In this document: positions 1 through 64,000 of the stretch, piece after piece | Position numbering within the stretch: position 1 is the first letter of the stretch | Layout of the letters: every line of letters starts with the position of its first letter | Source of the DNA: Bradyrhizobium sp. SK17 | Lineage (GTDB): Bacteria; Pseudomonadota; Alphaproteobacteria; Rhizobiales; Xanthobacteraceae | Assembly (NCBI RefSeq): GCF_002831585.1 | Contig: NZ_CP025113.1 | Coordinates: forward strand, 496,001-560,000 | Length of the DNA: 64,000 bases | Reading direction: 5' to 3' | Notes under the pieces: generated by a model | Told to the model about the DNA's origin: nothing | The model's database searches: none | What the model saw: only the letters and a program-made list of their open reading frames with translations | Program-made: the position numbers and the translations under genes

Positions 1-2
1 AT

Positions 3-665
3 ATCGCGGGCGCGCCGATGATCGTCCATGTGCTGCGGCGGGCCGAGGAGGCCGGGATCGGCCGGGTTGCGGTGGCCACCGACACGGCCGAGATCGCGGC
101 CGCGGTGAAGGCCGCGGGCGGCGAGGTCGTGATGACCCGCGCCGACCATCCCTCCGGCTCGGACCGAATTCACGAGGCGATGACGATCCTCGACCCCGGC
201 GGCAGCGCCGAAATCGTGGTCAATCTGCAAGGTGATTTCCCGACCATCACCCCGGACACGATCCGCAGCGTGATGCCGCCGCTGGCGGACTCCGCCGTCG
301 ATATCTCGACCCTGGCCTCGCAGATCCATACCGAGGAGGAGGATCAGGCCCCCAGCGTCGTTAAGGCGATCGGCTCCCCGATCGGTGCCAACCGCTTGCG
401 CGCGCTGTATTTCACCCGTGCCACCGCCCCCCATGGCGACGGACCGCGCTATCATCATATCGGTCTGTACGCCTACCGCCGCGCCGCGCTGGAGCGATTC
501 GTCACGCTGCCGCCCTCGCCGCTGGAGCAGCAGGAGAAGCTCGAACAGTTGCGCGCACTGGAGGCCGGGATGCGCATCGACGTCACCATCGTCGACACCG
601 TCCCGCGCGGCGTCGACACCCCGGCCGATCTCGAAACCGCCCGCAGAATCCTTTCCAAAGCCTGA
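3..665 (+). CDS. kdsB: 3-deoxy-manno-octulosonate cytidylyltransferase, 5' end outside window
   Basis: Activates Kdo by transfer of CMP from CTP, a cytoplasmic step that supplies Kdo for lipopolysaccharide inner core. The reading frame is already open at base 3 and the peptide before the first ATG ([10 protein letters not shown]) matches the conserved KdsB N-terminal region, so the true start lies upstream and roughly 25-30 residues are missing. VNLQGDFP resembles the family's VNVQGDEP nucleotide-binding motif, and the C-terminal part ([22 protein letters not shown], the GVDTPADL end) is typical. The stop TGA is at 663-665. A palindromic repeat and pheA follow on the same strand. Confidence 0.93.
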
Positions 666-681
666 GCCGCATCTCTTTGTT

Positions 682-730
682 GAGCATGATCTTTTCGGAA
701 AACCGGTTTCCACTTTTCCGGATCATGCTC
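682..730. repeat. Palindromic intergenic repeat (GAGCATGATC type)
   Basis: A 49-base imperfect palindrome begins GAGCATGATC and ends GATCATGCTC, around a core with AACCGGTTTCC. I recognise this as a dispersed repeat common between genes in Bradyrhizobium. It fills nearly all of the kdsB-pheA gap. Relatives in this window are at 43083-43133 (shares ACCGGT-TCCACTT) and 50951-50998 (shares AGCATGATCCGG and the closing ATCATGCTC). The transcript would fold into a long hairpin. Confidence 0.85.
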
Positions 731-743
731 TAAAAAGCCACCC

Positions 744-1604
744 ATGACCAAGAAACTGAAAATCGCGTTCCAGGGCGAGCCTGGCGCCAATTCCCATATC
801 GCGATCGTCGAGGCCTATCCCGACGCCGAGCCGATGCCCTGCCCGACCTTCGAGGACGCGCTGGCCGCGATCGCCTCGGGCGAGGCCGATCTCGGCATGA
901 TCCCGATCGAGAATTCGGTTGCCGGCCGCGTCGCCGACATCCATCACCTGCTGCCGGCCTCGGGCCTGTTCATCGTCGGCGAATGGTTCTTGCCGATCCG
1001 CCACCAATTGATGGCGATCAAGGGCGTCAAGCTCGCCGACATCAAGAGCGTGGAGAGCCATGTCCAGGCGCTCGGCCAGTGCCGGCGCACCATCCGCAAG
1101 CTCGGCATCAAGCCTATCGTCGCCGGCGATACCGCCGGCAGCGCCCGCGATGTCTCCGAACGCGGCGACAAGAGCGTGGCCGCGATCGCCTCCCGCCTCG
1201 CCGCCGACATTTATGGCCTCGACATTCTCGCCGAGGATATCGAGGACGAGGCCCACAACACCACCCGCTTCGTGGTGCTGGCCCGCGAGGCCAAATGGGC
1301 CACGCAGGGCTCGGGGCCGCTGGTCACCAGCTTTGTGTTCCGGGTGCGTAACCTGCCCGCCGCGCTCTACAAGGCGATGGGCGGCTTCGCCACCAATGGC
1401 GTCAACATGACCAAGCTCGAAAGCTACATGGTCGACGGCAATTTCTTCGCCACGCAATTCTACGCCGATGTCGACGGTCACCCCGACGACCGCGGCCTCG
1501 CCTTTGCGCTCGAGGAATTGAAATTCTTCTCGCGCGAATTCCGCATCGTCGGCGTCTATCCAGGCCACCCTTTCCGCGCCACCTTCAGCGAAACGCAGGA
1601 TTGA
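744..1604 (+). CDS. pheA: Prephenate dehydratase
   Basis: Converts prephenate to phenylpyruvate in phenylalanine synthesis, in the cytoplasm. At 286 residues it is the monofunctional form with no chorismate mutase domain. The catalytic prephenate dehydratase domain covers about residues 5-182 and carries FQGEPGANSH near the start, GMIPIENSVAG, and the catalytic TTRF motif at residues 173-176. An ACT domain follows at about 195-275 (FRVRNLPAALYKAMGGFA, then NMTKLESYMV), which in this family binds phenylalanine for feedback inhibition. The ATG start sits 13 bases after the upstream repeat. A strong hairpin follows the stop. Confidence 0.96.
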   Translation: MTKKLKIAFQGEPGANSHIAIVEAYPDAEPMPCPTFEDALAAIASGEADLGMIPIENSVAGRVADIHHLLPASGLFIVGEWFLPIRHQLMAIKGVKLADIKSVESHVQALGQCRRTIRKLGIKPIVAGDTAGSARDVSERGDKSVAAIASRLAADIYGLDILAEDIEDEAHNTTRFVVLAREAKWATQGSGPLVTSFVFRVRNLPAALYKAMGGFATNGVNMTKLESYMVDGNFFATQFYADVDGHPDDRGLAFALEELKFFSREFRIVGVYPGHPFRATFSETQD

Positions 1605-1625
1605 GTCGCACGCGCAATCTTTCCC

Positions 1626-1657
1626 AGCGTCGTCCCGGCGCAGGCCGGGACGACGCT
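1626..1657. terminator. Bidirectional hairpin between convergent pheA and LLM oxidoreductase
   Basis: A perfect 14-base inverted repeat (AGCGTCGTCCCGGC, then GCCGGGACGACGCT) with a four-base loop lies between two convergent genes and touches the stop of the minus-strand one. There is no clear T-run, so it may be one of the group's dispersed CGTCCCGGC repeats acting as a terminator rather than a classic intrinsic one. Confidence 0.6.
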
Positions 1658-2679
1658 CATGATGCGCCTTCCTTTTTCGCAAGCCCGAACGCTTCAGCCA
1701 GCAGGCCGTACGACTTCTTCCGCTCCGCGTGGTCGTAGACCGCGGTGATCACCATCAGTTCGTCCGCCTGGCTTGCAGCGACCAGCGGCTCCAGCTTCGT
1801 CATCACGGTGGCGGGGCTGCCGACGAACAGCCGCGCCCGGTTGCGCGCGATCGAGGCCCGCTCGGCGTCGGTGTAGGGATAGGCCTCCGCTTCCTCGACG
1901 CTCGGCAGCGGCAGATACTGGCCGCGATCGCGGCGCAGCCGGTTGAGATCCGCCGACAGCGCAAGCCGCTCGGCTTCCGCGTCGGTCTCCGCCGTGACGG
2001 CGGCAACCGCCAGGATCGCCTGCGGCGCCGCGCGCCAGCCCGACGGCTTGAAATGCGCGCGATAATTCGACATCGCCGCAACCGCGTCATGGGTGGCGAA
2101 ATGATGCGCGAACGCAAAGCCCATCCCGACCTGGGCGGCGAGCTCGGCGGAATAATCGCTCGAGCCGAGCAGCCAGATCGGTGGCAGCGGCGAATCATCC
2201 GGCACCGCCACGACATTGTTGTAGGGATGGCCGGCCGGGAAATCGCGCGTCTCCCACAACGTCAATTCGTGCAGCCGCTCGAGGAAGTCGTCGCCCTCGC
2301 GGCGATCAAGCCGGCTGCGCAATGCGTAGGCGGTCGCGCCATCGGTACCCGGCGCCCGGCCGAGGCCGAGGTCGATGCGGCCCGGAAACAGCGCCTCCAG
2401 CATCTTGAACCGCTCGGCCACCACCAGCGGCGCATGGTTGGGCAGCATCACACCGCCGGAGCCGACCCGGATATGCTGCGTCACCGCCGCGATCTGGCCG
2501 ATCATCAGATCGGGTGCCGGGCTCGCGACCGAGGCGAGGTTGTGGTGTTCGGCGAGCCAATACCTGACATAGCCGAGACCATCGACATGGCGCGCCAGAT
2601 CGATGCTGTTGCGCAGTGCAGCGGCTGGCTTGGTGCCGGTGGTGACGACGGACAGATCGAGGACGGAGAGCGGGATCAT
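1657..2679 (-). CDS. LLM-class flavin-dependent oxidoreductase (luciferase-like)
   Basis: A 340-residue protein of the bacterial luciferase-like monooxygenase superfamily, an FMN-dependent TIM barrel; the substrate cannot be told from sequence. The start LSVLDLS, the WLAEHHN segment, [29 protein letters not shown] and the [14 protein letters not shown] block are typical of the MsnO8-like subgroup (established knowledge, recalled). The ATG at 2679 gives the normal family length. It converges on pheA and is divergent from metF, separated by a 383-base AT-rich region. There are no neighbouring substrate genes, so its role is unknown. Confidence 0.88.
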
Positions 2680-3062
2680 GGCCGACAGCCTAGTGTGGCG
2701 TCATGAGGCGACAAAGACCCCCGGCGTGCAGAGCTGTCCCGCGAGGGAATGCCGGCACCGGTCACGGATATTGGGACAAAATACATCATTTCGTCCATAA
2801 GTCATCCTGCCCACGGACAGTTGCAATCCGCAACCGGATCAAGTATCATGAATTTAGTCGTTTTATATCAACAAATTATACTTGTATCCCACTAGACAAA
2901 CCTTCTACCCACTAGCTGTCCCAGATCGCCGATTTTATCATCTACTCTTCCTAAAATGGGCAATTTCCCATATCCGATGGGCTGTTTGATCCGGCCCGTT
3001 TCGCTTATCTTGGGGCCTCCATATCCAGGCCAGCCATCTGCCTCGCGGAGCCGTTGCGTATC
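2680..3062 (+). promoter_or_regulatory. Promoter and long AT-rich leader of metF-metH
   Basis: No gene is seen in these 383 bases. From about 2780 to 2960 base composition drops sharply (the 60 bases from 2821 hold only 19 G/C). A good sigma70-like promoter is present: TTGCAA (2821-2826), 17-base spacer, TATCAT (2844-2849). It implies a leader of about 205 bases before metF. Within it CCCACTAG occurs twice, at 2888-2895 and 2908-2915, exactly 20 bases apart, like two helical turns of an operator. A small GGCC hairpin at about 3014-3033 precedes the start. I cannot match the leader to a known SAM, SAH or cobalamin riboswitch. Confidence 0.5.
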
Positions 3063-3977
3063 ATGACCGAGACCGTTTCTCCCGTGCCGAATGGGCACCG
3101 TACGCCAAACGTTCCGAAAATCTCGTTCGAGTTCTTCCCGCCGAAGACCGAGGAGATGGAGCGCACGCTCTGGGACACGATCAATCGCCTGGCGCCGCTG
3201 ACGCCGAATTTCGTCTCCGTCACCTATGGCGCCGGCGGCTCGACCCGCGAGCGCACGCATGCCACCATCGCCCGCATCCTGCGCGAGACCGATCTGCTGC
3301 CGGCCGCGCATCTGACCTGTGTCAGCAGTTCGCGGAGCGAGATCGACGAGATCGTCGACCGCTATCACGAGGTCGGCGTCCGCCACATCGTGGCCCTGCG
3401 CGGCGATCCGCCCGGCGGCATCGGTACGCCCTACTTCACCCATCCGGACGGCTACCAGAGTTCGGCCGAACTCGTCGCCGGCATCAAGAAACGCCACGCC
3501 GACATCGAGATCTCGGTGTCCGCCTATCCGGAGAAGCATCCTGAAGCCGCCGACTTCGACGCCGACATCGATACGCTGAAGGCCAAGGTCGATGCCGGCG
3601 CGACACGCGCGATCACCCAGGTGTTCTTCGACAACGACCTCTACCATCGCTATGTCGACAAGGTGCGGGCGCGCGGCATCGAGATTCCGATCGTGCCGGG
3701 CATCATGCCGATGCACAATTTCAAGCAGGCTCGCAATTTCGTCACCCGCGCCGGCACCAGCGTGCCGGGCTGGCTTGCCGAGAAGTTCGACGGCCTCGAC
3801 CACGATGCCGAGACCCGTAAGCTGGTCGCGGCCACCGTTGCCGCCGGCCAGGTGCAGAAGCTGTTCAAGCGCGGCGTCGACACCTTCCACTTCTACACCA
3901 TGAACCGCGCGGACCTGGTGTTCGCGGTCAGCCATCTGCTCGGCATTCGGCCGAATGGCGCACAGAAGGCTGCCTGA
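3063..3977 (+). CDS. metF: 5,10-methylenetetrahydrofolate reductase
   Basis: Reduces 5,10-methylene-THF to 5-methyl-THF using FAD, making the methyl donor for the next gene, metH. 304 residues, one TIM-barrel domain. Family signatures are KISFEFFPPKT near the N-terminus, SVTYGAGGSTRERT, LTCVSSSRSEID and HIVALRGDPPGG. I chose ATG 3063; an in-frame TTG at 3054 sits too close to the GGAG at 3047-3050, while from the ATG that GGAG is 12 bases away. Only three bases separate its stop from metH, so the two are one operon and probably share the leader upstream. Confidence 0.95.
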   Translation: MTETVSPVPNGHRTPNVPKISFEFFPPKTEEMERTLWDTINRLAPLTPNFVSVTYGAGGSTRERTHATIARILRETDLLPAAHLTCVSSSRSEIDEIVDRYHEVGVRHIVALRGDPPGGIGTPYFTHPDGYQSSAELVAGIKKRHADIEISVSAYPEKHPEAADFDADIDTLKAKVDAGATRAITQVFFDNDLYHRYVDKVRARGIEIPIVPGIMPMHNFKQARNFVTRAGTSVPGWLAEKFDGLDHDAETRKLVAATVAAGQVQKLFKRGVDTFHFYTMNRADLVFAVSHLLGIRPNGAQKAA

Positions 3978-3980
3978 TCC

Positions 3981-7859
<3,879 letters not shown>

Positions 7860-7865
7860 CTCTTT

Positions 7866-8004
7866 CCTCCCTTCTCCCCTTGTGGGAGAAGGTGTCGCGG
7901 ACATTGTCCGCGACGGATGAGGGGTCTTTGTCCGCGGAGACAGGCCCTTCACCCGTCCGCGATGCCGCCGCATCGCGTCCCCCTCTCCCACAAGGGGAGA
8001 GGGA
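7866..8004. repeat. Long palindromic repeat element, copy 1
   Basis: About 140 bases between metH and maiA bounded by two hairpin ends, CTTCTCCCCTTGTGGGAGAA and its relative CTCTCCCACAAGGGGAGAG, with an internal block GGATGAGGGGTCT and a CCCTTCA segment. The same architecture and internal blocks recur at 62062-62200, so this is a mobile-like dispersed element rather than a simple hairpin. The right end lies just upstream of the maiA start. Confidence 0.8.
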
Positions 8005-8026
8005 AGAAGAATGGAGCGCGTGCCCC

Positions 8027-8686
8027 ATGCAGTTCTTCTCCTTCTGGCGATCGCTGGCGAGCTTTCGGGTACGGATCGCGCTCAACCTCAAGCAGGTGCC
8101 GACTGAGGCCGTGTTCGTCGACATCGATGCCGACGCGCATCGCGCCGATGCCTATCGCAAGATCAATCCGCAGATGGCGCTGCCGGCGCTGGTGACCGAC
8201 GACGGCACGGTGCTGTTCCAGTCGCTGGCAATCATCGACTATCTCGACGAGACCTATCCCGATCCGCCGCTGCTGCCGGCCGATGCGCTCGGCCGCGCCC
8301 GGGTGCGCGGGCTGGCGCTGATCGTTGCCTGCGAGGGCCATCCGCTGCTGACGCCGCGGGTGCGCCGCTATCTCGACCGCGAGCTCGATCTGCGCGACAG
8401 CCAGCAGAATGCCTGGCGGCGGCACTGGACGGTGGAGACGCTGGCCGCGCTCGAAGGCCACCTCGCCGGCCACAAGGCGACCGGCCGGCTCTGCCACGGC
8501 GACACGCCGACCGTCGCCGACATCTGCCTGGTCGGCCACGTCACGGCGGCGATCAACCAGCAGATCAGCCTGTCGCCCTGGCCGACCGTGAAGCGCATCC
8601 ACGAGGCCGCCGTGGCATTGCCGGCCTTCGCCAGGGCCCATCCTTCCGCCCAGCCGGACACGCCGGAGGCGATGCGGGCGAAATAA
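8027..8686 (+). CDS. maiA: Maleylacetoacetate isomerase (zeta-class GST)
   Basis: Isomerises maleylacetoacetate to fumarylacetoacetate in tyrosine/homogentisate breakdown, using glutathione. 219 residues. The N-terminal thioredoxin-like domain carries the family signature SFRVRIALNLK and then NPQMALPALVTDDGTVLFQSLAIIDYL; the helical C-terminal domain contains TPTVADICLVGHV. I chose ATG 8027 because the reading frame upstream is repeat DNA and this start gives the normal MQFFSFWRSLASFRVRIAL N-terminus. An ATG at 8011 is out of frame. No other homogentisate gene is adjacent; a general zeta-class GST is the alternative. Confidence 0.88.
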   Translation: MQFFSFWRSLASFRVRIALNLKQVPTEAVFVDIDADAHRADAYRKINPQMALPALVTDDGTVLFQSLAIIDYLDETYPDPPLLPADALGRARVRGLALIVACEGHPLLTPRVRRYLDRELDLRDSQQNAWRRHWTVETLAALEGHLAGHKATGRLCHGDTPTVADICLVGHVTAAINQQISLSPWPTVKRIHEAAVALPAFARAHPSAQPDTPEAMRAK

Positions 8687-8781
8687 TGGCGCTTTCCGGA
8701 ACCTGAAGTTCCGTCAGGCGTTGGCGTTCGAGTGATCGCCCGGCCGCCGGCCATCATTGCGCTCATACCTGAAGGACTCTG

Positions 8782-9390
8782 ATGCCGGAAACTGCAAGTC
8801 CGACGCCGCTTCTCGTCGTCTCCAACCATTTCGCCGGTCGACCTCGCACCTCTCTCCGCAGCGTCCTGAAAGCCGCCACAGCCGCGGATCACGCAGACCT
8901 CGACGCCACGCTCGGGACCATCGACCTCTCCACCCTCGCCGGCTATCGCCGTTTCCTCGAGATCAACGCCGCGGCGCTGCTGCCGCTGGAGCGTGCGCTG
9001 ATCGCGGGCGGGGTTCGCAAGCTCGTCGCCGACTGGGATCGCCGCGCCCGCAGCCGCGCCATGCTGGCCGATCTCGCTGCGATCGGCGGCTCGGTCCAGC
9101 CACTTGATCCGCCCGCCATAGCCGATCGCCCTGCATTGCTCGGCACCCTGTATGTGCTGGAAGGCTCCCGCCTCGGCGCGGCGTACCTGCTGCGGCACGT
9201 CGACCGCACGGCCAATGCCCGCATTCGTGCCGCTACCGGCTTTCTTCGACATGGCACTGGCGAGCAGCTCTGGCCGAGCTTCCTCGCCTTGCTCGAGCGC
9301 CACGCTGCGGAGCTGACCGACGAGGATGACCTCATCGTACCCGCTCGCCGCGCCTTCGCCCTGTTCGCCACAGCCGCGAGCCAACCATGA
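8782..9390 (+). CDS. bphO: Biliverdin-producing heme oxygenase
   Basis: Opens heme to biliverdin, the chromophore of the phytochrome encoded next. 202 residues, one heme oxygenase domain. The candidate proximal heme ligand is the His in AADHADLD (about residue 37), and the distal helix is seen in LLGTLYVLEGSRLGAAYL. The shine-dalgarno AAGGA lies six bases before the ATG. The stop overlaps the bphP start as ATGA at 9387-9390, so the two are translationally coupled. This pairing is known for bacteriophytochromes and makes a phytochrome role far more likely than iron acquisition. No promoter is obvious in the 95 bases upstream. Confidence 0.92.
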   Translation: MPETASPTPLLVVSNHFAGRPRTSLRSVLKAATAADHADLDATLGTIDLSTLAGYRRFLEINAAALLPLERALIAGGVRKLVADWDRRARSRAMLADLAAIGGSVQPLDPPAIADRPALLGTLYVLEGSRLGAAYLLRHVDRTANARIRAATGFLRHGTGEQLWPSFLALLERHAAELTDEDDLIVPARRAFALFATAASQP

Positions 9391-11930
9391 AGCTGCAAGT
9401 CGACCTCACCAATTGCGACCGCGAGCCGATCCACATCCCCGGCAGCGTGCAGCCGTTCGGCTTCCTGATTGCACTGCAATCGGACTTCACGGTCTGCATG
9501 GCCTCGGACAATGTGGCGAGCTATCTCGGCCGCGAGCCTGGCCAGATCTTCCAGCGGCCGCTCGAGAGCATCTTCTCCGACGCCGCGATCGAGGCGATCC
9601 GAACCCGCGTCGACTATCTCACCGGCCCGGACGCCACCGAGCGCCTGTTCGGCGTGACGTTGCAGGACGGCGGAAGGCCGTTCGACGTCGCCATCCACTT
9701 CTCCGGCGCCTATCTCGTGATCGAGGCCGAACCGTCGGTGATCGAACCTGACGTGAACTCGGGCGAGCTGGTCCGCCTGATGCTCGGCCGGGTGCGCAAG
9801 ACCCGTGGCATCACCGACCTGGCGCAGGAAGCCGCGCGCCAGGTCAAGGTCCTGACCGGCTTCGACCGCGTGATGGTGTATCGCTTCGCCGCCGACGGCT
9901 CCGGCGAGGTCATCGCCGAGGTCGCCAAGGCCGGTCTCGAAACCTTCCTCGGCCTGCACTACCCGGCCTCCGACATTCCGCAGCAGGCACGCGCGCTCTA
10001 TACCCGCAACTGGCTGCGCATCATCGCCGACGTCAATGCGGCCCCGGTGTCGCTGCTGTCGACGGCGACTCACAGCGCGGGCCTGCTTGATCTCTCGATG
10101 AGCACGCTGCGCTCGGTGTCGCCGATCCATATCGAATATCTACAGAACATGGGCGTCGGCGCCTCGATGTCGGTCTCGATCCTGCGCGACGGCAAGCTGT
10201 GGGGGCTGTTCGCCTGTCACCATTACTCCGCGCACCACATCTCGTTCGAGCGTCGCACCGCGGCGGAGTTGTTCGGCCAGATGTTCTCCTGGATCCTGGA
10301 GACCCGCGAGCGCGAGGCGACCATTGCCTACGAGACGCGCGCCCAGCAGATCCAGGAACGGCTGATCGAGGCCGCCGCGACCCATGAGCACAGCCAGCGC
10401 GCAATCTTCGATTTCGTCGACGACTATCGCAAGATGATCGAATGCGACGGCATCGCGATCTGGTCCAATGGCGAGATCAAGCTGTCCGGCCAGACGCCGA
10501 CGGAGGCCGAGGTCAAAGATCTGGTCGGCTTCATCAACCGGACCTCGCCAGGCCGCATCACCGCGAGCGCGGAGATCGCCAAGGTCTATGCCGCCGGCGG
10601 CGCCTTCCGCGACCGCGCCGCGGGCTTTCTCGCGGTGCCGATCTCGCGAGTGCCGCGCGACTGCCTGATCTTCTTCCGCCGCGAGGTGACCCAATCGGTC
10701 AACTGGGGCGGCGCGCCCGAGAAGGTCTACACCACGGGTCCGCACGGTCCGCGGCTGACGCCGCGCAAGAGCTTCGAGCTGTGGCAGGAGGTGGTGCATG
10801 GCCAATCCAAGCCCTGGACGCAGGCCGACCTGCATATCGCCGAGAGCCTGCGGATCACCCTTCTGGAGGTGATCCTGCAACTCGCCGACCTCGCCGCGCG
10901 CGAGCGCAAGGGCGCGCAGGAGCGGCAGGAGCTGATGATCGCCGAGCTCAATCATCGCGTTCGCAACATCCTTGGACTGGTGCGCGGCCTCGTCGCCCAG
11001 AGCAAGGACACCGCGACCAGCGTCGAGGAGTTCTCCGGCGTTCTCGGCGGCCGGATCCAGGCACTGGCCCGCGCCCATGACCAGATCACCAGCCTGAACT
11101 GGGCGCCGGTCGCGCTGAAGACGCTGGTGGAGTCGGAGGCCGGCGCGTATCTCGGCTCCCGGGCCGGACGCATCCAGATGGGCGGCCCGGACGTCGCGCT
11201 CGATCCCAAGGCGTTCGCGACGCTCGCGCTCGTGGTCCACGAAATGATGACGAACTCGGCGAAATACGGCGCGCTGGCCGACTCCACCGGGCAGGTCGAG
11301 ATCGTCTGGAAGCTCGACCGCAATTCGAGCCTCGTCATCGACTGGAAGGAGAGCGGCGGGCCGCCGGTACAGCCGCCCTCGCGGCGCGGCTTCGGCACCA
11401 CGATCATCGAACGTTCGATCCCGTTCGACCTCAAGGGCGACGCCGAGCTGCGTTTCGACCTGCTCGGCGTGCAGGCGAAATTCACGATCCCGGCGAATTT
11501 TGTGGAACTGATGTCGATGTCCGGTATCGCAACCAAGCTCGAATCCGAAGCCGATGCCGCGCAACGCATTTCCGGAACGGCGCTGATCGTCGAGGACAAT
11601 CTGATCATCGCCATGGGTGCGGAGGTAATCCTGCTCGAACTCGGCGCGCGCCATGTCGAGACGGCCGCCTCGGTGTCGCAGGCGCTCGCCGCAATCGAGC
11701 GCAGCACACCGGGCTTCGCGCTGCTCGACCTCAACCTCGGCTCGGAGAACTCGATCCCCGTCGCGACCAGGCTGTCGGAGTTGAAGGTGCCTTTCGTGTT
11801 CGCCACCGGCTACGGCGAACGCGCCCCGATCCCGGCCGAACTGGAATCAGCGCCGGTGGTGCAGAAACCGTACACCCGCGACGTGGTGGAAGCAGCGCTA
11901 GCCAAGCTGCGGGATGCAGCGGGAGCCTAG
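9387..11930 (+). CDS. bphP: Bacteriophytochrome hybrid histidine kinase (PAS-GAF-PHY-HWE-REC)
   Basis: Red/far-red photoreceptor using biliverdin. 847 residues. Cys10 in DLTNC is the expected biliverdin attachment site just before the PAS domain (to about 115). The GAF domain (about 150-310) has the PASDIPQQAR motif; PHY follows (about 325-500). The kinase is of the HWE family: phospho-acceptor His523 in ELNHRVRN and the W-x-E triplet in DWKESGGPP. A receiver domain at about 731-845 carries Asp781 (LLDLNLG) and the acidic pair in IVEDN. This C-terminal REC fusion resembles Agrobacterium Agp2 (recalled). No output regulator gene is adjacent, so the downstream partner is unknown. Confidence 0.94.
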   Translation: MKLQVDLTNCDREPIHIPGSVQPFGFLIALQSDFTVCMASDNVASYLGREPGQIFQRPLESIFSDAAIEAIRTRVDYLTGPDATERLFGVTLQDGGRPFDVAIHFSGAYLVIEAEPSVIEPDVNSGELVRLMLGRVRKTRGITDLAQEAARQVKVLTGFDRVMVYRFAADGSGEVIAEVAKAGLETFLGLHYPASDIPQQARALYTRNWLRIIADVNAAPVSLLSTATHSAGLLDLSMSTLRSVSPIHIEYLQNMGVGASMSVSILRDGKLWGLFACHHYSAHHISFERRTAAELFGQMFSWILETREREATIAYETRAQQIQERLIEAAATHEHSQRAIFDFVDDYRKMIECDGIAIWSNGEIKLSGQTPTEAEVKDLVGFINRTSPGRITASAEIAKVYAAGGAFRDRAAGFLAVPISRVPRDCLIFFRREVTQSVNWGGAPEKVYTTGPHGPRLTPRKSFELWQEVVHGQSKPWTQADLHIAESLRITLLEVILQLADLAARERKGAQERQELMIAELNHRVRNILGLVRGLVAQSKDTATSVEEFSGVLGGRIQALARAHDQITSLNWAPVALKTLVESEAGAYLGSRAGRIQMGGPDVALDPKAFATLALVVHEMMTNSAKYGALADSTGQVEIVWKLDRNSSLVIDWKESGGPPVQPPSRRGFGTTIIERSIPFDLKGDAELRFDLLGVQAKFTIPANFVELMSMSGIATKLESEADAAQRISGTALIVEDNLIIAMGAEVILLELGARHVETAASVSQALAAIERSTPGFALLDLNLGSENSIPVATRLSELKVPFVFATGYGERAPIPAELESAPVVQKPYTRDVVEAALAKLRDAAGA

Positions 11931-12034
11931 ATATCCTCTCCTGGCCATCCCGGCGACGGCTGTCGTGCCCATACCCCTCGGTCGGATCTGACGGAGCGGA
12001 TCAAGCATCCGCATCGGATTAATGGCATGACCGG

Positions 12035-13114
12035 CTAGGCGACGATCCCGTGCAGCCCCAACCAGCCGGTGTAGAGACCGACCAGCACGATCAGCGCGGC
12101 CGATACGTAGGGCGCGCGCTGGGCGAAGCTGCTGAAGCCGCTCCAATGACGTTCGACATGACGAAGGCTCAGCGCGGCCGCAACGCCGGCTGAGACCATG
12201 GTGATCGCAAGGCCGATGCCGAAGCAGAGCACCAGCACGAAGCCGAGGCTGAACTGCTTGAGCTGGAGGCAAAGCAACAACACCGTGATCGCCGCCGGAC
12301 ACGGGATCAGGCCGCCGGTCAGGCCGAACAGGATGATCTGCCAGGTCGTGACCGTGCGCCCGGCAAAGCGCTTGCGGATGTCGGCGGCGTGCGCGCGCGC
12401 ATGCGCATCGTCGGCATCGCCGAGATCCATGTGGTCATGCTCTTCGAACAGGATTTCCACACTGTCCGCCCGCACCGACACGCGCGCCTTGAAGGCATGC
12501 GGCTCCGGAATTTCAACGATGCTCTCCAGATAGCCGTTCTGCTCGGCGAAGCGGAAATATTGCTCGCTGCCGTCGGAGCGGATCGTGACGACTTCAACCT
12601 CGCCGGCGCCCGGCAGCGCGCCGGCGTCGCTCCGCAACCGCCAGCGCGGCGGCACGCCGTCCTCGAACATTTCGAGCGTCAACGGCTGCCCGGCCAGCAC
12701 CAGCTGGCGCGTTTCGTCGTGATGATGATCGTGGTCATGGTGATGATCGTGTTCGGAATGCTGCTCGCGCCAGGTGCGCCAGGCCATCCAGGCCGCGATC
12801 GTGATGATGATCACCGCCGACACCAGTTGCAGCCAGGCTTCGCTGCGTTCACCGGACCATTGCTGGCCGAAATGCAGACCCGCGAGTGCGATGATCCAGA
12901 CGATTGCCGTGTGCGAGATCGTCGCCGACAGGCCGAGCAGCACCGCCTGCAACACCGTGCCGCGGATCGCGACGATGAACGCCGCCATCATCGTCTTGGA
13001 GTGGCCGGGCTCGAGACCATGCAGTGCGCCGAGCAGGATCGCGCTTGGGATGAACAGCCATGCATGGGCGCTGCCCTGCTGGAGCAGCTGAGACAGATCG
13101 GCCATGTGCTTCAC
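12035..13114 (-). CDS. Nickel/cobalt efflux transporter, NicO/RcnA family
   Basis: Membrane exporter of nickel or cobalt. 359 residues with two groups of membrane helices around a long soluble loop. The first group holds the family motif HGLEPGHSKTMMAAF; the loop has a histidine/aspartate cluster (HSEHDHHHDHDHHHDE) that likely binds metal, then a folded region rich in beta strands, and a second acidic-His patch (EEHDHMDLGDADDAHAR). The second group has GLIPCPAAITVLLLC. The first codon may be the ATG at 13114 or the ATG nine bases later (MADLSQLL). It lies 13 bases behind the rcnR-like gene and is surely co-transcribed with it. Confidence 0.9.
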   Translation of the reverse strand: MKHMADLSQLLQQGSAHAWLFIPSAILLGALHGLEPGHSKTMMAAFIVAIRGTVLQAVLLGLSATISHTAIVWIIALAGLHFGQQWSGERSEAWLQLVSAVIIITIAAWMAWRTWREQHSEHDHHHDHDHHHDETRQLVLAGQPLTLEMFEDGVPPRWRLRSDAGALPGAGEVEVVTIRSDGSEQYFRFAEQNGYLESIVEIPEPHAFKARVSVRADSVEILFEEHDHMDLGDADDAHARAHAADIRKRFAGRTVTTWQIILFGLTGGLIPCPAAITVLLLCLQLKQFSLGFVLVLCFGIGLAITMVSAGVAAALSLRHVERHWSGFSSFAQRAPYVSAALIVLVGLYTGWLGLHGIVA

Positions 13115-13127
13115 TTCCGGGCGAGCG

Positions 13128-13406
13128 CTACTTCAAATAGGTGCGAACGACGTCGATCAGGTCAGCGGCGCCCTGGGCTTTCTCGGGGTCCTTTTCCCGG
13201 GAGGGATCCACGACGTGATGGCGGATGTGATCCTCGAGCAATTCCGCAGTCAGTCCGTTGATGGCGCCGCGAACCGACGCCACCAGCATCAACACGTCGG
13301 CACAGCCGATCTCGGCCTCCAGCGCCCGCTCAACGGCCTCTAGCTGACCCTTGATGCGGCGAACGCGGCCGACGAGCTTGGACTTGTGCTTGATCGTGTG
13401 TGACAT
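13128..13406 (-). CDS. rcnR: RcnR-like metal-sensing repressor (CsoR/RcnR/FrmR family)
   Basis: A 92-residue all-helical DNA-binding protein that would repress itself and the exporter until metal binds. The four positions that distinguish family members read His3, Cys35, His60 and His64, the combination of nickel/cobalt-sensing E. coli RcnR rather than of formaldehyde-sensing FrmR or copper-sensing CsoR (established knowledge). I chose the ATG at 13406, giving the N-terminus MSHTIKHKSK; earlier in-frame starts would add a tail that buries the operator at 13416-13432 and does not fit the family. The exporter gene follows at once. Confidence 0.92.
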   Translation of the reverse strand: MSHTIKHKSKLVGRVRRIKGQLEAVERALEAEIGCADVLMLVASVRGAINGLTAELLEDHIRHHVVDPSREKDPEKAQGAADLIDVVRTYLK

Positions 13407-13415
13407 GATTGTAGT

Positions 13416-13432
13416 ATAGGGGGGTACCCTAT
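13416..13432. promoter_or_regulatory. Probable RcnR-family operator
   Basis: ATAGGGGGGTACCCTAT is an inverted repeat (ATAGGG, five bases, CCCTAT) with a G-tract core, the form expected for operators of the RcnR/CsoR/FrmR family. It sits 9 bases upstream of the repressor start codon, where binding would block transcription of rcnR-nicO. Confidence 0.8.
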
Positions 13433-13614
13433 TTTCGGTCAAGCCTTGCGATACGCGGCTCCTGCGCCCCATGATGGCCATACGCCCCACCTCGCTCACC
13501 CGTCACGCCGGCTTTCGCAACTGGCCTGCCCCGGCCTGATGCATGGAACCGGCCAGCGGGCCTCGCTATTGTCGTGCGCCGCAGCCCGCGAAAACCCGTA
13601 CGGAGCCCCACCAG

Positions 13615-14589
13615 GTGCTAAAGCTCTACAGGTCGGCGACCGATGACTGGCAGAGCATCGGCGCCGAATTGCCGTCCGAGATTATCTGGATCGATTTGCT
13701 TACTCCCTCGGAGGAGGAAAAGCGGTTCGTCGAGCGCGTGCTCGGCATCCGCGTCCCCACCGAGAGCTCGTTGGGCCAGATCGAGGCTTCCAGCCGCCTC
13801 ATCAGCGACCACGACCGGCTTTATCTGAGCTCGCCGGCGGTGCGGCTCGACGCCAACAACGAGGCCGAGATCACCAATATCGGCTTCATCATCGGCCCGC
13901 GCGTGCTGGTCACGGTGCGGTTCGCGGCGTTGAGCACGTTCGACGATGTCATGAAGCGGATCGACACCGACAAGAGCCTGCAAAACGGCATGTGCGTGTT
14001 CACCGCGCTGCTGGAAGCCATGGTCGATCGCGGCGCCGACGTGCTGGAGCACCTCGGCGCCAAGACCGATCAACTGTCGCGGGGCGTCTTCAAGGGTGGC
14101 CTGGTGCGCACCAAGCGCCCGGTGCGCTCCAGCCGCAGGCTACGTGAAGCGCTCGAGAATATCGGCGAACTGGCCGATCGCCTGGCGAAGGCGCGCGACG
14201 TGCTGCTCGGCGTCGGCCGGGTCGCGTCGTTCGCCGACGACGTCGGCAATGAATGGATCACGTCCGCATCGAAGCGGCGGCTCGAGGCGGTTTCGCGCGA
14301 TGTCGCCTCGCTCGGCGACTACGAGACGAGGCTGTCCGACAAGATTCAGCTGCTGCTCGACGCCGTGCTCGGCTTCATCAACATCCAGCAGAACGACCTG
14401 TTCAAGATCCTGACTATCGTGTCGGTGGTCGGCGTGCCCCCGACCATCCTGGTCGGCGTCTGGGGCATGAACTTCAAGGACATGCCGGAATTGGGCTGGG
14501 CATTTGGCTATCCGCTGGCCTGCGCGGTGATCGTCGCCAGCGGCCTGCTACCATTGTTCTGGTTCAAGCGGCGCGGCTGGTTCGATTGA
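13615..14589 (+). CDS. corA: CorA-type magnesium/metal transporter
   Basis: Inner-membrane divalent cation channel of the CorA (2-TM-GxN) family. 324 residues: a cytoplasmic N-terminal alpha/beta domain, a long helical stalk (about 140-250), and two C-terminal membrane helices joined by the signature GMN at residues 284-286 (VGVWGMNFKDMPEL). I chose GTG 13615, with GGAG nine bases before it and the usual VLKLYRS start; the frame is open further upstream but that part has no family similarity. The basic tail FKRRGWFD is typical. Proximity to the nickel/cobalt exporter may be chance, since CorA proteins can also carry Co and Ni. Confidence 0.92.
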   Translation: MLKLYRSATDDWQSIGAELPSEIIWIDLLTPSEEEKRFVERVLGIRVPTESSLGQIEASSRLISDHDRLYLSSPAVRLDANNEAEITNIGFIIGPRVLVTVRFAALSTFDDVMKRIDTDKSLQNGMCVFTALLEAMVDRGADVLEHLGAKTDQLSRGVFKGGLVRTKRPVRSSRRLREALENIGELADRLAKARDVLLGVGRVASFADDVGNEWITSASKRRLEAVSRDVASLGDYETRLSDKIQLLLDAVLGFINIQQNDLFKILTIVSVVGVPPTILVGVWGMNFKDMPELGWAFGYPLACAVIVASGLLPLFWFKRRGWFD

Positions 14590-14720
14590 GAGCCGGCGCG
14601 GAGTTTGAACCACCGCCGTGTTGTCGGCGTTGAGAAAGTGGCTGCGGCTGCCTAGATCAGAAGTAGCCGTGGTCCCGCCGCACCGTCATCACTGCACCGC
14701 TTCACCGAAGAGTTTGTCTC

Positions 14721-15437
14721 ATGCGCCCTCACATCATCTGCCACATGGGCACGTCGATCGACGGCCGGCTTCATCCCAGCCGCTTCACCAAGCCTGCCGC
14801 CGGCATCGCGGCCGACGTGCTGCGTGCCCATTACGAGAAGATCCACGACGGCTTCAATGCCGACGGATGGATCATCGGTCGCGTCACCATGAACGAGATG
14901 GCCAAGGGCACCGAACGGCAGATCAAGAACCCGCCGAAGCTGCCGCGCGAACCGCATCTCGGCAACCGCGACGGCCGCAAGCTCGCGGTTGGCATCGATC
15001 CATCGGGCCGCGTGCATTTCGGCAAGGACAATGTCGGCGGCGATCACGCGGTCGCGGTGCTCGGCGAACAGGTCTCCGACGCCCATCTCGCCGAACTGCG
15101 CGAGGACGGCGCGTCCTACGTCTTCGCCGGCGCCAAAGGTGACGATCTGGCGGGTGCGATGGCGCAGCTTGCCGCCCTGTTCGGTGCGAAGACGCTGCTG
15201 CTCGAGGGCGGCGGCGGCATCAACGGCGCATTTCTCAAGCACGGGCTGATCGACGAATTCAGCACGTTGATCTTTCCGGCGGTCGATGGCGTCGCCGGAT
15301 CGCAATGCATCGTCGACTATCACGGCCCGGACGGCGATCGTCCCGGGGCCGGCCAGTCGCTCCGCCTCACGCACTGCGAGACGCTGGAAGGCGGCATGGT
15401 CTGGCTGCGCCATGCGGTGGAGCGCGCCCCGGGCTGA
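14721..15437 (+). CDS. RibD C-terminal domain / dihydrofolate reductase-like protein
   Basis: 238 residues with a single RibD C-terminal (DHFR-like, NADPH-binding) domain and no deaminase domain. Visible features: the start PHIICHMGTSIDGRLHP (the family's substrate-binding strand), GWIIGRVTMNEM, and the nucleotide-binding glycine stretch LLLEGGGGINGAFLKHGLIDEFSTLIFPAV. It probably reduces a small molecule, but free-standing members such as this one have no agreed substrate and need not act in riboflavin synthesis. It stands alone between corA and a small unknown gene. Confidence 0.85.
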   Translation: MRPHIICHMGTSIDGRLHPSRFTKPAAGIAADVLRAHYEKIHDGFNADGWIIGRVTMNEMAKGTERQIKNPPKLPREPHLGNRDGRKLAVGIDPSGRVHFGKDNVGGDHAVAVLGEQVSDAHLAELREDGASYVFAGAKGDDLAGAMAQLAALFGAKTLLLEGGGGINGAFLKHGLIDEFSTLIFPAVDGVAGSQCIVDYHGPDGDRPGAGQSLRLTHCETLEGGMVWLRHAVERAPG

Positions 15438-15568
15438 GCCCCAGCGAATCCCGGCTTCCAGGCAGGCTGAGACGATCGCAGCAACCGAGATATCGCCGCG
15501 GAACATGGCCCCGTGGCTCTGGACTTGCTAAACAGTCATCCGTGGACGTCAGCTGAGGGGACGTGCGG

Positions 15569-15763
15569 ATGAGAAAGTGGCGGCTGGAGCTTTGGTCCGA
15601 GCCCGGCAGCAACGGCGAATACCGCTGCCCGGTCTGCGAGACTGCGCTCGAGGTCTTCGATGGATCGATGCTGATCGCTTACCGGCTGACGGTTCAGCCG
15701 GAACGCCGCCTCCGGCCACCAGCGGGGCCACCCGGCCGCGTAACACGAGTGACCCCGCCCTAG
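15569..15763 (+). CDS. Small conserved-looking protein with a CxxC motif
   Basis: 64 residues, MRKWRLELWSEPGSNGEYRC at the start, then PVCETALEVFDG, a single CPVC motif that might be half of a zinc knuckle, and a basic, proline-rich tail. GAGGGGA lies seven bases before the ATG, which supports real translation. I have a recollection of similar short unnamed proteins in Bradyrhizobium but no function. The last 20 residues look like read-through into intergenic DNA, so the conserved part may be residues 1-45. Function unknown. Confidence 0.5.
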   Translation: MRKWRLELWSEPGSNGEYRCPVCETALEVFDGSMLIAYRLTVQPERRLRPPAGPPGRVTRVTPP

Positions 15764-15989
15764 CCGCGCTGGTGGTCCGACCCGCAGGCTAAGCAGATGA
15801 CGATCTGACCAACGCCGCATTGCAATTTCATGACAACGCGCGAGCTGTCCCCGACATTCAGCCCGTGATCGAAAATTCATGAAACGTCGGATAGCGTGCG
15901 CCTCCGCTCGCTGCGGAGGGCGCAGCAGGCCTTGCAACAACCCGCTCCCGCAACCCGGCGCGCGGATTCGTCCGGCATCAACTCCCGGA

Positions 15990-16703
15990 TCAATCGGGTT
16001 CGACCTGGAATCCATTCCGACATGCAGCGACGAAGAACGCGACGCCGCGCGCGACATGTGCGTCGATCTCCGGGTCGAGCGCCTTCAGATCCACCTCAAA
16101 CAGCGCCCGCAGCAGCATCGGCACTGCGATGATGTCGAGGAACAGGCGCGCGGTGGTCGGCAGTTGCTTTGGCGAGAAGGCCGGCAGCCTGCCGAGTTCG
16201 TCGGACTGCGTCAGGTCGTGCAAGAGGTGCACGCCGAGCTCGGTGCTGAGTGCGCGCGCCCTGCGGTTGACGGTGGCGGCGAGATCGGGGAAGCGGTGCG
16301 CCTCGGCGATGGCAAGCCGCATCAGGCCGATCCGGTCGGCGTCGAACCCCCAATGCAGCAGGGTCGAGGCAACGCTGGTGAGGCGCTCCTCCACCGTCGC
16401 GCCGACCGGCGCATCCGCCTTGAACTCAGCGATGCGGGACAGGATGTCCCGTGTCACCACCTCGGTGAACAGCGCGCGCTTGTCGCGGAAGCGCGCATAG
16501 ATCGTGCGCTTGCCAGAGCGCGCGACTTCGGCGATCTCGTCGATGCTCGCGCCTTCGAAGCCGCGCTGGAGAAAGACCCGGCGGGCGGCATCGAAGATGC
16601 GGGCGTCGACCTCGCCGGCCAATTCCTTCGGTGGCCGGCCGGCGCGCACCTCGACTGGCTTTGCCTTCGGTGTCCGCGGCTTCCTCAAGGTACTAGTTGT
16701 CAT
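15990..16703 (-). CDS. TetR/AcrR family repressor
   Basis: 237 residues with an N-terminal TetR helix-turn-helix (SIDEIAEVARSGKRTIYARF) and a C-terminal ligand domain. It faces away from the efflux pair at 16910-19777 and almost certainly controls it and itself; two copies of a GAACGGT-N3-GTTCC motif lie in the shared gap. I chose ATG 16703 (MTTSTLRKPR), leaving its own promoter and both operators upstream; an in-frame extension to 16766 would overlap the promoter at 16751-16779. The basic arm before the HTH (KPRTPKAKPVEVRAGRPP) is common in such proteins. Confidence 0.9.
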   Translation of the reverse strand: MTTSTLRKPRTPKAKPVEVRAGRPPKELAGEVDARIFDAARRVFLQRGFEGASIDEIAEVARSGKRTIYARFRDKRALFTEVVTRDILSRIAEFKADAPVGATVEERLTSVASTLLHWGFDADRIGLMRLAIAEAHRFPDLAATVNRRARALSTELGVHLLHDLTQSDELGRLPAFSPKQLPTTARLFLDIIAVPMLLRALFEVDLKALDPEIDAHVARGVAFFVAACRNGFQVEPD

Positions 16704-16750
16704 TGCCTTCCCCCGGGTTCCATTGGCCGGTCGTACCGGTAACGCCCGGT

Positions 16751-16779
16751 AATATAGTCCTATCACATCTAGTTGTAAA
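16751..16779 (-). promoter_or_regulatory. Predicted tetR promoter
   Basis: Read on the minus strand: TTTACA, a 17-base spacer, TATATT, very close to the sigma70 consensus. It lies just downstream of the first operator (16782-16800), so a repressor bound there would block the -35 element. Confidence 0.6.
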
Positions 16780-16781
16780 TA

Positions 16782-16800
16782 GAACGGTACAGTTCCGTTC
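16782..16800. promoter_or_regulatory. Operator copy 1 for TetR-efflux locus
   Basis: Inverted repeat GAACGG-N7-CCGTTC. It shares GAACGGT-N3-GTTCC with the second site at 16846-16860. Adjacent to the -35 element of the tetR promoter. Confidence 0.7.
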
Positions 16801-16803
16801 CTA

Positions 16804-16832
16804 TTGACGCTGCGCTGCGGCGAGACTATTTG
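16804..16832 (+). promoter_or_regulatory. Predicted efflux-operon promoter
   Basis: TTGACG (16804-16809), 17-base spacer, TATTTG (16827-16832). It lies between the two operator copies, so a bound repressor pair would bracket it. Confidence 0.5.
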
Positions 16833-16844
16833 TCGCGGATAAAC

Positions 16845-16860
16845 GGAACGGTCTCGTTCC
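16845..16860. promoter_or_regulatory. Operator copy 2 for TetR-efflux locus
   Basis: Perfect inverted repeat GGAACG-GTCT-CGTTCC. With copy 1 it defines GAACGGT-N3-GTTCC. It lies at about the expected transcription start of the efflux operon. Confidence 0.72.
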
Positions 16861-16909
16861 CTTTTGCGCAGGCCTTGCAGACCTCGCTTATCAGCCAGGA
16901 GCAGCCATC

Positions 16910-18172
16910 ATGTTCGAAGACACTGTTTTGGAGCGCGACCAACCGGGGCACGAAGCCATCGAGGGCGCGCCCTCGGTTCCCGCCTCCCATGAGCCCAACA
17001 CCAGGTCCGACCGGCCGGAGACCACCGCAAAGGCGCCGGCGCAGGAGCGCCCGGCCAATAGGCAGCCGACGCCGCCGGCAGCTCTTCAGGAAGACCCCGA
17101 CAAGGCGCCGCGTGGCTTCCTGCGCCGCCGCCCGGTGGTCTCGGCGATCGGCGCCGTGCTGCTCGCCGCCACGCTCGGCGGCGGGTACCTTTATATGGAC
17201 TACGCCGAGCATTTCGAATCCACCGACGACGCCTTCATCGCGGCGCGGCAATCGGCGCTCGCCCCGAAGGTCTCCGGCTACATCACCGCGGTTCCCGTCA
17301 CCGACAACCAGCACGTCAAGGCCGGCGACGTGATCGCCCGGCTCGATGACCGCGATTACCAGGTCGCACTGGCGCAGGCCGAGGCCCAGGTCGCCGCCGC
17401 CCGGGCCAGCATCGAGAATGTCGACGCGCAACTCGACGTGCAGCAGGCGCAGATCGCGGCCAATCAGGCCCAGGTGGACCAGACGCAGGCCGCGCTGACA
17501 TTCGCCCAGCAGCAGGCGACGCGCTACCAGCATCTCGAGCAGACCGGCTACGGCACGGTGCAGAATTCCGAGCAGTACACGTCGCAACTGCATCAGCAGC
17601 AGTCCGCGCTGCTGAGCTCGCAGGCGCAGCTGAATTTGGCGCAGCGCCAGGTGGAATCGCTGAAAGCGCAGCGCAAGAGCGCGGTCGCCAACCTCGCCCA
17701 AGCCGAAGCGCAGCGCGACCAGGCCAAGCTCAACCTGTCCTATACGACGGTGACCGCCGCGCAGCCCGGCCGCGTCGTCAACCTCTCGGCCGCGGTCGGC
17801 CAACTCGCGCAGGCCGGCACCAACCTGACGATGTTCGTGCCCGACCAGACCTGGGTCACCGCGAACTTCAAGGAGATCCAGCTCGACAAGATGCGCCCCG
17901 GCGAGAAGGTGACGATGCGGATCGACGCCTATCCCGGCCGTACCATCAACGGCCATGTCGAGAGCGTGCAGCCCGGCTCCGGCACCGCGTTCTCGCTGCT
18001 GCCGGCGCAGAACGCCACCGGCAACTACGTCAAGATCGTGCAGCGCGTGCCGGTGAAGATCGTGATGGACAACCCGCCGACCGACGTCGCGCTCGGCCCG
18101 GGCATGTCGGTGGTGCCCACCGTGCGGATCAATCCCGCGCCGTCGCTGATCGAGCGTCTTGGCAGACTGTGA
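16910..18172 (+). CDS. HlyD/EmrA-type periplasmic adaptor
   Basis: Membrane fusion protein linking an inner-membrane pump to an outer-membrane channel. 420 residues: a cytoplasmic proline-rich N-terminus of about 68 residues, one membrane anchor (about 69-97), the first biotinyl-lipoyl half (STDDAFIAARQSALAPKVSGYI), a long Gln/Ala-rich coiled-coil hairpin (about 150-280), the second lipoyl half and a beta-barrel region. STDDAF and the VSGYI strand are typical of EmrA. The pump gene follows after 15 bases and no TolC gene is present here. Likely repressed by the divergent TetR. Confidence 0.92.
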   Translation: MFEDTVLERDQPGHEAIEGAPSVPASHEPNTRSDRPETTAKAPAQERPANRQPTPPAALQEDPDKAPRGFLRRRPVVSAIGAVLLAATLGGGYLYMDYAEHFESTDDAFIAARQSALAPKVSGYITAVPVTDNQHVKAGDVIARLDDRDYQVALAQAEAQVAAARASIENVDAQLDVQQAQIAANQAQVDQTQAALTFAQQQATRYQHLEQTGYGTVQNSEQYTSQLHQQQSALLSSQAQLNLAQRQVESLKAQRKSAVANLAQAEAQRDQAKLNLSYTTVTAAQPGRVVNLSAAVGQLAQAGTNLTMFVPDQTWVTANFKEIQLDKMRPGEKVTMRIDAYPGRTINGHVESVQPGSGTAFSLLPAQNATGNYVKIVQRVPVKIVMDNPPTDVALGPGMSVVPTVRINPAPSLIERLGRL

Positions 18173-18187
18173 TCGCAGGAGGCTGTC

Positions 18188-19777
18188 ATGAGTGCAGCAG
18201 CAATCGATGCCCAAAGCTTCCCGGCGCCGCGCGTCACCGTCAATCCCTGGCTGATCGCCATCGTGGTCGCGCTGGCGAGCTTCATGGAGGTGCTCGACAC
18301 CACCATCGCCAACGTCGCGCTGCCCTATATCGCCGGCGGCATGGGCGTCAGCGAGGATGAAGCCTCCTGGGTGGTGACGAGCTACCTGGTCTCCAACGCC
18401 ATCATCCTCACCGCCTCCAGCTTCCTCGCCAAGATGCTGGGGCGGAAGACGTTCTTCCTGATCTGCCTCGGCATCTTCACGGTAAGCTCGATCCTGTGCG
18501 GCTTCGCGCCGAACCTCAACGCGCTGCTGCTGTTCCGGATCCTGCAAGGCCTCGGCGGCGGCGGCATGGTTCCGGTGGCGCAGTCGATCCTCGCCGACGC
18601 ATTTCCGCCGTCCAAGCGCGGCCAGGCATTTGCGGTGTTCGGCATCGCCGTCGTGGTGGCGCCGGTGGTCGGGCCGACGCTCGGCGGCTGGCTGTCAGAT
18701 AACCTGTCCTGGCACTGGTGCTTCCTGATCAACGCCCCGGTCGGCCTGTTCGCGATCGCCCTGATCGCGGCGGTGCTGCAGGAGCCAGCAAAGCCCAAGG
18801 ACAAGAAGCAGGACAATTCGTTCGATTTCATCGGCTTCGCCCTGGTCGCGACCTTCCTCGGCGCGCTCGAGGTGACGCTGGACCGTGGCCTGGAGGATGA
18901 CTGGTTCGGATCGTCCTTCATCGTCATGTCAACGGCGGTCTGCGCCGTCGCATTCGTGCTGATGATCCCGTGGGAGATGACCCGCCGCAATCCGATGATC
19001 GATTTGCGGATGGTCGCGAGCCGGCAATTCGGCGCGAGCTTCCTCGTGATGCTGGCGACCGGCGCGATCCTGCTCGCAACCACCCAGTTCCTGCCGCAGC
19101 TGGTGCAGCAGGATTTCGGCTACACCGCGACCTGGGCCGGCCTCGTGCTGTCGCCCGGCGGCGTGGTGACGATGGCGATGATGTTCGTGGTCGGCCGGCT
19201 CGCTGCCAAGGTGCAGCCGAAATATCTGATCATCCTCGGCGCGCTGGTCATCGCGGCCTCGATGTACAGCATGACCAATGTCTATGGCGATCTCGGCTTC
19301 TGGTACATGGCGCGCTCGCGAATGCTGATCGGCGTCGGCCTGCCGCTGATCTTCATTCCGATCATGGCGGCGTCATACGACGGCATCCCGGCCGGCAAGA
19401 CCGACCAGGCTTCGGCACTGATCAACGCGGCGCGCAACACCGGCGGCTCGATCGGCGTCTCGCTGGTCTCCAACGTGCTGACGCATCGCGAGCAGTTCCA
19501 CCAGAGCCGGCTGGTCGAGCAGCTGACGCCGTCGAGCCCGCAGTACCAGGACACGCTGCACCGGATGACCGACTTCTTCGTCGCCCAGGGCAATTCGCTG
19601 TTGCAGGCGCAACAGCAGGCGGTGCAGTGGATCGGCCAGCAGGTGCAGACCCAGGCCTCGTTCCTGTCCTACATGGATGCGTTCTGGGTCTTGATGCTGA
19701 TCGCGCTGTCGGCGATCCCGCTGGCACTGACCTTGCGCAACATCAAGCTCGGCGGCGCCGCGCCTGCGGCGCATTGA
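18188..19777 (+). CDS. DHA2-family multidrug efflux MFS transporter (EmrB-like)
   Basis: Proton-driven drug exporter with 14 predicted membrane helices, 529 residues. Helix 1 has SFMEVLDTTIANVALPYI, the DHA2 signature; motif A-like LAKMLGRKTFF follows; FRILQGLGGGGMVPVAQSIL and AVVVAPVVGPTLGGWL are motif C-type segments; NAARNTGGSIGVSL lies near helix 11. The ATG follows an AGGAGG-like sequence within the 15-base gap after the adaptor gene. The substrate cannot be predicted; the pair resembles EmrAB systems that export lipophilic toxicants. Confidence 0.93.
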   Translation: MSAAAIDAQSFPAPRVTVNPWLIAIVVALASFMEVLDTTIANVALPYIAGGMGVSEDEASWVVTSYLVSNAIILTASSFLAKMLGRKTFFLICLGIFTVSSILCGFAPNLNALLLFRILQGLGGGGMVPVAQSILADAFPPSKRGQAFAVFGIAVVVAPVVGPTLGGWLSDNLSWHWCFLINAPVGLFAIALIAAVLQEPAKPKDKKQDNSFDFIGFALVATFLGALEVTLDRGLEDDWFGSSFIVMSTAVCAVAFVLMIPWEMTRRNPMIDLRMVASRQFGASFLVMLATGAILLATTQFLPQLVQQDFGYTATWAGLVLSPGGVVTMAMMFVVGRLAAKVQPKYLIILGALVIAASMYSMTNVYGDLGFWYMARSRMLIGVGLPLIFIPIMAASYDGIPAGKTDQASALINAARNTGGSIGVSLVSNVLTHREQFHQSRLVEQLTPSSPQYQDTLHRMTDFFVAQGNSLLQAQQQAVQWIGQQVQTQASFLSYMDAFWVLMLIALSAIPLALTLRNIKLGGAAPAAH

Positions 19778-19830
19778 GCATCGTCGGCTGATCAAACGAG
19801 CGCGGCGCCTCCCCTGGTGACGCGTTCCCT

Positions 19831-20247
19831 TTAGAGGTGACGGTTGACGCCGCGGATGTTGGCGCGACGCGCAATGAATTGCTTCATCAGCGGCAGAAAG
19901 AATGCCTTGCTGAACCGCCCCAACGGCGGCATCGGCTCGAGATAGAATGACTGATCGACGACATCCTGATTGTATTCATCCAGAATGATCCAGAGACGAA
20001 GCGCGGCTTCGAGCCCCGCACGGCGCTTCTCGATCTCGGGAATCTCCACCGCGAAGCGATCGGGTGCTGGCGGCTGACTGGTGATTGGAAAGAGCACCAA
20101 CACGTCGCCGCGCTTTGCGCGAGCGATCCTTACGCCGACCGCGGTCGGGCGAGATTTGCGGCCTTCGGTCTCGCCACGTTCAGCCTCGCGGACCCACAAA
20201 TAGCGAAATCGGATCACGCAGCCAGTGCGAAGGTCGTCGAGACTCAC
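19831..20247 (-). CDS. PemK/MazF-like toxin of a type II toxin-antitoxin pair
   Basis: 138 residues, GTG start. The N-terminal half has the pattern of PemK-like proteins in alphaproteobacteria (IRFRYLW, GRKSRPTAVGV, DVLVLFPITSQPP); the second half, EIEKRRAGLEAALRLWIILDEYN and GRFSKAFFLPLM, is shared by a family of such proteins. If it is a true PemK it would cleave RNA. The start codon overlaps the antitoxin stop as GTGA at 20244-20247, a typical toxin-antitoxin coupling. The assignment rests on recalled family patterns; the catalytic residues of MazF are not obvious, so the activity is uncertain. Confidence 0.65.
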   Translation of the reverse strand: MSLDDLRTGCVIRFRYLWVREAERGETEGRKSRPTAVGVRIARAKRGDVLVLFPITSQPPAPDRFAVEIPEIEKRRAGLEAALRLWIILDEYNQDVVDQSFYLEPMPPLGRFSKAFFLPLMKQFIARRANIRGVNRHL

Positions 20248-20494
20248 GTCTCCTCGCCGTCTTGTTCATAGGCGCTGATTGCTTCCTTGAGGCCCTCGAA
20301 CACATCGTCGGGCATGGTCTCGAGCCGACCGGCTTTCCGCGTGTCGGCTCTGCTGACGAGACGGCGGTAGTCTTCGATGCTCAACAGCACCAGGCGCGGC
20401 TTGTTCCGCTGGGTGATGGTCACCGGCCGCCGAAGCGCTTCGGCGATGATGTCCCCGACTTCCGCGAAAGGTCACTGGTCGAGTACTCGGTCAT
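20244..20494 (-). pseudogene. Phd/YefM-like antitoxin, frameshifted
   Basis: From ATG 20494 the frame reads MTEYSTSDLSRKSG and soon ends. From the next frame a typical antitoxin body continues to the TGA at 20244-20246: IIAEALRRPVTITQRNKPRL, VLLSIEDYRRLVS, then METMPDD-type and GLKEAISAYEQDGEET end. The span is 251 bases; one extra base at the C-run 20453-20456 gives a continuous 83-residue protein. Phd/YefM proteins bind operator DNA through the N-terminus and neutralise the toxin through the C-terminus. An unbalanced active toxin should be lethal, so either the base is a sequencing error or the toxin is inactive. Confidence 0.7.
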
Positions 20495-20508
20495 GCTCGG
20501 CTCCAGAA

Positions 20509-20539
20509 TTGCTGTAAAATACAGCAACTACGTAATTGC
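20509..20539. promoter_or_regulatory. Palindromic operator of the toxin-antitoxin operon
   Basis: TTGCTGTAAAATACAGCAA (20509-20527) is a 7+5+7 inverted repeat 15 bases upstream of the antitoxin start. It runs directly into a second near-palindrome, GCAACTACGTAATTGC (20524-20539). Two adjacent palindromes are the usual arrangement for autoregulated antitoxin operators. Confidence 0.75.
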
Positions 20540-20553
20540 TGCAAGACTGAGTC

Positions 20554-21318
20554 TCAAGCACCCCTGCGCCGCTGGCCGCGCCACCACAGGCCGAAGGCGA
20601 TCGTGACCGCGGCGGCCAGCGAGAACCAGGTGATGGCGTATTGCATGTGGTCGTCCTTGAGGTGGACCTTCAGAGGTCCCGGCTTCGGCGTCCCGCTGTC
20701 GGGCACCGGCGCCGCAAGATCGATATAGAACGGCGCGACCTCGCCCCAGCCGAGCACCTGCGCCATGGCGCGATGGTCGCGCACGAACCACAGCCGCTTC
20801 GATGCATCTTCCTTCGGCGTCAGCCGGCCCGGCGGCTCGGGATAACGGATATAGCCGGTGAGTTCGACCGGCGCGCCGGTGACGAGGCGGCCGGTGACGC
20901 GATCCTCGAAGGCACGGTCCTGCATCGTGTTCTGGACGAAGCCGGTGTTGATCACGACAGTCTCGCCGCTGGCGAGCTTCGCCGGCAGGAACGCCCAGGT
21001 GCCGGGGCCCGAAATGTCGTCGCGCACGCCGGAGCCGGAGCTGAACACCATCGCATCGGGCAGCTTGGCGTAGGTCGCGGTCAGGGTGACGCGGCGGAAT
21101 TCATCCTTCGCCGAGGTCAGCGTCGGCCATGCCGAGGGTGGCGGCAGCGCCTCGGTCGGCGCGGCGAGCCGAGCGTCGAGCGCCGCGATCAGCGCATGCT
21201 TCTCGACGCGGCGCTGCAACTGCCAGACGCCGAGGGCGATGAACACCGCGATCAGGATCAACGTGAACAGGCCGAAGCCGGCCGCGCTCGGCCGACGGGT
21301 CGTGGTGGTCTCATTCAT
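20554..21318 (-). CDS. SURF1 family cytochrome oxidase biogenesis protein
   Basis: Inner-membrane chaperone that helps insert heme a into subunit I of the aa3 oxidase. 254 residues with two membrane helices, near the N-terminus (FGLFTLILIAVFIALGVWQLQRR, about 14-36) and near the C-terminus (about 228-246), and a periplasmic domain between. Family motifs are LGVWQLQRR, VINTGFV, and the C-terminal YAITWFSLA. The ATG at 21318 overlaps the DUF983 stop (ATGA), showing coupling. It is the last gene of the oxidase cluster, but lies beyond the terminator that follows ctaE. Confidence 0.92.
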   Translation of the reverse strand: MNETTTTRRPSAAGFGLFTLILIAVFIALGVWQLQRRVEKHALIAALDARLAAPTEALPPPSAWPTLTSAKDEFRRVTLTATYAKLPDAMVFSSGSGVRDDISGPGTWAFLPAKLASGETVVINTGFVQNTMQDRAFEDRVTGRLVTGAPVELTGYIRYPEPPGRLTPKEDASKRLWFVRDHRAMAQVLGWGEVAPFYIDLAAPVPDSGTPKPGPLKVHLKDDHMQYAITWFSLAAAVTIAFGLWWRGQRRRGA

Positions 21319-21701
21319 TTCGGGTCGCGCTCGATCAGTTGGCCTTCGGCGGCCTTGTGGTGGAATTGCAGCGCGATCAAAAGCGCCTTCATCGAACGCA
21401 GCGGCAGGATCGTGGTCACCACGATCAACGGCAGCCACAGCGCGGCATGTACCCAGAACGGCGGCTGGTACTTCACCTCGACGATCAGCGCCGCCGCAAC
21501 CACGATGGCGCCGGCCAGCATGATGACGAAGATCGCCGGCCCGTCGCCGGCATCGATGAAGGCGAAGTCGAGGCCGCAGGACTCGCAACGCGGCGCCAGC
21601 GTCAGGAAGCCGGCATAGAGCTTGCCCTTGCCGCAGCGCGGGCAGCGGCAGGCGATGCCGCGCAAGGCGCTGTCGGTCACGGTGGGCGGGGTGTCGGTCA
21701 T
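21315..21701 (-). CDS. DUF983 zinc-ribbon membrane protein
   Basis: 128 residues. An N-terminal pair of cysteine motifs (CRCPRCGKG and CESCGLDF) forms a likely zinc ribbon, followed by two membrane helices (IFVIMLAGAIVVAAALIV and a WLPLIVVTTILPL segment). DUF983 proteins are regularly found between ctaE and SURF1 in alphaproteobacteria, so an assembly role for the oxidase is likely but unproven. I chose ATG 21701 (MTDTPPTVTD); an extension upstream would include the ctaE terminator hairpin in the coding region. Confidence 0.82.
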   Translation of the reverse strand: MTDTPPTVTDSALRGIACRCPRCGKGKLYAGFLTLAPRCESCGLDFAFIDAGDGPAIFVIMLAGAIVVAAALIVEVKYQPPFWVHAALWLPLIVVTTILPLRSMKALLIALQFHHKAAEGQLIERDPK

Positions 21702-21711
21702 CGGTCTCTTC

Positions 21712-21742
21712 AAAAGCAAAGGGGCGGCCATCGGGCCGCCCC
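21712..21742 (-). terminator. Intrinsic terminator after ctaE
   Basis: On the minus strand a perfect nine-base stem, GGGGCGGCC and GGCCGCCCC with a CGAT loop, is followed by TTTGCTTTT. It lies between the ctaE stop and the DUF983 start and should end most transcripts there, lowering expression of DUF983-SURF1 relative to the structural subunits. Confidence 0.82.
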
Positions 21743-21764
21743 CTCTTAGCACGTCGGCCTCAGA

Positions 21765-22661
21765 TTAGTGTGCGCCGTGCGCCATTGCCTCGGCGCCGTG
21801 GCCCCAGACGTAGATGCAGATGAACAGGAACAGCCACACCACGTCGACGAAGTGCCAGTACCAGGCGGCGAACTCGAAACCGAGGTGCTGCTTCGGCGTG
21901 AAATGGCCGGCATAGGCGCGGATCAGGCAGACCAGCAGGAAGATGGTGCCGACCAGCACGTGGAAGCCGTGGAACCCGGTCGCCATGAAGAAGGTCGCGC
22001 CATAGACGTTGCCGCCGAACGAGAATGTCGCATGGGCGTACTCATAGGCCTGCACGCAAGTGAAGCAGGCGCCGAGGATCACGGTGAGGATCAGGCCCTG
22101 CTTGAGGCCCTGGCGGTCGTTCTCCAGCAGCGCGTGGTGCGCCCAGGTGACGGTGGTGCCCGAGGTCAGGAGCAGCAGCGTATTGAGCAGCGGCAGATGC
22201 CAGGGATCGAAGGTCTCGATGCCCTTCGGCGGCCAGGTGCCGGGGACCGAGCAGGCGCCCATCGCCGTGCCGGGGCCGCAGCCGAACACCGCGTCGCGGG
22301 TGGCGTGCACCGCATCGGCCGGGAACAGCGCCGAGTTGAAGAAGGCCCAGAACCAGGCGACGAAGAACATCACTTCGGAGGCGATGAACAGGATCATGCC
22401 GTAGCGGTGGCTGATCTGCACCACGCGGGTGTGGTCGCCCTTGTACTGGGCTTCCTTGATCACGTCGCCCCACCAGCCTGCCATGGTGTAGAGCACGCCG
22501 ATGGTGCCGAGGCCGAACACGATCGGCGCGGCGGAGTACATGTGGTGCATCCAGCCGATCGCGCCGAACGCCATGACGAAGGCCGAGATCGAGCCGACCA
22601 CCGGCCACGGGCTCGGGTCGACGAGATGATAGTCGTGATGCTTGACTTGCGCCTCAGCCAT
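21765..22661 (-). CDS. ctaE: Cytochrome c oxidase subunit III
   Basis: Structural subunit of the aa3-type oxidase in the inner membrane. 298 residues with seven predicted helices. Diagnostic parts are the start [51 protein letters not shown], and the end [21 protein letters not shown] 22661 is preceded by GGAGAG; an upstream in-frame extension has no similarity. It is followed by a strong terminator, so it ends the main transcript of the cluster. Confidence 0.97.
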
Positions 22662-22716
22662 TGCCGTCTCTCCATTCGCGTGCCGCAAGGCACGTCTTAA
22701 TCTTGAAATTCCAAAA

Positions 22717-23358
22717 CTAGCCGCCGCCCTTGCGCTGCTCCACCTCGCCGGCCGCCACGGGCTTCGGCGCGGGGTCGCGCACGGGGAAGAAAGTGTACGA
22801 CAAGGTGATGTCCTTCAGCGTGTCGTTCTCGCTGTCCTTGGCCAGCGCCGGATCGACATAGAACACCACCGCCATCTCGCGCTTCTCGCCGGGCGCCATG
22901 GTCTGCTCGGTGAAGCAGAAGCAGTTGATCTTCTGGAAATAGGCGCCGACGGTCAGCGGGGCGACGTTGTAGGACGCCTGCGCCGTGGTGGTGCGTGCCG
23001 ACTGGTTGGTCACGGTGTAGTAGACCGTGACGACCTGGCCGATCTTGACGTCGATTTTGTTCTGCTCCGGTTCGAACTTCCAGGGCAGGCCCGGCGCGAC
23101 GTTGGAATCGAAGCTGACGGTGATGGTGCGATCGAGCGGCTTATCGGTCGGCGCCGAGGTCGCGACCTGGGTGGTGCCGTTGAACCCGGTGGTGCGGCAG
23201 AACCAGTTGTAGAACGGCACGGCCGCGTAGGAGGCGCCGACCATCAGCACCACGACGAAGCCGCAGATCGAGGCGACCAGGGCGTCGCGCGTCAGCGTGC
23301 GACGGGTGACCTTGCCGCGCTCGCCTTGCTGTGGTGCCTGGTGCTCCATCTCACTCAC
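22717..23358 (-). CDS. ctaG: Cytochrome c oxidase assembly protein CtaG/Cox11
   Basis: Delivers copper to the CuB site of subunit I. 213 residues: short cytoplasmic N-terminus, one membrane helix (about 28-50), periplasmic beta-barrel domain. The copper-binding CxC is Cys146-x-Cys148 in INCFCFTEQ, and [16 protein letters not shown] carries the third conserved cysteine. I give the GTG at 23358, whose GTGA overlaps the stop of the small gene before it; an ATG nine bases further (MEHQAPQQ) is the alternative. Next comes ctaE after 55 bases. Confidence 0.95.
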
Positions 23359-23519
23359 AGCGGCCGCACCAGCACGGCCGGCCCCTTGACGAGGGTGACG
23401 GCGAAGAACAGCAGCACCATGACGCCGAGCGCGAGCGCAATGGCGATCGAACGCTGGCGGCGGCTCTTGAGCTGCGCCTCGGTGAGGACGATGCCTTCTG
23501 GTTCGTTTTTCTCGTCCAT
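23355..23519 (-). CDS. CoxF-like small membrane protein
   Basis: 54 residues, [20 protein letters not shown] then one membrane helix ([20 protein letters not shown]) and a short periplasmic end. A protein of this size and shape is normally found between ctaB and ctaG in Bradyrhizobium-type oxidase operons and is often called CoxF (recalled). The role is unproven. The stop overlaps the ctaG GTG start. A longer start at 23540 is possible but adds only MGAHGIS. Confidence 0.8.
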
Positions 23520-23556
23520 TGATATCCCATGCGCCCCCATCTTGCCCCCGGCGTCC

Positions 23557-24495
23557 CTATCCGATCAAGACAGGCACAACCGCGCGGACCACCACCTCGG
23601 CGAGGAGAACGGCAAACAGCGCGAACAGGTAAAGGATCGAGAACGCAAACAGCCGGCGCGTGGCGCGGTTCGCCGCAGCGCCCTCGCGGCGGCGATAGAC
23701 CTCGATGGCGAGCCACAGCATACCGGCACCCAGCACCAGCGAGGTGACGCCATAAATCGCGTCGAAATAGCCGAGCGGCCACGGCGCCAGCGCGATTGCG
23801 ACCAGCACGATGGTGTAAAGCAGGATCTGCAAGCGGGTCGCGTCGGGACCGGCGACCACTGGCAGCATCGGGATGCCGGCGCGGGCATAGTCGTCGCTGC
23901 GGAACAGCGCCAGCGCCCAGAAATGCGGCGGGGTCCAGAAGAAGATGATCAGGAACAGCAGGATCGGCTCGACCGAGAGCGAGCCGGTCGCGGCGGCCCA
24001 TGCCACCACCGGCGGCAGCGCACCGGCGGCGCCGCCGATCACGATGTTCTGCGCGGTCCAGCGCTTCAGCCACATCGTATAGATCACGGCATAGAAGAAG
24101 ATGGTGAAGGCGAGCAGCGCGCCCGCCACCCAGTTGACCAGGATGCCAAGCGTCATCACCGAGAAGAAGGCGAGCGTGATGCCGAACGCGGCCGCCTCGG
24201 TCTGGGTGATCCGGCCGCGCGGGATCGGCCGGTTGGCGGTCCGCGTCATCAGGGCGTCGACGTCGCCCTCATAGGCCATGTTGAGCGCACCGGACGCGCC
24301 GGCGCCGACCGCGATGCACAGGATCGAGGTGAACGCCAGCACCGGATGCACATGATCAGGCGCGATCATCAGACCGACCAGCGCGGTGAAGATCACCAGC
24401 GACATCACGCGCGGCTTCAACAGCGCGATGTAATCGCCCACTTCGGCCTCGGAGATCCGGGGCAACTCGATGGCATTGTGATCGACAACCGACAA
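23557..24495 (-). CDS. ctaB: Protoheme IX farnesyltransferase (heme O synthase)
   Basis: Adds farnesyl to heme b to make heme o, the precursor of heme a for the oxidase. 312 residues, nine or so membrane helices. UbiA-family motifs: [18 protein letters not shown], then [20 protein letters not shown] (the aspartate-rich prenyl-diphosphate site), and the second loop [20 protein letters not shown] infer a TTG start at 24495 (then [15 protein letters not shown]), because no ATG or GTG gives the conserved N-terminus and the frame further upstream is antisense to ctaD. The ribosome site before it is weak. Confidence 0.94.
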
Positions 24496-24554
24496 GATCA
24501 GGTCTCGCTTCTTAAGAGAGCGCGGCGCACCCAGGGTGCGCCGCGGCCTTAAAT

Positions 24555-26222
<1,668 letters not shown>

Positions 26223-26267
26223 TTATTCCATCCGCGCCGTAAGCCTTCAGCCCTCAGGCCCTGGGAC

Positions 26268-27107
26268 TTACTGCGCCGCCTGACCAGCCGAGGCGTAGGA
26301 ATTCGCCGGGTTGGTCGCAAACTTCTTCTTCGCCCCCTCGACCCAGGTCGCGAATTCCTGGTCGCTGACGACCCTGACCGCGATCGGCATGAAGGCATGG
26401 TCCTTGCCGCACAGCTCCGAGCACTGGCCGTAGAACACGCCGGTCTTGGTGGCCTTGAACCAGCTCTCGTTGAGGCGGCCGGGGATCGAGTCGATCTTGA
26501 CGCCGAAGGCCGGCACCGCGAACGAGTGGATCACGTCGGCGCCGGTGGTCTGGATCCGCACCACCTTGTTGACCGGGACCACCATCTCGTTGTCGACGCC
26601 GAGCAGGCGGGGCTGCTTGTCCTTGTCGAGCAGCGAGTCGAACTCGAACTTGCCGTTATCCGGGTAGGCGTAAGACCAGTACCACTGCTTGCCGGTGACC
26701 TTCACGGTGAGGTCCGGCTTCGGCACGTCGAGCTCCAGGAACAGCAGGCGGAACGACGGCACCGCGATGCCGACCAGGATCAGCACCGGGATCAGCGTCC
26801 ATGCCACTTCGATCAGCGTGTTGTGGGTGGTCTTGGAGGGGACCGGGTTGGCGCGAGCATTGAACTTCACCACCACGATGACCAGCAGCGCCAGCACGAA
26901 CAGCGTAATGACGGTGATCAGCACCAGCAGGAAATTGTGGAACCAGATGATGTTTTCCATCACCGGGGTCGCGGCTTCCTGCAGCGTGTGCTCCCACGGC
27001 GCCGGCTGTCCCATTTCGGCGGATGCCGGTCCCGCGGCGACCAACGCCATGCCCGCCACCACCAATCCCGCCAACTGCCTGCCCAACCGGCCAATCGACA
27101 TCTTCAT
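26268..27107 (-). CDS. ctaC: Cytochrome c oxidase subunit II
   Basis: Accepts electrons from cytochrome c at the CuA centre. 279 residues: signal peptide (about 1-31, ending GPASA), two membrane helices (about 50-72 and 95-115), and a periplasmic cupredoxin domain with the CuA motif in which Cys229 and Cys233 lie in GQCSELCGKDHAFM, plus the aromatic GKQWYWSYAYPD electron entry patch. I chose ATG 27107 with GGGAG about 11 bases before it. First gene of the operon; the promoter must lie in the 485-base gap upstream. Confidence 0.97.
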   Translation of the reverse strand: MKMSIGRLGRQLAGLVVAGMALVAAGPASAEMGQPAPWEHTLQEAATPVMENIIWFHNFLLVLITVITLFVLALLVIVVVKFNARANPVPSKTTHNTLIEVAWTLIPVLILVGIAVPSFRLLFLELDVPKPDLTVKVTGKQWYWSYAYPDNGKFEFDSLLDKDKQPRLLGVDNEMVVPVNKVVRIQTTGADVIHSFAVPAFGVKIDSIPGRLNESWFKATKTGVFYGQCSELCGKDHAFMPIAVRVVSDQEFATWVEGAKKKFATNPANSYASAGQAAQ

Positions 27108-27592
27108 GCCGTTCGCGCTCCCTTGATAATTCCCCAACACACCCCGGTATTTGGACCAGAGATGCAGCACGATCCGCCCTGACAAACGGCCTTCCGGACA
27201 TACCCGTCTTCGAGTCAAGGTGGGTACGGGAGCCAGATCGCTAGAACGCGTCGAAATCCAGCCTCTCAAACCATAATTCGCAGGCGCTCGCAATGCAGTA
27301 GTAGGGTCGAAAGCCATGCGCCTGCGATGAACCTGCCGGTTGCGATTTTTCCCGCGAAATCAAGCGAAAGTCGCCGAAAGGCGGCCGCATGGTGTTGACA
27401 GGCGGATTACCGGATGTAGGCACAGGCGAGGTAGCCCACAGGAACCTGATTCGCTGCGAGCTGCCCCAATCCGGCGCGGGAATGGCTCCAAGATCGCCTT
27501 CAAGGCGCCCTATTGCGGTATCAGTCGACTTGCGCGTGCTACCGGCGGCCGGAATGGCCGGATTGGCCAAACATCTCAAAGGATCGACCCGG
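27108..27592. other. Divergent intergenic region between ctaC and ialB-like gene
   Basis: 485 bases without a supported gene. The right-hand end has the AAAGGA ribosome site of the IalB-like gene. It must contain the promoter of the oxidase operon; I see a TTGACT on the minus strand near 27213 but no convincing -10 partner. An open frame from 27389 on the plus strand continues into the IalB-like gene but lacks family similarity before 27593. Confidence 0.5.
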
Positions 27593-28120
27593 ATGGGCGC
27601 TTCGAACATTCAGGCAGGACGAAAGGCCGGCTGGCTCGGCGGGCTGCTGTTTCTGGCTCTTTCTCTCGGCCTCACCCAGGCGGCGAACGCGCAAGGCGCG
27701 GTCCGCTCGGTCCATGGCGACTGGCAGATCCGCTGCGACACCCCGCCGGGCGCCCAGGCCGAGCAATGCGCTCTGATCCAGAGCGTGGTAGCCGAAGACC
27801 GCTCCAATGCCGGCCTGACCGTGATCGTGCTGAAGACCGCCGACCAGAAGAGCCGCCTGATGCGCGTGGTCGCCCCGCTCGGCGTGCTGCTGCCCTCCGG
27901 CCTCGGGCTGAAGCTCGACAACCAGGACGTCGGCCGCGCCGGCTTCGTCCGATGCCTGCCCAATGGCTGCGTCGCCGAGGTCGTGATGGACGACAAGCTG
28001 CTCGGCCAGCTCAAGAACGCCAAGACCGCGACGTTCATCATCTTCGAGACCCCCGAAGAGGGAATCGGGTTTCCGCTCAGCCTGAACGGGCTGGCGGAGG
28101 GGTATGACAAGCTGCCGTAG
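27593..28120 (+). CDS. Invasion-associated locus B (IalB) family protein
   Basis: 175 residues, secreted: a basic start (RKAGW), a hydrophobic stretch (LGGLLFLALSLGLTQ) and an ANAQG cleavage region. The mature part has the IalB pattern VHGDWQIRCDTPPGAQAEQC, RLMRVVAPLGVLLPSGLGLKLDN, FVRCLPNGCVAEV, and ETPEEGIGFPLSL, with four cysteines likely in two disulfides. The family is named from Bartonella erythrocyte invasion, but in soil bacteria the role is unknown and probably envelope-related. I chose ATG 27593 because AAAGGA lies nine bases before it and the signal peptide then starts correctly. Confidence 0.85.
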   Translation: MGASNIQAGRKAGWLGGLLFLALSLGLTQAANAQGAVRSVHGDWQIRCDTPPGAQAEQCALIQSVVAEDRSNAGLTVIVLKTADQKSRLMRVVAPLGVLLPSGLGLKLDNQDVGRAGFVRCLPNGCVAEVVMDDKLLGQLKNAKTATFIIFETPEEGIGFPLSLNGLAEGYDKLP

Positions 28121-28174
28121 CGGGAGATTTGCCCCCTTTTCCAAGGCACGATGCGACCGCCGAACTGCGAAGCC

Positions 28175-30082
28175 TCATTGATCGTCCTGGTCGTGCCTTG
28201 CTGCCAACAAGTGGCGGCGCAACGCGTTGTCGAACTGAATATGCCCCGGAAGCCAGGCAGGCCGGGTTGGCTTGTCACCGCCAAGAAACGTCGACCTGAA
28301 GCATGGCAGTTGGTCTTTCGAGGTCACCTGACGGTTGAGCGCGTAGGTTACTTCACGCTCAATCCACTTCGATTCTGCTTCTTCGGCGTTCTTCGACCAG
28401 AACAACATGAACATGTCGCTTCGGTCGATCTCCTCAAAAAGACGCCGCTGCCAGATTTCCCCACTCCTCAGTGACACTGCATCGAGAAAGAAGTTGATAC
28501 CAACGCCTTCGAGAACCTGAGCACACTGCAAGACTTCGAGCCGATCTCGACTCGAGTACGACAGGAAAGCGTATTCGAAGTGTCTCGAGCTATCGCCGCA
28601 CAATTGCACCCGCGCCCGCGAATCTCTCGCGGGTGAGGCGACCGTCACGCTGAATTTGAGAATGCCGATCGGCACGCCATCGAGAAAAAAGTTCGCGGAA
28701 ATCTGACCGCTTCGGCCTGTTGGTTCCCTGCTTAGGGTGACGCTGAACGGACACGCACATAACTCGCCTCGCCAGACGACGCTCTGCTCTGACGCGTCGA
28801 TCGAAAAATCCTGCGATTCCAACTTCACCCCAAGGCGTTGGCCGCGCTTTACCGCCGTTTCAAAAGTGCAAACACTCCGGCGTGTTGCCTGACGATCTGA
28901 TTCCTGCGCACGCTTTCGCGCTGCAGACGCCCGGCTTCGGCGATGAAAGAATATCTGTACGAGAATCGTCTCACCAGGCGCACACTCCTCTGGAGAAAAG
29001 GCACTGGCATCGACAACATCTGCTGAGGATGTTCTCGGGCGCCATGAGGGAGATGGAGTTGCGGCGGAGCGGACCAGTTCGAGCAGTGAAGTCGCGACGG
29101 ATGTAATCCCTTTGGCCAAGGCGGCCACAACGTGCGCAAACTCGCTTGAGAACCAGAAGCCAGTTAGAGCGGTCATCGATGCGACGAGAAGGGCCCATCC
29201 TGCCACACGCGAGTTCACCCACTTGCTCGATGGTGCGGGCGGCCTGGCGCTGTCAGAAGGCGATGCTGGTGAGATTTGGACATCATCGTCGGGCGGTGGC
29301 GCCCTCGATGAGGGAAACGAGGCTGGCGAAGGCGGCGGAGGCAGCGATCCCGATGAAGGACGGCTGCTCCTCAACTCGAAGGCTCCATCATCCAATGGCG
29401 ACCGGCCTATCGAAACCAATTCCCTCCCAGGTGGCGATCTCAGTCCAGCTGGACTTGCCTCAGCTCCACGTCGGAGCTCATTCAACTGATTGAGTGAAAG
29501 CTCCCTCAATGGAGGCAGCTCACTCTTTGTCGTTACGGCTTCTTGCGAATATCCAACAAGATTTCTGATGCCCTTGTCTACAACGGTCGAGAATTGTGCC
29601 AAATCGTCGAACGTCGCATATTCGCGATTGACCTTGCTACCGTCGTTCACCTGCTTCGCACGTTCGCGAAACGCATCGAGTTTCTTGAGTTTCTCCGGAT
29701 CGGCTTCGATGCCCGCTTGCATCACCGGATGCTCATCACTCATGATGAACAACAAGATGCGCCGTCCAAGTCGCGCCGCCTCATTGAACTCAAGTTCAGT
29801 CAGCGAGAGCCGATCCGGATTTCGTTCAGGATCGACCGGTGTTTGGCCGTATCTGTGGCTAATCACACAGACGTACGCAAAGGCGTCGCGGACCATCGCC
29901 AAAGACGTATCGATCACGTCCGCTTCAGCCTGCGCCCCGGAAAATTCCATCACCCGCGGCGCGTAGCCCAGCTTCTGGATCGCCTCGATCACCCTCGCCC
30001 GATGCTCCTTCAGGTCGTTGAAGGTGCTCGACAGCATGATCGCCTTGAAGTCTTTGGGTTCATCCGACTTCGTATCGGGCAT
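28175..30082 (-). CDS. DUF4062 - membrane helix - TIR domain protein, candidate defence/signalling gene
   Basis: 635 residues. Residues about 12-95 form a DUF4062 domain (KAIMLSSTFNDLKEHRARVI, then CVISHRYGQTP). A Pro/Ser-rich linker (about 215-285) leads to one membrane helix (about 292-314), a beta-rich segment (about 350-490, ending in ISANFFLDGVPIGILKFSV), and a C-terminal TIR domain from about 498 (YAFLSYSSRDRLEVLQCAQV, FFLDAVSLRSGEIWQRRLFE, MLFWSKNAEES-like, SKWIEREVTYAL). TIR domains of this type often cleave NAD in bacterial immunity; the W-x-x-x-E in SKWIEREV is the region of the catalytic glutamate. The gene is visibly poorer in G+C than its neighbours (29 of 60 bases from 29581 against 45 of 60 from 30541), suggesting transfer. 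Function is inference. Confidence 0.82.
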   Translation of the reverse strand: MPDTKSDEPKDFKAIMLSSTFNDLKEHRARVIEAIQKLGYAPRVMEFSGAQAEADVIDTSLAMVRDAFAYVCVISHRYGQTPVDPERNPDRLSLTELEFNEAARLGRRILLFIMSDEHPVMQAGIEADPEKLKKLDAFRERAKQVNDGSKVNREYATFDDLAQFSTVVDKGIRNLVGYSQEAVTTKSELPPLRELSLNQLNELRRGAEASPAGLRSPPGRELVSIGRSPLDDGAFELRSSRPSSGSLPPPPSPASFPSSRAPPPDDDVQISPASPSDSARPPAPSSKWVNSRVAGWALLVASMTALTGFWFSSEFAHVVAALAKGITSVATSLLELVRSAATPSPSWRPRTSSADVVDASAFSPEECAPGETILVQIFFHRRSRASAARKRAQESDRQATRRSVCTFETAVKRGQRLGVKLESQDFSIDASEQSVVWRGELCACPFSVTLSREPTGRSGQISANFFLDGVPIGILKFSVTVASPARDSRARVQLCGDSSRHFEYAFLSYSSRDRLEVLQCAQVLEGVGINFFLDAVSLRSGEIWQRRLFEEIDRSDMFMLFWSKNAEEAESKWIEREVTYALNRQVTSKDQLPCFRSTFLGGDKPTRPAWLPGHIQFDNALRRHLLAARHDQDDQ

Positions 30083-30243
30083 TGAAAATGTCTCAAATAT
30101 CCGCGCGGCGCGATGAACGCGCCCCCTGGCAACTCCGGGAGATTACCTCGAAGACTTTCCGACACGCAACGGAATAGCCTAGCGGCTCGCACAACCTTCC
30201 GTACAAACCCACCGTTGGGCTGCGGCTGGAAAATAGGTCAGGT

Positions 30244-30837
30244 CTATCGCCCACCCCTCGCATAATAATCGAACAACGCGCCCGCCTCCGCCGACAGCCA
30301 GTCCGCCTCGCCCGTCATGTAGCCCTCGACCTGTCCGCTCACGCCGATCAGGAACGAGATCGGCATGCCGTAGAGCGCGAACGGGGTCTCGATCTCGGCA
30401 GCGCCGACGCGCGAGACGAGACCGCCGGGATCGAAGCCGATCGCAAGATGACGGAGCTTGAGCTGCTTGACGTAGGGCGCCACCAGCGCGCGGTTGCGGT
30501 CGGTGCTGACCGCGACGACGGTAAGATCGCTGCGGCCGCCGGATGCGAGCCGGTCCAGCATCGGCAGCTCGGTCCGGCACGCCGCGCACCAGGTGGCCCA
30601 GAAGTTCAGCAGCACCAGCCCGCCTTTAAACGCGGCGAGATCGATCGCGCCGCCGGCCAGCGAGGGAATCGCCACTCGCGGGACTGGATAAGCGCCTTGA
30701 ACGAGCGTGAACTGGTGCCGGATGGTGCCGAATTGCGGCGGTCCCGACGCGGCGCGCGCCGGCAGGGCGAGCGAAGCGCCGGCGCCGATCATGCCGGCGA
30801 CCACGGCGCGGCGTGTCGGGGCGCGAACAGAAGTCAT
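30244..30837 (-). CDS. TlpA-like thioredoxin-fold protein
   Basis: 197 residues: an N-terminal signal peptide with a twin-arginine-like TRRAVVAGMIGAG start, then a thioredoxin-fold domain of the TlpA/ResA type with the active site FWATWCAAC. It should act in the periplasm as a thiol-disulfide reductant or oxidant. ATG 30837 has GGAG eight bases before it and puts the signal peptide first; a GTG at 30876 overlapping the upstream stop (GTGA) is the alternative. It is the last gene of a set with DsrE-like and DoxX-like genes, divergent from an HxlR regulator. Confidence 0.88.
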   Translation of the reverse strand: MTSVRAPTRRAVVAGMIGAGASLALPARAASGPPQFGTIRHQFTLVQGAYPVPRVAIPSLAGGAIDLAAFKGGLVLLNFWATWCAACRTELPMLDRLASGGRSDLTVVAVSTDRNRALVAPYVKQLKLRHLAIGFDPGGLVSRVGAAEIETPFALYGMPISFLIGVSGQVEGYMTGEADWLSAEAGALFDYYARGGR

Positions 30838-30872
30838 GCCGGGCTCTCCGCTTGGCTTGAGGGCTGCGTCGT

Positions 30873-31376
30873 TCACGACCGGATGTAGGACCAGCCGGCT
30901 TCCTGCAATTCGATGATGCGTCCGGGCCCGTTCGGCACCAGGTCGACATTGTCGAGCAGCACCAGCGGATGTCCCTCGGCGCGCTCCATGCCGAGCTTGG
31001 TGGCTTCGCAGACCACGAAGCGGATGTCGGGCGTGAGCCCGCGCACCACCCGCAGCAGGTCCTTCACCGGCGAAGTGTCGGCGCGCAGCATGTGGACGCC
31101 GGCATTGTAGGCAACGACCTCGATCGCGAACGGCTCGTTGCGCTCCCGGTAGTATTTCGGGAGGTTGAGCGCGGTCGAAATCAGCGCCCGCATCGTGGTC
31201 GGGTCGTCGCTGTTGATCGGCAGCACCACATGATGCACCCGCGGCTCGGGCTTCTTCGGTTCGGGTTTCGAGACCGCGGCGACCGATCCGGTGAGCAGCA
31301 AGGTCACGGCGAACGGCACCGCGAAGGCCAGCGCAAGCGCTGCGGCGAGCGTCAGGAGGCGGCGAGAGACGCGCAT
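30873..31376 (-). CDS. Secreted DsrE-family protein
   Basis: 167 residues: an N-terminal membrane or signal helix (RLLTLAAALALAFAVPFAVTLLL), a Lys/Pro-rich spacer (KPEPKKPEPR), then a DsrE/DsrF-like domain (HHVVLPINSDDPTTMRALIS, VEVVAYNAGVHMLRADTS, VCEATKLGME). DsrE-like proteins act in sulfur relay; the single mature cysteine in FVVCEATKLG is at the place where such proteins often carry sulfur. Placement with a TlpA-like and a DoxX-like protein suggests periplasmic sulfur or thiol handling. ATG 31376 has GAGG eight bases before it. Confidence 0.82.
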   Translation of the reverse strand: MRVSRRLLTLAAALALAFAVPFAVTLLLTGSVAAVSKPEPKKPEPRVHHVVLPINSDDPTTMRALISTALNLPKYYRERNEPFAIEVVAYNAGVHMLRADTSPVKDLLRVVRGLTPDIRFVVCEATKLGMERAEGHPLVLLDNVDLVPNGPGRIIELQEAGWSYIRS

Positions 31377-31386
31377 CGCGGCCACC

Positions 31387-31779
31387 TCACGGCACGCTCG
31401 CGAGCAAGGCGAACTGGCTGCGTTTGGCGTAGGCGACGATCGCGCTCAAGGTCAGCAGCACGAGGGCCGGCACCGGCGAGCCGCCGATCACGAACAGATG
31501 GCTGATGGTGGCGCCGACCATGATGCAGCTCAGCAGCACGCCGCCGAAGGCAACGACCGGAGGCAGCAGGATCAGGATGGCGCCGATAAGCTCCAGCGAT
31601 CCGGTGAAATAGCGGAACCACTGGCCGAGCCCGAGATGCTCGAATTCCGCGACCAGCATCGGCACGCCGTAAAGCTTGGCGGCGCCAGCAGCGGCAAAGG
31701 CCAGCGCAAGCACGCCCCTGACCACCCAGAGACTGACGGATTTCCAGCGCGACGGCGCCGCGGCAACAGCAACTGACAT
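31387..31779 (-). CDS. DoxX family membrane protein
   Basis: 130 residues with four membrane helices. The DoxX pattern is seen in VVRGVLALAFAAAGAAKLYG, then LGLGQWFRYFTGSLELIGAI and LLSCIMVGATISHLFVIGG. DoxX proteins are quinone- or thiol-linked membrane proteins, one of which belongs to thiosulfate:quinone oxidoreductase; others work in oxidative stress. It is the first gene of the DoxX-DsrE-TlpA set, 120 bases from the divergent HxlR gene that probably controls it. Confidence 0.85.
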   Translation of the reverse strand: MSVAVAAAPSRWKSVSLWVVRGVLALAFAAAGAAKLYGVPMLVAEFEHLGLGQWFRYFTGSLELIGAILILLPPVVAFGGVLLSCIMVGATISHLFVIGGSPVPALVLLTLSAIVAYAKRSQFALLASVP

Positions 31780-31899
31780 GGATGACTCCCCAATTGTTCG
31801 AATGGACCGGACCGGGCCGCCCCCCTGCCCATGGCTTTCGACAGGCTAAATTCGGGAGTAAGATGAAAAGAACAAGTAGGATGCTTTTTGTGAGGTAGT

Positions 31900-32352
31900 A
31901 TGGAAAAACAGACTATTGGACTTACCGAGCCTCCGGCGGCGCCCGAGCCGTGCAACGGCGACCTGGCGGCGCAATTTCATCGCGCGCTTTCCGTGCTGGC
32001 CGGGAAATGGAAGGGCGACATCCTCTGGCAATTGGTCGAACGCAAGCGCCGGTTCGGCGAGCTGCGACAGGCGATCCCCGGCGTCACGCAGCACATGCTG
32101 ACCACCCAGCTGCGCGATCTCGAGGCCAACGGCCTCGTCAAGCGCACGGTCTATCCGGAGGTGCCGCCGCGGGTTGAGTACGAGATGACGCCGTCCGCCA
32201 AGGCGCTCAAGCCGGTGTTCGACGAACTCTACCGCTGGTCGCAGGAGCACGGCTTCCCGACCTCGACCGGGAGTGCCGCGCAGCCGGCGCCGTCGGGCGC
32301 GGAAGCCGAGCCGGAGGACCAGCCCCGCAAGGCCGGCCGGCGCGCCGGCTGA
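31900..32352 (+). CDS. HxlR-family transcriptional regulator
   Basis: 150 residues with the HxlR winged helix (LSVLAGKWKGDILWQLVERK, FGELRQAIPGVTQHMLTTQL, LVKRTVYPEVPPRVEYEMT) and a disordered acidic/basic C-terminal tail of about 35 residues. A cysteine at residue 18 (EPCNGDLAA) lies where redox-sensing HxlR proteins carry their sensor cysteine. GAGG lies four bases before the ATG. Being divergent from doxX it is the likely regulator of that set; a thiol signal would fit the target genes. Confidence 0.9.
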   Translation: MEKQTIGLTEPPAAPEPCNGDLAAQFHRALSVLAGKWKGDILWQLVERKRRFGELRQAIPGVTQHMLTTQLRDLEANGLVKRTVYPEVPPRVEYEMTPSAKALKPVFDELYRWSQEHGFPTSTGSAAQPAPSGAEAEPEDQPRKAGRRAG

Positions 32353-32634
32353 TGACGACAAGGTGAGGATCCCGAGCAGCTGCCGTGACCGACGTCACCG
32401 TCGCAGGCACTCCCGGTTTGCCACCCTAAACACTATGTTGAGCAGTCGCCGTCCGGGCCTGAATCGGAACCGGCGCAGGTTTCCGGGTTGTAAGATGAGT
32501 TTTCCGCTCGTCTCTGCTTCAATCACCCGAAATCCCTGCTTCCGGGTCCCCACTGGCAATCAGTTGCGCTTCAGGCAAGGATGACGAGGAATTGCCAAGA
32601 CATCGCCAAGACATCGCACTGCGTCGGAGTGACC

Positions 32635-34059
32635 ATGACCAATCCCGCCACGACCTCCCTGCTCGATCGCGCCAATCTGGACCGCGACGCCGTCCGCCGC
32701 GAGGTGTCGCGCGGACTTCAGGGCGCCGACGACGGCGAGTTGTTCCTCGAGTTCGGGCAGACCGAGGCGCTGGTGTTCGACAATGGCCGGCTGAAACAGG
32801 CGACCTATGACACCTCGCAGGGCTTTGGCCTGCGCGCGGTCAAGGACGATGCGGTCGGCTATGCGCATTCCTCCGACGTCTCGATCCCGGCGCTGATCCG
32901 CGCGGCGGATGCGGTGGCGGCGGTCCGCGGCGGCTATGCCGGCACGTTCGCCGCGGCGCCCTCGCACACCAACGTCAAGCTCTATGGCGACGAGAATCCG
33001 CTCGACGGCCCGGCATTCGAAGCAAAAGTAAAGCTGCTCGGCGAGATCGACGCCTATGTCAGGGACAAGGATCCGCGGGTGCGGCAGGTCTCCGCCAGCC
33101 TCACCGCGACCTGGCAAGTGGTCGAGATCCTGCGGCCCGACGGCGAGAGCTACCGCGACATCCGCCCGCTGGTGCGGGTCAACATCTCCGTCGTCGCCGG
33201 TCAGGGCGACCGCCAGGAAAGCGGCAGCAAGGGCTATGGCGGCCGCGAGGGTTATGCGCGTTTCATCGAGACCAAGGCCTGGCGCGACGCCGCCGACGGC
33301 GCGCTGCGCGAGGCGCTGGTCAATCTCGAATCAGTGCCGGCCCCGGCCGGCGAGATGGACGTGGTGCTCGGGGCCGGCTGGCCCGGCGTGATGCTGCATG
33401 AGGCGGTCGGCCACGGGCTCGAAGGCGATTTCAACCGCAAGCAGACCTCGGCCTTTGCCGGATTGATGGGCAAGCAGGTCGCGGCCAAGGGCGTCACCGT
33501 GGTCGACGACGGCACCATGGCTTCGCGCCGCGGTTCCCTCTCGATCGATGACGAGGGCACGCCGACCAACCGCACCGTGCTGATCGAGGACGGCATCCTG
33601 GTCGGCTACATGCAGGACCGCCAGAACGCCCGCCTGATGGGCATGAAGCCGACCGGCAACGGACGGCGGCAGAGCTATGCCCATGTGCCGATGCCGCGCA
33701 TGACCAACACCTACATGCTGGCGGGCGACCGCGACCCGGCCGAGATCATCGCCTCGGTGAAGAACGGCATGTATGCCGCCAATTTCGGCGGCGGCCAGGT
33801 CGACATCACCTCGGGCAAATACGTGTTCCAGTGCACCGAGGCCTACAAGATCGAGAACGGCAAGCTCGGCGCGCCACTGAAGGGCGCCATGCTGATCGGC
33901 AACGGGCCGACCGATCTCCACAGGATCACCATGATCGGCAACGATCTTGCGCTGGACACGGGAATCGGCACCTGCGGCAAGAACGGCCAGGGTGTGCCGG
34001 TCGGCGTCGGCCAGCCGACGTTGCGCATGGAACGGATTACGGTTGGAGGAACAGGCTAG
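32635..34059 (+). CDS. tldD: Metalloprotease TldD
   Basis: Subunit of the TldD/TldE (PmbA) cytoplasmic protease that trims peptides such as unfolded or modified small substrates. 474 residues, close to the E. coli length. The zinc motif HExxxH is His255-EAVG-His259 (MLHEAVGHGLEGD). Other family blocks: GAGWPGVMLHE, SIDDEGTPTNRTVLIEDGIL, RRQSYAHVPMPRMTNTYM. I chose ATG 32635, with GGAG about five bases before it; an earlier in-frame ATG at 32581 has no ribosome site. The tldE/pmbA partner is not in the window. The stop codon shares a base with lepB's start. Confidence 0.95.
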   Translation: MTNPATTSLLDRANLDRDAVRREVSRGLQGADDGELFLEFGQTEALVFDNGRLKQATYDTSQGFGLRAVKDDAVGYAHSSDVSIPALIRAADAVAAVRGGYAGTFAAAPSHTNVKLYGDENPLDGPAFEAKVKLLGEIDAYVRDKDPRVRQVSASLTATWQVVEILRPDGESYRDIRPLVRVNISVVAGQGDRQESGSKGYGGREGYARFIETKAWRDAADGALREALVNLESVPAPAGEMDVVLGAGWPGVMLHEAVGHGLEGDFNRKQTSAFAGLMGKQVAAKGVTVVDDGTMASRRGSLSIDDEGTPTNRTVLIEDGILVGYMQDRQNARLMGMKPTGNGRRQSYAHVPMPRMTNTYMLAGDRDPAEIIASVKNGMYAANFGGGQVDITSGKYVFQCTEAYKIENGKLGAPLKGAMLIGNGPTDLHRITMIGNDLALDTGIGTCGKNGQGVPVGVGQPTLRMERITVGGTG

Positions 34060-34829
34060 TGAGCAGCGGAAACGAAGTCGTGGCGGCCAAGACGACGAGC
34101 TGGCGCGGACAGGCCGTGCAGCTGGCCGCGATCGTGGCCGTCGTGTTCCTCGCCAAGGGCGCGATCGCCGAGCCGTTCTACGTGCCGTCGGGCTCGATGG
34201 AGCCGACGCTCCTGATCGGCGACGCGCTGGTCGCCTCGAAATATCCCTATGGCTACGGCGCGGCGTCGCTGCCGATCCAGATCACGCTGCCGGAAACCGG
34301 CCGCGTGTTCGGCGAGACGCCGAAGCGCGGCGACGTCGTCGTATTCCGCTGGCCGGGCGACCGCTCGCAGGCCTGGGTCAAGCGCGTGGTCGGGCTGCCC
34401 GGCGATCGCATCCAGATGCGGCAGGGCCAGCTCTTCATCAACGATCATCCGGCGGCGCTGAAGCCCGACGGCGCCGGCTTTGCCGAGGACGATCGCGGCG
34501 GCGGCGAGGATGCCAACCGCTATATCGAGACGCTGCCGAACGGTGTCAGCCACGCGATCTTCAAGATCCGCGACAACGGCCGGCTCGACAACACGGCCGA
34601 GGTGACGGTGCCTCCGGGCCAGCTGTTCGTGCTCGGCGACAACCGGGACAACTCCGCCGACAGCCGCGTGCCGGTGCGCGACGGCGGCGTCGGCCTGCTG
34701 CCGATCGACAATCTGATCGGCCGCGCCGATGCGGTGGTCGGCTCCTGGGACATGGGCATCCGCAGCCAGCCGGTCTGGACCTGGCTGTCCGGCTTCCGCC
34801 TCGCGCGCTTCTTCACCTCGGTGCAGTGA
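34059..34829 (+). CDS. lepB: Signal peptidase I
   Basis: Cleaves signal peptides at the outer face of the inner membrane. 256 residues: one N-terminal membrane anchor (about 15-35), the catalytic Ser46 in VPSGSMEPTL, the general base Lys108 in WVKRVVGLPGDRI, and the conserved GDNRDNSADSR box. GTG 34059 overlaps the tldD stop by one base and has GGAGGA eight bases before it, a strong coupled start. Bradyrhizobium genomes usually carry another lepB near rnc, so this may be a second copy. Confidence 0.94.
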   Translation: MSSGNEVVAAKTTSWRGQAVQLAAIVAVVFLAKGAIAEPFYVPSGSMEPTLLIGDALVASKYPYGYGAASLPIQITLPETGRVFGETPKRGDVVVFRWPGDRSQAWVKRVVGLPGDRIQMRQGQLFINDHPAALKPDGAGFAEDDRGGGEDANRYIETLPNGVSHAIFKIRDNGRLDNTAEVTVPPGQLFVLGDNRDNSADSRVPVRDGGVGLLPIDNLIGRADAVVGSWDMGIRSQPVWTWLSGFRLARFFTSVQ

Positions 34830-34839
34830 GCAGGCCCAA

Positions 34840-35181
34840 GTGACCTTCGACGACGTCAGGACCCTGGTGCTGGCGTGGCCGGAGGTCGAGGATGGCTCGT
34901 CCTACGGCACGCCGGCGCTGAAGGTGCGCAAGAAGATGCTGGCGCGGCTGAAGGAGGACGGCGACAGCCTGGTGATGCCGGGCGTGCCGCCGGATGAGCG
35001 CGACATGCTGGTGGAAAGCCAGCCCAGGGTCTTCTACTTCACCGATCACTACCGCGATTATCCGACCGTGCTGATCCGCCTGTCGAAGGCCAGGCGTTCG
35101 ACCGTCGAGCCTCTGCTGCGCCGGCAGTGGCGCGCGCTGGCATCGAAGAAGGCAGTCAGGGATTTTGACGCGATCGGGTAA
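34840..35181 (+). CDS. MmcQ/YjbR family protein
   Basis: 113 residues, one MmcQ/YjbR domain of CyaY-like fold: VRTLVLAWPEVEDGSSYGTP, ALKVRKKMLARL, and VFYFTDHYRDYPTVLIRLS. These proteins are often described as DNA-binding, without a known role. GTG 34840 lies 10 bases after the lepB stop, so the gene belongs to the same transcript. The end is followed by a palindromic repeat. Confidence 0.82.
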   Translation: MTFDDVRTLVLAWPEVEDGSSYGTPALKVRKKMLARLKEDGDSLVMPGVPPDERDMLVESQPRVFYFTDHYRDYPTVLIRLSKARRSTVEPLLRRQWRALASKKAVRDFDAIG

Positions 35182-35189
35182 TGGCTTCT

Positions 35190-35268
35190 CGTCATTGCGA
35201 GCGCAGCGAAGCAATCCATGTCACGGCATTGCGGATCGATGGATTGCTTCGCTGCGCTCGCAATGACG
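35190..35268. repeat. Palindromic repeat (CGTCATTGCGAGCG type), copy 1
   Basis: 79 bases with long inverted arms: CGTCATTGCGAGCG and its complement CGCTCGCAATGACG, continued by AGCGAAGCAATCCAT and ATGGATTGCTTCGCT. A close relative lies at 60593-60676. This is one of the commonest intergenic palindromes of Bradyrhizobium (recalled). Its last base forms part of the GGAGG upstream of the next gene. Confidence 0.88.
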
Positions 35269-35282
35269 GAGGAAAATGAAGC

Positions 35283-35849
35283 ATGACCGCTGACCAATTC
35301 CTCACCACTGCGCTGCGCAATCCGGCCAACCGCGCGATCATCGACGAACTCGACCGCCGCGCGCTGCCCGATGCGTGGCTGGTGGCCGGCTGCCTAGTGC
35401 AGAGCGTGTGGAACGTGCTGACGCAGCGGCCGCTCGATCACGGCATCAGCGACTACGACGTGTTCTATTTCGATTCCGACACGTCATGGGAAGCCGAGGA
35501 CGCCGTGATCCGCGATCTCACGGCGCGGCTCGGCCATCTCGGCGCCGCGATCGAGGTGCGCAATCAGGCCCGGGTCCATCTCTGGTATCCCGAGAAGCAC
35601 GGCGTGCCCTACCCTGCGCTGTCGTGCTCGACCGACGGAATCGACCGCTTCCTCAGCACGAACGTGCAGGTCGGCATCCGCCGCAGCGCCAGCGGTTACG
35701 ACGTCTATGCGCCGAGAGGTTTCGACGATGTCGCCGCCATGATCGTGCGGCCGAACCGGACCGCGAATTTTTCGGCGGCGAATTACGCGAAGAAGGCTGA
35801 GCGATGGAAGGCGCTGTGGCCGGAGATCACGGTGATTGAGGTGGACTAA
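35283..35849 (+). CDS. Nucleotidyltransferase family protein (DUF925-type)
   Basis: 188 residues. The N-terminal part, PDAWLVAGCLVQSVWNVLTQ, GISDYDVFYFD, matches a predicted nucleotidyltransferase family whose DxD-like pair (Asp in SDYDVFYFD) would bind metal; EVRNQARVHLWYPEKHG follows and the end has PNRTANFSAANYAKKAERWK. The substrate is unknown. GGAGG lies about 12 bases before ATG 35283, at the very edge of the repeat upstream. A hairpin follows the stop. Confidence 0.85.
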   Translation: MTADQFLTTALRNPANRAIIDELDRRALPDAWLVAGCLVQSVWNVLTQRPLDHGISDYDVFYFDSDTSWEAEDAVIRDLTARLGHLGAAIEVRNQARVHLWYPEKHGVPYPALSCSTDGIDRFLSTNVQVGIRRSASGYDVYAPRGFDDVAAMIVRPNRTANFSAANYAKKAERWKALWPEITVIEVD

Positions 35850-35854
35850 CCCGT

Positions 35855-35878
35855 TCGTCCCTGCGGACGCAGGGACGA
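35855..35878. terminator. Hairpin between convergent genes
   Basis: TCGTCCCTGCG and CGCAGGGACGA form a perfect 11-base stem with a two-base loop (GA) six bases after the nucleotidyltransferase stop and before the convergent PAN-domain gene. No T-run; could be a short dispersed repeat serving as terminator. Confidence 0.5.
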
Positions 35879-35896
35879 CAGACGGGTGTGTGGCGC

Positions 35897-36451
35897 CTAC
35901 CGCACCACGCCTGATGTGAACCCTGCCTTCCGCCGCGGCGGCTTGATCTCTTTCTTCAGGAAGCAATGCGCGTCGCGGCCGGCATAGCCGGGCCGGGCGT
36001 AGGTCCAGGCACGGCATTTGTTGTCGGCGGTGCAGGCGGCCTGGCAGGCCTCGTCGCCATCGCTGCTCTTCAATTCGAAGTTCTTGTAGTCGCCGCCGAG
36101 GCGGTCGATCGAGGTTTCAATGGCGCCATTGCGCGGTTCGACCACGCCCGCGCCGCGCACCCCGGAGACGCAGCAATTGTCCTGCACCCGCGGCGGCACG
36201 CTGCTCTTCAGCCAGCACACCGCACCATTGTTGGCGTCGGTCGGATAGTTGAAGCTCCAGGCGCGGCAACGGCGATCGCGCTCGCAGGTCAACGCGCAAT
36301 CGGCGGGATCGCCCGAACTCACCGGCGCGTTCAGGTAATCGCCGCCGGGACGGTCGAAATTGGCCTGCGCCAATGCCGGGCGTGCGGCGAAGGCGGCCAC
36401 AAGCACCGCGAACATCACCACACTCGCCCTAAAGAGGCGGCCTATCCCCAT
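35897..36451 (-). CDS. Secreted protein with two PAN/Apple domains
   Basis: 184 residues: signal peptide (FRASVVMFAVLVAAFAARPA, ending LAQA), then two PAN-type domains. The first runs from NFDRPGGDYLN through CALTCERDRRCRAWSFNYP to CWLKSSVPP; the second from SIDRLGGDYKNFEL through CQAACTADNKCRAWTYARPG to CFLKKEIKPP. Each has the alternating cysteine pattern of the fold. Such domains bind proteins or sugars; a role at the cell surface is inference. I chose ATG 36451 so that the signal peptide starts correctly. G+C is normal. Confidence 0.85.
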   Translation of the reverse strand: MGIGRLFRASVVMFAVLVAAFAARPALAQANFDRPGGDYLNAPVSSGDPADCALTCERDRRCRAWSFNYPTDANNGAVCWLKSSVPPRVQDNCCVSGVRGAGVVEPRNGAIETSIDRLGGDYKNFELKSSDGDEACQAACTADNKCRAWTYARPGYAGRDAHCFLKKEIKPPRRKAGFTSGVVR

Positions 36452-36616
36452 GAGATTGCTTTCAAATTCGCACAGCCCCGCGCATCCCGCGGGTGTCATT
36501 TGAACGCCATGAACCTGTACGGCTGATGAACGGCGAGGCAACGGCAGGTGCGACGACACCGCCGTCCGCGCGCACGCCCAGAACCCCCGTTCCGATACAA
36601 TCGGAAACGAAAAAGA

Positions 36617-37986
36617 TTAGAAGGCGTACTCCTGATAGGCCGGCTCGACCGACCCCTTCCAGGGACCGTTGAACTTCTCCAGCATCTCCTCGGCCGGCGA
36701 GCGGCCGGTCTCGATGATGCGCTCGAGCGGTTCGAGGAAACGGCTTTCGTCGCGGCCGAGATGATCGATCCGGCCGCGCCGCCGCAATCCGGCATGCGAC
36801 AGCACCAGGCACTCCTTGGCGATCTCGAACAGATAGCGGTCCTTGATCCGCGACTTGAAACCGAAACGCGGCACGTCATCGCGCAGCGCCTGCCGCTCCG
36901 GCGCGGTCCAGTGCCGGACGATGTCCCAGGCAGCATCGAGACTGTCATTGTCGTAGAGCAGCCCGACCCAGAACGCCGGCAGCGCCGGCAACCGGCCCCA
37001 CGGCACGCCATCGGCGCCGCGCATTTCGAGGTAACGCTTCAGCCGCACCTCGGGAAGATCGTCGAGAGATGGTTGGCCCAGTCCGACAGGGTCGGGCGCT
37101 CGCCCGGGAAGGCGGCATTCTTGCCGGCGAAGAAATCGCGAAACGAGGAGCCGGAGACGTCGATATATTCCTCGCCGCGCTTGACGAAATACATCGGCAC
37201 GTCGAGCGCGTAGTCGACATAACGCTCGTAGCCCATGCCGTCCTCGAACGCGAACGGGATCATGCCCGAGCGCGCATTGTCGGTGTCGCGCCAGATCTCG
37301 GAGCGGAACGACAGGAAGCCGTTGGGCTTGCCTTCGGTGAACGGCGAGTTGGCGAACAAGGCGGTCGCGATCGGCTGCAACGCCAGCGACACCCGCAGCT
37401 TCTTCACCATGTCGGCTTCGGAGGAGAAGTCGAGATTGGTCTGCACCGTGCAGGTCCGGAACATCATGTCGAGGCCGTATTTGCCGACCTTCGGCATGTA
37501 GTTGCGCATGATCTTGTAGCGCCCCTTCGGCATCACGGGAATCTGCTCGCGCGACCAGGACGGCGTCATGCCGAGACCGAGGAAGCCGATGCCGAGCGGG
37601 GTTGCGATCTCCCGCACCTGCGCCAGGTGCGCCATCAACTCCGACTGCGTCTGATGCACGGTTTCGACCGGCGCGCCGGACAATTCAAACTGCCCGCCCG
37701 GCTCGAGCGAAATCGCGCCGCCGCCGGTGACGTCGTAGAGTCCGATGATGTTGCCGCGCTCCATGATCGGCTCCCAGCCGAGCAGGAGCTTCATGCCTTC
37801 GAGCAGCGCGCCGATCCCCTTCGCGCCCTCATAGGGCACCGGCTGGTGGCCTTCGAGCGTGAACGGCGTCTTCTCGTGCTCGGTACCGATCCGGAATTCG
37901 GACTCGGGCTTCACACCGGCTTCAATCCACGCCACGAGCTCGTCGCGCGATTGCAGCGGCGTCATGTCGATCTGGTCACGCGCCAT
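36617..37986 (-). pseudogene. gshA: Glutamate-cysteine ligase (class II), frameshifted by one base
   Basis: First enzyme of glutathione synthesis. The frame from ATG 37986 reads [20 protein letters not shown] through [33 protein letters not shown] and ends out of frame after LSTIFPRCG. The next frame continues [20 protein letters not shown] to QEYAF at 36617. One extra base at about 37050-37054 (CCCGAGGTG where CCCGGAGGTG is expected) joins them into 456 residues, the normal length of the plant-type class II enzyme of rhizobia. Everything else is well preserved, so the gene is either recently broken or the base is a sequencing error. Loss would impair glutathione supply to gstA and maiA. Confidence 0.9.
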
Positions 37987-38079
37987 ACGAAATCCAACTC
38001 AAGGGCGCTTCGATCGAAGGCGCGCGGTGGCAGGGACATCCGTGGGCCAGAGCGGCCGCGGATGATGGGATCAGCAATA

Positions 38080-38592
38080 TCATCGGGCAGGCACGCCGTC
38101 TCGCGCCGGCGCGGCCTTGGTATCGTTCTTGACGTCGCCCTTGGCATCGCCGCAGGAGCAGCCGAGACGGTCGAGCAGACCGCACAGCCTTTCAGCGTCG
38201 GCATCGGACAATTTGGAGCCGACATGCTTGTCGATCGCGGCCGAATAGGCGCTCCACATCTTCTTCTGCAACTCGCGACCGGCCTCGGTGATCTCGACGA
38301 ACTGGCCGCGCTTGTCGATCTTGCATTCGCGACGGGCGGCGAGCCCCTCGTCGACCAGCTTGTCGATCAGCCGCGAGGTCGAATATTGCGGGATCAGCAT
38401 CTGCCGCTCCAGCTCGACCGGGCGCAGCTCGCCGGACGGCGCGCGCGACAGCTCGAGCAGGGCGTCGTACCAGGCCAGCGGCGGAAAGCCGGCCTTCTTC
38501 AGGTCCTGCTCGACGCAGTCCAGCACCCGGCTCGGCACCCGCATCAGGCGGATCCAGGCGGCCGTCGCCTCGCTCGATAGCTTGCGTTTCAT
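38080..38592 (-). CDS. MarR family regulator
   Basis: 170 residues with a MarR winged helix (QMLIPQYSTSRLIDKLVDEG, CKIDKRGQFVEITEAGRELQ) and a C-terminal tail containing CSCGD and a Lys/Asp-rich end. It is divergent from the gstA gene, and an inverted repeat (ATGCATCTGCAT ... ATGCAGGTGCAT) lies between them, so it probably represses gstA and itself. MarR proteins of this sort often respond to phenolics or oxidants. It is tail-to-tail-adjacent in direction with gshA (same strand, about 90 bases upstream). Confidence 0.9.
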   Translation of the reverse strand: MKRKLSSEATAAWIRLMRVPSRVLDCVEQDLKKAGFPPLAWYDALLELSRAPSGELRPVELERQMLIPQYSTSRLIDKLVDEGLAARRECKIDKRGQFVEITEAGRELQKKMWSAYSAAIDKHVGSKLSDADAERLCGLLDRLGCSCGDAKGDVKNDTKAAPARDGVPAR

Positions 38593-38634
38593 CGTCTAGC
38601 CCATAAGGTCCCGGAACCCAGTGTACCGCACTGA

Positions 38635-38674
38635 ATGCATCTGCATCAATCTTGACTATTTCATGCAGGTGCAT
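38635..38674. promoter_or_regulatory. Inverted-repeat operator and promoter between marR and gstA
   Basis: ATGCATCTGCAT (38635-38646) and ATGCAGGTGCAT (38663-38674) are inverted copies with one mismatch, 16 bases apart. A TTGACT at 38652-38657 sits between them as a -35 element for gstA, so a MarR dimer pair would cover the promoter. Confidence 0.62.
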
Positions 38675-38722
38675 GTAGGCAATCCCTCTCCGGACGCCAA
38701 GAACAAGGGAAGGAATACCCCC

Positions 38723-39340
38723 ATGAAGCTTTATTACACCCCCGGTGCCTGCTCCCTCTCGCCACACATCGCCCTGCTCGAAGCCGGCCTGCCCTACGAC
38801 CTGGTCAAGGTCGATTTGCGTGCCAAGAAGCTCGAAAACGGTGACGATTTCCTGCAAGTGAACCCCAAGGGCCAGGTGCCGGCGCTGGCGCTGGACACCG
38901 GCGAGATGGTCACCGAAGGGCCGATCATCATCCAGATGATTGCCGACAGGGCTACCGACAAGAAGCTGGCGCCGGCCCGCGATTCCAACGAGCGCTACAA
39001 GCTGCTCGAATGGCTGAACTACATCACGACCGAGCTGCACAAGAATCTCGGCCCGATGTTCTCCCCGGTGCTCGCCGACGACGCCAAGGCATTCTTCAAG
39101 GACCGCGCCATGGGCAAGTTCAAATACGTCGAGAGCCAGCTCGCCGGGCACGACTATTTGATGGGCAACCAGTTCACGGTCGCCGACGGCTACCTGTTCA
39201 CCATGATCATGTGGGCGCAAGACCGGCTCGGCTTCGACCTCTCCGGCCTGCCGAACCTGATGGCCTACAAGGCCCGCGTCGCGGCGCGCCCGAAGGTGCA
39301 GGAAGCACTGAAGAAGGAAGGCCTGCTGAAGGCGGCCTGA
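38723..39340 (+). CDS. gstA: Beta-class glutathione S-transferase
   Basis: Conjugates glutathione to electrophiles, in the cytoplasm. 205 residues. The N-terminus MKLYYTPGACSLSPHIALLE has Cys10, the hallmark of the beta class (as in E. coli GstA), then VNPKGQVPALALDTGEMVTE for glutathione binding, and a helical C-terminal half with NQFTVADGYLFTMIMWAQ. ATG 38723 has AAGGA about seven bases before it; a longer reading frame upstream starts inside the operator and is not used. A strong terminator follows. Probably controlled by the divergent MarR. Confidence 0.94.
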   Translation: MKLYYTPGACSLSPHIALLEAGLPYDLVKVDLRAKKLENGDDFLQVNPKGQVPALALDTGEMVTEGPIIIQMIADRATDKKLAPARDSNERYKLLEWLNYITTELHKNLGPMFSPVLADDAKAFFKDRAMGKFKYVESQLAGHDYLMGNQFTVADGYLFTMIMWAQDRLGFDLSGLPNLMAYKARVAARPKVQEALKKEGLLKAA

Positions 39341-39362
39341 GTTTTCGCCGGGCAGACATGCC

Positions 39363-39392
39363 AAGGGCCGGATCGATGATCCGGCCCTTTTT
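39363..39392 (+). terminator. Intrinsic terminator after gstA
   Basis: Perfect 12-base stem, AAGGGCCGGATC and GATCCGGCCCTT, three-base loop GAT, followed by TTT. Placed 22 bases after the gstA stop and before the convergent fadB; the arms carry A and T tracts on both sides so it can work in both directions. Confidence 0.85.
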
Positions 39393-39419
39393 GTTGGTAC
39401 TGCACGCTTGTGGCCCGGA

Positions 39420-41645
39420 CTACTCCGCGGCCTGCGCCACCTGCTTCTTCGGCGGGAAGCGGCCGTAGAAGGTCTCGCCCTTGGCGGCCATCTCCTCGAG
39501 CAGCTTCGGCGGCGTGAAGCGCGAGCCGTATTTCTTCTCGAAGGCGTGGCAGAGCGCGACGAAGTTCTTGGTGCCCATGAAGTCGATATAGGACAGCGCG
39601 CCGCCGGTGAACGGTGCGAAGCCGAAGCCGAGGATCGAGCCGACGTCCGCCTCGCGCACGTCGGTGATGACGTGATCCTCGACGGTGCGCGCGGCTTCCA
39701 CCGCCTGCACCACCAGGAAGCGCTGCTTCAACTCTTCGACGCTGAGCGTATCCGGATCGAGCTGCTTCGGTTGCAGCGCGGCGAGCCCCGGCCACAGGCT
39801 CTTCTGGCCCTTGCCCTTCTCGGGATAGTCGTAGAAGCCCTTGCCGTTCTTGCGGCCGAAGCGGCCCTGCTTCTCGACCATCTCGACGATCAGCTTCTTC
39901 TGCGCCTGGTCGATCGCGTTGGGACCGAGATCGGCCTCGGTCGCCTTGGTGATCTTCAGCCCGAGATCGAGCGCGACCTCGTCTTGCAGCGACAGCGGCC
40001 CGACCGGCATGCCGGCCATCTTGGCGGTGTTCTCGATCATCGCCGGCGGCACGCCTTCGAGCAGCATCTCGTTGCCCTCGGAGATGTAGCGCATCACGCA
40101 GCGATTGGCGAAGAAGCCGCGGCTATCGTTCACCACGATCGGCGTCTTGCCGATCGCGCGGACATAGTCGAGCGCGGTGGCCAGCGCGACGTCGCCGGTG
40201 TTCTTGCCGAGGATGATCTCGACCAGCATCATCTTCTCGACCGGCGAGAAGAAGTGGATGCCGATGAACTTGCCCTGGTCCTTGAACTCCTCGGCCAGCG
40301 AGTTGATCGGCAGGGTCGAGGTGTTGGAGGCGAAGATCGCGCCCGACTTCAGCAGCGGCTGCGCCTTGGCATAGGTGTCGGCCTTGACCTTGCGGTCCTC
40401 GAACACCGCCTCGATGACGAGGTCGCAGTCCGCGATCACGTTGTAGTCGGCCGTTGCCGAGATCCGGGCCAGGATAGCATCGGCGGCTTCCTGCTTCATC
40501 CGCCCCTTGGCGATCAACCCGTCGACCACGGTCTTGGCGTGGCCCTTGCCCTTGTCGGCGCTCTCCTGATCGCGATCGACCAGCACGACGTCGATGCCGG
40601 CCTGCGCCGAGACGTAGCCGACGCTGGCGCCCATGAAGCCGGCGCCGATCACGGCGAGCTTCTTGACCTTGGTGGGTGGCACGCCTGCCGGGCGGCGGGC
40701 GCCCTTGTTCAGCTCCTGCATCGACAGGAACAGCGAGCGGATCATCGCCGCCGCTTCCTTCGAGCGCAGCACCTTGGCGAAGTAGCGCGACTCGACCCGC
40801 AGCGCGGCGTCGATCGGCAGTTGCAGGCCTTCATAGACGCAGCTCATGATGGCGCGCGCGGCCGGATAATTGTCGTAGGTCTCGCGACGATAGATCGCGT
40901 TGCCGGCCGGGAACATCTGCATGCCCATCTTGGAGAAGACGGGGCCGCCGGGCAGCTTGAAACCCTTCTCGTCCCACGGCGCAACGGCCTTGCCGCCGCC
41001 CTTGATCCAGTCCTTGGCGGCCTTGATCAGGTCGGCCGCGGGCACCACGGCGTGAATCAGGTTGAGCGCCTTGGCACGCGTCAGATTGACCGCCTCGCCC
41101 TTGAGCAGCAATTGCATCGCATCCGCCGGCTGCACGAGACGCGGCACGCGCTGGGTGCCGCCGGCGCCGGGGAACAGGCCGACCTTGATCTCGGGCAGGC
41201 CGAGCCGGGTCTTCGGGTTCTCGGCCGCGACGCGGTAGTGGCAGGCCAGCGTGATCTCGAAACCGCCGCCGAGCGCGAGCCCGTTGATCGCGGCGACCCA
41301 CGGCTTGCCCGAGGTCTCGATCGCGCGGAACGACAGCGACATCTGGCGGCTCTGCTCGAACAGCATCTGGTTCGCAGCTTCCTCGCCCTTCTCCTTGAGG
41401 AGCTGCGCATACGCGCGGTTCATGCCCTCGAGCATCGAGAGATCGGCGCCGGCGCAGAACGCCTCCTTCGCCGAAGTGATCACGACGCCCTTGATCGCGG
41501 CATCGCTGGTGGTCTGCTTGATGATCTCGCCGATCTCCTGGGTCGAGACCTCGTCGAACACGTTCATCGAGCGGCCCGGGATGTCCCAGGTGACGAGCGC
41601 AATGCCGTCGGCGTCGACGTCGAACTTGAAATTCTTGTAAGCCAT
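39420..41645 (-). CDS. fadB: Trifunctional-type enoyl-CoA hydratase / 3-hydroxyacyl-CoA dehydrogenase
   Basis: Carries out the second and third steps of fatty acid beta-oxidation. 741 residues: an N-terminal crotonase domain (about 1-240; GVVITSAKEAFCAGADL, NGLALGGGFEITLACHYRVA, and the Glu-rich LGLPEIKVGLFPGAGGTQRV), a linker, an NAD-binding 3-hydroxyacyl-CoA dehydrogenase domain from about 325 (LAVIGAGFMGASVGYVSAQA, VFASNTSTLPI-type, FIGIHFFSPVEKMMLVEII) and a C-terminal dehydrogenase domain. Subunit alpha to the thiolase encoded just upstream. A repeat lies in the 142-base gap before it. Confidence 0.95.
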   Translation of the reverse strand: MAYKNFKFDVDADGIALVTWDIPGRSMNVFDEVSTQEIGEIIKQTTSDAAIKGVVITSAKEAFCAGADLSMLEGMNRAYAQLLKEKGEEAANQMLFEQSRQMSLSFRAIETSGKPWVAAINGLALGGGFEITLACHYRVAAENPKTRLGLPEIKVGLFPGAGGTQRVPRLVQPADAMQLLLKGEAVNLTRAKALNLIHAVVPAADLIKAAKDWIKGGGKAVAPWDEKGFKLPGGPVFSKMGMQMFPAGNAIYRRETYDNYPAARAIMSCVYEGLQLPIDAALRVESRYFAKVLRSKEAAAMIRSLFLSMQELNKGARRPAGVPPTKVKKLAVIGAGFMGASVGYVSAQAGIDVVLVDRDQESADKGKGHAKTVVDGLIAKGRMKQEAADAILARISATADYNVIADCDLVIEAVFEDRKVKADTYAKAQPLLKSGAIFASNTSTLPINSLAEEFKDQGKFIGIHFFSPVEKMMLVEIILGKNTGDVALATALDYVRAIGKTPIVVNDSRGFFANRCVMRYISEGNEMLLEGVPPAMIENTAKMAGMPVGPLSLQDEVALDLGLKITKATEADLGPNAIDQAQKKLIVEMVEKQGRFGRKNGKGFYDYPEKGKGQKSLWPGLAALQPKQLDPDTLSVEELKQRFLVVQAVEAARTVEDHVITDVREADVGSILGFGFAPFTGGALSYIDFMGTKNFVALCHAFEKKYGSRFTPPKLLEEMAAKGETFYGRFPPKKQVAQAAE

Positions 41646-41702
41646 GTTGTGCTCCCTCGATGCCGGCAGCCGATCTCAGGCGCGGCGATGGTGTCTCGGA
41701 CC

Positions 41703-41781
41703 GTAGGGCGGGTTAGCGAAGCGTAACCCGCCACCTTTTCGTGGTGACATGGTGGGTTACGCCTTCGGCTAACCCACCCTG
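41703..41781. repeat. Palindromic repeat (GGCGGGTTACGC type)
   Basis: 79 bases: GTAGGGCGGGTTAGCGAAGC with GTAACCCGCC, then GGTGGGTTACGCCTTCGGCT and AACCCACCCT. Two nested inverted arms. It fills most of the gap between fadB and fadA; a functional relative with the same layout and other sequence is at 52983-53066. Confidence 0.82.
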
Positions 41782-41787
41782 CTTTCG

Positions 41788-42996
41788 TTACACTCGCTCG
41801 ATGATGGTGGCGGTGCCCATGCCGCCGCCGATGCACAGCGTCACCAGCGCGGTTTCCTTGTTGGTGCGCTCGAGCTCGTCGAGCACGGTGCCGAGGATCA
41901 TGGCGCCGGTCGCCCCAAGCGGATGGCCGAGCGCGATCGCACCGCCGTTGACGTTGATCTTGGCATTGTCGATATCGAAGGCTTGGATGTAGCGCAGCAC
42001 CACCGAGGCGAAGGCTTCGTTGAGCTCGAACAGATCGATGTCCGACTTCTTCATGCCGGAGCGCTCGAACAGCTTCTCGGTGACGTCGACCGGGCCGGTC
42101 AGCATCATCGCGGGCTCCGAGCCGATATTGGCGAAGGCGCGGATTTTCGCCCGTGGCTTCAACCCGAGCTTGGCACCCGCTTCCTTGCTGCCGAGCAGCA
42201 CCGCGCCGGCGCCATCGACGATCCCTGAGGAGTTGCCGGCGTGGTGCACGTAGTTGACCTTCTCGACCTCGGGATGCGACTGGATCGCCACCGCGTCGAA
42301 GCCGGCCATCGCGGCCATCGCCGCGAATGACGGCTGCAACTGCGCCAGCGACTGCATCGTCGTGGTCGGGCGCATATGCTCGTCCTTGGCGAGGATGGTC
42401 AGGCCGTTGATGTCCTTGACCGGCACCACCGACTTGTTGAAGCGGCCCTCGTCCCAGGACTTCGCCGCGCGCTGCTGGCTCTGCACCGCATAGGCGTCGA
42501 CGTCGTCGCGCGAGAAACCGTATTTGGTGGCGATCAGGTCGGCCGAGATGCCCTGCGGCATGAAATAGGCCGGCACCGCCATCGAGGGGTCCATCGGCCA
42601 GGCGCCGCCCGAGGCACCGATGCCGACGCGGCTCATCGATTCCGCGCCGCCGCCGATCACGAGCTCATGCTGGCCGGCCATGATCTGGGCCGCCGCGAAA
42701 TTCACGGCATCGAGGCCGGAGGCGCAGAACCGGCTGATCTGCACGCCCGGCACCTTCTCGCCGAGGCCGGCGTTCAGCGCCGCGAAACGGGCGATGTCGG
42801 AGCCGGCCTCGCCGACCGGATCGACCACGCCGAGCACGACGTCGTCGACGGAATCCTCGGCGAGATTGTTGCGCTCCTTGAGCGCCTTCAGCGGCACCGT
42901 GGCGAGCGCCAGCGCGGTGACCTCGTGCAGCGCGCCATCGGCCTTGCCGCGGCCGCGCGGGGTACGAACGTGATCGTAGATGTATGCCTCAGGCAT
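41788..42996 (-). CDS. fadA: Acetyl-CoA acyltransferase (thiolase)
   Basis: Last step of beta-oxidation, cleaving 3-ketoacyl-CoA. 402 residues. Catalytic residues: the nucleophile Cys in [15 protein letters not shown], the His in [15 protein letters not shown], and the second Cys in [15 protein letters not shown] 42996 has AAGGAGG six bases before it, the strongest ribosome site in the cluster. It works with the FadB-type protein that follows. A repeat lies between it and the acyl-CoA dehydrogenase upstream. Confidence 0.96.
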
Positions 42997-43082
42997 GACG
43001 CCCTCCTTGATATGAGGATCATAATATATACGGAAAGAAGCGCCGCCGCAGCACTGCGGCGGCAATTTTCAAGGCTTTCTCA

Positions 43083-43133
43083 TTTGACGCGTTGTCTTCA
43101 CGCGAACCGGTATCCACTTCGCTGGGAAACGAT
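43083..43133. repeat. Dispersed repeat (TTGACGCGTTGTCTTCACGC type)
   Basis: About 50 bases containing CACGCGAACCGGTATCCACT then TCGCTGGGAAACG. I recognise it as a common Bradyrhizobium intergenic repeat. Its ACCGGT-TCCACTT core is shared with the element at 682-730. It abuts the stop codon of the acyl-CoA dehydrogenase at 43134. Confidence 0.75.
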
Positions 43134-44921
43134 TCAGAACGCTTCCGCGGCCAATTCCATCGTGGTGGCGCTGCCGCTCTGGATCCGGGCCAGATGCACG
43201 GCGGTCTCCGGCAGCAGCCTTTCCATGTAGAAGCGGCCGGTGACGAGCTTGGTGTTGAGATAGGGCGTGGCGCCGGCCGCGGCCTTGTCCTGCGCGACCT
43301 TGGCCATCTTGGCCCACATGTAGCCGAGCGCGACCAGGCCGAACAGCTTCATGTAGTCGGTGGCGGCGGCGCCGGCATTGTCGGGCTTGGTCAGCGCGTT
43401 CTGCATCAGCCAGCCGGTGGCCTGTTGCAGATGGCCGAGCGCGGTCGAGAGCGGCGTGATGAACGGCTTCATCGCCTCGTCGCCGCCATGCTCCTTGGCG
43501 AAAGCACCGACCTCGCCGAAGAACGCCATCGCGGCACGGCCGCCGTCGCGCGGCAGCTTGCGGCCGACCAGGTCGAGCGCCTGGATGCCGTTGGCACCCT
43601 CATAGATCATCGCGATGCGCGCATCGCGCACGAACTGCTCCATGCCCTGCTCGGCGATATAGCCGTGGCCGCCATACATCTGCTGTGCGGACACCGTGTT
43701 GGCGAACCCGGTGTCGGTCAGGACTCCCTTCAGCACCGGCGTCATCAGGCCCATGTGATCATCGGCAGCCTGACGGTCCTTCGGATCGTTGGAGCGGTGC
43801 GCGACGTCGCTCTTCAGCGCGGTCCACACCACCATGGCGCGCGCCGCCTCGTTGAAGGCGCGGATGGTGAGCAGCGTGCGGCGCACGTCGGGATGCACGA
43901 TGATCGGATCGGCGGGCTTGTCAGCCTCCTTGGCGCCGGTCAGCGAACGGCCCTGCAAGCGCTCGCGGGCGTAGGCGACCGCGTTCTGGTAGGCGACCTC
44001 GGACTGCGCGAGGCCCTGCACGGCGACGCCGAGGCGGGCCTCGTTCATCATCACGAACATGCCCTGCATGCCCTTGTTCTCTTCGCCGATCAGCCAGCCG
44101 GTGGCGTTGTCGTAGTTCATCACGCAGGTCGAATTGCCGTGGATGCCCATCTTGTGCTCGATCGAGCCGCAGCTGACGCCGTTGCGCGCACCCAACGAGC
44201 CGTCGCCGTTGACCAGCACCTTGGGAACGACGAACAGCGAGACACCCTTGATGCCGGCCGGCGCGCCTTCGATGCGCGCCAGCACGAGATGGATGATGTT
44301 CTCGGTGAGATCGTGCTCACCGGCCGAGATGAAGATCTTGGTGCCGGTGATCTTGAAGCTGCCGTCGGCCTGGCGCACCGCCTTGGTGCGAAGCAGGCCG
44401 AGGTCGGTGCCGCATTGCGGCTCGGTCAGGTTCATGGTGCCGGTCCACTCGCCGGCGATCATCTTCGGCACATAGGTCTTCTTCTGCTCCGGCGTGCCGT
44501 GCACCAGCAGGGCCGCGGTCGCACCCATGGTCAGGCCGCCATACATCGAGAACGCCATGTTGGCGGAGATCTGGAATTCGTTGACCGCCTGCGACAGCGT
44601 CACCGGCAGGCCCTGGCCGCCAAACTCGGTCGGCGCCGACAGGCCGAGCCAGCCGCCCTCGGCGACCTGCTTGAAGGCGTCCTTGAAGCCCTTCGGCGTG
44701 GTGACGCTGCCGTCGTCATTGCGCTTGCAGCCCTCGAGATCGCCGGTGCGATTGAGCGGTTGCAGCACCTCCTCGCTGAGCTTGGCGGCCTCGCCGAGGA
44801 TCGCCTCGCGCACATCGGCCGACGCATCGGTGAAGCCGGGAAGATTGCCGTAGCGATCGATCTGGAAAACGTCGTTCAACAGGAAGCTGACGTCTTCGAC
44901 GGGGGCTTTGTAGGTTGGCAT
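43134..44921 (-). CDS. Acyl-CoA dehydrogenase with C-terminal extension
   Basis: First step of beta-oxidation, FAD-dependent. 595 residues, longer than the ~380 of simple enzymes because of a C-terminal acyl-CoA dehydrogenase extension domain. Seen are FGGQGLPVTLSQAVNEF, MNLTEPQCGTDLGLLRTKAV (FAD/substrate loop), GEHDLTENIIHLVLARIEGA, and the catalytic glutamate region MIYEGANGIQALDLVGRKLP. ATG 44921. It precedes fadA and fadB and follows an NTF2-like gene, probably in one operon though the gaps are 100-140 bases. Confidence 0.95.
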   Translation of the reverse strand: MPTYKAPVEDVSFLLNDVFQIDRYGNLPGFTDASADVREAILGEAAKLSEEVLQPLNRTGDLEGCKRNDDGSVTTPKGFKDAFKQVAEGGWLGLSAPTEFGGQGLPVTLSQAVNEFQISANMAFSMYGGLTMGATAALLVHGTPEQKKTYVPKMIAGEWTGTMNLTEPQCGTDLGLLRTKAVRQADGSFKITGTKIFISAGEHDLTENIIHLVLARIEGAPAGIKGVSLFVVPKVLVNGDGSLGARNGVSCGSIEHKMGIHGNSTCVMNYDNATGWLIGEENKGMQGMFVMMNEARLGVAVQGLAQSEVAYQNAVAYARERLQGRSLTGAKEADKPADPIIVHPDVRRTLLTIRAFNEAARAMVVWTALKSDVAHRSNDPKDRQAADDHMGLMTPVLKGVLTDTGFANTVSAQQMYGGHGYIAEQGMEQFVRDARIAMIYEGANGIQALDLVGRKLPRDGGRAAMAFFGEVGAFAKEHGGDEAMKPFITPLSTALGHLQQATGWLMQNALTKPDNAGAAATDYMKLFGLVALGYMWAKMAKVAQDKAAAGATPYLNTKLVTGRFYMERLLPETAVHLARIQSGSATTMELAAEAF

Positions 44922-45029
44922 GCTGATCTCCCGGCTGGCTCGTGGCCGCAGGTACGGCCGACGCTCTGCAGCTTGTCCTTGGGTTTGTTGCAGCGGACCT
45001 TATCCGGTTCCGGAGGTCCGCGGCAGGGC

Positions 45030-45446
45030 CTAGCGAGACTGTGATTGCGACGTAGCGCCGCCCTGCTTCATCAACTCCTCGCCCATCATCCGATGCAGCA
45101 GGTTGATCGCCTTGAGCGGACGCACCATCACCTTGAAATGCGTGATCCGGCCGTCACCATCGAAGGTGATGATGTCGACGCCGTTGAGCTTGATGCCGTC
45201 GATCTCGTTCTCGAATTCGAGCACCGCGCCGGTGTCGTTCTTCCATTCGCCGAGATATTTGAAGGTCGGACCGCCGAGCACCTTGGCGGCGCTGGTGAGA
45301 TATTTGAAGGTGATGTCGCGGCCGCGCTGCGGCGTATGCACGACCGGGCTTTCGAACACCGCGTCGGGATGCAGCAGATCCCACAAAGCGGCGGTGTCGT
45401 GGGACTTCATGTAGGCGTACCACTTGTCGAGGCCCGGCTTGCTCAT
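45030..45446 (-). CDS. NTF2/SnoaL-like protein
   Basis: 138 residues, one NTF2-like cone fold: LDKWYAYMKSHDTAALWDLL, HPDAVFESPVVHTPQRGRDI, TFKYLGEWKNDTGAVLEFEN, and FDGDGRITHFKVMVRPLKAI. Such proteins are small enzymes or binding proteins; the head position in a fatty-acid operon suggests a CoA-ester or lipid-linked role, but nothing in the sequence proves it. ATG 45446. It is the first gene of the cluster and faces the divergent PadR gene across 162 bases. Confidence 0.85.
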   Translation of the reverse strand: MSKPGLDKWYAYMKSHDTAALWDLLHPDAVFESPVVHTPQRGRDITFKYLTSAAKVLGGPTFKYLGEWKNDTGAVLEFENEIDGIKLNGVDIITFDGDGRITHFKVMVRPLKAINLLHRMMGEELMKQGGATSQSQSR

Positions 45447-45523
45447 TTCGGACGTCTCCTGCGGCGGGGTTAGGAAGCCTGAACATCGGCCGCGCGCGAC
45501 GAGCCGGCGCGCCGATCACCATA

Positions 45524-45558
45524 TGCATATTGACGCATATGCACACTAACGCATAAAG
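45524..45558. promoter_or_regulatory. PadR-type palindrome and padR promoter
   Basis: TGCATAT-TGACGC-ATATGCA (45524-45543) is a perfect 7+6+7 inverted repeat. TTGACG at 45530-45535 inside it can serve as -35, with ATAAAG at 45553-45558 as -10 for padR. Its ATGCAT-like arms suit PadR operators and it sits in the divergent gap, so it is the likely autoregulation and operon control site. Confidence 0.68.
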
Positions 45559-45608
45559 TCAAGCGAACTCGGGAATGGCCGATTTGGGAACTGAGATGGA
45601 GGTGGGCG

Positions 45609-46196
45609 TTGGCACTCGGTGACGCAATCCTCGCCTGCCTCACGGAACGTCCGATGACGGGCTACGAGCTCGCCAAGACGTTCGATGCCTCGATCGGCTT
45701 CTTCTGGAAGGCCGACCATCAGCAGATCTACCGCGAGCTCTCCCGGCTGCGCGACAAGGGCCACGTCCAGGGCCGCGAGGTGGTGCAGTCCGGCAAGCCC
45801 AACAAGCTGGTCTACACCCTGACCACCGAGGGCCGCGCGGCGTTGAAGCACTGGGCGGCAAGACCAAGCGTTCCGCCCTCGATCAAGGACGACCTGCTGG
45901 TACGGCTCTATGCGCTCGACTGCGTCGACATCGCGCCGCTGCGCAACGACCTGATGGCGCGGCTGGAGCATCACCGCGACCGCTATGAGCGCTACGAACG
46001 CCTGCTCAACAAACGCTTCCCCGACGGCACAGCGCCGCCGGCCGACGTCGGCAAGATGCTCAGCCTGCGTCTCGGGATGCGCCATGAGCGCGTCGTGGTG
46101 GAATGGTGCGAGGAGGCGCTCGACGCGCTGTCGGCGATATCGGGCCGCGGCCATGTGCTGCCGATCGACGACGGCAAGCGCGGGAGCAACGGCTAG
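45609..46196 (+). CDS. PadR family regulator
   Basis: 195 residues: PadR winged helix (LALGDAILACLTERPMTGYE, WKADHQQIYRELSRLRDKGH, KLVYTLTTEGRAAL) plus a C-terminal helical dimerisation domain (Vir_act_alpha-like). I accept the TTG start at 45609, since GGAGG lies about five bases before it; the nearby ATG and GTG are out of frame. Divergent from the beta-oxidation cluster and very likely its repressor; the effector could be an acyl-CoA or fatty acid (inference). Confidence 0.9.
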   Translation: MALGDAILACLTERPMTGYELAKTFDASIGFFWKADHQQIYRELSRLRDKGHVQGREVVQSGKPNKLVYTLTTEGRAALKHWAARPSVPPSIKDDLLVRLYALDCVDIAPLRNDLMARLEHHRDRYERYERLLNKRFPDGTAPPADVGKMLSLRLGMRHERVVVEWCEEALDALSAISGRGHVLPIDDGKRGSNG

Positions 46197-46322
46197 AAGC
46201 TGCCGTGCCGCCCGGCTATGGCGCGAAACAAAATCGACTTTGCCTAAAAACGATAGCCGTGTCCTGATCCGGCGCAACAGGTTCCCGGATTCCCTAACTT
46301 TAAGGCCCTGCGGCCGCATTCC

Positions 46323-46337
46323 TTAACCCGTTATTTA
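46323..46337 (+). promoter_or_regulatory. CtrA-like site upstream of PodJ-like gene
   Basis: TTAA-N7-TTTA differs from the CtrA full site TTAA-N7-TTAA by one base. It lies 127 bases before the PodJ-like start. A GATTC (CcrM methylation site, GANTC) lies about 40 bases upstream of it. Weak alone; the target gene makes it plausible. Confidence 0.35.
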
Positions 46338-46463
46338 CCGTGACGGGAAAAAGTCAGCAGCTGAAGCAGACGACCAGCGCAGAATTCGATTGTCTCTTAA
46401 CGGGAATGCGCGGGGAGGCTGCGGGCGCAGGTTGTGGCGCCGGAGTCGGGACCGGACGGAATC

Positions 46464-49400
46464 ATGAATTCGCGCGTATCGTGGAGTGTTGACGGCATCG
46501 ATCCCTCCGTCCGCGACAGGGCCGAGGCGGCTGCGCGCCGCGCCGGCATGTCACTGAACGACTGGCTCAACTCCACCGTCGGCGAGCCAAGCCCGCCGGA
46601 TTGGCGCATGGAGCAGCGGCAGCCGATGCCGAGCCGGGAAAGCCGCGAGGTCGCCGACATCCATCAGCGGCTCGACGCCATCACCCGCCAGATCGAACAG
46701 ATTGCAAAGCCGTTGTCGCGCGGCGAAGCCGTGCGCGCCGAAGTGCCGCGCGGCCAGCCCGCCGTCGCACGGCAGTTGAACGAAGCGATCTCGCGCCTCG
46801 ACGCACGGCTGTCGCAGATTTCGCGGCCGCAGCCGGCGCGCGAGCCGCAACCCCAAACGACGCGTGAATCGCAGATGCAGCGGGAGCCGCAAATGCAGGA
46901 CCGCCAGCAGCAGGAACGCCAGCGCCAGGCCGAAGCCGTCGAGCGCGCCGCCGCGCAGATCTACCGGCCCTCGCCGCCGCTGAGCCCGGCATCGTTCGAT
47001 TCCGCGATCGCGGAAATCGCCGCGCGCCAGAACGAGCTCGATGACGTCGCACCGCGGCAGATGCCGCCGCGCGGCGCGCCGCCGATGCCGCAATCGGCGC
47101 CGCCGGTGGCTGCCTACGCGCCGCCGCCTGCCACGCCCGCCGGGCCCGACTTCTCCTCGCTCGAGCGTCATCTGCTCAAGATCACGAGCCAGATCGAAGC
47201 CCTGCAACGGCCCGACCATATCGAGCAGTCGATCGCGGCCTTCCGCGGCGAGCTCGCGGAGATCCGCCAGGCCATCACCGAGGCGATGCCGCGCCGCGCG
47301 ATCGAATCGATCGAGAACGAAATCCGCTCGCTGCATCACCGGATCGACGAGATCCGCCAGGACAGCAGCAACGGCCAGGGCCAGGCGATCGCCGGCATCG
47401 AACGCGCGCTGTCGGAGATCCGCGAGGAGCTGCGCACGCTGACGCCGGCGGAACAGCTCACCGGCTATGACGAGGCGATCCGCAATCTCGGCGCCAAGCT
47501 CGACACGATCCTGCGCGCCAATGACGATCCCTCGACGCTGCATCAGCTCGAAAGCGCGATCGCGGCGCTGCGTACCATCGTCTCCAATGTCGCCTCCAAC
47601 GACGCGCTGCTGCAACTGTCCGGCGACGTGCATGCGCTGGCGACCAAGGTCGACCAGCTGTCGCAGATGTCGCGCGGTGAATCCTACGGCGACGCTTTCG
47701 CCGGGATCGAGCAGCGTATCGCCGCGCTGGCCTCGACGCTGGAGAGCCGCGAGCGGCCGGTCGGCACCGACAACACCGACGCCATCGAAAGCGCAGTACG
47801 CACGCTGTCCGAGCGGATCGACCGCTTGCAGGTCGGCAACGACAGCTCGTCGGCGTTCACCCATCTCGAGCAGCGCGTCTCCTATCTGCTGGAGCGGTTG
47901 GAATCCGCCGACCAGCGCTCCGGCAATCTTGGCCGGGTCGAGGAAGGGCTGCATGACATCATGCGGCACCTCGAGGCGCAGCACGCCCATCTCGCTTCGC
48001 TGGCCGACGCCACCCGCAACACCGGCCCGTCCGCGCCGCAGCCGATGATGGACAGCGGCATCGTCGACCTGGTGAAGCGCGAACTGTCCGACATCCGCTT
48101 CAGCCAGACGGAGACCGACCGCCGCACCCAGGACTCGCTGGAGACGGTTCACAACACGCTCGGCCATGTCGTCGATCGCCTCGCGATGATCGAGACCGAT
48201 CTGCGCTCGGTCCGCACCGCGCCGCCGCCGGCACCGCCTGCGCCCGAACCGGTCCAATCGCGGATCGAACCGCCGCGGATGGAAATGCCGCGCGCGGCGA
48301 TGCCGCAGCCGATCGCACAACCCGAATCGTATCGGCCCGAATTGCCGAATCCTGCGCTGGCGCAGGAGCACTTCATGTCCGCGCCGCGCGAATTCCACGC
48401 CGTGCAGCCGGTCGAGGCCACGCCGCCGCCGCTGCCGCCGCGCGCCATCAGCGAGATCCTCGAGCCGCATGCGGCGTCCGCACGCGCAGCCATCGCGCCG
48501 GAACTGCCGCCGGATCATCCGCTCGAGCCCGGAACGCGCCCCTCGGGCCGCATGTCGTCGCCGTCGGAGCGGATCGCGGATTCCGAACGCGCGATCAGCG
48601 ATCTTCCCGCCGGCAAGAAAGAGCCGGTCTCGACGTCGAGCTTCATCGCCGCCGCGCGCCGTGCCGCGCAGGCCGCCGCCGCACAGCCCGTCAACGACAA
48701 GGCTGCACGCGCAGCGAGCAAGGCTGCCGCCAAGGCCAAGGAGAAGGCCGACAAGGCTGCGAAGGCCGCCGCCGCCAAGGCGGGCGCGCCCGCTGCCGGC
48801 GCAGCTGAGGCCCAGCCTTCGACCATCACCTCCAAGATCCGATCCCTGCTGGTCGGAGCGAGCGTGGTCGTGATCCTGCTTTCGACCGCCAAGATGGCGA
48901 TGAACCTGCTCGACACCAGTTCCCCGGCGCCGATCCCGGCGGCCGAACGCAGCGAGCCGGCGCCTGCGGCCCCCGTGCAACCGCCCGTCGAGAATTCGAC
49001 AGCCCCCGCCGCACCTTCCGGGATGCCGGGGCCATCGATGACCTCGCCGACCCCGCTCGGCCGCCAGTCCAACAACACCGCGGCGCCCAACACGCTCGAC
49101 AGCGCGCAAGTCAGTATTCCGCCGGCGTCCGCGCCTGCCGATGCTGCAATGCCGGCAGCGCCGCCCGCCGCCCCGGCACCGGCCGCCGCGAACGACGTCA
49201 CCGGCACAATTCCGACCGCACCTCCGCTCGGCGGCAAGCTCGCCACGATCCAGATTCCGGCGGGCGAGAAGCTGCCCGACGCGATCGGCGGACCGGCGCT
49301 GCGCACGGCTGCGATCAAGGGCGATGCGGCGGCGGCCTACGAGGTCGGCGTCCGCTTTGCCGAAGGCAAGGGCGTGCCCGCCAATCTCGACGAGGCCGCC

Positions 49401-49988
49401 AAATGGTACAATCGCGCGGCCCAGGCCGGCGTGGTGCCCGCGATGTTCCGGCTCGGCACCTTCTACGAGAAGGGCCTCAGCGTGAAGCGCGACTTCGATA
49501 CCGCGCGGCGCTACTACGTGCAGGCCGCCGAGCGCGGCAACGCCAAGGCGATGCATAATCTCGCCGTGCTCGATGCCGACGGCGGCGGCAAGGGCGCCGA
49601 CTACAAGAGCGCCGCGCAGTGGTTCCGCAAGGCCGCCGATCGCGGCGTCGCCGACAGCCAGGTCAACCTCGGCATCCTCTATGCCCGCGGCATCGGTGTC
49701 GAACAGAACCTCGCCGAGTCCTTCAAGTGGTTCAGCCTCGCGGCCGCGCAGGGCGACGCCGACGCCGGCCGCAAGCGTGACGACATCGCCAAGCGGCTCG
49801 ACCCGCAGTCGCTGGCCGCAGCCAAGCTCGCGATCCAGACCTTCACGCCCGAGCCGCAGCCGAGCGATGCGGTCAACGTGACGACCCCGCCCGGTGGCTG
49901 GGACAGCGCGCCCGTGCAACCCGCGGCGGCAAAGCCGGTCAGGCAACCGTCGAAGCGCACCGCGGCGCTGGCCGCCCCGGCTCACTGA
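46464..49988 (+). CDS. PodJ-like polarity / Sel1-repeat membrane protein
   Basis: 1174 residues. N-terminal cytoplasmic part begins MNSRVSWSVDGIDPSVRDRA, AARRAGMSLNDWLNSTVGE, seen in rhizobial PodJ-like localization factors, followed by a long coiled-coil-rich, Arg/Gln/Glu-rich region (to about 580), a Pro/Ala stretch and an Ala/Lys block (about 740-785). One membrane helix (about 793-814) is followed by a periplasmic Ala/Pro linker and four Sel1-type repeats (about 952-1106; e.g. GDAAAAYEVGVRFAEGKGVP, KAMHNLAVLDADG). PodJ localises at a pole and organises division and stalk or pilus proteins. No peptidoglycan-binding domain is visible at the end, unlike Caulobacter PodJ. ATG 46464 chosen. 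Confidence 0.78.
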   Translation: MNSRVSWSVDGIDPSVRDRAEAAARRAGMSLNDWLNSTVGEPSPPDWRMEQRQPMPSRESREVADIHQRLDAITRQIEQIAKPLSRGEAVRAEVPRGQPAVARQLNEAISRLDARLSQISRPQPAREPQPQTTRESQMQREPQMQDRQQQERQRQAEAVERAAAQIYRPSPPLSPASFDSAIAEIAARQNELDDVAPRQMPPRGAPPMPQSAPPVAAYAPPPATPAGPDFSSLERHLLKITSQIEALQRPDHIEQSIAAFRGELAEIRQAITEAMPRRAIESIENEIRSLHHRIDEIRQDSSNGQGQAIAGIERALSEIREELRTLTPAEQLTGYDEAIRNLGAKLDTILRANDDPSTLHQLESAIAALRTIVSNVASNDALLQLSGDVHALATKVDQLSQMSRGESYGDAFAGIEQRIAALASTLESRERPVGTDNTDAIESAVRTLSERIDRLQVGNDSSSAFTHLEQRVSYLLERLESADQRSGNLGRVEEGLHDIMRHLEAQHAHLASLADATRNTGPSAPQPMMDSGIVDLVKRELSDIRFSQTETDRRTQDSLETVHNTLGHVVDRLAMIETDLRSVRTAPPPAPPAPEPVQSRIEPPRMEMPRAAMPQPIAQPESYRPELPNPALAQEHFMSAPREFHAVQPVEATPPPLPPRAISEILEPHAASARAAIAPELPPDHPLEPGTRPSGRMSSPSERIADSERAISDLPAGKKEPVSTSSFIAAARRAAQAAAAQPVNDKAARAASKAAAKAKEKADKAAKAAAAKAGAPAAGAAEAQPSTITSKIRSLLVGASVVVILLSTAKMAMNLLDTSSPAPIPAAERSEPAPAAPVQPPVENSTAPAAPSGMPGPSMTSPTPLGRQSNNTAAPNTLDSAQVSIPPASAPADAAMPAAPPAAPAPAAANDVTGTIPTAPPLGGKLATIQIPAGEKLPDAIGGPALRTAAIKGDAAAAYEVGVRFAEGKGVPANLDEAAKWYNRAAQAGVVPAMFRLGTFYEKGLSVKRDFDTARRYYVQAAERGNAKAMHNLAVLDADGGGKGADYKSAAQWFRKAADRGVADSQVNLGILYARGIGVEQNLAESFKWFSLAAAQGDADAGRKRDDIAKRLDPQSLAAAKLAIQTFTPEPQPSDAVNVTTPPGGWDSAPVQPAAAKPVRQPSKRTAALAAPAH

Positions 49989-50000
49989 ACGACACGCGAT

Positions 50001-50021
50001 GCGGCGCCTTGACGGCGCCGC
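50001..50021 (+). terminator. GC-rich hairpin after PodJ-like gene
   Basis: GCGGCGCC and GGCGCCGC form a perfect eight-base stem with loop TTGAC, 13 bases after the stop codon. No T-run follows, so it is a possible, not certain, terminator. Confidence 0.4.
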
Positions 50022-50101
50022 TGTCCTATCCCTGCCGCATTCCGCCGTGTAGACAGACGCGCAGTCCCGCGCCGATGGCGCACGCGTTCTGGAGGTCAGG
50101 C

Positions 50102-50950
50102 TTGTCTGTCGACGATCGTCAGGATGATGGCACCGGCCACCGTTCGTCGCCGACCGGTCCCCGCGTCGCGCCGCCGCGCCGGACTGCATCGCCGTTCGCC
50201 GCGCACCCGAGCGCTCCGCCGCAGCCGCCCGCCCCTCCACAAGGAACCATGGCCTCGCCGCGCGGCACCTTCCGGTTCTCGCTGCCGTCGATCATCATCT
50301 TCGTGCTGCTGTTATCGAGTGTCGCGATTCAGGCCTATCGCGACCTGTCGCGGCCGGGCGCCTGGGATTTCTGGCGCGAGACCTACATCGCGGCGAGCAT
50401 GACCTCGACGGTGATTCCCGACGTCGACATCGACGGGTCGGGCCACGGCCGGCGGGCGCTGGCGATCAGCGGCAAGATCGGCTCGGCCAGCGCGAGCTGG
50501 CTGCGCGACCGGCTGAGCGAGGCCCGCCTCGCGCCGGGTGATGCCGTGCTGCTATCATCGCCAGGCGGCGCGCTGAATCAGGCCGCGATCATGGGCGAGG
50601 CCATCCGCTCGCACGGGCTGGTCACCGCCGTCGCAACGGCCGACGCCTCGGGCAGACTGCGCCCCGCGGCCTGCGCCAGCGCCTGCGTCCTGGTCTATGC
50701 CGGCGGGGCGACCCGCTATGGCATCGCGGGCTCGCGGCTCGGGGTGCATCGCTTCACGACCAGCACGCCGGTCAGCGATCCGCTCGCCGAGGCCCAGCGC
50801 ATCCAGGGCATGGTGCTCGGCTACATGACCAAGATGGGCGTCTCGTCCGGGATCGTCGAGGCGATGTCGCAAACCTCGGACATCCGCTGGCTGAGCCCGC
50901 AGGAAGCGCTGACGCTGAACCTGATCACCAAGCCGGTCGAGCGGCCCTGA
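50102..50950 (+). CDS. Membrane-anchored ClpP/crotonase-fold protein
   Basis: 282 residues: a proline-rich cytoplasmic N-terminus, one membrane helix (about 60-80, LPSIIIFVLLLSSVAIQAY), and a periplasmic ClpP-like domain. LSSPGGALNQAAIMGEAIR matches the oxyanion region and Ser193 in CASACVLVYAGG is at the place of the catalytic serine; GVHRF follows. This resembles unnamed periplasmic proteins (COG3904) predicted as serine peptidases. I infer a TTG start at 50102, preceded by GGAGG seven bases away. It ends in front of a dispersed repeat. Function not proven. Confidence 0.8.
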   Translation: MSVDDRQDDGTGHRSSPTGPRVAPPRRTASPFAAHPSAPPQPPAPPQGTMASPRGTFRFSLPSIIIFVLLLSSVAIQAYRDLSRPGAWDFWRETYIAASMTSTVIPDVDIDGSGHGRRALAISGKIGSASASWLRDRLSEARLAPGDAVLLSSPGGALNQAAIMGEAIRSHGLVTAVATADASGRLRPAACASACVLVYAGGATRYGIAGSRLGVHRFTTSTPVSDPLAEAQRIQGMVLGYMTKMGVSSGIVEAMSQTSDIRWLSPQEALTLNLITKPVERP

Positions 50951-50998
50951 AGCATGATCCGGCAAAGCGCGGAACGCGTTTGCGCGGAGATCATGCTC
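50951..50998. repeat. Palindromic intergenic repeat (AGCATGATCCGG type)
   Basis: 48 bases: AGCATGATCCGG at the left and ATCATGCTC at the right, inner arms CGCGGAACGCG. It is a relative of the 682-730 element and starts directly after the stop codon of the ClpP-fold gene. Confidence 0.8.
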
Positions 50999-51271
50999 AA
51001 ACCAGCCGGTTCAGGCGTCATTAATCTGAATTATCAACCACGTGCGCAACAGAGCGGCAACGTGCGGCGAAAAATGCCATCCGAGGCGGATTCTTTAGTC
51101 CCTCCTTCCACCGAATTCGGTTATGCAAGAACGCGGCAATCGACCCGCGTTCGCCAGCGTCCTGCGCGCCGACCGGATTCGTTCAGCCGGAGAATGCCCG
51201 ACCAGAACGACATCACGCCGTGATGCGGCCCTGCGCCCCAGCATACGGCGAACCGACAAGAAGCGACGCGC
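50999..51271. other. Intergenic region before the TauE/SafE gene
   Basis: 273 bases with a short AT-rich stretch near 51020-51045. I see no gene with a ribosome site or family similarity. Small open frames here look like chance. Confidence 0.5.
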
Positions 51272-52200
51272 GTGCAGCTCTACCTCCCGATCGCCGACAT
51301 TCCGGTCAATGTCTTCCTCATCCTGGCGATGGGCGCGGCGGTGGGATTCGTCTCCGGCATGTTCGGGATCGGCGGCGGCTTCCTGATGACGCCGCTGTTG
51401 ATCTTCGTCGGCATCGCGCCCGCGGTCGCGGTGGCCTCGGTCGCCAGCCACATCGCGGCCTCCTCGTTCTCCGGCGCGATCTCCTATTGGCGCAGACGCG
51501 CGATCGACCCGCTGCTGGCGGCGGTGCTGCTGGTCGGAGGCACGCTCGGCACCGCGCTCGGGTGTGGACCTTCACCTTCCTGCGCTCGCTCGGCCAGCTC
51601 GACCTCATGATCGCGCTGTCCTACGTCATCCTGCTGACGACGGTCGGCGGGCTGATGTTCTGGGAAGGCCTGCGCGCGATGCTGCGTTCGCGCCGCGGCG
51701 GCCCGGTCACGCTGCGCAAGCCCGGCAGCCATGGCTGGATCCACGGCCTGCCCCTGAAGCTGCGCTTCAAGCGCTCCAAGATCTATCTCTCGGTCATCCC
51801 GGTGGTCGCGGTCGGCCTCGTGATCGGCTTCATCGGCGCTGTCATGGGCATCGGCGGCGGCTTCATCCTGGTGCCGCTGATGATCTATGTGCTGCGGGTG
51901 CCGACCTCGACCGTGATCGGCACCTCGATGGTGCTTACCCTCGTCACCATGGTGTTCGCCACCATGCTGCACGCGGTGACCAACCATCTGGTCGATGCCG
52001 TATTGGCCTTGATCCTGATGATCGGCGGCGTCACCGGCGCGCAGTTCGGCGCCCGCGCCGGCCAGAAGATCCGTGGCGAGCATCTGCGCCTGCTGCTCGG
52101 CCTGCTCGTGCTCGCGGTCGGCATCCGCTTCGCGGTCGAGCTGGTGATCCGGCCGCAGGACCCCTACAGCATCCGCGAAACCGGCGGAGCCCCGCCATGA
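51272..52200 (+). pseudogene. TauE/SafE (TSUP) family exporter, frameshifted by one base
   Basis: Eight-helix exporter of sulfite or organosulfonates. From GTG 51272 the frame gives MQLYLPIADIPVNVF, FGIGGGFLMTPLLIFVGIAP and TLGTALG, then runs out of frame. From about 51562 the next frame continues WTFTFLRSLGQLDLMIALSY, KLRFKRSKIYLSVIPVVAVG and MGIGGGFILVPLMIYVLRVP to the stop at 52198-52200. One extra base at about 51559-51563 (CTCGGCGTG instead of CTCGGGTG) gives 309 residues, a normal TSUP protein with both GIGGGF repeats. So the gene is broken as written or the base is an error. Its stop overlaps the next start (ATGA). Confidence 0.9.
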
Positions 52201-52979
52201 GGCTGCGCGCGCCGCTTGCGATCGTTGCCCTTATCGCGACCGGCCTGGCGGCCGCGCCTGCCCGTGCCGAACGGCTGATCGTGTCGGTCTCCAACCATCG
52301 CGTCACGGTGACGCCGAATTATTCCGGCGGCGAGCTCGTGCTGTTCGGTTCGGTGGAGAAGGACGACAAGACGCCGCCCAATCGCGGCAATTACGATCTC
52401 GCGGTCACGGTGTCGGGGCCGCGCGCCGACATGGTCACGCGGCGCAAGGAGCGCAGGTTCGGAATCTGGATCAACACCGACTCGCGCCAGTTCCTCCAGG
52501 TTCCCGGCTACCTCGCGCTGTTCGCCAATCGCCCGTTCGACCAGATCGCCTCGCCCGACGTGCAGCGGCGCCAGCAGCTCGGGCTCAACAACGTGCTGCT
52601 GATGCAGCGGGTCGGTCCCGACTTTGCCGACGTGGTGCCGAACGATCCGTTCCGCAGCGCCTTCGTCCGGCTGCGGACCGAGCACGGATTGTACCGCGAG
52701 GCGACCTCCGCGGTGACATTCCTGACCCCGACCTTGTTCCGCACCGGCATTCCGCTGCCGGCCGAAGTGCCGATCGGCACCTACAATGTCGAGATCAAGT
52801 TGTTTTCCGACGGCGCGCTGGTGACCAAGACCGAGACCGCGTTCGAGATCGTCAAGGTCGGCTTCGAGCAGTTCGTCGCCACCACCGCGCGGCAGAACGG
52901 CTTCGTCTACGGCCTCGTCACCGCGTTCATGGCGCTGATGACCGGCTGGATGGCCTCGATCGTGTTCCGAAAAGATTAG
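52197..52979 (+). CDS. TIGR02186 family membrane-anchored protein
   Basis: 260 residues: signal peptide (LAIVALIATGLAAAPARA), a periplasmic beta-rich domain (IVSVSNHRVTVTPNYSGGEL, RRKERRFGIWINTDSRQFLQ, PIGTYNVEIKLFSDGALVTK) and a C-terminal membrane helix (FVYGLVTAFMALMTGWMASI). The TIGR02186 family is of unknown function and is regularly encoded next to a TSUP exporter, as here with an ATGA overlap, so it probably works with the exporter, perhaps in the periplasm. Intact, unlike its partner. Confidence 0.85.
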   Translation: MRLRAPLAIVALIATGLAAAPARAERLIVSVSNHRVTVTPNYSGGELVLFGSVEKDDKTPPNRGNYDLAVTVSGPRADMVTRRKERRFGIWINTDSRQFLQVPGYLALFANRPFDQIASPDVQRRQQLGLNNVLLMQRVGPDFADVVPNDPFRSAFVRLRTEHGLYREATSAVTFLTPTLFRTGIPLPAEVPIGTYNVEIKLFSDGALVTKTETAFEIVKVGFEQFVATTARQNGFVYGLVTAFMALMTGWMASIVFRKD

Positions 52980-52982
52980 AGA

Positions 52983-54411
<1,429 letters not shown>

Positions 54412-54511
54412 TCATCCTATGCGCACGATCCGGCAATGACCTTGCGATTTGGAATGCATTTCGCCCACAATTCTGGAATAAATTGCGCAAAAGACGGAAA
54501 ATGCGAAATAA

Positions 54512-54994
54512 ATGGGAATCAACACCGTGATTGACGAGATCGACCGGAAGATCCTCGACGTGCTGCAGGTCGAGGGGCGCATCACCAATCTCGAACTGGC
54601 GGAGCGGGTCGGGCTCTCGTCCGCGCCCTGCATGCGACGCGTCAGGACGCTCGAGGATACCGGTGTGATCAGTTGCTACGTGGCGTTGGTGGACCCCGCG
54701 CGAATGGGGCTCGGGTTCGACGTGATCGTCGAGCTCCGCCTCAAGCACCAGAACCGGGACTCCTTCGCGCGCTTCGAGAAGAAGGTGACCGGGCTTCCGG
54801 AGGTCGTCGAGTGCTGCATGATCGCCGGCGATTGGGACTACTCGCTGCGCATCGTGTCCTCCGACCTCGCAAGCTATCAGTCGTTCATCCTCGACCGCCT
54901 GATGCATCCGGACAGCGATATCGCGAGCTACCGCACCACCATCATCCTGCGCAAGGTCAAATCGACGACCAAGATCGACAGCTCGCTGTTTTGA
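54512..54994 (+). CDS. Lrp/AsnC family regulator
   Basis: 160 residues with an N-terminal winged helix (LDVLQVEGRITNLELAERVG, SSAPCMRRVRTLEDTGVI) and a C-terminal ligand-binding RAM/ACT-like domain (VVECCMIAGDWDYSLRIVSS). It is divergent from dgdA, which suggests that an amino acid (perhaps 2-methylalanine, alanine or another dgdA substrate) is the effector. The gap of 145 bases to dgdA contains ATTTCGC and GCGAAAT in opposite orientation, a possible operator. ATG 54512. Confidence 0.92.
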   Translation: MGINTVIDEIDRKILDVLQVEGRITNLELAERVGLSSAPCMRRVRTLEDTGVISCYVALVDPARMGLGFDVIVELRLKHQNRDSFARFEKKVTGLPEVVECCMIAGDWDYSLRIVSSDLASYQSFILDRLMHPDSDIASYRTTIILRKVKSTTKIDSSLF

Positions 54995-55010
54995 TCGACG
55001 ACGTTGCTAC

Positions 55011-55952
55011 TCAATTCGCAGCCAGCCTGGTCGATGCGGCCGCGGGCCGGGTCACCAGATAGATGCCGAGCGCGACCGGAACGATGCCGAGCAGGTCGCG
55101 GAATTCGACTTGCTCACCGAGCACGAGGTAGGCGAACAGCATGCCGAGCGGCGGCATCAGGAAGTGATAGGCGCTGGCAGCGGTGGCGCCACAGACCTTC
55201 AGGAGATGAAACCAGATCACATAGCCGAGGATCGAGCCGCCGAGCACCAGGAAGGCGAAGGCGCCGGCGAGCCGGGCGCTCGGCACGATGTCAGCTACGC
55301 TGGAAAATGCGAAGGCGAACGGCATCACGGCAAGGCCTCCGGCAATGTTCTGGATGCCGTTGCCGATCCACAAATTGCCCTTGGGCGCGAGCAGCTTGAA
55401 CAGGATGGTGCCCGCGACGATCGAGGCGAGCGAAGCCAGCGTGAACAAGACACCGTGCGGACTGTCTGATCCGATCGACATGCGATGCCAGACGATGAAG
55501 GCGACGCCGGCGATGCCGAGCAGCAGGCCGGCGACCTTGCGCCAGGTCAACGCCTCGCCGAGTAACAGCGCCGCCAGCACCGCGGTGAACACCGGATTGG
55601 CCGACACGATCAGCGTGCCGAGACCGGCGGAGACCGTCTTCAGGCCGGTGTAGCCGAGACCGAGATACAGCGCGTTGTTGGCGACGCCGAGCACGGCGAA
55701 CACGACGGCATCGCGCCACGTCAGATCCCATGCGTCCCGGCGCAGCAGCGCGACGGCCAAGATCAGGATGCCGGCCAGCGAAAAACGCGCGGCGAGCAGG
55801 ATCAGCGGCGGGCAATCGGTGACGCCGATCTTGCCGGCGACGAAAGCGAAGCTCCAGAGCAGGCAGAACAAGGCGATCAGCAGCGGCAGGGTGTTGAAGC
55901 GGGCACGGGGGGCGGCCACAGATGATGCGGCGGGCGACGTTGCGGCGGACAT
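55011..55952 (-). CDS. EamA/DMT family exporter
   Basis: 313 residues, ten membrane helices in two EamA repeats. FVAGKIGVTDCPPLILLAAR, RFSLAGILILAVALL, NALYLGLGYTGLKTVSAGLG, ASLASIVAGTILFKLLA and GGSILGYVIWFHLLKVCGAT are typical of the RhaT/EamA drug-metabolite family. The usual role is export of metabolites or amino acids. It is divergent from the LysR gene at 56050, its probable regulator. It converges on the Lrp gene with only 16 bases between their stops. ATG 55952. Confidence 0.9.
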   Translation of the reverse strand: MSAATSPAASSVAAPRARFNTLPLLIALFCLLWSFAFVAGKIGVTDCPPLILLAARFSLAGILILAVALLRRDAWDLTWRDAVVFAVLGVANNALYLGLGYTGLKTVSAGLGTLIVSANPVFTAVLAALLLGEALTWRKVAGLLLGIAGVAFIVWHRMSIGSDSPHGVLFTLASLASIVAGTILFKLLAPKGNLWIGNGIQNIAGGLAVMPFAFAFSSVADIVPSARLAGAFAFLVLGGSILGYVIWFHLLKVCGATAASAYHFLMPPLGMLFAYLVLGEQVEFRDLLGIVPVALGIYLVTRPAAASTRLAAN

Positions 55953-56049
55953 GGCGGGGTCTCCTTCGCCGATGATCTAGGCCGCCGCGTTGATATTTGG
56001 AAATTAAATGATAGACTGGCTTCCAGTGGATTTATGAATGGAGGCTGCG

Positions 56050-56913
56050 ATGCTCGACCTGGAGCTGTTGCGCAGTTTCGTCTCGGTGGTCGATGCCGGC
56101 GGCTTCACCCGCGCCGGTGAGCGCGTTCACCGGACGCAATCGACGGTCAGCCAGCAGATCAAGCGGCTGGAGGAGGACGTCGGCCAGCCGTTGCTGATCC
56201 GCAGCGGCAAGGACGTCACCCCGACCGAGGCCGGCGAGCGGCTGTTGAGCTATGCGCGGCGGCTGCTGTCGCTCGCGGAGGAGGCCCGCGACGTGCTCTC
56301 GCGTCCCGGCAGCGAGGGCGCGATCCGGATCGGCATCACCGAGGACTTCGCCGCCTACCGCCTGACGCGACTGCTCGCAACCTTCTCGCGCAGCCATCCG
56401 AGCTTGCGGCTCGATGTGCGCTCCGGCCAGAGCTTGTCGCTATACCGCGACCTCGAGCGCGGCGATCTCGATCTTGCGCTGATCAAGCGCTCCGCCAGCG
56501 AGAAGGGTGGCATCGCGGTGTGGCCGGAACGCGTGCACTGGGTCACCAGCAAGAGCCATCCGCGCGACACCACCGTCGGCTCCGTGCCGCTGATCGGCTT
56601 CGGCTCGGGCTGTCTCTACCGCGCCTATGCCATCCATGCTTTGGAGCGCGCCGGGCGCAACTGGCACATGGCCTACACGTCCTCCAGCCTCGCCGGCATC
56701 CAGGCCGCGGTCGCCGCGGGCCTGGGCCTGAGCATTCTGTCGGAGATGTCGATCCAGGCCGAGCACCGCGTGCTGACCGCGAAAGACGGCTTTGCGCCGA
56801 TCGAGCGCACCGAAGTCGCCCTCGTCGCCGCCCCCGAAGCCAGCCCCGCGACGTTGCGGCTGGCCGACCGGCTCGCCGAGTATTGCGAGAACGTGCAGGC
56901 GAAGGCGGCGTAG
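56050..56913 (+). CDS. LysR family regulator
   Basis: 287 residues: N-terminal winged helix (LELLRSFVSVVDAGGFTRAG, TQSTVSQQIKRLEEDVGQPL) and a periplasmic-binding-fold ligand domain (GAIRIGITEDFAAYRLTRLL, DLALIKRSASEKGGI, VAAGLGLSILSEMSIQAEHR). I chose ATG 56050, with GGAGG five bases before it; ATG 56038 in frame lacks a ribosome site. Divergent from the EamA exporter, which it probably activates when a substrate accumulates. Its stop is followed by a palindromic repeat. Confidence 0.9.
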   Translation: MLDLELLRSFVSVVDAGGFTRAGERVHRTQSTVSQQIKRLEEDVGQPLLIRSGKDVTPTEAGERLLSYARRLLSLAEEARDVLSRPGSEGAIRIGITEDFAAYRLTRLLATFSRSHPSLRLDVRSGQSLSLYRDLERGDLDLALIKRSASEKGGIAVWPERVHWVTSKSHPRDTTVGSVPLIGFGSGCLYRAYAIHALERAGRNWHMAYTSSSLAGIQAAVAAGLGLSILSEMSIQAEHRVLTAKDGFAPIERTEVALVAAPEASPATLRLADRLAEYCENVQAKAA

Positions 56914-56921
56914 GACCCATC

Positions 56922-57046
56922 CGTCATTCCGGGGCGTGCGAAGCACGAACCCGGAATCCATTCATGCACGAACGATGCGGTTCAATGGATTCCGGGCTCT
57001 CGCTTCGCGATCCCTCAGGTGCGCAATTGCGCACCGGGGAATGACG
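56922..57046. repeat. Palindromic repeat (CGTCATTCCGGGGC type)
   Basis: About 125 bases: CGTCATTCCGGGGCGTGCG ... ACCCGGAATCCATT on the left, ATGGATTCCGGG ... GGGGAATGACG on the right. One of the common Bradyrhizobium palindromes. The pdeM reading frame as written runs into it because of its frameshift; the true pdeM stop would be just before it at 57054-57056. Confidence 0.85.
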
Positions 57047-57763
57047 AAGAGACTCAATAACACCGCGACGCTGCGAATGCGTGGACGCGGTTGTCGCCCA
57101 ACACGTGGGCCATGAAACCGGCGATCCGAAAATCCGCGCGAACGCCCGATCGCGGATGCTCAAGCCGCCGGTGTAGGCGCCGAACGCCGGCATCACCGCG
57201 CGCTCGCCGTCACTGGCAAAACAACGCCGCTCGATCGAGCGGCCGCGGGTCGGCACCCGTGCCTTCGGATGCAGGTGCCCGGCGATCTCGCCGCTCGCCC
57301 CGGTCGGCTCATGGCGGAACACGATCGGGCCGATCGCGACCTCGGTCGCGACCACGCCGCCAAGATTGGCCGGCAGCGCCGGATCGTGGTTGCCCGCGAT
57401 CCAGATCCAGTTGCGCCGCAGTTGCAGCGCCGACAGCGCCTCGCGATCCGGTTCCGACAGGCGCGCATGCGCCTCGCGATCATGGAAACTGTCACCGAGC
57501 GCGATCACCTGCCGCGGATCGTGCCGCGCGATCACGGCGGCGAGCCGGCTCAGCGTCGCCACCGTATCATAGGGTGGCAGCAGGACGCCGCGGCTGGCGA
57601 AGCTCGAGCCCTTCTCCAGATGCAGGTCGGAAACCACGAGCAGGCGCTGCTCTTCCCAGAACAGCGCGCCGGAGAAATCCGCCACGAAGCCGACATCCGC
57701 CACCGTGACCCTCGAAACGCGCATGTCGTCACCGTCTCGCAAAGCTGGCGCGCTTGCCGTCAC
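56924..57763 (-). CDS. pdeM: Ligase-associated metallophosphoesterase PdeM, frameshifted near the end
   Basis: Metal-dependent phosphoesterase encoded with ligase-associated DNA repair genes. The body is well conserved: LLVVSDLHLEKGSSFASRGV (metal-binding Asp and His), VIALGDSFHDREAH, WIAGNHDPALP, HEPTGASGEIAGHLHPKARV. After IFGSPVS at about 57113-57118 it leaves the family frame: the next frame gives MAHVLGDNRVHAFAASRCY and a stop at 57054-57056, the expected end (236 residues with one extra base). As written the tail is 61 unrelated residues running into a repeat. GTG 57763 is preceded by GGGGA. The product may still be partly active since the catalytic motifs are upstream. Confidence 0.85.
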   Translation of the reverse strand: MTASAPALRDGDDMRVSRVTVADVGFVADFSGALFWEEQRLLVVSDLHLEKGSSFASRGVLLPPYDTVATLSRLAAVIARHDPRQVIALGDSFHDREAHARLSEPDREALSALQLRRNWIWIAGNHDPALPANLGGVVATEVAIGPIVFRHEPTGASGEIAGHLHPKARVPTRGRSIERRCFASDGERAVMPAFGAYTGGLSIRDRAFARIFGSPVSWPTCWATTASTHSQRRGVIESLRHSPVRNCAPEGSRSESPESIEPHRSCMNGFRVRASHAPE

Positions 57764-57787
57764 GTCGTGTTCCCCAGAGTGGTCGCG

Positions 57788-60512
57788 TTAAGTCGTCGCC
57801 TCCCGCACGAGTTCCTCGGCCGCCTCGGCCAGAAGCTCGTCGGATGCTTCGCCATAAACTGACTCGCGGCCGATTTCCAGCAGCGCAGGCACGGCAAGCG
57901 GGGAAACGTGGTCGAGATCCTTGTGGGTGATTCGGCCATGGATGCGCGACAGCATGTCGCCGAGACGGCGGAGATCGAGCAATCCGGTGGCGGCGTCGCT
58001 GCGCGCGGCGCGCAGCAGCACGTGGTCGGCATGATGCTTGCGCAGCACGTCGTAGATCAAATCGGTCGAGAACAGCACCTGGCGGCGCGACTTCTCCTCG
58101 TCGGTGAAGCGGCGCGCGATCAGGCCGGAGATGATGGCGCAGTTGCGGAAGGTGCGCTTCATCAGCGCGGATTCCGCAAGCCAGGCCTCGAGGTCGTCAC
58201 CGAGCATGTCGGGATCGAACAGCGCGTTGAGATCGAGCTTGCCGTGCCGGATCATGAAGGAGAGATCGCCGACGCCCCAGACCGCCAGCGCATATTCATT
58301 GGCGACGAAGCCGAGCGGCCGGGCGCGGGCGCGCTCCAGCCGCCGCGTCAGCAGCATGCCGAGCGTCTGGTGCGCCAGCCTTCCCTCGAAGGGATAGCAG
58401 ACCAGATAATGGCTGCCGCCGCGCGGAAAGGTTTCCACCAATAGCTCGCGCACCGCAGGCACGCGGGAGAATCGTCGCTGCAACGACAGCCAGTCGTGCA
58501 CCTGGTCCGGCAGCGCGTTCCAGTCCCGGCTGTTGTCGAGCAGCTTGCGGACCCGTTCGGCGAGATAGGTCGAGAGCGGGAACTTGCCGCCCATATAGGA
58601 CGGCACTTTTGCGTCTTTGTCATTGGCGCGGGAGACGTAGACCTGATCTTCAACCAAGGCCTCGTAGCGCACCACCTCGCCGCCGAACACAAAGGTATCG
58701 CCGGGCACCAGGCCCTCGATGAACACCTCCTCGATCTCGCCGAGCATCCGGCCGCCGCGCGCGATCGCGCCGGTCGACCCGGACCCGCCGGCGCGCGAAC
58801 GCACCAGCCGCACCTTCAGCATGGTCTCCTCGACGATGGTGCCGACGTTGAGGCGATAGCTCTGCCGTACCTTGGGATTGGTGACGCGCCAGCGGCCCTG
58901 CTTGTCCTGCTTGATGCGCGCGAAGCGCTCATAGGTCTTCAGCGCGTAGCCGCCGGTGGCGACGAAGTCGACCACGTCATCGAAATCCGTTCGCGCCAAC
59001 GCTGCATAGGGCGCCGCGGTCCTGACTTCATCGTAGAGCTCATCCGACAGGAACGGCTTGCCGCAGGCGCAGCCCAGCACGTGCTGGGCCAGCACGTCGA
59101 GCGCACCAGAGCGCAACGGCGGCGTGTCCTGCGCATTCTCGGCGATGGCATCGATCGCGACCCGGCATTCCAGCACCTCGAACCGGTTGGCCGGCACCAG
59201 CACGGCACGCGAGGCCTCGTCGAAGCGGTGGTTGGCGCGGCCGATCCGCTGCATCAGCCGAGACGATCCCTTGGGCGCGCCGATATTGATGACGAGGTCG
59301 ACGTCGCCCCAGTCGACGCCGAGATCGAGCGACGAGGTGCAGACCACGCCGCGCAGCTTTCCCGCGGCCATCGCGTCCTCGACCTTGCGCCGCTGCGCGA
59401 CGTCGAGCGAACCGTGATGCAGCGCGATCGCAAGCCCGTCGTCGTTCATGCGCCACAGATCCTGGAACAGCATCTCGGCCTGGCTGCGGGTGTTGACGAA
59501 CACCAGCGTGGTCTTGTTGCGCTTGATCAGCTCATAGACCTCGGGCAGCGCGTGGCGCGCGCTGTGGCCGGACCATGGCAGCCGCTCCCGCGTGTCGAGC
59601 ATCTCGACCACCGGCGGCGCGGCGCCGCCGGCGATGACGACGTCGGCCGATGCGTTCTCGCCGCCCGGCTGCGGCACCAGGAAGCGCGCCAGTTGTTCAG
59701 GCTCGGCGACGGTTGCGGAGAGGCCGATGGCGCGCGCCTGTGGCGCGATGGTCCAGAGCCGCGCCAGGCCCAGCGACAGCAGATCGCCGCGCTTGGAAGT
59801 GACCAGCGCGTGCAACTCGTCGAGCACGACGCGCTTCAGCGACGAGAACAGGAACGGTGCGTCGTCGGACGACAGCAACAACGCCAGCTGTTCCGGTGTG
59901 GTGAGCAGGATGTCCGGCGGATAGCGCCGCTGCCGCTGCCGCCGCGACACCGGCGTGTCGCCGGTGCGGGTCTCGATCCTGATCGGCAGGCCCATCTCGG
60001 CAACCGGCGTCTCCAGGTTGCGCGCGATGTCGACCGCGAGCGCCTTCAGCGGCGAGATGTAGAGCGTGTGCAGCCCGCCGCTGCGGCGAACGCCACGGCC
60101 GGTGGAGATGAGGGTCCTTCTTGGCTCCGCAGCACTCGCTGGTAGGGCTCCCTCCCCCCTTGCGGGGAGGGTTGGGAGAGTAAGTAAGCCGTATCGTTCG
60201 GAGCAAGTGGCGCACCCCTCCTCCGCAAGGGGGAGGTGGCGATCGAGTATGCGTCGACCGGATTCCGCCTCTCTCGTCGCTCTCCCCACTCAATTCCACC
60301 AGCGTCGGCAGGAATCCGGCCAGCGTCTTGCCCGCGCCCGTCGGCGCGATCAGCAGCGCCGAGCGCTCCTCACGCGCCTTCGCCAGCAGCGCGAGCTGAT
60401 GCTCGCGCGGCGACCAGCCACGTGCGGCAAACCAGTCGCGGAACCGGCGCGGCAAGAGATCGGCCGTTTCCGACGGCGGGACGGAAAAGAGATCGAGCGT
60501 CGACACGCCCAA
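57788..60512 (-). pseudogene. Ligase-associated DEXH helicase (Lhr-like), split by a palindromic insertion
   Basis: A 3'-to-5' DNA/RNA helicase of the Lhr family associated with a DNA ligase. From ATG 60512 one frame gives WSPREHQLALLAKAREERS and Walker A with Lys62 (APTGAGKT), then enters palindromic DNA at about 60275. The helicase continues in another frame from about 60115: GGLHTLYISPLKALAVDIAR, VVLDELHALVTSKRGDLLSL (DEXH), MQRIGRANHRFDEASRAVL, through the C-terminal domain to 57788. The total 2725 bases is not a multiple of three. The insertion therefore separates ATP-binding and DEXH motifs in different frames. No stop is met in either frame within it. Confidence 0.9.
60120..60275. repeat. 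Palindromic element inserted in the helicase gene
   Basis: About 155 bases carrying two GC-rich palindromes, CCCTCCCCCCTTGCGGGGAG (about 60149-60170) and CCCTCCTCCGCAAGGGGGAG (about 60216-60236), 45 bases apart and in the same style as the hairpin ends at 7866 and 62062. It has no counterpart in the helicase family, which passes directly from the LVELS strand to the ISTGRG region. The limits are approximate. Confidence 0.78.
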
Positions 60513-60592
60513 GAGGTAGGTGTTTCAGGCGGTTTCGTCGAGTGCGGGACGAAAATGGCGGCAGGTGGCAGGGCCCCCTACCCCGTAGCCGA

Positions 60593-60676
60593 CGTCATTG
60601 CGAGGAGCGAAGCGACGAAGCAATCCATCTTTCCCCGAGGGGATCGATGGATTGCTTCGCTTCGCTCGCAATGACG
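60593..60676. repeat. Palindromic repeat (CGTCATTGCGAG type), copy 2
   Basis: 84 bases: CGTCATTGCGAGGAGCGAAG, AAGCAATCCATC, then GATGGATTGCTTCGCTTCGC and TCGCAATGACG. Same family as 35190-35268. It lies between the convergent ends of... the helicase 5' end and the substrate-binding protein's stop, both on the minus strand. Confidence 0.88.
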
Positions 60677-60697
60677 GGGGATAGAGCCTGCCTGCCC

Positions 60698-61924
60698 CTA
60701 CTCCGTCATCGGCTGGCCGGAGAGATCCCAGTCCTTGCCGTTGAAGATCGAGATGTAGAGCGTCTTCATCGGGGTATAGTCGTCCGGCGTGTAGCTGTAA
60801 TTGATGCCGTCGAGGAAGTAGGGCGAGTGGAAGCCGGCCAGCGTGGTGGCGTGCTTCAGCACGTTGGCGCGGGTCAGGTCATCGCCGCAGCGGCGCAGGA
60901 TTTCACCCATCGTCGCCGCCTGGCCGTAGCCGGCGAAGGCGATGGTGTTGTCGGGATCGACATTCGGCAGATACTTCTTGCGCAGCTCCTCGAACGCGAT
61001 CACGTCGGCGTCCTTCTCGTAACGCGGCACGCCGACTTCCTTGTTGTAGCGGATCGCGACGATGTCCTTGGCGTTCTCCAGCCCCGCGGCGCTCAGGATC
61101 GAGCGGCCGGTCGAGCCCGCCGACAACAGCTGCAACGGCTTCCAGCCGAGCTCGGCCACCTTGCGGATCGACTGCGACGTCGCCTTGCCGGTGGTGATGT
61201 TGTAGAACACGTCGGCGCCCGACTTCGAGAGATTGATGAGCTGGGAATCGACCGTCGGATCGGTGAGATCGTAGGTCTGCTCCATGATCACCTGCGCCTT
61301 GCCGCCGGCGTCACTCAGCACTTTCTTGAACGGCCCCAGGAAGTCGCGGCCGAAATCATCGTTCTGGTAGAGGATGCCGATCTTGGCCTCCGGCTTCACG
61401 CTGACGACGTGCTTGGCGAGAATCCGCGCCTCGGTCGGATACAGCGGCAGGCCCGCCATGGTCCATTTGAAGTTCTTCGGGTCGTTCCACTTCGAGGCGC
61501 CGGTGTTGAGCAGCAATTGCGGCACGCCCTTGGAGTTGAGATATTTATGCACCGAGGTCTGCGGCGCGGTGCCGAGCGAGCCGTAGAGCGCCAGCACCTC
61601 CTCCTGCTCGACCAGCCGGCGCGTGGCCTCGACGCATTTCGGCGCGCTGTAGGCGTCGTCCATGGTGAGGAATTTCACCTTGCGGCCGTTGATGCCGCCC
61701 TTGTCGTTCAGCATCTGGAAATAGGCTTCGCCGACGCGGCCGAGCACGCCATAGAGCGAGCCGGGGCCGGAATGCGGCACGGTCTGGCCGAGCTTGATCT
61801 CGGTGTCGCTCGCACCCGGATCGTACTTCTTGTCGGCGGCCCGGACGAACGGCGCGGGCAGCACAGACGCTGCGATCACGGACAATGCGGTGGCGCCGAA
61901 TTCGCGCCGCGTATGCTTTTTCAT
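60698..61924 (-). CDS. ABC transporter substrate-binding protein (branched-chain amino acid type)
   Basis: Periplasmic binding protein of the Peripla_BP_6/LivK type. 408 residues: twin-arginine-like signal (KKHTRREFGATALSVIAASV, ending PFVRA), then TEIKLGQTVPHSGPGSLYGV, NDKGGINGRKVKFLTMDDAY, RRLVEQEEVLALYGSLGTAP and DVFYNITTGKATSQSIRKVA. No permease or ATPase gene is adjacent, so it stands alone and its transporter is elsewhere. ATG 61924 has GGAG eight bases before it. The ligand could be an amino acid, an aromatic acid or another small carboxylate. Confidence 0.92.
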   Translation of the reverse strand: MKKHTRREFGATALSVIAASVLPAPFVRAADKKYDPGASDTEIKLGQTVPHSGPGSLYGVLGRVGEAYFQMLNDKGGINGRKVKFLTMDDAYSAPKCVEATRRLVEQEEVLALYGSLGTAPQTSVHKYLNSKGVPQLLLNTGASKWNDPKNFKWTMAGLPLYPTEARILAKHVVSVKPEAKIGILYQNDDFGRDFLGPFKKVLSDAGGKAQVIMEQTYDLTDPTVDSQLINLSKSGADVFYNITTGKATSQSIRKVAELGWKPLQLLSAGSTGRSILSAAGLENAKDIVAIRYNKEVGVPRYEKDADVIAFEELRKKYLPNVDPDNTIAFAGYGQAATMGEILRRCGDDLTRANVLKHATTLAGFHSPYFLDGINYSYTPDDYTPMKTLYISIFNGKDWDLSGQPMTE

Positions 61925-62061
61925 TGTGTCTCTCCCTGAGGCGCAAAGCTCTCGCATTCCGCATTGCGCCGGGCAAGCGCGAAGTCGCGACTTCGCGACG
62001 CAATGCCGCGTCGCGGCAAATGCGTAGCGTGTAGACTCAAGTCGGGGCGTGGGTTCACTTC

Positions 62062-62200
62062 TCTCTTCCTTCTCCCCTTGTGGGAGAAGGTGGATTCGAT
62101 GCGGTAGCATCGAAGCCGGATGAGGGGTCTGTCTCCGCAGATAGAGACCCTTCATCCGGCGCTTCGCGCCACCTTCTCCCACAAGGGGAGAAGGGAAGAA
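62062..62200. repeat. Long palindromic repeat element, copy 2
   Basis: About 140 bases with hairpin ends CTTCTCCCCTTGTGGGAGAA and TTCTCCCACAAGGGGAGAAG and an internal GGATGAGGGGTCTGTCTCCG block, homologous to 7866-8004 throughout. It fills the gap between the substrate-binding gene and the methyltransferase stop. Confidence 0.82.
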
Positions 62201-62206
62201 GCAGCG

Positions 62207-63133
62207 TCACGGCTTGATCGCGACCGCCACGAGCCCGGGTGCCGGGATGTTGTCCTCATTCCGCACCGAGAGGTCGTCGAGCAGCGCCAAGGTCAGCCCG
62301 GCAGCCGCAACGGTCGCCCGCACATAGGCTGCGCTGTGGGCGTAGCGCAGGCCTTCGCCGAGGATGACGTCCTCCCCGTCATGGGTCTCGGCCGTGAACG
62401 CGAGCACGCCGCCGGCGACCAGCACGCGCCTGGCTTCGGCAAGCACGGGCGCGAGATCGGCGACATAGACCATCGCATCCGCGGCGAGGATCAATTCAGC
62501 GCTGGCGTCCGGCCTGCCGCGGATGCCCGTCAGCATGTCGTCGACCTCGAGTTCGGCATAGAGCGCGGTGGCGCGCGCCTTGTCGATCATCCGCGGCGAC
62601 AGATCGATGCCGATGAAGCGATCGACATGCGCAGCGAAGGCGCCCGCCGCGAGCCCGGTGCCGCAACCGAGATCGATCGCGCGTTTGAAGAACGCCGGCT
62701 TCTTCGCGGCAGCGCGCACCGACAGCACCGCCTTGAACAGCAGCGCCGGACCGCGATAACCGAGATCGCCAACCAGCGCCGCCTCGAAGCGCGGCGCATA
62801 TTGATCGAACAGCGTCTGCACATAGCCCGGCGGCATCGAACCGACGGCCTCGACGCCGAGTTGCATCAAATGCAGGCCGGCGCCGTGACGGTCCTCGGGA
62901 TCGGCGTCGCGCGCGGCACGGAACGCTGCGATCGCGGCGTCACGCTGGCCGAGTTGGAGGCGGATCTTGCCCAGCGTGTACCAGGCCGACGGGAATTTCG
63001 GCACCAGCTCGATCGCCTGTTCGAGCAGCTCGGCAGCGGCCGGCAGATCGCCTTTCAATTGCAGGTCGCGCGCAAACTCGTAGCGGCGGTCGGCAACGAG
63101 GTCGCCAGAGGACAGAAACAGGCGGGAGGCCAT
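62207..63133 (-). CDS. TPR-containing class I methyltransferase
   Basis: 308 residues: about two N-terminal tetratricopeptide repeats (LKGDLPAAAELLEQAIELVP and the next LGQRDAAIAAFRAARDADPE), then an AdoMet-dependent methyltransferase domain with motif I AIDLGCGTGLAAGAFAAHVD and motif II-like FIGIDLSPRMIDKARATALY; LAFTAETHDG and FTAETHD region follow. Substrate unknown; TPRs suggest a protein target or partner. I chose ATG 63133 (MASRLFLSSGDLVADRRYEF), because the frame further upstream, to 63247, has no TPR or family similarity. It is divergent from the exonuclease gene. Confidence 0.85.
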   Translation of the reverse strand: MASRLFLSSGDLVADRRYEFARDLQLKGDLPAAAELLEQAIELVPKFPSAWYTLGKIRLQLGQRDAAIAAFRAARDADPEDRHGAGLHLMQLGVEAVGSMPPGYVQTLFDQYAPRFEAALVGDLGYRGPALLFKAVLSVRAAAKKPAFFKRAIDLGCGTGLAAGAFAAHVDRFIGIDLSPRMIDKARATALYAELEVDDMLTGIRGRPDASAELILAADAMVYVADLAPVLAEARRVLVAGGVLAFTAETHDGEDVILGEGLRYAHSAAYVRATVAAAGLTLALLDDLSVRNEDNIPAPGLVAVAIKP

Positions 63134-63263
63134 TTTCTTTAAGGAACCAATCTCGGCCGAAAGGGCCATCCACCAAAGCACGGACTTTTTCCGGAGATGG
63201 CCGTGCCGGTCAAGCCCGCGCATGACGATTAGATATCGCGGAATCAATGCCTATATGGTCGGC

Positions 63264-64000
63264 ATGCGCCCGCAAGACATCCTGATGCCCGTCCCGGCCG
63301 GGCTTTGCTGCAAGCCCGGCGGCTTCCATATCGATCCTGTCAGGCCGGTCGAGCGGGCCCTGATCACGCATGGCCATTCCGACCACGCCCGGGCGGGCCA
63401 CGGCGCGGTGCTCGCGACCCGGGAAACGCTCGACATGATGCGGCTGCGCTATGGCGAGAACTTCGCGGGCTCCGTGCAGGCCGTCGCCTATGGCGAAGAG
63501 ATCCGACTCGGCGACGTCACGGTGGCGTTCCATCCCGCCGGGCACGTGCTCGGCTCCGCCCAGATCGCCGTCACCTGCGAGGACACCCGTATCGTCGCCT
63601 CCGGCGACTACAAGGACGCGCGCGACCCGACCTGCGCGCCGTTCGAGCTGGTGCCCTGCGACGTCTTCATCACCGAGGCGACATTTGGATTGCCGGTGTT
63701 CCGCCACGGCGATGCATCAGGTGAAGTGAACAAGCTGCTGGCATCGGTGAAGCTGTTTCCGGAACGCGCGCACCTGGTCGGCGCCTATTCGCTCGGCAAG
63801 GCGCAGCGCGTGATCGCGCTGCTGCGCGAGGCCGGCTACGACACGCCGATCTACCTGCACGGCGCGATGGAGAAGATCACTTACTATTATCAGGAGCGCG
63901 GCATTCGGCTCGGCGAGCTCAGGCCGGCGCGTGGCATGAAGAAGGCCGAGCTCGCCGGCACCATCACACTGGCACCACCGAGCGCGACATCGGATGTCTG
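63264..64000 (+). CDS. Ligase-associated DNA damage response exonuclease, 3' end outside window
   Basis: Metallo-beta-lactamase-fold nuclease encoded with an ATP-dependent DNA ligase and with the helicase and PdeM above. The reading frame is open to the window end; about 245 residues are present. Diagnostic parts: GGFHIDPVRPVERALITHGH followed by SDHARAGHG (the HxHxDH metal motif), HPAGHVLGSAQIAVTC, VASGDYKDARDPTCAPFELV and VFITEATFGLPVFRHGD. ATG 63264 (MRPQDIL) gives the family start; ATG 63255 is an in-frame alternative. The ligase gene probably follows just beyond the window. Intact as far as visible. Confidence 0.9.
   Translation, partial: MRPQDILMPVPAGLCCKPGGFHIDPVRPVERALITHGHSDHARAGHGAVLATRETLDMMRLRYGENFAGSVQAVAYGEEIRLGDVTVAFHPAGHVLGSAQIAVTCEDTRIVASGDYKDARDPTCAPFELVPCDVFITEATFGLPVFRHGDASGEVNKLLASVKLFPERAHLVGAYSLGKAQRVIALLREAGYDTPIYLHGAMEKITYYYQERGIRLGELRPARGMKKAELAGTITLAPPSATSDV

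Follow-up and report, generated by a model that had tools for sequence, protein, structure and literature searches.

Why should a single gene of Bradyrhizobium sp. SK17 carry a DUF4062 domain at one end and a TIR domain at the other end of a membrane protein? The window analysed here is the whole stretch of 64,000 nucleotides, in which this gene is an open reading frame of 635 amino acids with an ATG start (28175..30082, minus strand), laid out as DUF4062, linker, membrane segment, UPA-fold domain and TIR. An earlier note on this DNA had pointed to a lower G+C content, and the count bears it out: G+C is 56.9% in the gene and 65.5% in the window as a whole, and 0 of 581 stretches of 1,908 bases (step 100), taken outside the inserted segment described below, were as low.

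We searched 60 genomes of the genus, its own included, with DNA 30090-31400 from the high-coordinate side of the gene, and fetched 12 loci, its own and those of 11 relatives (L007-L017). The results showed that the gene is missing at this site in every one of the 11 relatives, where the two convergent flanking genes are neighbours with short spacers; homology to the window ends at 28118-28123 and restarts at 30246-30263. Because the flanking genes are adjacent in 11 of 11 relatives, the segment 28121..30247 (2,127 bp, 57.0% G+C), delimited by this comparison and by composition, is an insertion with one gene. The flanking genes, supported by ORF calls and relatives, are 27389..28120 (plus strand), presumably invasion-associated-protein-B-like, and 30244..30876 (minus strand), which we take to be thioredoxin/TlpA-like. 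The 635-aa ORF stands alone in the insert, in agreement with the earlier claim that no partner gene is adjacent. No clear duplication flanks the insert, and only weak repeats were found between 27900 and 30500. The ORFs around the gene (14-35 kb, read by eye) look like ordinary genes, presumably including cytochrome oxidase subunits, named by eye. In the empty sites of L007 and L008, the intergenic region holds a palindromic repeat, GTAGCCCGGATG...CCGGGCTAC, which was not seen at this place in the window. Across the genus, a match to at least some part of the protein at E 1e-20 was present in 4 of 195 genomes (own included); among the other three, the match covered only DUF4062 in two and only the C-terminal half in one. 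A protein named as from Bradyrhizobium carries a DUF4062 cassette with 73% identity to that of the window protein.

Both terminal domains that the earlier note had read from the letters score well above the Pfam cut-offs: DUF4062 spans residues 15-102 (E 9.4e-18; 64.6 bits, cut-off 24.7), and TIR_2 spans residues 506-590 (E 5.8e-15; 56.3 bits, cut-off 28). No other family came up at E 1 or below, which leaves the protein with no NTPase match, again as the note had said. The AlphaFold2 model of the whole protein, built on a 42-sequence alignment, had a mean pLDDT of 76.6 and a pTM of 0.41; confidence was high over most of DUF4062 (14-182) and in a beta domain (355-481) and the TIR fold (about 503-634), and low in the linker and membrane part. 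The low pTM leaves the relative placement of the domains unfixed.

The DUF4062 TIR-like domain spans residues 14-182 (29537..30043, minus strand), as supported by Pfam, a sequence match to KpSwz, the model and fold rows. A May 2026 preprint showed DUF4062 to be a TIR-like NADase in the Swarozyc antiphage system, where KpSwz requires Glu97 and is triggered by the phage portal via its C-terminal domain (PMC13174449). Residues 15-173 matched KpSwz among PDB sequences (E 1.9e-7), and Glu96 (29795..29797, minus strand), the candidate catalytic residue, aligned with KpSwz chain position 82, the active-site Glu; that position 82 is E97 was deduced from the 15-C construct given in PMC13174449 and may be off by one. 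Among the 69 rows of DUF4062 relatives, 66 have this Glu. The structure matches of this part were largely DNPH1/NDT-type enzymes, and KpSwz was absent among the 50 fold rows listed for the model; the part may have a DNPH1/NDT-type role, but the relative found by sequence is KpSwz. By precomputed Pfam accessions, similar DUF4062 cassettes precede ATPase, TPR, nucleoside phosphorylase and dynamin-like C-termini, and in P0029 and P0055 such a cassette heads a nucleoside phosphorylase and a dynamin-like protein, respectively.

The TIR domain, residues about 503-634 (28181..28576, minus strand), was supported by Pfam, the model and a SPARTA TIR match. Its catalytic Glu, assigned by conservation, is Glu577 (28352..28354, minus strand), which sits in the S-x-W-x-x-x-E region of the TIR domain and was kept in 83 of 83 proteins matching the module profile, weak TIR-only ones included. 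Since DUF4062 has a TIR-like NADase fold, and Glu96 and Glu577 are both present, two TIR-superfamily domains stand in one protein; judged from sequence, it is a double TIR-fold protein with two predicted NADase-type domains. Figure S1 of PMC13174449 may already show proteins with DUF4062 and TIR.

The beta domain between the membrane segment and TIR covers residues about 353-484 (28631..29026, minus strand). Modelled alone, it reached a pLDDT of 92, and the six best solved matches of this isolated model (VIA rows) came from ankyrin-B, UNC5b and NLRP1, all UPA-bearing; the four best Foldseek rows likewise supported a UPA fold. The matched stretches are presumably the UPA parts, going by entry titles and residue ranges. 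These models and structure matches make the predicted domain a UPA fold, so that the beta domain of the earlier note gains a recognisable fold. When the whole protein was used in Foldseek, the top match was a glycosidase at 18 A rmsd. Beta-sandwiches are common, and a shared fold does not prove shared function. Searched against PDB sequences to E 10, the beta profile did not reach any UPA entry, and Pfam UPA was matched neither by the consensus nor by the window protein (0 families). One of 44 scanned members, L062, matched Pfam UPA-FIIND (E 0.022, 15.7 bits against a cut-off of 27), a level at which about one match is expected by chance over 44 scans; this match naming the structure-found family is suggestive only. 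The 44 rows were the window protein and 43 of 47 usable loci, L029, L046, L057 and L058 being left out.

Hydrophobic segment 1 lies at residues 293-311 (29150..29206, minus strand), and segment 2, hydrophobic/amphipathic and possibly a second hairpin arm, at residues 318-336 (29075..29131, minus strand); their Kyte-Doolittle peaks are modest (1.56 and 1.51), and the model has helices at 294-305 and 316-339. The hydrophobic segment proposed earlier thus stands, and the single helix gives way to perhaps two. Two peaks and two model helices allow a hairpin, which would put DUF4062, UPA and TIR all on one side; one membrane helix only would put DUF4062 and TIR on opposite sides. The protein may also cross the membrane just once, or its helices may fail to span it. 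The short members L043, L045, L054, P0085 and P0086 have K/R clusters directly after the helix, and by the positive-inside rule, under which the K/R-rich flank of a helix is cytosolic, UPA-TIR would be cytosolic. The linker ahead of the membrane segment holds a short helical motif, LSLNQLNELR (residues 195-204; 29471..29500, minus strand), identified from the model and a motif count. It resembles LSxxELxxxR of other members, the window copy being a near match that fails the strict form. Of 77 proteins, 8 have the strict form LSxxE(L/M)xxxR, whereas 200 shuffles gave 0.12 on average and never more than 2; kinship is uncontrolled in this comparison. In P0039, P0073-P0076, P0081 and P0092 the motif stands between the N-terminal domain and the membrane segment, and in P0004 it falls in the DUF4062 active-site region.

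We then used residues 345-635 as a query and found 30 proteins, one of them a near-copy of the window protein. A genome-collection scan with the module confirmed 52 loci from 139 candidate stretches; a beta domain of more than 100 residues was recovered from 47 of the 52, and L067-L069 were weak matches in the TIR part. By record titles, the hosts include Nostoc, Acidobacteria, alpha- and betaproteobacteria, Bacteroidetes, Chlorobi, Planctomycetes, Chloroflexi and a Bacilli MAG, and within the order the module was present in 4 of 397 genomes, own included. A plasmid search gave 1 record, with 41% of the query covered, and 1 of 31 candidate stretches was confirmed in viral contigs. As these searches depict it, UPA-TIR is a rare, patchy and portable C-terminal module. 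Its N-terminal partners are of at least nine kinds, DUF4062 being one (window protein, P0002 and P0004). A Pfam scan of 30 proteins, namely 20 of the 52 locus proteins and 10 database proteins picked for TIR-like-looking N-termini, so that the sample is not random, showed two TIR_2 stretches in 14, LRR in 4, and protein kinase, CHAT with TPR-S, PilM and CoaE in one each. A second, N-terminal TIR stretch was seen directly in P0005, P0073, P0077, L019, L022 and L038; further partners were pentapeptide repeats, WD40 and a cyclase with an FHA-like part (P0039, FHA being a sequence reading). Some members consist of a membrane helix, beta domain and TIR, and nothing more.

Several individual loci deserve description. 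Four proteins (L036:8789-10912, L040:406-2499, L047:8705-10843 and L048:4747-6966) are ordered LRR, unnamed region, UPA and TIR, with no hydrophobic peak just before the module; the order is like that of PIDD (LRR-ZU5-UPA-DD), with TIR replacing the death domain. L041:1-5538 runs off the contig end and encodes a giant protein in which lipase-like, CHAT and TPR-S parts precede a terminal UPA-TIR. In L050:2508-5402, from Gemmataceae, an LRR-Roc-COR-TIR gene lies directly upstream of a kinase-UPA-TIR gene. On the Allocoleopsis plasmid (L082, NC_019761.1), the UPA-TIR gene is followed by a Uma2 endonuclease gene, with two caspase-family genes close by. The viral-collection contig L081 (1305-2753) encodes a 482-aa UPA-TIR protein whose N-terminus reads TIR-like, and the genes alongside look phage-like by eye.

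To assess the neighbourhood of the module, we called 437 ORFs in 49 loci and scanned 70. DUF4062, CHAT and TIR were found in 2 each, and several housekeeping families occurred among the 25 of 100 families listed; the family neighbours show little defence signal. DUF4062 genes beside UPA-TIR genes occurred in 2 loci and 1 probable locus of 52. In L046, a DUF4062-ATPase gene, whose DUF4062 is distantly similar to that of the window, follows the UPA-TIR gene, and in L044 a DUF4062 gene is convergent with it. The probable case is L043, whose upstream gene has lost its N-terminus at the contig end and aligns over 275 aa with the C-terminal region of the L046 protein (29%, E 2e-22). These pairs indicate that the window fusion joins parts that are neighbour genes elsewhere. 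Further pair searches, with the seed genome counted in each, matched 1 of 395, 3 of 150 and 1 of 247 genomes.

A NUDIX gene lies just upstream of the UPA-TIR gene in nine Nostoc loci (L020, L021, L024, L025, L027, L028, L029, L031 and L057), and its best NCBIfam name, below cut-off, was NudE, an ADP compounds hydrolase. We rejected this adjacency as support for an ADP-ribose product, as it failed a genome control. A close NUDIX match was present in 117 of 145 genomes of that family, and a TIR gene lay beside it in 1 of 30 loci fetched (of the 117), which was the seed genome. Since the NUDIX gene is common without a TIR gene beside it, we give the association no weight; it is most likely one insertion site kept in the clade.

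Taken together, we incline, with some reserve, to the reading that this horizontally acquired gene is a defence system by itself, encoding a membrane-tethered protein whose putative TIR NADase is turned on by UPA-driven assembly. The C-terminal UPA-TIR would be the constant executing part, and the N-terminal DUF4062 a swapped-in cassette, putatively a second NADase or a trigger. UPA lies directly before TIR and the N-terminal inputs change, which suggests a logic of input, UPA-assisted assembly and effector, by analogy with NLRP1 and CARD8. UPA is the piece that lets these two proteins assemble inflammasomes. In the part of the literature drawn on here, UPA oligomerises around the CARD filament of NLRP1/CARD8 and lowers the assembly threshold (PMC7794386), and TIR domains require oligomerisation for activity (PMC13174449). 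In the proposed mechanism, a two-helix hairpin would anchor the protein, with DUF4062, UPA and TIR all cytosolic, and the protein would be inactive at rest. An infection cue, acting via DUF4062, the membrane or the long linker, would release it; the UPA domains would oligomerise, so that TIRs assemble at a lower threshold, the effect that UPA has on CARD filaments. The assembled TIRs, perhaps with DUF4062 as a second NADase, would deplete NAD+, and abortive infection would halt phage growth. UPA could also be a binding domain with no assembly role. The one-gene sensor-effector of the earlier note survives in part: the one-gene insertion and both Glu residues fit it, but DUF4062 is itself TIR-like and the beta domain with TIR is a portable module.

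The roles of the two ends might be exchanged, so that DUF4062 executes as in Swarozyc and the membrane-UPA-TIR part is a sensor or oligomerisation scaffold with a regulatory TIR. The precedent would be KpSwz, in which DUF4062 at the N-terminus has been proven to act as the NADase effector and the sensor is C-terminal (PMC13174449); Glu96 is kept, and similar cassettes head many other C-termini. We nevertheless regard this exchange as unlikely, because what all family members keep is the TIR with its Glu, while their N-termini vary (LRR, kinase, WD40 and others), as expected if a fixed effector is paired with changing inputs. A membrane signalling or scaffold protein not dedicated to phage defence would suit a gene among ordinary genes, the sparse defence signal of the scanned family neighbours and partners that are signalling domains (cyclase with an FHA-like part, kinase). 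That role is distinctly unlikely to us, given both kept catalytic Glu residues, the foreign composition, the rarity and patchiness, and the company of TIR, DUF4062, CHAT, LRR and WD40, which we judge typical of conflict systems.

A Thoeris-like role, in which TIR makes an ADP-ribose-derived signal for an unlinked effector and does not itself deplete NAD+, draws on PADLOC, where the best match was ThsB (E 2e-7) and ThcB4 matched weakly. The PADLOC table gives no cut-offs, however, ThcB4 scored 19.6 against a cut-off of 220, and the single-gene insert has no ThsA-like or other partner beside the TIR gene, which makes such a role highly improbable. The bacterial TIR NADases Thoeris ThsB, SPARTA and Cat1 share the TIR family or fold and the catalytic Glu with the window protein, which differs in having UPA and a membrane segment in place of a partner gene in the insert, Argonaute or CARF. 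Bacterial NLR-like STAND proteins also carry TIR or DUF4062 at one end, and a DUF4062-type gene neighbours UPA-TIR in L044, L046 and probably L043, whereas the window protein has no NTPase. Swarozyc resembles it in the N-terminal DUF4062 with an aligned catalytic Glu, in acting as a single gene (KpSwz) and in the patchy distribution of DUF4062 (PMC13174449). The C-terminus differs: KpSwz has a winged/HTH portal-binding domain, which is absent here, the KpSwz match ending at residue 173, and membrane segment, UPA and TIR take its place; the main text of PMC13174449 nowhere uses "membrane" or "transmembrane".

The order UPA-TIR mirrors that of eukaryotic UPA-death domain and UPA-CARD proteins. 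In NLRP1 and CARD8 (FIIND-CARD), UNC5 and ankyrin (ZU5-UPA-DD) and PIDD, UPA likewise stands directly before a C-terminal assembling domain and behind a variable N-terminal input. Unlike in those proteins, the C-terminal effector here is TIR and not a death fold, the window-protein model has a membrane segment and low-confidence linker and no ZU5-like domain ahead of UPA, and Pfam UPA-FIIND does not match the window protein. ZU5 autopeptidases of bacterial origin and UPA-Zu5 fusions have been described, the latter in the TRADD-N section of PMC8195603. We found no description of a bacterial UPA-TIR protein in a search of titles and abstract starts, with most subscription papers outside the search. 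We tentatively propose that bacterial UPA-TIR may correspond, in prokaryotes, to the UPA-death domain and UPA-CARD output units of PIDD, UNC5, ankyrin and NLRP1/CARD8, and could even be their ancestor; UPA would then be an ancient switch for immune-effector assembly, placed in bacteria on TIR NADases and doubled here by DUF4062. If true, UPA would join the components of human immunity that have bacterial counterparts, its fold occurring in bacteria at the equivalent position beside an immune effector, and bacterial UPA-TIR would be an uncomplicated setting in which to study the function of UPA. Why two TIR-fold domains occur in one protein could be tested directly on the window protein.
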